A stretch of 8,623 nt of DNA from Cyanobium sp. Its GTDB lineage: Bacteria; Cyanobacteriota; Cyanobacteriia; PCC-6307; Cyanobiaceae. Position 1 is the first letter of the stretch. Each line of letters opens with the position of its first letter. Of the stretch, positions 1-8,623 are shown piece after piece. A program made the translations under genes and the position numbers. The stretch spans positions 1-8,623 of the forward strand of contig BJHC01000043.1 in the NCBI GenBank assembly GCA_014191535.1, written 5' to 3'. The notes under the pieces were generated by a model. The model ran no database searches and had not been told where the DNA came from. It saw only the letters and a list, made by a program, of their open reading frames with translations.

Positions 1-1
1 C

Positions 2-475
2 CACGAATCCGCCCTCAAGGAGGCCGAGACCGACGCCATGAAGCGGGCATTGATGACCTTCGGGAACCCGTTCGGCCTCGCTCTCTATGACAAGCGCCAG
101 CGGGAGGTGACCAGCTCACCGGCACCTGAACGCCCAACAGCACACCCGCCGCAGGTCCAGCCAGCTCCCCAGCAGCATGCAAGGGCATCGACAGCTACAG
201 AGCCCCCGGCTCAGGCTGCTGTCCGTACAGCCCAGCAGGATCCGGCGCTGCTGCCCCTCGATGCGGCCACGATCCGTACGCTGCACGGCGCCATCCGCCA
301 GCTCCCTCGCCCCCTGCTGGAGGCCCTCACCCAGGGTTTCCGCAAGCGTTTCTCCATCCCTGAGGAGGCCACGACGATCGCTGATCGGATCCTGCAGAAG
401 CGTCACCACGACTGGATCGAGGCGTTTCTGATTCAGCAACAGCACCAGCGGCATGATGTGCTGCCGCGTGAGTGA
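2..475 (+). CDS. Rad52/Rad22-family single-strand annealing protein, C-terminal part (5' end outside window)
   Basis: The reading frame is open from the left window edge and runs to TGA at 473-475, giving 157 visible residues. The first stretch reads ESALKEAETDAMKRAL and continues MTFGNPFGLALYDK. This is the end of the conserved Rad52/Rad22 DNA-binding domain (E-A-x-T-D-A-x-K-R-A-L...FGN..G.ALYDK in the family). It is followed by a low-complexity Pro/Gln/Ala linker (visible residues about 40-85) and a helical C-terminal segment rich in Arg, Leu and Gln. Family members bind single-stranded DNA and anneal complementary strands, and many bacterial copies are of phage or plasmid origin. The internal ATG at 38 falls inside the conserved domain, so it is not the true start. 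The family call rests on a short conserved block; the missing N-terminal half would settle it. Confidence 0.85.
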   Translation, partial: HESALKEAETDAMKRALMTFGNPFGLALYDKRQREVTSSPAPERPTAHPPQVQPAPQQHARASTATEPPAQAAVRTAQQDPALLPLDAATIRTLHGAIRQLPRPLLEALTQGFRKRFSIPEEATTIADRILQKRHHDWIEAFLIQQQHQRHDVLPRE

Positions 476-503
476 GCGGATCAGACTTCCACCATCCCCC
501 ATC

Positions 504-528
504 AGGCCGCAGCAGGCGGTTGCGGCCT
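504..528 (+). terminator. Perfect 8-bp hairpin between the Rad52-like gene and the next gene
   Basis: AGGCCGCA (504-511) and TGCGGCCT (521-528) are perfect inverted repeats around a 9-base loop. The hairpin starts 28 bases after the stop of the Rad52-like gene and ends 15 bases before the ATG at 544. There is no T-tract, so it may be a weak terminator, an mRNA-end stabiliser, or a leader structure of the next gene. It lies within the extra codons that a GTG start at 472 would add, which argues against that start. Confidence 0.4.
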
Positions 529-543
529 CACTCCTTCATCCCC

Positions 544-828
544 ATGCGTCATTCCCTCGGCCGGGTGGTCGCCACCGCGGCCATCGCCGCAGCGGTCCCG
601 GAGGCCGTGATCATTGGCCTGCTCGATCGCCATGCCGCCCGCGACTGGGGCGATCTCAATGCTGAGGACAAGGCCATCAACGACGCCGATCACAGCCACG
701 CAGAAGGCCGGCTCTTCTCCAGCTACGCCACCGAGGAGCACGGGACCATCTGGGTGATCACAGACGATCTGCGCGGGGAGGGTGACGACGGCCCCATCAC
801 CACCGTCCTGTTCCCGGAGGATTACTGA
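544..828 (+). CDS. Small 'plasmid-related' protein (often mislabelled type I restriction subunit M)
   Basis: This 94-residue protein is predicted to be soluble. It resembles a small family found on plasmids and integrative elements of many bacteria, often annotated 'plasmid related protein' or, without good support, 'type I restriction endonuclease subunit M'. Family-like features seen here are a VVAT opening segment (residues 8-11), LLDRHAARDWGDL (27-39), AEDKAIND (41-48), RLFSSY (57-62), IWVITDD (69-75) and a terminal TTVLFPEDY. No biochemical function is known to me. The frame is also open from a GTG at 472 that overlaps the previous stop, but those 24 codons are Pro/Arg/Ser-rich, cross a hairpin and do not match the family, so ATG 544 is chosen. 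Its place behind a Rad52-like gene fits DNA of mobile origin. Confidence 0.72.
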   Translation: MRHSLGRVVATAAIAAAVPEAVIIGLLDRHAARDWGDLNAEDKAINDADHSHAEGRLFSSYATEEHGTIWVITDDLRGEGDDGPITTVLFPEDY

Positions 829-1038
829 GACTCTGCGCTCTGGCTCCAGCGGCAGAAGTCACGGTTGCCACGCCACTACTGATCCTGGTTCCACAGCGGA
901 GGATTGGGGGCCCTCAACGAACGTCCGCCGGAAAGAGTGACCCCCCTGTTTGGGCATACTGGTAACCAGCAGAGGCCTGGGGGGTGTTGCTGGTCCAAAG
1001 GTAGAAGGTGGGGCAATCGGCATGACGCCCGCCCAACA
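829..1038. other. Non-coding stretch with nested inverted repeats; possible IS remnant
   Basis: No convincing gene is found here on either strand. Several inverted repeats overlap: ACCCCCC (940-946) with GGGGGGT (979-985); CTGGT (959-963) with ACCAG (965-969); and ACCAGCA (965-971) with TGCTGGT (988-994). The last two share ACCAG, so they are mutually exclusive folds. On the minus strand, 926-946 reads GGGGGGTCACTCTTTCCGGCG (broken here as GGGGGG TCACTCTTTCC GGCG). This is reminiscent of the GGGTCACTTTTC...GGCG repeats near the ends of IS21-family elements. No transposase and no matching partner end were found, so this is only a possible relic. Confidence 0.35.
833..855 (+). terminator. Imperfect hairpin just after the small plasmid-related gene
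   Basis: CTGC-GCT (833-839) can pair with AGC-G-GCAG (848-855) with one bulged G and an 8-base loop. It begins five bases after the TGA that ends at 828. No T-run follows, so terminator function is only suggested by position. Confidence 0.3.
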
Positions 1039-1233
1039 TCAGCGCTCCAGCAGCCAGCGCAGCAGCGAGAAGCCGATGATCAGCCCGATGCCGGTGTTCC
1101 AGAACCAGGACGGGCGCTCCGCCAGCCGCTGCAGCCAGGGCGGCAGCCGATCACCTCACTGCTTCAGCACCAGCACCGCCAGCGGCAGCACCAGCAATGG
1201 GTTGCCGATGGCCAGAGCGAGTTCGCGGAGCAT
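1039..1233 (-). pseudogene. Small two-helix membrane protein gene interrupted by an in-frame TGA
   Basis: Reading the minus strand from ATG at 1233 gives MLRELALAIGNPLLVLPLAV then LVLKQ. A TGA follows (1158-1156), and in the same frame 38 more residues including PPWLQRLAERPSWFWNTGIG and LIIGFSLLRWLLER, before TGA at 1041-1039. A purine-rich AGGTGAGG lies a few bases before the ATG, so translation initiation looks real. Read through the stop, the product would be about 64 residues. It would have two hydrophobic segments (about 11-23 and 48-62) joined by a short basic loop with aromatic residues, a plausible small inner-membrane protein. Both halves look protein-like in one frame, so a single nonsense change (for example TGG to TGA) is the simplest reading. 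I do not recognise the family. Alternatively only the 25-residue N-terminal peptide is made, or the TGA is read through. Confidence 0.5.
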
Positions 1234-1303
1234 CAGCACCTCACCTGTGATCCAACCGTATCCAGAGCCAGGCATTCAGGGCTTTTGTTCTTACCGTTGA
1301 CCC

Positions 1304-1531
1304 ATGGCCTTCCCCCGCATCAGCCACGATCCCGCCGTCATGGGCGGCAAGCCCTGTATCCGCGGGCTGCGCATCACGGTGGGCACGGTCGTGGGGCTGA
1401 TCGCCAGCGGCAGCAGCCGGGAGCGAATCCTCCAGGCCTACCCACTGCTGGAGCCTGCCGACATCGATGAAGCCCTGGCCTACGCCGCCTGGCGCATGGA
1501 AGAGCGAGAAGAGGCGCTGGTCCTGAGCTGA
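1304..1531 (+). CDS. DUF433-family antitoxin
   Basis: This 75-residue protein belongs to the DUF433 family, small DNA-binding antitoxins usually coded just before a DUF5615 PIN-like toxin. The signature GGKPCIRGLRITVGTVVGLI (residues 14-33) is followed by ASGSSRERILQAYPLLEPAD and the terminal IDEALAYAAW helix, all typical of the family. Length is normal. Such antitoxins bind and block the toxin and normally repress their own promoter. The stop codon shares one base with the start of the toxin gene (TGATG, 1529-1533), the usual translational coupling. That toxin gene is broken, so this is now an orphan antitoxin. No clear ribosome-binding site precedes the ATG. Its promoter must lie in 1234-1303, between it and the divergent small membrane gene. 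Confidence 0.88.
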   Translation: MAFPRISHDPAVMGGKPCIRGLRITVGTVVGLIASGSSRERILQAYPLLEPADIDEALAYAAWRMEEREEALVLS

Positions 1532-1924
1532 TGGCCAGGCTCCTGGTCGACATGGCTGTTTCAACGCAACAGCCTCTCGACCGAATGGATCCCCCTGTTG
1601 CGGGCCGCCGGCCATGAAGCGGTGCACTGGTCGGAGGTGGGTGATCCAAGGGCGCCGGATACGGTCCTGATGCAGTGGGCGATCGCCCACGGCTACGCCG
1701 TCTTTACGCACGACCTGGACTTCGACACGATGCTGGCCCTGAGCGGTGCCGATTGACCCAGCGTGCTTCAGGTGCGCTGCCTGAACGTCCTGCCCGAGGC
1801 GATCGGCACGCTGGTGCTGTCACTGCTCAAGAGCTACGGCGCCGAGATCGAGCAAGGGGTGCTGATGGTCGCCGATGAACGCCGCGAGCGGGTGCGCATC
1901 CTGCCCCTGAAGCGATCACCCTGA
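1531..1924 (+). pseudogene. DUF5615 (PIN-like) toxin, broken by a frameshift and a nonsense codon
   Basis: The gene starts well: ATG at 1531 encodes MARLLVDM, a normal start for this family with a catalytic-type Asp at residue 7. After codon 8 the frame is lost across about 13-16 extra bases (about 1555-1570) and runs into TGA at 1615-1617. In the +1 frame from 1568 the family sequence resumes: NSLSTEWIPLLRAAGHEAVH, WSEVGDPRAPDTVLMQWAIA, HGYAVFTHDLDFDTMLALSG, AD. It then meets TGA at 1754-1756, where the family usually has Gly (GGA to TGA would be one change). Beyond it PSVLQVRCLNVLPEAIGTLV and the rest continue to TGA at 1922-1924. The Asp pair in THDLDF is the expected PIN-like metal-binding motif. 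With two independent lesions the RNase-like toxin should be inactive. The whole gene remains recognisable, so inactivation seems fairly recent. Confidence 0.85.
1679..1686. repeat. HIP1 octamer GCGATCGC
   Basis: This is a perfect copy of the highly iterated palindrome 1 of cyanobacteria, here extended to the 12-base palindrome GGGCGATCGCCC (1677-1688). It lies inside the broken toxin gene. It supports a cyanobacterial host but carries no local function that I can assign. Confidence 0.55.
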
Positions 1925-1950
1925 GCGAGCCAACCCCGGACGACCGTGCT

Positions 1951-1964
1951 AGTACAGGTGTACG
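1951..1964 (+). promoter_or_regulatory. Predicted LexA (SOS) box of cyanobacterial type
   Basis: The 14 bases AGTACAGGTGTACG fit the published cyanobacterial LexA consensus RGTACNNNDGTWCB at every defined position. The site lies 15 bases before the ATG at 1980. It overlaps the place where the -10 region would be expected (TAGTAC at 1950-1955 is a poor -10 candidate), a sensible position for repression. GGAG at 1970-1973 serves as ribosome-binding site with six bases of spacing. I searched the rest of the window by eye and found no second full match. Confidence 0.7.
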
Positions 1965-1979
1965 CATCTGGAGTGGTTC

Positions 1980-2264
1980 ATGGGCGTCCCTCTCCCCCGG
2001 CCAGCGGCCCAGGCCGCCAGGCTTGAGGCCCCGATCGAGGAGTGGCCCTACCTGGGGCAGGAGGTGCTCGTGCCGGCCCGCAGCCGCAAGGTATGCATGA
2101 CGTGCCACTGGTTTCGTCATCACGCCGGTGTGAACTGCATCCCCCTGCTCACCTGCCAGCTGCACCAGGGGCTGCTGGGCCAGGGGGAGCACCTCACTCA
2201 CCGCTGCCTGGGCTGGACCGACGACATGGTGCGCCAGCGGGGCTGGGCACCGGAGGTGGCATGA
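1980..2264 (+). CDS. Unrecognised five-cysteine small protein, first gene of the predicted LexA operon
   Basis: I do not recognise a named family for this 94-residue protein; similar short cysteine-containing hypotheticals occur in picocyanobacteria. The N-terminal 35 residues are Pro/Ala-rich. The core holds five cysteines in the order C39-x2-C42-x10-C53-x5-C59-x16-C76, with His at 43, 47, 48, 62 and 71. This layout could hold a zinc ion or a redox centre. No signal peptide or membrane helix is visible, so it is probably cytoplasmic. The start is set by GGAG six bases upstream and by the LexA-box match just before it. Its TGA overlaps the ATG of the LOG-like gene (ATGA, 2261-2264), so the two should be translated together. 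A role in the DNA-damage response is inferred only from the operator. Confidence 0.75.
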   Translation: MGVPLPRPAAQAARLEAPIEEWPYLGQEVLVPARSRKVCMTCHWFRHHAGVNCIPLLTCQLHQGLLGQGEHLTHRCLGWTDDMVRQRGWAPEVA

Positions 2265-2773
2265 GCAACCGGCGAACGGTGGTGGGCGTGATGGGTGCGG
2301 GGGAAGGTGCCTCGGCTGCAGCCATGCGTCTGGCCGAGGAGCTGGGGGAATGCATCAGCGCCCGGGGCTGGGTCCTGCTCACCGGTGGCCGGCCGGCGGG
2401 GGTGATGGCAGCGGCCAGCCGCGGCGCGGCTCGGGTGGAGGGGCACCTGGTGGTGGGGGTGTTGCCCGGTGAGGGGACCGGTGACGACAGGCAAAGCACG
2501 GCGGACCTGGATCTGGCCGTGTTCACGGGCATGGGTAAGGCCCGCAACGTGATCAACGTGCTCAGCGCCGATGTGGTGGTGGTGTGCGGTGGCGGCGGCC
2601 CCGGCACTGCTTCGGAAGCCGCCCACGCGCTCAACGGTGGCAGGCCGCTGATCCTTCTGGCGGTGCCGGTGCTGTGGAGTGAGTTCTTCTGCTCGCTAAG
2701 TGGAGCGGTGGAGACCGCGAGTGAGGTGCAAGAGTGCTGCCGGTTGATCGAGGCCCGACTTACGGAGGCATGA
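2261..2773 (+). CDS. LOG-like / TIGR00725-family Rossmann-fold protein (SLOG superfamily)
   Basis: This 170-residue protein has the marks of the LOG/lysine-decarboxylase-like group: a glycine-rich opening strand-loop VVGVMGAGEG (residues 7-16), LLTGGRPAGVM (39-49), MGKARNVINVLSADVVVVCG (91-110) and the signature GGGGPGTASEAAHAL (110-124), corresponding to PGGxGTxxE. Members bind nucleotides or nucleotide-like ligands. LOG proteins release cytokinin-type bases from their ribotides, while the short TIGR00725 branch has no firm activity. Usual length for that branch is about 150-180 residues, so this copy is complete. The frame is open further upstream (ATG at 2042), but ATG 2261 matches the family start and forms the ATGA overlap with the preceding gene. 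It also overlaps the following gene by four bases. Confidence 0.82.
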   Translation: MSNRRTVVGVMGAGEGASAAAMRLAEELGECISARGWVLLTGGRPAGVMAAASRGAARVEGHLVVGVLPGEGTGDDRQSTADLDLAVFTGMGKARNVINVLSADVVVVCGGGGPGTASEAAHALNGGRPLILLAVPVLWSEFFCSLSGAVETASEVQECCRLIEARLTEA

Positions 2774-3024
2774 GCCGGCCATCACCTCGCGTCTCCCTGA
2801 CCCCGCAGGAGGGTTGGCTGAGTGACGACCGCCAGGTGCTGCGCTTCCGCCCGACCCGCTGGGATCGCCACATTCAGCGGCTGGAGATCACCAGCGGGGA
2901 GTTGCTTCCAGGCGAGCCGGTTCCGCTGCTCAAGAACCGCCGGGAGATCAGCCAGGATGAAGCTCTCAAGCTGTGGACCGCCAGGCGCCAGGAGGGCTGG
3001 AGACCCACTCAGCCCCAGTGGTGA
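2770..3024 (+). CDS. DUF1651 family protein
   Basis: This 84-residue protein matches the DUF1651 family of Prochlorococcus and Synechococcus by pattern. It has an early GWLSDD (residues 15-20), a middle RFRPTRWDRH (25-34), then LLKNRREISQDEALKLW (53-69) and a terminal EGWRPTQPQW (75-84). The family consists of small basic proteins of unknown function, often present in several copies per genome. The ATG at 2770 overlaps the preceding stop (ATGA), so it is the third gene of the operon behind the LexA box. The frame is open back to an upstream start at 2734, but that lies inside the LOG-like gene and lacks family similarity. No function is inferred beyond possible DNA-damage control. Confidence 0.8.
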   Translation: MSRPSPRVSLTPQEGWLSDDRQVLRFRPTRWDRHIQRLEITSGELLPGEPVPLLKNRREISQDEALKLWTARRQEGWRPTQPQW

Positions 3025-3193
3025 TGCGGTGGATCAGGAGTGAGGTTTGCCGTTTGTACACCCTGCAAATAGGCTACCTATACGAATCAGAGGCCACGCC
3101 AAAGGATTCTCTCGGGTGACAGAGCGCGCCGTAAGGAGCCTCCGCTCCATGGATGGAAGCTTCGTTGACTGGTGGAAGCAGGCTGTCCAGGGC
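3025..3193. other. Convergent intergenic spacer with weak hairpin
   Basis: This 169-bp gap separates the end of the plus-strand operon from the end of the minus-strand Nramp gene, so both transcripts should terminate in it. The only terminator-like element is GGAGC (3135-3139) and GCTCC (3144-3148), a five-base stem with a four-base loop and no long T-run. An imperfect palindrome, TTTGTA (3053-3058) and TGCAAA (3064-3069), is also present. Short open frames on both strands have no family-like features, so I do not call a gene. Confidence 0.4.
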
Positions 3194-4504
3194 TCAGGCG
3201 CCCCGCACGACAGCACTCAGCAGCGACAGGTTGATTAGGACGATGATGCTGGCGCACAGCCAGCCCGCGGCCTGCAGAGCGAGCGGCGCTCTGAGCTTGC
3301 CCATCAGACCGCGCCGCCCGCAGAACCACACCAGCGGGATCACGGCGAAAGGCAACTGCAGCGACAGCACCACCTGGCTCAGCACCAGCAGATTTGTTGT
3401 GGCCCGTTCCCCGAACAGGATCACCGTGGTCATCGCCGGAATCAGGGCGAGGCCGCGGGTGAGCAGCCGCCGTTTCCAGTCCGGCAGCCGGATCTGCAGA
3501 AACCCCTCCATCACGATCTGGCCGGCCATCGTGGCCGTGAGCGTCGAGCTCTGGCCAGCCGCCAGCAGGGCCACGCCGAACAGCACGCTGGCGAGCGAGG
3601 TGCCCAGCATCGGCGTCAGCAACCGGTAGGCCTCGCTCAGGTCGGTGACCGGCTGCGGTAGCCGTCCGTAGAAGCTGCCAGCGGCCAGCACCAGGATCGA
3701 GACATTGATCAGAAAGGCCAGGCTGAGGGCGATCAGGGTGTCCCAGGTGCTGTAGGCCAGGGCCCTGGCCTGGGCCCGCACCCCGCCGATCCAACGGCGG
3801 GTTTGCACCAACGAGGAATGCAGATAGAGGTTGTGGGGCATCACCGTGGCCCCGAGAATGCCGGCGGCCAGAAACAGCTGCTGCCCGTCCCTGAGGCTCG
3901 CGGCCTGGGGGATGAAGCCCTGGCCCACCTGGCCCCAGTCCGGCTGCAGCAAGAACATCTCCACCGCGAAGCAACCCCCCACCAGGGCGACCAGGGCGAT
4001 CACCAGGGCCTCCAGCCGGCGGATCCCGAAGCGCTGCAGGGCCAGCAGCAACAGGGTGTCGGCGGCGGTGAGGCCCACCCCCCAGGGCAGGGGCAGGCCG
4101 AACAGCAGCTGCAGGGCAATGGCGCTGCCCACCAGTTCGGCCAGGTCGCAGGCAATGATGCCCACCTCGGCCAGCAGCCACAGGGGAATTCGGCAGAACC
4201 GCGGCAGAAGCTGGCTGCAGGCTTGGGCCAGATCCAGCCTTGTGGCAATGCCCAGCCGGCAGCAGAGCGACTGGAGCACCATCGCCATCAGGCTGGAGAG
4301 GCCGATCACCCACAGAAGGCGGTAGCCGAACTGGGAGCCGGCCGCCAGATCCGTGGCCCAGTTGCCCGGATCCATGTAGCCCACGGCCACCAGGTAGCCA
4401 GGGCCAAGCACCCGCAGGAAGGTGCGCAGCATGCCCAGGCCGGCAGGCACCTCCACCGTCTGCGCATTGGTACGCGCGGCGGTGCCCAGCGGTGCATCAG
4501 GCAT
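3194..4504 (-). CDS. mntH: Nramp-family divalent metal transporter (MntH type)
   Basis: This 436-residue inner-membrane protein is of normal length for bacterial Nramp transporters, which bring in Mn2+ (and Fe2+, Cd2+ and similar ions) with protons. The metal-site motifs are intact: DPGN at 45-48 in the first helix (GYMDPGNWATDLAAGSQFGY) and A219-x-x-M222-P-H-N in the sixth helix (GATVMPHNLYLHSS), with His229 nearby. About 11 hydrophobic helices can be traced. It lies 101 bp downstream of the VKOR gene on the same strand and has no clear Shine-Dalgarno or promoter of its own, so it may be co-transcribed with VKOR. A hairpin lies between them. Its own metal preference cannot be read from the sequence; the Met in the site fits soft or transition metals such as Mn2+ and Cd2+. 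Confidence 0.93.
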   Translation of the reverse strand: MPDAPLGTAARTNAQTVEVPAGLGMLRTFLRVLGPGYLVAVGYMDPGNWATDLAAGSQFGYRLLWVIGLSSLMAMVLQSLCCRLGIATRLDLAQACSQLLPRFCRIPLWLLAEVGIIACDLAELVGSAIALQLLFGLPLPWGVGLTAADTLLLLALQRFGIRRLEALVIALVALVGGCFAVEMFLLQPDWGQVGQGFIPQAASLRDGQQLFLAAGILGATVMPHNLYLHSSLVQTRRWIGGVRAQARALAYSTWDTLIALSLAFLINVSILVLAAGSFYGRLPQPVTDLSEAYRLLTPMLGTSLASVLFGVALLAAGQSSTLTATMAGQIVMEGFLQIRLPDWKRRLLTRGLALIPAMTTVILFGERATTNLLVLSQVVLSLQLPFAVIPLVWFCGRRGLMGKLRAPLALQAAGWLCASIIVLINLSLLSAVVRGA

Positions 4505-4582
4505 GAAGCGACGACAGCGGAGTTGGAGGGTAAGGCGAGGGTGGCTGGGATCCTGCTGGGGCCTGGCTGACCTGAGCCCACC

Positions 4583-4604
4583 CTGGCGAAGGGATCACCG
4601 CCAG
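4583..4604 (-). terminator. Hairpin immediately after the VKOR stop codon
   Basis: On the minus strand CTGGCG (4604-4599) pairs perfectly with CGCCAG (4588-4583) around a 10-base loop, starting two bases after the stop of the VKOR gene. No T-tract follows. It could partly terminate transcription before the Nramp gene or protect the VKOR message end. Confidence 0.35.
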
Positions 4605-4605
4605 C

Positions 4606-5559
4606 TCAGAAGTCGCGAGGACCTGTGTAGCCACTGAGATCAGCGAGAGTACCCAGCGGCTTGACGCCCGAATCCAAAACGCCCTTGATCTGCCAGCTGG
4701 GATAGCCCTGAACCCCCTGCTGCTTGCACAGCTGCGCCTGGCTGTTGGCGCCGTCTTCGGCACATTCGATCACTTGGAGCTTGGCGGCGGCCTCCTTGCC
4801 GAAGAGCTCCTTCTGGTCATGGCAGTGGGGGCACCAGTACGCCGTGAACACCCGGGCACCACTGCTGGTCAGGTGCTCCGCCAGAGCAATCTTGGCCGGC
4901 GAACTGGCGCTGACGACAGCTGGAGCCGCCCGTCCGCTTTGAGCGACAGGCTGGTCCGCCGAGGCTGCCCAGCCCAGTCCCAGCAGACCGACCAGAAAGG
5001 CCGTCATCACTCCGCGAAAGATCAGTTGGCTGCGGTCGATCCAGTCACCTCCAACCAGGCTCAACAGGAACAGCGCGAGGCTGAGGGCGGCAGACACCAC
5101 ACAGAAGGTGCAGAAGGCCTTGATCTCAAAGACCAGGAGCCCCATCAGCACCATGCTGAAGACGGCCATGCCGCTGCAGGTGAGGAACAGCGCCCACCGA
5201 TTGCCCTCCGATCCAGGGGCCCGCAGACCTCCCCGCAGCAACGGCAGCAGGGCCAGCAGGAGCACCGTGGCGTAGGCAAGGAACCCAAAGAGAGAAAGCG
5301 GCTGGCCCAGCAGCGTGCCCCAGGCGCTGCCGAGCACCTTGTCGCAGCCATCGCTGCCGCCAGGACAGGACAGGCTGCCGATCAAGCCCCAGCGCTTGGC
5401 GGTGATCGAGCCGGTGTCGACCAAGCCGATCGTGGCGAGCACGGCCATGGTGAGCCGCACCCAGGGCCGGCCTGGCTCCTGGCCGGCCCGACGGCTGGAG
5501 AGAGGTTTGGTTCGCGTCGCGCTGCTCACAGGCTGAGAGAAGGTTGGAGATGCCGCCAT
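4606..5559 (-). CDS. Vitamin K epoxide reductase-thioredoxin fusion (disulfide-forming, VKOR/LTO1 type)
   Basis: This protein of up to 317 residues has an N-terminal four- to five-helix VKOR domain (about 34-198) fused to a periplasm/lumen-facing thioredoxin-like domain (about 222-317). All eight family cysteines are present: loop pair C65 and C72, quinone-side CxxC at C150-T-F-C153, thioredoxin CPHC at C243 and C246, and a further pair C266 and C278. C128 is extra. The enzyme forms disulfides in exported proteins and passes the electrons to quinone; in cyanobacteria and plastids the homologue is linked to photosystem and thiol-protein assembly. The ORF begins at ATG 5559. However, a MerR-type promoter at 5558-5588 points into the gene and its -10 box would overlap that ATG, so translation from that transcript would have to begin downstream, for example at GTG 5529 (codon 11). 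The divergent neighbour is the merR gene, and the Nramp gene follows. Confidence 0.93.
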   Translation of the reverse strand: MAASPTFSQPVSSATRTKPLSSRRAGQEPGRPWVRLTMAVLATIGLVDTGSITAKRWGLIGSLSCPGGSDGCDKVLGSAWGTLLGQPLSLFGFLAYATVLLLALLPLLRGGLRAPGSEGNRWALFLTCSGMAVFSMVLMGLLVFEIKAFCTFCVVSAALSLALFLLSLVGGDWIDRSQLIFRGVMTAFLVGLLGLGWAASADQPVAQSGRAAPAVVSASSPAKIALAEHLTSSGARVFTAYWCPHCHDQKELFGKEAAAKLQVIECAEDGANSQAQLCKQQGVQGYPSWQIKGVLDSGVKPLGTLADLSGYTGPRDF

Positions 5560-5588
5560 TGAAAAGCCTGAAGTGGCTCCAGGGTCAA
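5558..5588 (-). promoter_or_regulatory. MerR-type promoter and operator directed at the VKOR gene
   Basis: On the minus strand, -35 box TTGACC (5588-5583) is followed by a 19-base spacer and TTCAAT (5563-5558). The long spacer is the hallmark of promoters that a MerR-family activator must untwist. Within it lies a dyad whose plus-strand halves are AGCCTGAAGT (5565-5574) and GCTCCAGGGT (5576-5585), seven of ten positions being symmetric. It matches the operator before the ATPase at 17 of 21 positions, plus the shared flank CAAGGG. Orientation points to VKOR, while the regulator gene starts 52 bases beyond on the other side. Confidence 0.72.
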
Positions 5589-5639
5589 GGGCCTAAAGTC
5601 CTCAACAAGGAGTTGGCACCTACCTGGGAGGGAGGATCC

Positions 5640-6056
5640 ATGCAGATCGGCGAGTTGGCACGGTCCACCGGGGTCAAGATCGAAACCATCCGCTACTACG
5701 AACGCGAGCACTTGCTGCCAGTGCCGCAGCGCACGGATGGCAACTACCGCCTCTATTCGCCGCGGCATGTGGAGCAGTTGCGCTTCATCCGCTACTGCCG
5801 CAGCCTTGACATGAGCCTGGAGGAGGTCCGCGTCCTGATCGGGGCGCGGGACGCACCAGCCGGGAGCTGCCGCACAGTGAACGCCTTGCTGGACGAGAAG
5901 CTGGCCGAGGTTGATGCGCGGGTCGATGAACTGCACCAGCTCCAGGGTCAGTTACGGCAGCTCAGGGGGCTTTGCCAGCAACCGGATCCAGGGGAAGCGT
6001 GCGGCATTCTCACCGAACTGAATCGCTCAGCCCGCAGCCAGCCCGTTCCAGCCTGA
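5640..6056 (+). CDS. MerR-family heavy-metal-responsive activator (CadR/PbrR/ZntR type)
   Basis: This is a 138-residue transcription factor. The N-terminal winged helix-turn-helix is IGELARSTGVKIETIRYYER (3-22), followed by a wing with DGNYRLYS (33-40). A long dimerisation helix (about 80-110) leads to the metal-binding C-terminus. Metal-site cysteines of the Cd/Pb/Zn branch are all there: C77 (in AGSC), C112 and C121, with eight residues between the last two. The His-rich tail of Pseudomonas CadR is absent. Such proteins sit on long-spacer promoters and activate them when metal binds. ATG 5640 is chosen because the domain begins there and a strong GGAGG (5631-5635) precedes it by four bases; the longer frame from 5544 would run through the operator. 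Two matching operators, before VKOR and before the ATPase, mark the likely targets. The stop is 15 bases from the stop of the convergent ATPase gene. Confidence 0.92.
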   Translation: MQIGELARSTGVKIETIRYYEREHLLPVPQRTDGNYRLYSPRHVEQLRFIRYCRSLDMSLEEVRVLIGARDAPAGSCRTVNALLDEKLAEVDARVDELHQLQGQLRQLRGLCQQPDPGEACGILTELNRSARSQPVPA

Positions 6057-6071
6057 TCAGAGCGTCCAGGA

Positions 6072-8279
6072 TCAGCTCTTGAGTGGACCAGGGCTGGGCG
6101 GGCGTAGCAGTCGCAGACCATTGGCGATCACGATCAAGCTGGTGCCCATGTCCGCGAAAACCGCCATCCACATCGTGGCATTTCCGGCCACGGTGAGCAC
6201 CAGAAAAATGGCCTTGATTCCCAGCGCCAGGCCAATGTTCTGGCGCAGGATTGAGAAGGTGCGGCGAGAGAGGGCGATCGTTTCCGGTACCCGCATCAGA
6301 TCGTCGTTCATGATCACCACATCGGCAGCTTCGACGGCGATGTGGGTACCGCTAGCCCCCATCGCAAAACCGATGTCCGCCTGGGCCAGGGCCGGCGCAT
6401 CGTTGATGCCATCGCCGGCCATGGCCGCGAATCCATAGCGGGCCTGCAGCTCGGCCACCGCCTCGAGCTTGTCCTGGGGCAGCAGGTTGCTCCGCACTTG
6501 CTCGATGCCGGCCACGGCCGCAATCGCACCGGCGGTGGCTGCGTTGTCACCCGTGAGCATCACCGGGGTGACGCCGAGGACCCGCAGGGCCTTCATGGCG
6601 GCCGCCGAGCTGGGCCGAACGGTGTCGGCAACGGCGATCAGGGCGAGCACGCCGCTGTCATCCGCCAGCAGGCTGAGCGAGCGGCCCTGGCGCTCGTGAA
6701 CCTGCATCGACGCCTCCAGTGCGCTGGAGCAGAGCCCCAGCTCCTCGATCCAGCGGTGATTGGCCAGCATCAGCGGCCGCCCCGCGATCAGGCCGCGCAC
6801 CCCCCGCCCTGGCAGGGCCTCGAAGGCCTCCACGGCCAGCCGCTCGCCATCGAGGCCTGCTGCAACCGCCCGCGACACGGGATGGTCGGAGCGCTCCGCC
6901 AGGCTGCTGGCCAGCTGTTTGAGAACGCCAGCGTCTGCCCCTTCTTGCTGAGGGGAGAAGGCCACCAGCTTGGGCTGGCCCAGCGTGATCGTGCCGGTCT
7001 TGTCGAGGGCCAGCACCTTGATCTTGCGGGCCTCCTCGATGTATAGACCGCCCTTGATGATGATGCCGCGACGGGCGGCGGTGGCCAGGCCGCTCACCAC
7101 CGTGACCGGAGTGGCGATCACCAGGGCGCAGGGGCAAGCGATCACCAGCAGCACCAGGGCCTTGTAGATCGCCTGCATGGGGGTGAATCCCAGCAAGGGC
7201 GGCGCCAGCAGGGCAACGGCCAGGGCCACCACGAACACCGCCGGGGTGTAGCGGGCCGCAAAGCGATCCACGAAGCGCTGGATCGGGGCGCGGGAGGCCT
7301 GGGCTTCCTCCACGGCCTGGATGATGCGCGCCAGGGTGCTGAGCGAGGCGGGCGCCGTCACCTGGATCTCGAGGGCGCCGCCCTGGTTGATTGTGCCCGC
7401 AAACACCTCATCGCCTGGGCCTTTGTCCACCGGCAGGCTTTCGCCGGTGATCGGGGCCTGGTTGATCGCACTCTCGCCGTTAAGGACCGTGCCATCGAGC
7501 GGCAGCCGTTCCCCTGGGCGGACCCGCACCACATCTCCGATGGCCACGGCACTGGCGGCCACGCGCTGCCAGCGGCCATCGCTCTGGCGGATCTCCGCCT
7601 CGTCGGGGGCCAGGGCCATCAGGCTGGTGATCGCCTGGCGGGCCCGCTCCACCGCCCGAGCTTCGATCGCTTCGGCCACGGCATAAAGCGCCATCACCAT
7701 GGCGGCTTCCGGGAAGCGGCCGATCAGGAAGGCGCCCGTGACCGCCACGCTCATCAGCGCATTGATGTTGAGCCGGCCCTGGCCCAGGGCTGCGAGGCCC
7801 TTGCGAAACACGGAGAAGCCCGCCAGGGCGATCGCGGCGATGGCGATCCCGATCTCCAGCAGCTCATGGCCCGGGAAGGCGGGAACGACCAGATGCAGCA
7901 GCTCCGCTGTGATCGCCAGCGCCAGGGAACCCCCCAGACGGATTCGTTCACGGCGCCGTTCGGCGCGGGTCTGGGCGGCGGACGGCCGGTGATCGGCGCT
8001 GATCGGCTCCGGGTTGAAGCCCAGCCGCCGGATCACCGCTAGGGCGGTGCTCAGTGCAGCGGCTTCGGCATCGATCGCCAGAACGCGCTCGGCCAGCTGG
8101 AATCTCAGGCCGCGGATGCCGTCAACACCTGCGAGGGCATGGCGGATCTCGCCTTCCTCGGTGGCGCAATCCATCGCGCTGATCCGAAAAAGCACTTCCG
8201 TACCGACGGCCGGCTTCGGCTCCGTGGTGGCTCCGGCCTTCTGCCCGCTGGTTCCGCTGCTGCAGCAATGTTCTGCCAT
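6072..8279 (-). CDS. P1B-type heavy-metal-exporting ATPase (ZntA/CadA, Zn/Cd/Pb)
   Basis: This 735-residue inner-membrane pump uses ATP to expel divalent soft metals. The N-terminus carries C5-C6 and one HMA-like domain with MDCATEE (36-42). Eight membrane helices are visible as pairs at about 115-158, 172-205, 345-396 and 680-722. Catalytic parts are complete: actuator TGE (278-280), transmembrane metal motif C382-P-C384, phosphorylation DKTGT (D426), HP motif S464-D-H-P467, TGDN (577-580) and GDGINDAP (622-629). K689 and D710 (in FADMGTS) correspond to the charged residues typical of the Zn/Cd/Pb subgroup rather than Cu pumps. Start ATG 8279 has AGGA a few bases upstream and lies about 14 bases after the expected transcript start of a MerR-type promoter. 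The gene is convergent with merR, which is predicted to control it. Zn, Cd and Pb cannot be told apart by sequence alone. Confidence 0.95.
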   Translation of the reverse strand: MAEHCCSSGTSGQKAGATTEPKPAVGTEVLFRISAMDCATEEGEIRHALAGVDGIRGLRFQLAERVLAIDAEAAALSTALAVIRRLGFNPEPISADHRPSAAQTRAERRRERIRLGGSLALAITAELLHLVVPAFPGHELLEIGIAIAAIALAGFSVFRKGLAALGQGRLNINALMSVAVTGAFLIGRFPEAAMVMALYAVAEAIEARAVERARQAITSLMALAPDEAEIRQSDGRWQRVAASAVAIGDVVRVRPGERLPLDGTVLNGESAINQAPITGESLPVDKGPGDEVFAGTINQGGALEIQVTAPASLSTLARIIQAVEEAQASRAPIQRFVDRFAARYTPAVFVVALAVALLAPPLLGFTPMQAIYKALVLLVIACPCALVIATPVTVVSGLATAARRGIIIKGGLYIEEARKIKVLALDKTGTITLGQPKLVAFSPQQEGADAGVLKQLASSLAERSDHPVSRAVAAGLDGERLAVEAFEALPGRGVRGLIAGRPLMLANHRWIEELGLCSSALEASMQVHERQGRSLSLLADDSGVLALIAVADTVRPSSAAAMKALRVLGVTPVMLTGDNAATAGAIAAVAGIEQVRSNLLPQDKLEAVAELQARYGFAAMAGDGINDAPALAQADIGFAMGASGTHIAVEAADVVIMNDDLMRVPETIALSRRTFSILRQNIGLALGIKAIFLVLTVAGNATMWMAVFADMGTSLIVIANGLRLLRPPSPGPLKS
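7828..7835. repeat. HIP1 octamer GCGATCGC
   Basis: This is a second perfect copy of the cyanobacterial HIP1 palindrome, inside the metal ATPase gene. Its presence in the metal-export gene suggests this module has resided in, or come from, a cyanobacterial genome. Confidence 0.5.
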
Positions 8280-8299
8280 GGTCCTGTCATCCAGACCCC

Positions 8300-8330
8300 A
8301 GCAAACAGCCTGTAGTCACTTCAGGGTCAA
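8300..8330 (-). promoter_or_regulatory. MerR-type promoter and operator of the metal ATPase gene
   Basis: On the minus strand, -35 box TTGACC (8330-8325) is followed by a 19-base spacer and a weak -10, TTTGCT (8305-8300). The spacer contains a dyad whose plus-strand halves are AGCCTGTAGT (8307-8316) and ACTTCAGGGT (8318-8327), eight of ten positions symmetric around one central base. It closely resembles known CadR/ZntR-type operators (TTGACCCT...AG-T--CTA-AGGGT pattern). Transcription would start near 8293, leaving a leader of about 14 bases that contains AGGA before the ATG at 8279. Confidence 0.8.
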
Positions 8331-8366
8331 GGGTTTGGGCGGCACCGGGTGGCCGCTGGCTGTTGA

Positions 8367-8621
8367 TCAACGCAGCTGGGGACACTCCTGATCCCGCAAC
8401 TCCTGAGCCAGCCCATCGGCCTGCCGGGCCAGCTTCGCTCCAGCCGCCGTGTAGAACCTGAACTGCTGGCGGTTGACGTAAAGAACCCGCTGGCTTCGCA
8501 GCAGCTGTTCCTCCGCCTTGTGGCGGCAGTCGAGCAGGGCCTGGTAGTCGATGGTCAGCTCGTTGCGGTCGTTGGCATTGGCCCCATCGGCCTGCTGGCT
8601 GAGGACCGGGCAGATCCGTTC
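8367..8621 (-). CDS. Unrecognised protein, C-terminal part (5' end outside window)
   Basis: An open minus-strand frame enters from the right window edge and ends at TGA 8369-8367, giving 84 visible residues. It reads ERICPVLSQQADGANANDRN, ELTIDYQALLDCRHKAEEQL, LRSQRVLYVNRQQFRFYTAA and GAKLARQADGLAQELRDQEC, then PQLR. It is predicted to be mostly helical, rich in Gln, Arg, Ala and Leu, possibly coiled-coil, with three cysteines (visible positions 4, 32, 80). No membrane segment lies in the visible part. I do not recognise the family. The gene ends 88 bases before the ATPase start and 37 bases before its -35 box, on the same strand, so read-through into the ATPase gene is possible; no strong terminator is seen between them. 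Confidence 0.6.
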   Translation of the reverse strand, partial: ERICPVLSQQADGANANDRNELTIDYQALLDCRHKAEEQLLRSQRVLYVNRQQFRFYTAAGAKLARQADGLAQELRDQECPQLR

Positions 8622-8623
8622 GC

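Follow-up and report, generated by a model that had tools for sequence, protein, structure and literature searches.

A CadR-type regulator gene lying between two matching operator-promoters, and its predicted link to a metal-export ATPase and a VKOR-NRAMP unit in Cyanobium sp.

Metal resistance is usually described as the sensing of a metal plus its export or storage. For regulators of the CadR-PbrR type, the available extract of a published study gives a 21-bp site whose centre lies 7 bp from the -35 box, together with a spacer of 19-20 bp (PMC5045206). In Pseudomonas aeruginosa, according to the accessible part of another report, CadR activated the divergent cadA gene in vitro and did not activate cadR (PMC12301328), therefore the side that such a promoter faces matters. 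As for disulfide formation, an excerpt on Escherichia coli describes dsbA mutants as sensitive to Cd and Zn (PMC7598926). No paper tying a VKOR to a metal regulator was found in the excerpts of the open-licence literature searched, where the nearest case is a hypothetical VKOR among the genes common to Sulfobacillus plasmids and a plasmid-like region with metal-resistance genes (PMC6803676). The locus analysed here lies in a window of 8,623 nucleotides (the whole stretch of Cyanobium sp. DNA under investigation), where a cadR gene is located between two promoters of the CadR type, one facing an ATPase gene and the other a VKOR-thioredoxin gene.

The cadR gene and its two operator-promoters

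The cadR gene (5640..6056, plus strand; its start is here corrected to 5640) encodes a protein of 138 residues that passed the CadR-PbrR equivalog model of NCBIfam (TIGR02047; 161.7 bits, cut-off 151.45) and scored below the cut-offs of the ZntR, CueR and MerR models. Its closest relative of solved structure is CadR 6jgv. The cysteines C77, C112 and C121, kept in 24/24 loci (window included), are aligned with cysteines of CadR that we take to be metal ligands, and the protein is predicted to be a metal-responsive activator for Cd, Pb and Zn. In a search of the phylum (292 genomes drawn, E 1e-22), CadR matches came only from its own genome and from one member of the family.

The ATPase-facing promoter (8300..8330, minus strand) is composed of a -35 box TTGACC (8330-8325), a dyad (8327-8307) and a -10 box TTTGCT (8305-8300); the VKOR-facing one (5558..5588, minus strand) of a -35 box TTGACC (5588-5583), a dyad (5585-5565) and a -10 box TTCAAT (5563-5558). 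Direct reading gives AGCCTGTAGTCACTTCAGGGT for the dyad at 8307-8327 and AGCCTGAAGTGGCTCCAGGGT for that at 5565-5585, each followed by CAAGGG, and the two are identical at 17 out of 21 bases. The original prediction of two matching dyads set in TTGACC long-spacer promoters is thus borne out by the letters themselves. Both promoters have the geometry of MerR-class activated promoters, i.e., a dyad between the -35 and -10 boxes, a 19-bp spacer and a -35 box 7 bp away from the middle of the dyad; neither has a good -10 box.

A degenerate dyad pattern was matched three times in the window at up to three mismatches (twice with none and once with three), the mean over 200 shuffles of the window being 0.03 matches. 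In the host assembly (1,937,170 bases scanned, 84% complete), 44 matches were found at up to three mismatches; the only ones without mismatches are the two dyads, none has one mismatch and five have two. Since this pattern was derived from the two sites themselves, the window was also scored with the published, experimental consensus of P. aeruginosa CadR (PaCadR). The ATPase side scored 18/20 and the VKOR side, which is the weaker match, 16/20, the next best score in the window being 12. Of 200 first-order Markov simulations, two reached 16 with their best score, and no second-best score was above 14. In the 151 genomes of the family, all 24 zero-mismatch matches to a pattern derived from these sites fall within the 12 genomes that have a CadR of 82% identity or more.

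The ATPase-facing promoter is present in 21/21 loci, window included. On the other side, the -35 box and the 19-bp spacing are kept in 19 of the 20 readable loci (window included), the sole exception being L054, where the VKOR is not recognisable and the dyad has decayed, with cadR persisting. Twenty-one of the 31 positions of the VKOR-facing promoter are invariant, with two changes from the consensus in L046 and four in L223, and the stretch leading from the promoter to the VKOR GTG changes in length among loci, the 19-bp spacing remaining constant. The loss of this dyad where the gene pair is conserved, indicated in the original prediction as evidence against it, was not observed: the -35 box and the spacing are intact in every one of the 14 loci whose VKOR is open.

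The exporter, VKOR-thioredoxin and NRAMP genes

The ATPase gene (6072..8279, minus strand) encodes a P1B-type heavy-metal export ATPase (CadA/ZntA-like) with a CPC motif at residue 382, found in 24/24 loci (window included). The product is above the cut-offs of NCBIfam TIGR01525 (588 vs 346) and of the Cd subfamily model TIGR01512 (499 vs 314); it also just passes the copper subfamily model TIGR01511 (404 vs 397) and is below the cut-offs of the ZntA models NF008262 and NF033775. It is predicted to be a Zn/Cd/Pb exporter.

The VKOR-thioredoxin gene (4606..5529, minus strand; 307 residues) is now given a likely start at the GTG 5529-5527 (V11). The longest ORF begins at the ATG 5559-5557, which overlaps the -10 box of the VKOR-facing promoter; this ATG lies outside the reading frame in L046, L048 and L050, and from the GTG an open frame of 306-309 residues is found in 14/14 loci. 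The VKOR domain is above the Pfam cut-off (PF07884), with 4nv2 and 3kp9 as solved relatives; the thioredoxin part is under its Pfam cut-off (19.9 vs 23.5), and the protein is under that of the NCBIfam VKOR model PRK14889.1-4 (21.1 vs 120). In the alignment to a solved relative, the cysteine pattern was recovered (membrane CxxC, loop Cys pair, thioredoxin CPHC and a second thioredoxin Cys pair), and eight cysteines are conserved in 84/84 aligned VKORs; the protein is thus a predicted disulfide-forming oxidase. In 6 out of 20 readable loci, where the ATPase and its dyad persist, the gene is disrupted, absent or not recognisable, and it is therefore dispensable. A second VKOR, of housekeeping type, is located elsewhere in the same genome (G000:C188:2526-3461).

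An NRAMP/MntH divalent-metal importer gene (3194..4504, minus strand), added here to the gene list, lies 101 bases after the VKOR gene on the same strand, and its product passes NCBIfam PRK00701 (567.8 bits, cut-off 430). It follows the VKOR in 14/14 loci where the latter is open (in L049 it is cut by the contig end), and among 17 aligned sequences the DPGN motif is found in 17 and MPHN in 16. The product appears to be an importer, with Mn (or Fe) as its putative cargo, and the gene is probably the operon partner of VKOR. The VKOR, indicated as a target in the original prediction, is hence retained as such, not alone but probably together with NRAMP, which that prediction did not contain.

Metal-linked VKORs in other cyanobacteria

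In the phylogenetic tree of the family, 14 distinct cad-linked VKORs are separated by one branch (100/96) from 42 other VKORs, the latter being those with loci to hand, a subset of the matches. A different VKOR lineage, carried on the plasmids of other cyanobacteria, adjoins ArsR/SmtB and/or metal-ATPase genes. An ArsR/SmtB, P1B ATPase, CDF or NRAMP gene is near the VKOR in 13/14 of these plasmid loci (CDF exporters often; the exception is L259), a raw count, uncorrected for background, that includes near-copies (L258/L269 and L254/L255). By the same test, metal genes were found in 0/17 housekeeping loci of the family, which were chosen by the authors, and were absent near 35 of the 43 chromosomal VKORs of other families, these being all the non-family rows at E 1e-60; the flanks covered about 4 kb on plasmids and about 5 kb on chromosomes.

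A single origin of all the metal-linked VKORs is not supported: in a tree including 11 of the available cad-linked rows (one row identical to another having been dropped), the cad-linked and plasmid lineages are split by well-supported branches. The metal-linked VKORs do not all fall in one clade of 13 rows: five of them (L261, L294, L295, L296 and L298) are mixed with unlinked ones in a clade neighbouring it, and L305 is placed elsewhere; among non-family rows, the deeper branching is settled only in part. Since the cad-linked and plasmid lineages are separate, VKOR appears to have joined metal-export loci on two or more occasions. The original prediction had called the linking of a VKOR to metal sensing unusual; the link itself holds, and its being a one-off does not.

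In a set of 67 CadR loci of more remote relationship (L059-L125, from among 80 retained out of 141 matches), no VKOR was detected within flanks of up to 6 kb per side by a profile built on 30 family VKORs, which recovers the VKOR in 57/57 plasmid and class-level cyanobacterial loci. The inheritance of VKOR along with cadR from another phylum is not supported, given these loci and the fact that the cad-linked VKORs group with family VKORs.

A proposed circuit, its alternatives and known systems

On the whole, it is probable that CadR, encoded between its two operator-promoters, drives both the ATPase and the VKOR-NRAMP unit in response to Cd, Pb and Zn, with protective roles. The control of VKOR and ATPase is strongly predicted, and that one MerR-type regulator governs both, as originally suggested, draws support from the family assignment, the promoter geometry, the conservation of the sites and the rearranged loci described below; the protective function is what we infer from the genes involved. 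CadR would sit on the overlong spacer and, upon metal binding, would untwist the DNA as known MerR-class activators do, so that RNA polymerase might start at both promoters. The ATPase would then export the metal, and the quinone-powered VKOR-thioredoxin protein might close dithiols that lie exposed in proteins of the periplasm or lumen; closed dithiols would offer no hold for soft metals, and displaced disulfides could be remade. NRAMP, in turn, might refill the Mn (or Fe) displaced by the toxic metal. A Cd-induced NRAMP importer could also admit Cd.

A wider version may be put forward, which we consider doubtful: among cyanobacteria, resistance to soft metals would have disulfide catalysis as its standard second arm, recruited more than once, with CadR commanding ATPase, VKOR and NRAMP, and with the VKOR-NRAMP unit rebuilding the manganese cluster of photosystem II, through Mn supply and the oxidation of PsbO, which stabilises the cluster in the lumen, during the expulsion of Cd and Zn.

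Among the alternatives, the NRAMP importer might be the main target, for Mn refill under Cd stress, with VKOR as an operon passenger. NRAMP is rare in the family (21/151 genomes), and in L216, which has no VKOR gene, an open NRAMP (436 residues, 97% identical) directly follows the dyad. However, G064 and G451 retain the VKOR-facing dyad and the VKOR with no NRAMP in the stretches read, no NRAMP match was found anywhere in the G064 genome, and NRAMP itself is broken in L047; moreover, the ATPase-VKOR linkage recurs on other plasmids, where NRAMP is present in only 2/14 loci. We regard this explanation as improbable. Little probability is likewise assigned to the idea that VKOR, rather than acting on envelope thiols generally, has a single client within the metal system, such as a metal-binding or efflux protein of the envelope that requires a disulfide. 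Such a relation could give what is observed: VKORs adjoin ATPases, and frequently CDF exporters when on plasmids, and the regulators are of more than one kind. Against it, though only weakly, the CadR loci showed no recognised client gene that they all share.

Lastly, the dyad at 5565-5585 might be the operator of cadR only, the position of VKOR being a chance result of the gene order. A divergent region shared with the target is frequent among MerR-class regulators, and in the window the -35 box precedes cadR by 51 bases (51 to 65 across loci); besides, the site persists in five loci where the VKOR gene is disrupted or gone (L047, L051, L053, L057 and L216), although changed in L047 and L057. 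In three genomes with a different gene order (L227, L228 and L341; CadR 52-53% identical, two of them being identical over the stretch compared), however, two dyads lie between the divergent ATPase and VKOR genes, one facing each, and no dyad was found at cadR by the same scan; a VKOR-facing dyad away from cadR is a strong argument against autoregulation as the only role of the site. The -35 box and the 19-bp spacing are also oriented toward VKOR, the dyad of L054 has decayed despite the persistence of cadR, and in P. aeruginosa, in the portion of the report available, cadR is not activated by its own product (PMC12301328). Autoregulation as the sole role is thus rejected as the leading view, and we hold it to be very improbable.

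If the joint control of ATPase and VKOR-NRAMP by CadR is true, a metal sensor would apparently be wired, in a set of cyanobacterial genomes, to a disulfide-forming enzyme and a manganese importer, and metal defence would include the regulated formation of disulfides. In the plasmids of other cyanobacteria, enzymes of this kind are accompanied by sensors of an unrelated family. The circuit would then offer a direct test of whether, for photosynthetic bacteria, damage to non-cytoplasmic thiols is a main toxic effect of Cd, Pb and Zn.

In comparison with known systems, the CadR-cadA system of Pseudomonas has the same type of regulator and a closely similar dyad in a long-spacer promoter facing a Cd/Zn ATPase; the part of its description available also gives a second, separate target, zrd, encoding a zinc-ribbon protein (PMC12301328), in place of which VKOR-NRAMP is predicted here. 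Unlike that system, here cadR is convergent with the ATPase gene and divergent from VKOR. The cyanobacterial VKOR-thioredoxin protein of solved structure (3kp9/4nv2) has the same two-domain build and cysteine pattern, and Synechocystis slr0565 and plant LTO1 are further VKOR-thioredoxin proteins; the VKOR of this locus differs from the cyanobacterial proteins in that it forms part of a distinct clade of paralogues linked to a metal locus. In the ZiaR/ZiaA-type zinc-export operons of cyanobacterial plasmids, an ATPase is likewise found near a VKOR, sometimes with NRAMP or CDF, but the regulator is of the ArsR/SmtB family instead of MerR and the VKOR comes from another lineage. Finally, the loss of disulfide formation by DsbA/DsbB in E. 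coli leads to Cd and Zn sensitivity; the excerpt of that work describes no control by a metal sensor (PMC7598926), whereas control by CadR is predicted here.

The cadR locus and its two predicted operator-promoters

At the right of the window stands a gene for a heavy-metal P-type ATPase (8279-6072, minus strand; recognized by model matches); leftward it is followed by cadR (5640-6056, plus strand), by a VKOR-thioredoxin gene (minus strand, ending at 4606) and, as the last of the four, by an NRAMP gene (4504-3194, minus strand), with cadR convergent with the ATPase gene and divergent from VKOR. The regulator lies above the cut-off of the CadR-PbrR equivalog model (161.7 vs. 151.45 bits), the ZntR, MerR, and CueR models each remain under their own cut-off on this protein, and its nearest solved relative is CadR. 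The ATPase exceeds the cut-offs of the general heavy-metal and Cd-subfamily models; since the copper model is also passed, narrowly, the metal carried is a prediction. Elsewhere in the window (1304-1756, plus strand), a DUF433 protein is followed by a PIN-like-looking reading frame, presumably DUF5615 and seemingly interrupted, the two resembling a toxin-antitoxin pair; a SLOG cluster 4 (LDcluster4) protein (2042-2773, plus strand) precedes a DUF1651 protein (2734-3024).

The two dyads, facing VKOR (5565-5585) and the ATPase gene (8307-8327), match their original description, each being embedded in a minus-strand promoter (5558-5588 and 8300-8330) formed by TTGACC, a 19 bp spacer and a hexamer. 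In both, 7 bp separate the site centre from the -35 box, a geometry that is among the criteria for accepting CadR-PbrR sites (PMC5045206). Compared with the P. aeruginosa CadR consensus obtained by experimental selection (PMC12301328), ignoring the centre base, the dyads score 18/20 and 16/20 and the next-best window position 12. Two of 200 first-order Markov simulations had a best score as high as 16, and in none did the second best exceed 14. The VKOR-side dyad may be the weaker of the two, since each mutation that was tried in the 11-base arms of the CadR site lowered binding (PMC12301328). Within the sequence present in the host assembly (84% complete and 5.9% contaminated by the tool's own figures), these dyads are the only zero-mismatch matches. 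When a related pattern was searched in 151 genomes of the family (Cyanobiaceae), all 24 zero-mismatch matches were confined to 12 genomes whose CadR is at least 82% identical.

Conservation and rearrangement of the sites

CadR relatives (E 1e-30) are present in 23 of 400 family genomes, at no less than 82% identity in 20 of them (21 loci) and at 52-53% in the other three. Of the 21 loci of the window's type that were read (L046-L058, seven further ones, and the window itself), all have the ATPase-facing dyad, and the VKOR-facing TTGACC-19-hexamer promoter is kept in 19 of the 20 where that side is readable (L058 ends at a contig edge). It is decayed in L054, where VKOR is likewise not recognizable and the contig ends close by. 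Across the 19 loci, 21 of 31 positions in the promoter do not vary; changes from the consensus number two in L046, three in L047 and in L057, and four in L223. The distance to cadR varies from 51 to 65, and length changes also occur in the stretch before the GTG codon.

In the three genomes with the more distant CadR (G064, G451, and G096), the ATPase and VKOR genes diverge from each other, with cadR placed on the far side of the ATPase gene. The gap between ATPase and VKOR (identical in G064 and G451) contains two dyads, one toward each gene, and the VKOR-facing promoter reads TTGACC-19-TTTGCT or TTTACT, with a GTG 24-25 bases past the -10 box. The VKOR-facing dyad might be taken for a cadR autoregulation site; this is unlikely for these loci, since, when each stretch was scanned for TTGAC dyads having 8 or more of 10 arm positions paired, only the two between ATPase and VKOR came up, and none at cadR. 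In G096, only a few bases separate the end of VKOR from the start of NRAMP, if any; no NRAMP match was obtained in G064.

State and origin of the VKOR genes

The longest VKOR frame opens with an ATG (5559-5557) that shares bases with the -10 box, would precede the expected transcript start, and falls outside the reading frame in L046, L048, and L050. VKOR probably starts at the GTG at 5529-5527, 28 bases past the -10 box in the window, which is common to the 14 of 20 readable loci where the gene is open (306-309 codons). NRAMP follows VKOR in all 14, the contig end cutting it in L049. Five loci (L047, L051, L053, L057, and L216) have a deleted or broken VKOR; in L216 and L047 it is nearly all missing with similar junctions, and NRAMP, open in the former and broken in the latter, directly follows the VKOR-facing dyad. 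Judging from these genes, some lineages can do without VKOR, and any argument that resistance requires it is the weaker for that. One genome, G037, holds both the VKOR-deleted L216 and a full copy, L215.

The VKOR of L046 (FACHB-13342; 5884-4958) is 63% identical to that of the window, the values for cadR, ATPase, and NRAMP being 92%, 92%, and 90%; it clusters with VKORs from the rearranged loci, as would be expected after an exchange of the VKOR allele. At L229 (G035:C25, 7116-8733), an NRAMP gene 93% identical to that of the window is preceded by a VKOR C-terminal fragment; neither a cadR nor an ATPase gene of this type turned up in a tblastn search of the 10 kb stretch, and the locus looks like a remnant of the cadR-ATPase-VKOR-NRAMP module.

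VKOR is near-universal in the family (144/151 genomes, E 1e-10), the genome of the window having a second copy at G000:C188:2526-3461 (61% identity). In a 56-row tree, a branch (100/96) separates the 14 distinct cad-linked VKORs from the 42 other family VKORs whose loci were obtained. Eight cysteines are common to every one of 84 VKORs in a broader set; since their pattern is that of the redox relay in the solved relative, the cad-linked VKOR looks like an active enzyme.

VKORs were also found on 22 plasmid records of other cyanobacteria. Plasmids are rich in metal genes and several records are near copies, and it is with this caveat that, of the 14 loci with at least 80% query coverage, 13 (the exception being L259) carry an ArsR/SmtB, P1B ATPase, CDF, or NRAMP gene within about 4 kb flanks (tblastn): ATPase in 11, ArsR/SmtB in 11, and NRAMP in two. 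In the controls (about 5 kb), metal genes adjoin none of the 17 housekeeping VKORs of the family, whereas they adjoin eight of the 43 chromosomal VKORs from other families, one weakly (L305). In an 84-row tree, the cad-linked VKORs (11/11 included, 100/95) are nested in the family clade (100/100), 11 plasmid and two chromosomal metal-linked VKORs fall in a separate clade (98/99), and five further metal-linked ones lie in an adjacent clade, among VKORs that have no such link. Judging from this separation, VKOR seems to have become part of metal-export loci on two or more occasions, alongside regulators that are unrelated. In L261 (Calothrix sp. NIES-4105 plasmid1, 2061-4900), genes annotated as ArsR and as an FAD-dependent disulfide oxidoreductase precede VKOR, so that here the redox gene beside a metal-linked VKOR, the oxidoreductase, is of a different kind.

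A predicted CadR regulon

The original prediction, that one MerR-type regulator controls both genes, is well supported for a CadR-type protein by the equivalog match, the 19-bp geometry, the conserved sites, and the rearranged loci. Metal-bound CadR would activate both promoters, and VKOR and NRAMP would be transcribed as one unit; VKOR would take away exposed thiols or restore disulfides where exported metal arrives, and NRAMP would refill Mn or Fe. Such a putative function of VKOR in metal defence is plausible: sensitivity to Cd and Zn is described for E. coli mutants in dsbA and dsbB, that of the dsbA mutants being explained by metal binding to free thiols (PMC7598926), and oxidation of lumenal proteins, e.g., PsbO, is reported for VKOR/LTO1 proteins (PMC4400859, PMC6805722). 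A tie of VKOR-NRAMP to manganese and PSII repair is speculation. PaCadR in vitro activates cadA and not cadR, and it has a second, separate target, zrd (PMC12301328), whereas here the predicted second target is the VKOR-NRAMP unit; the locus looks like a new variant of the CadR regulon.
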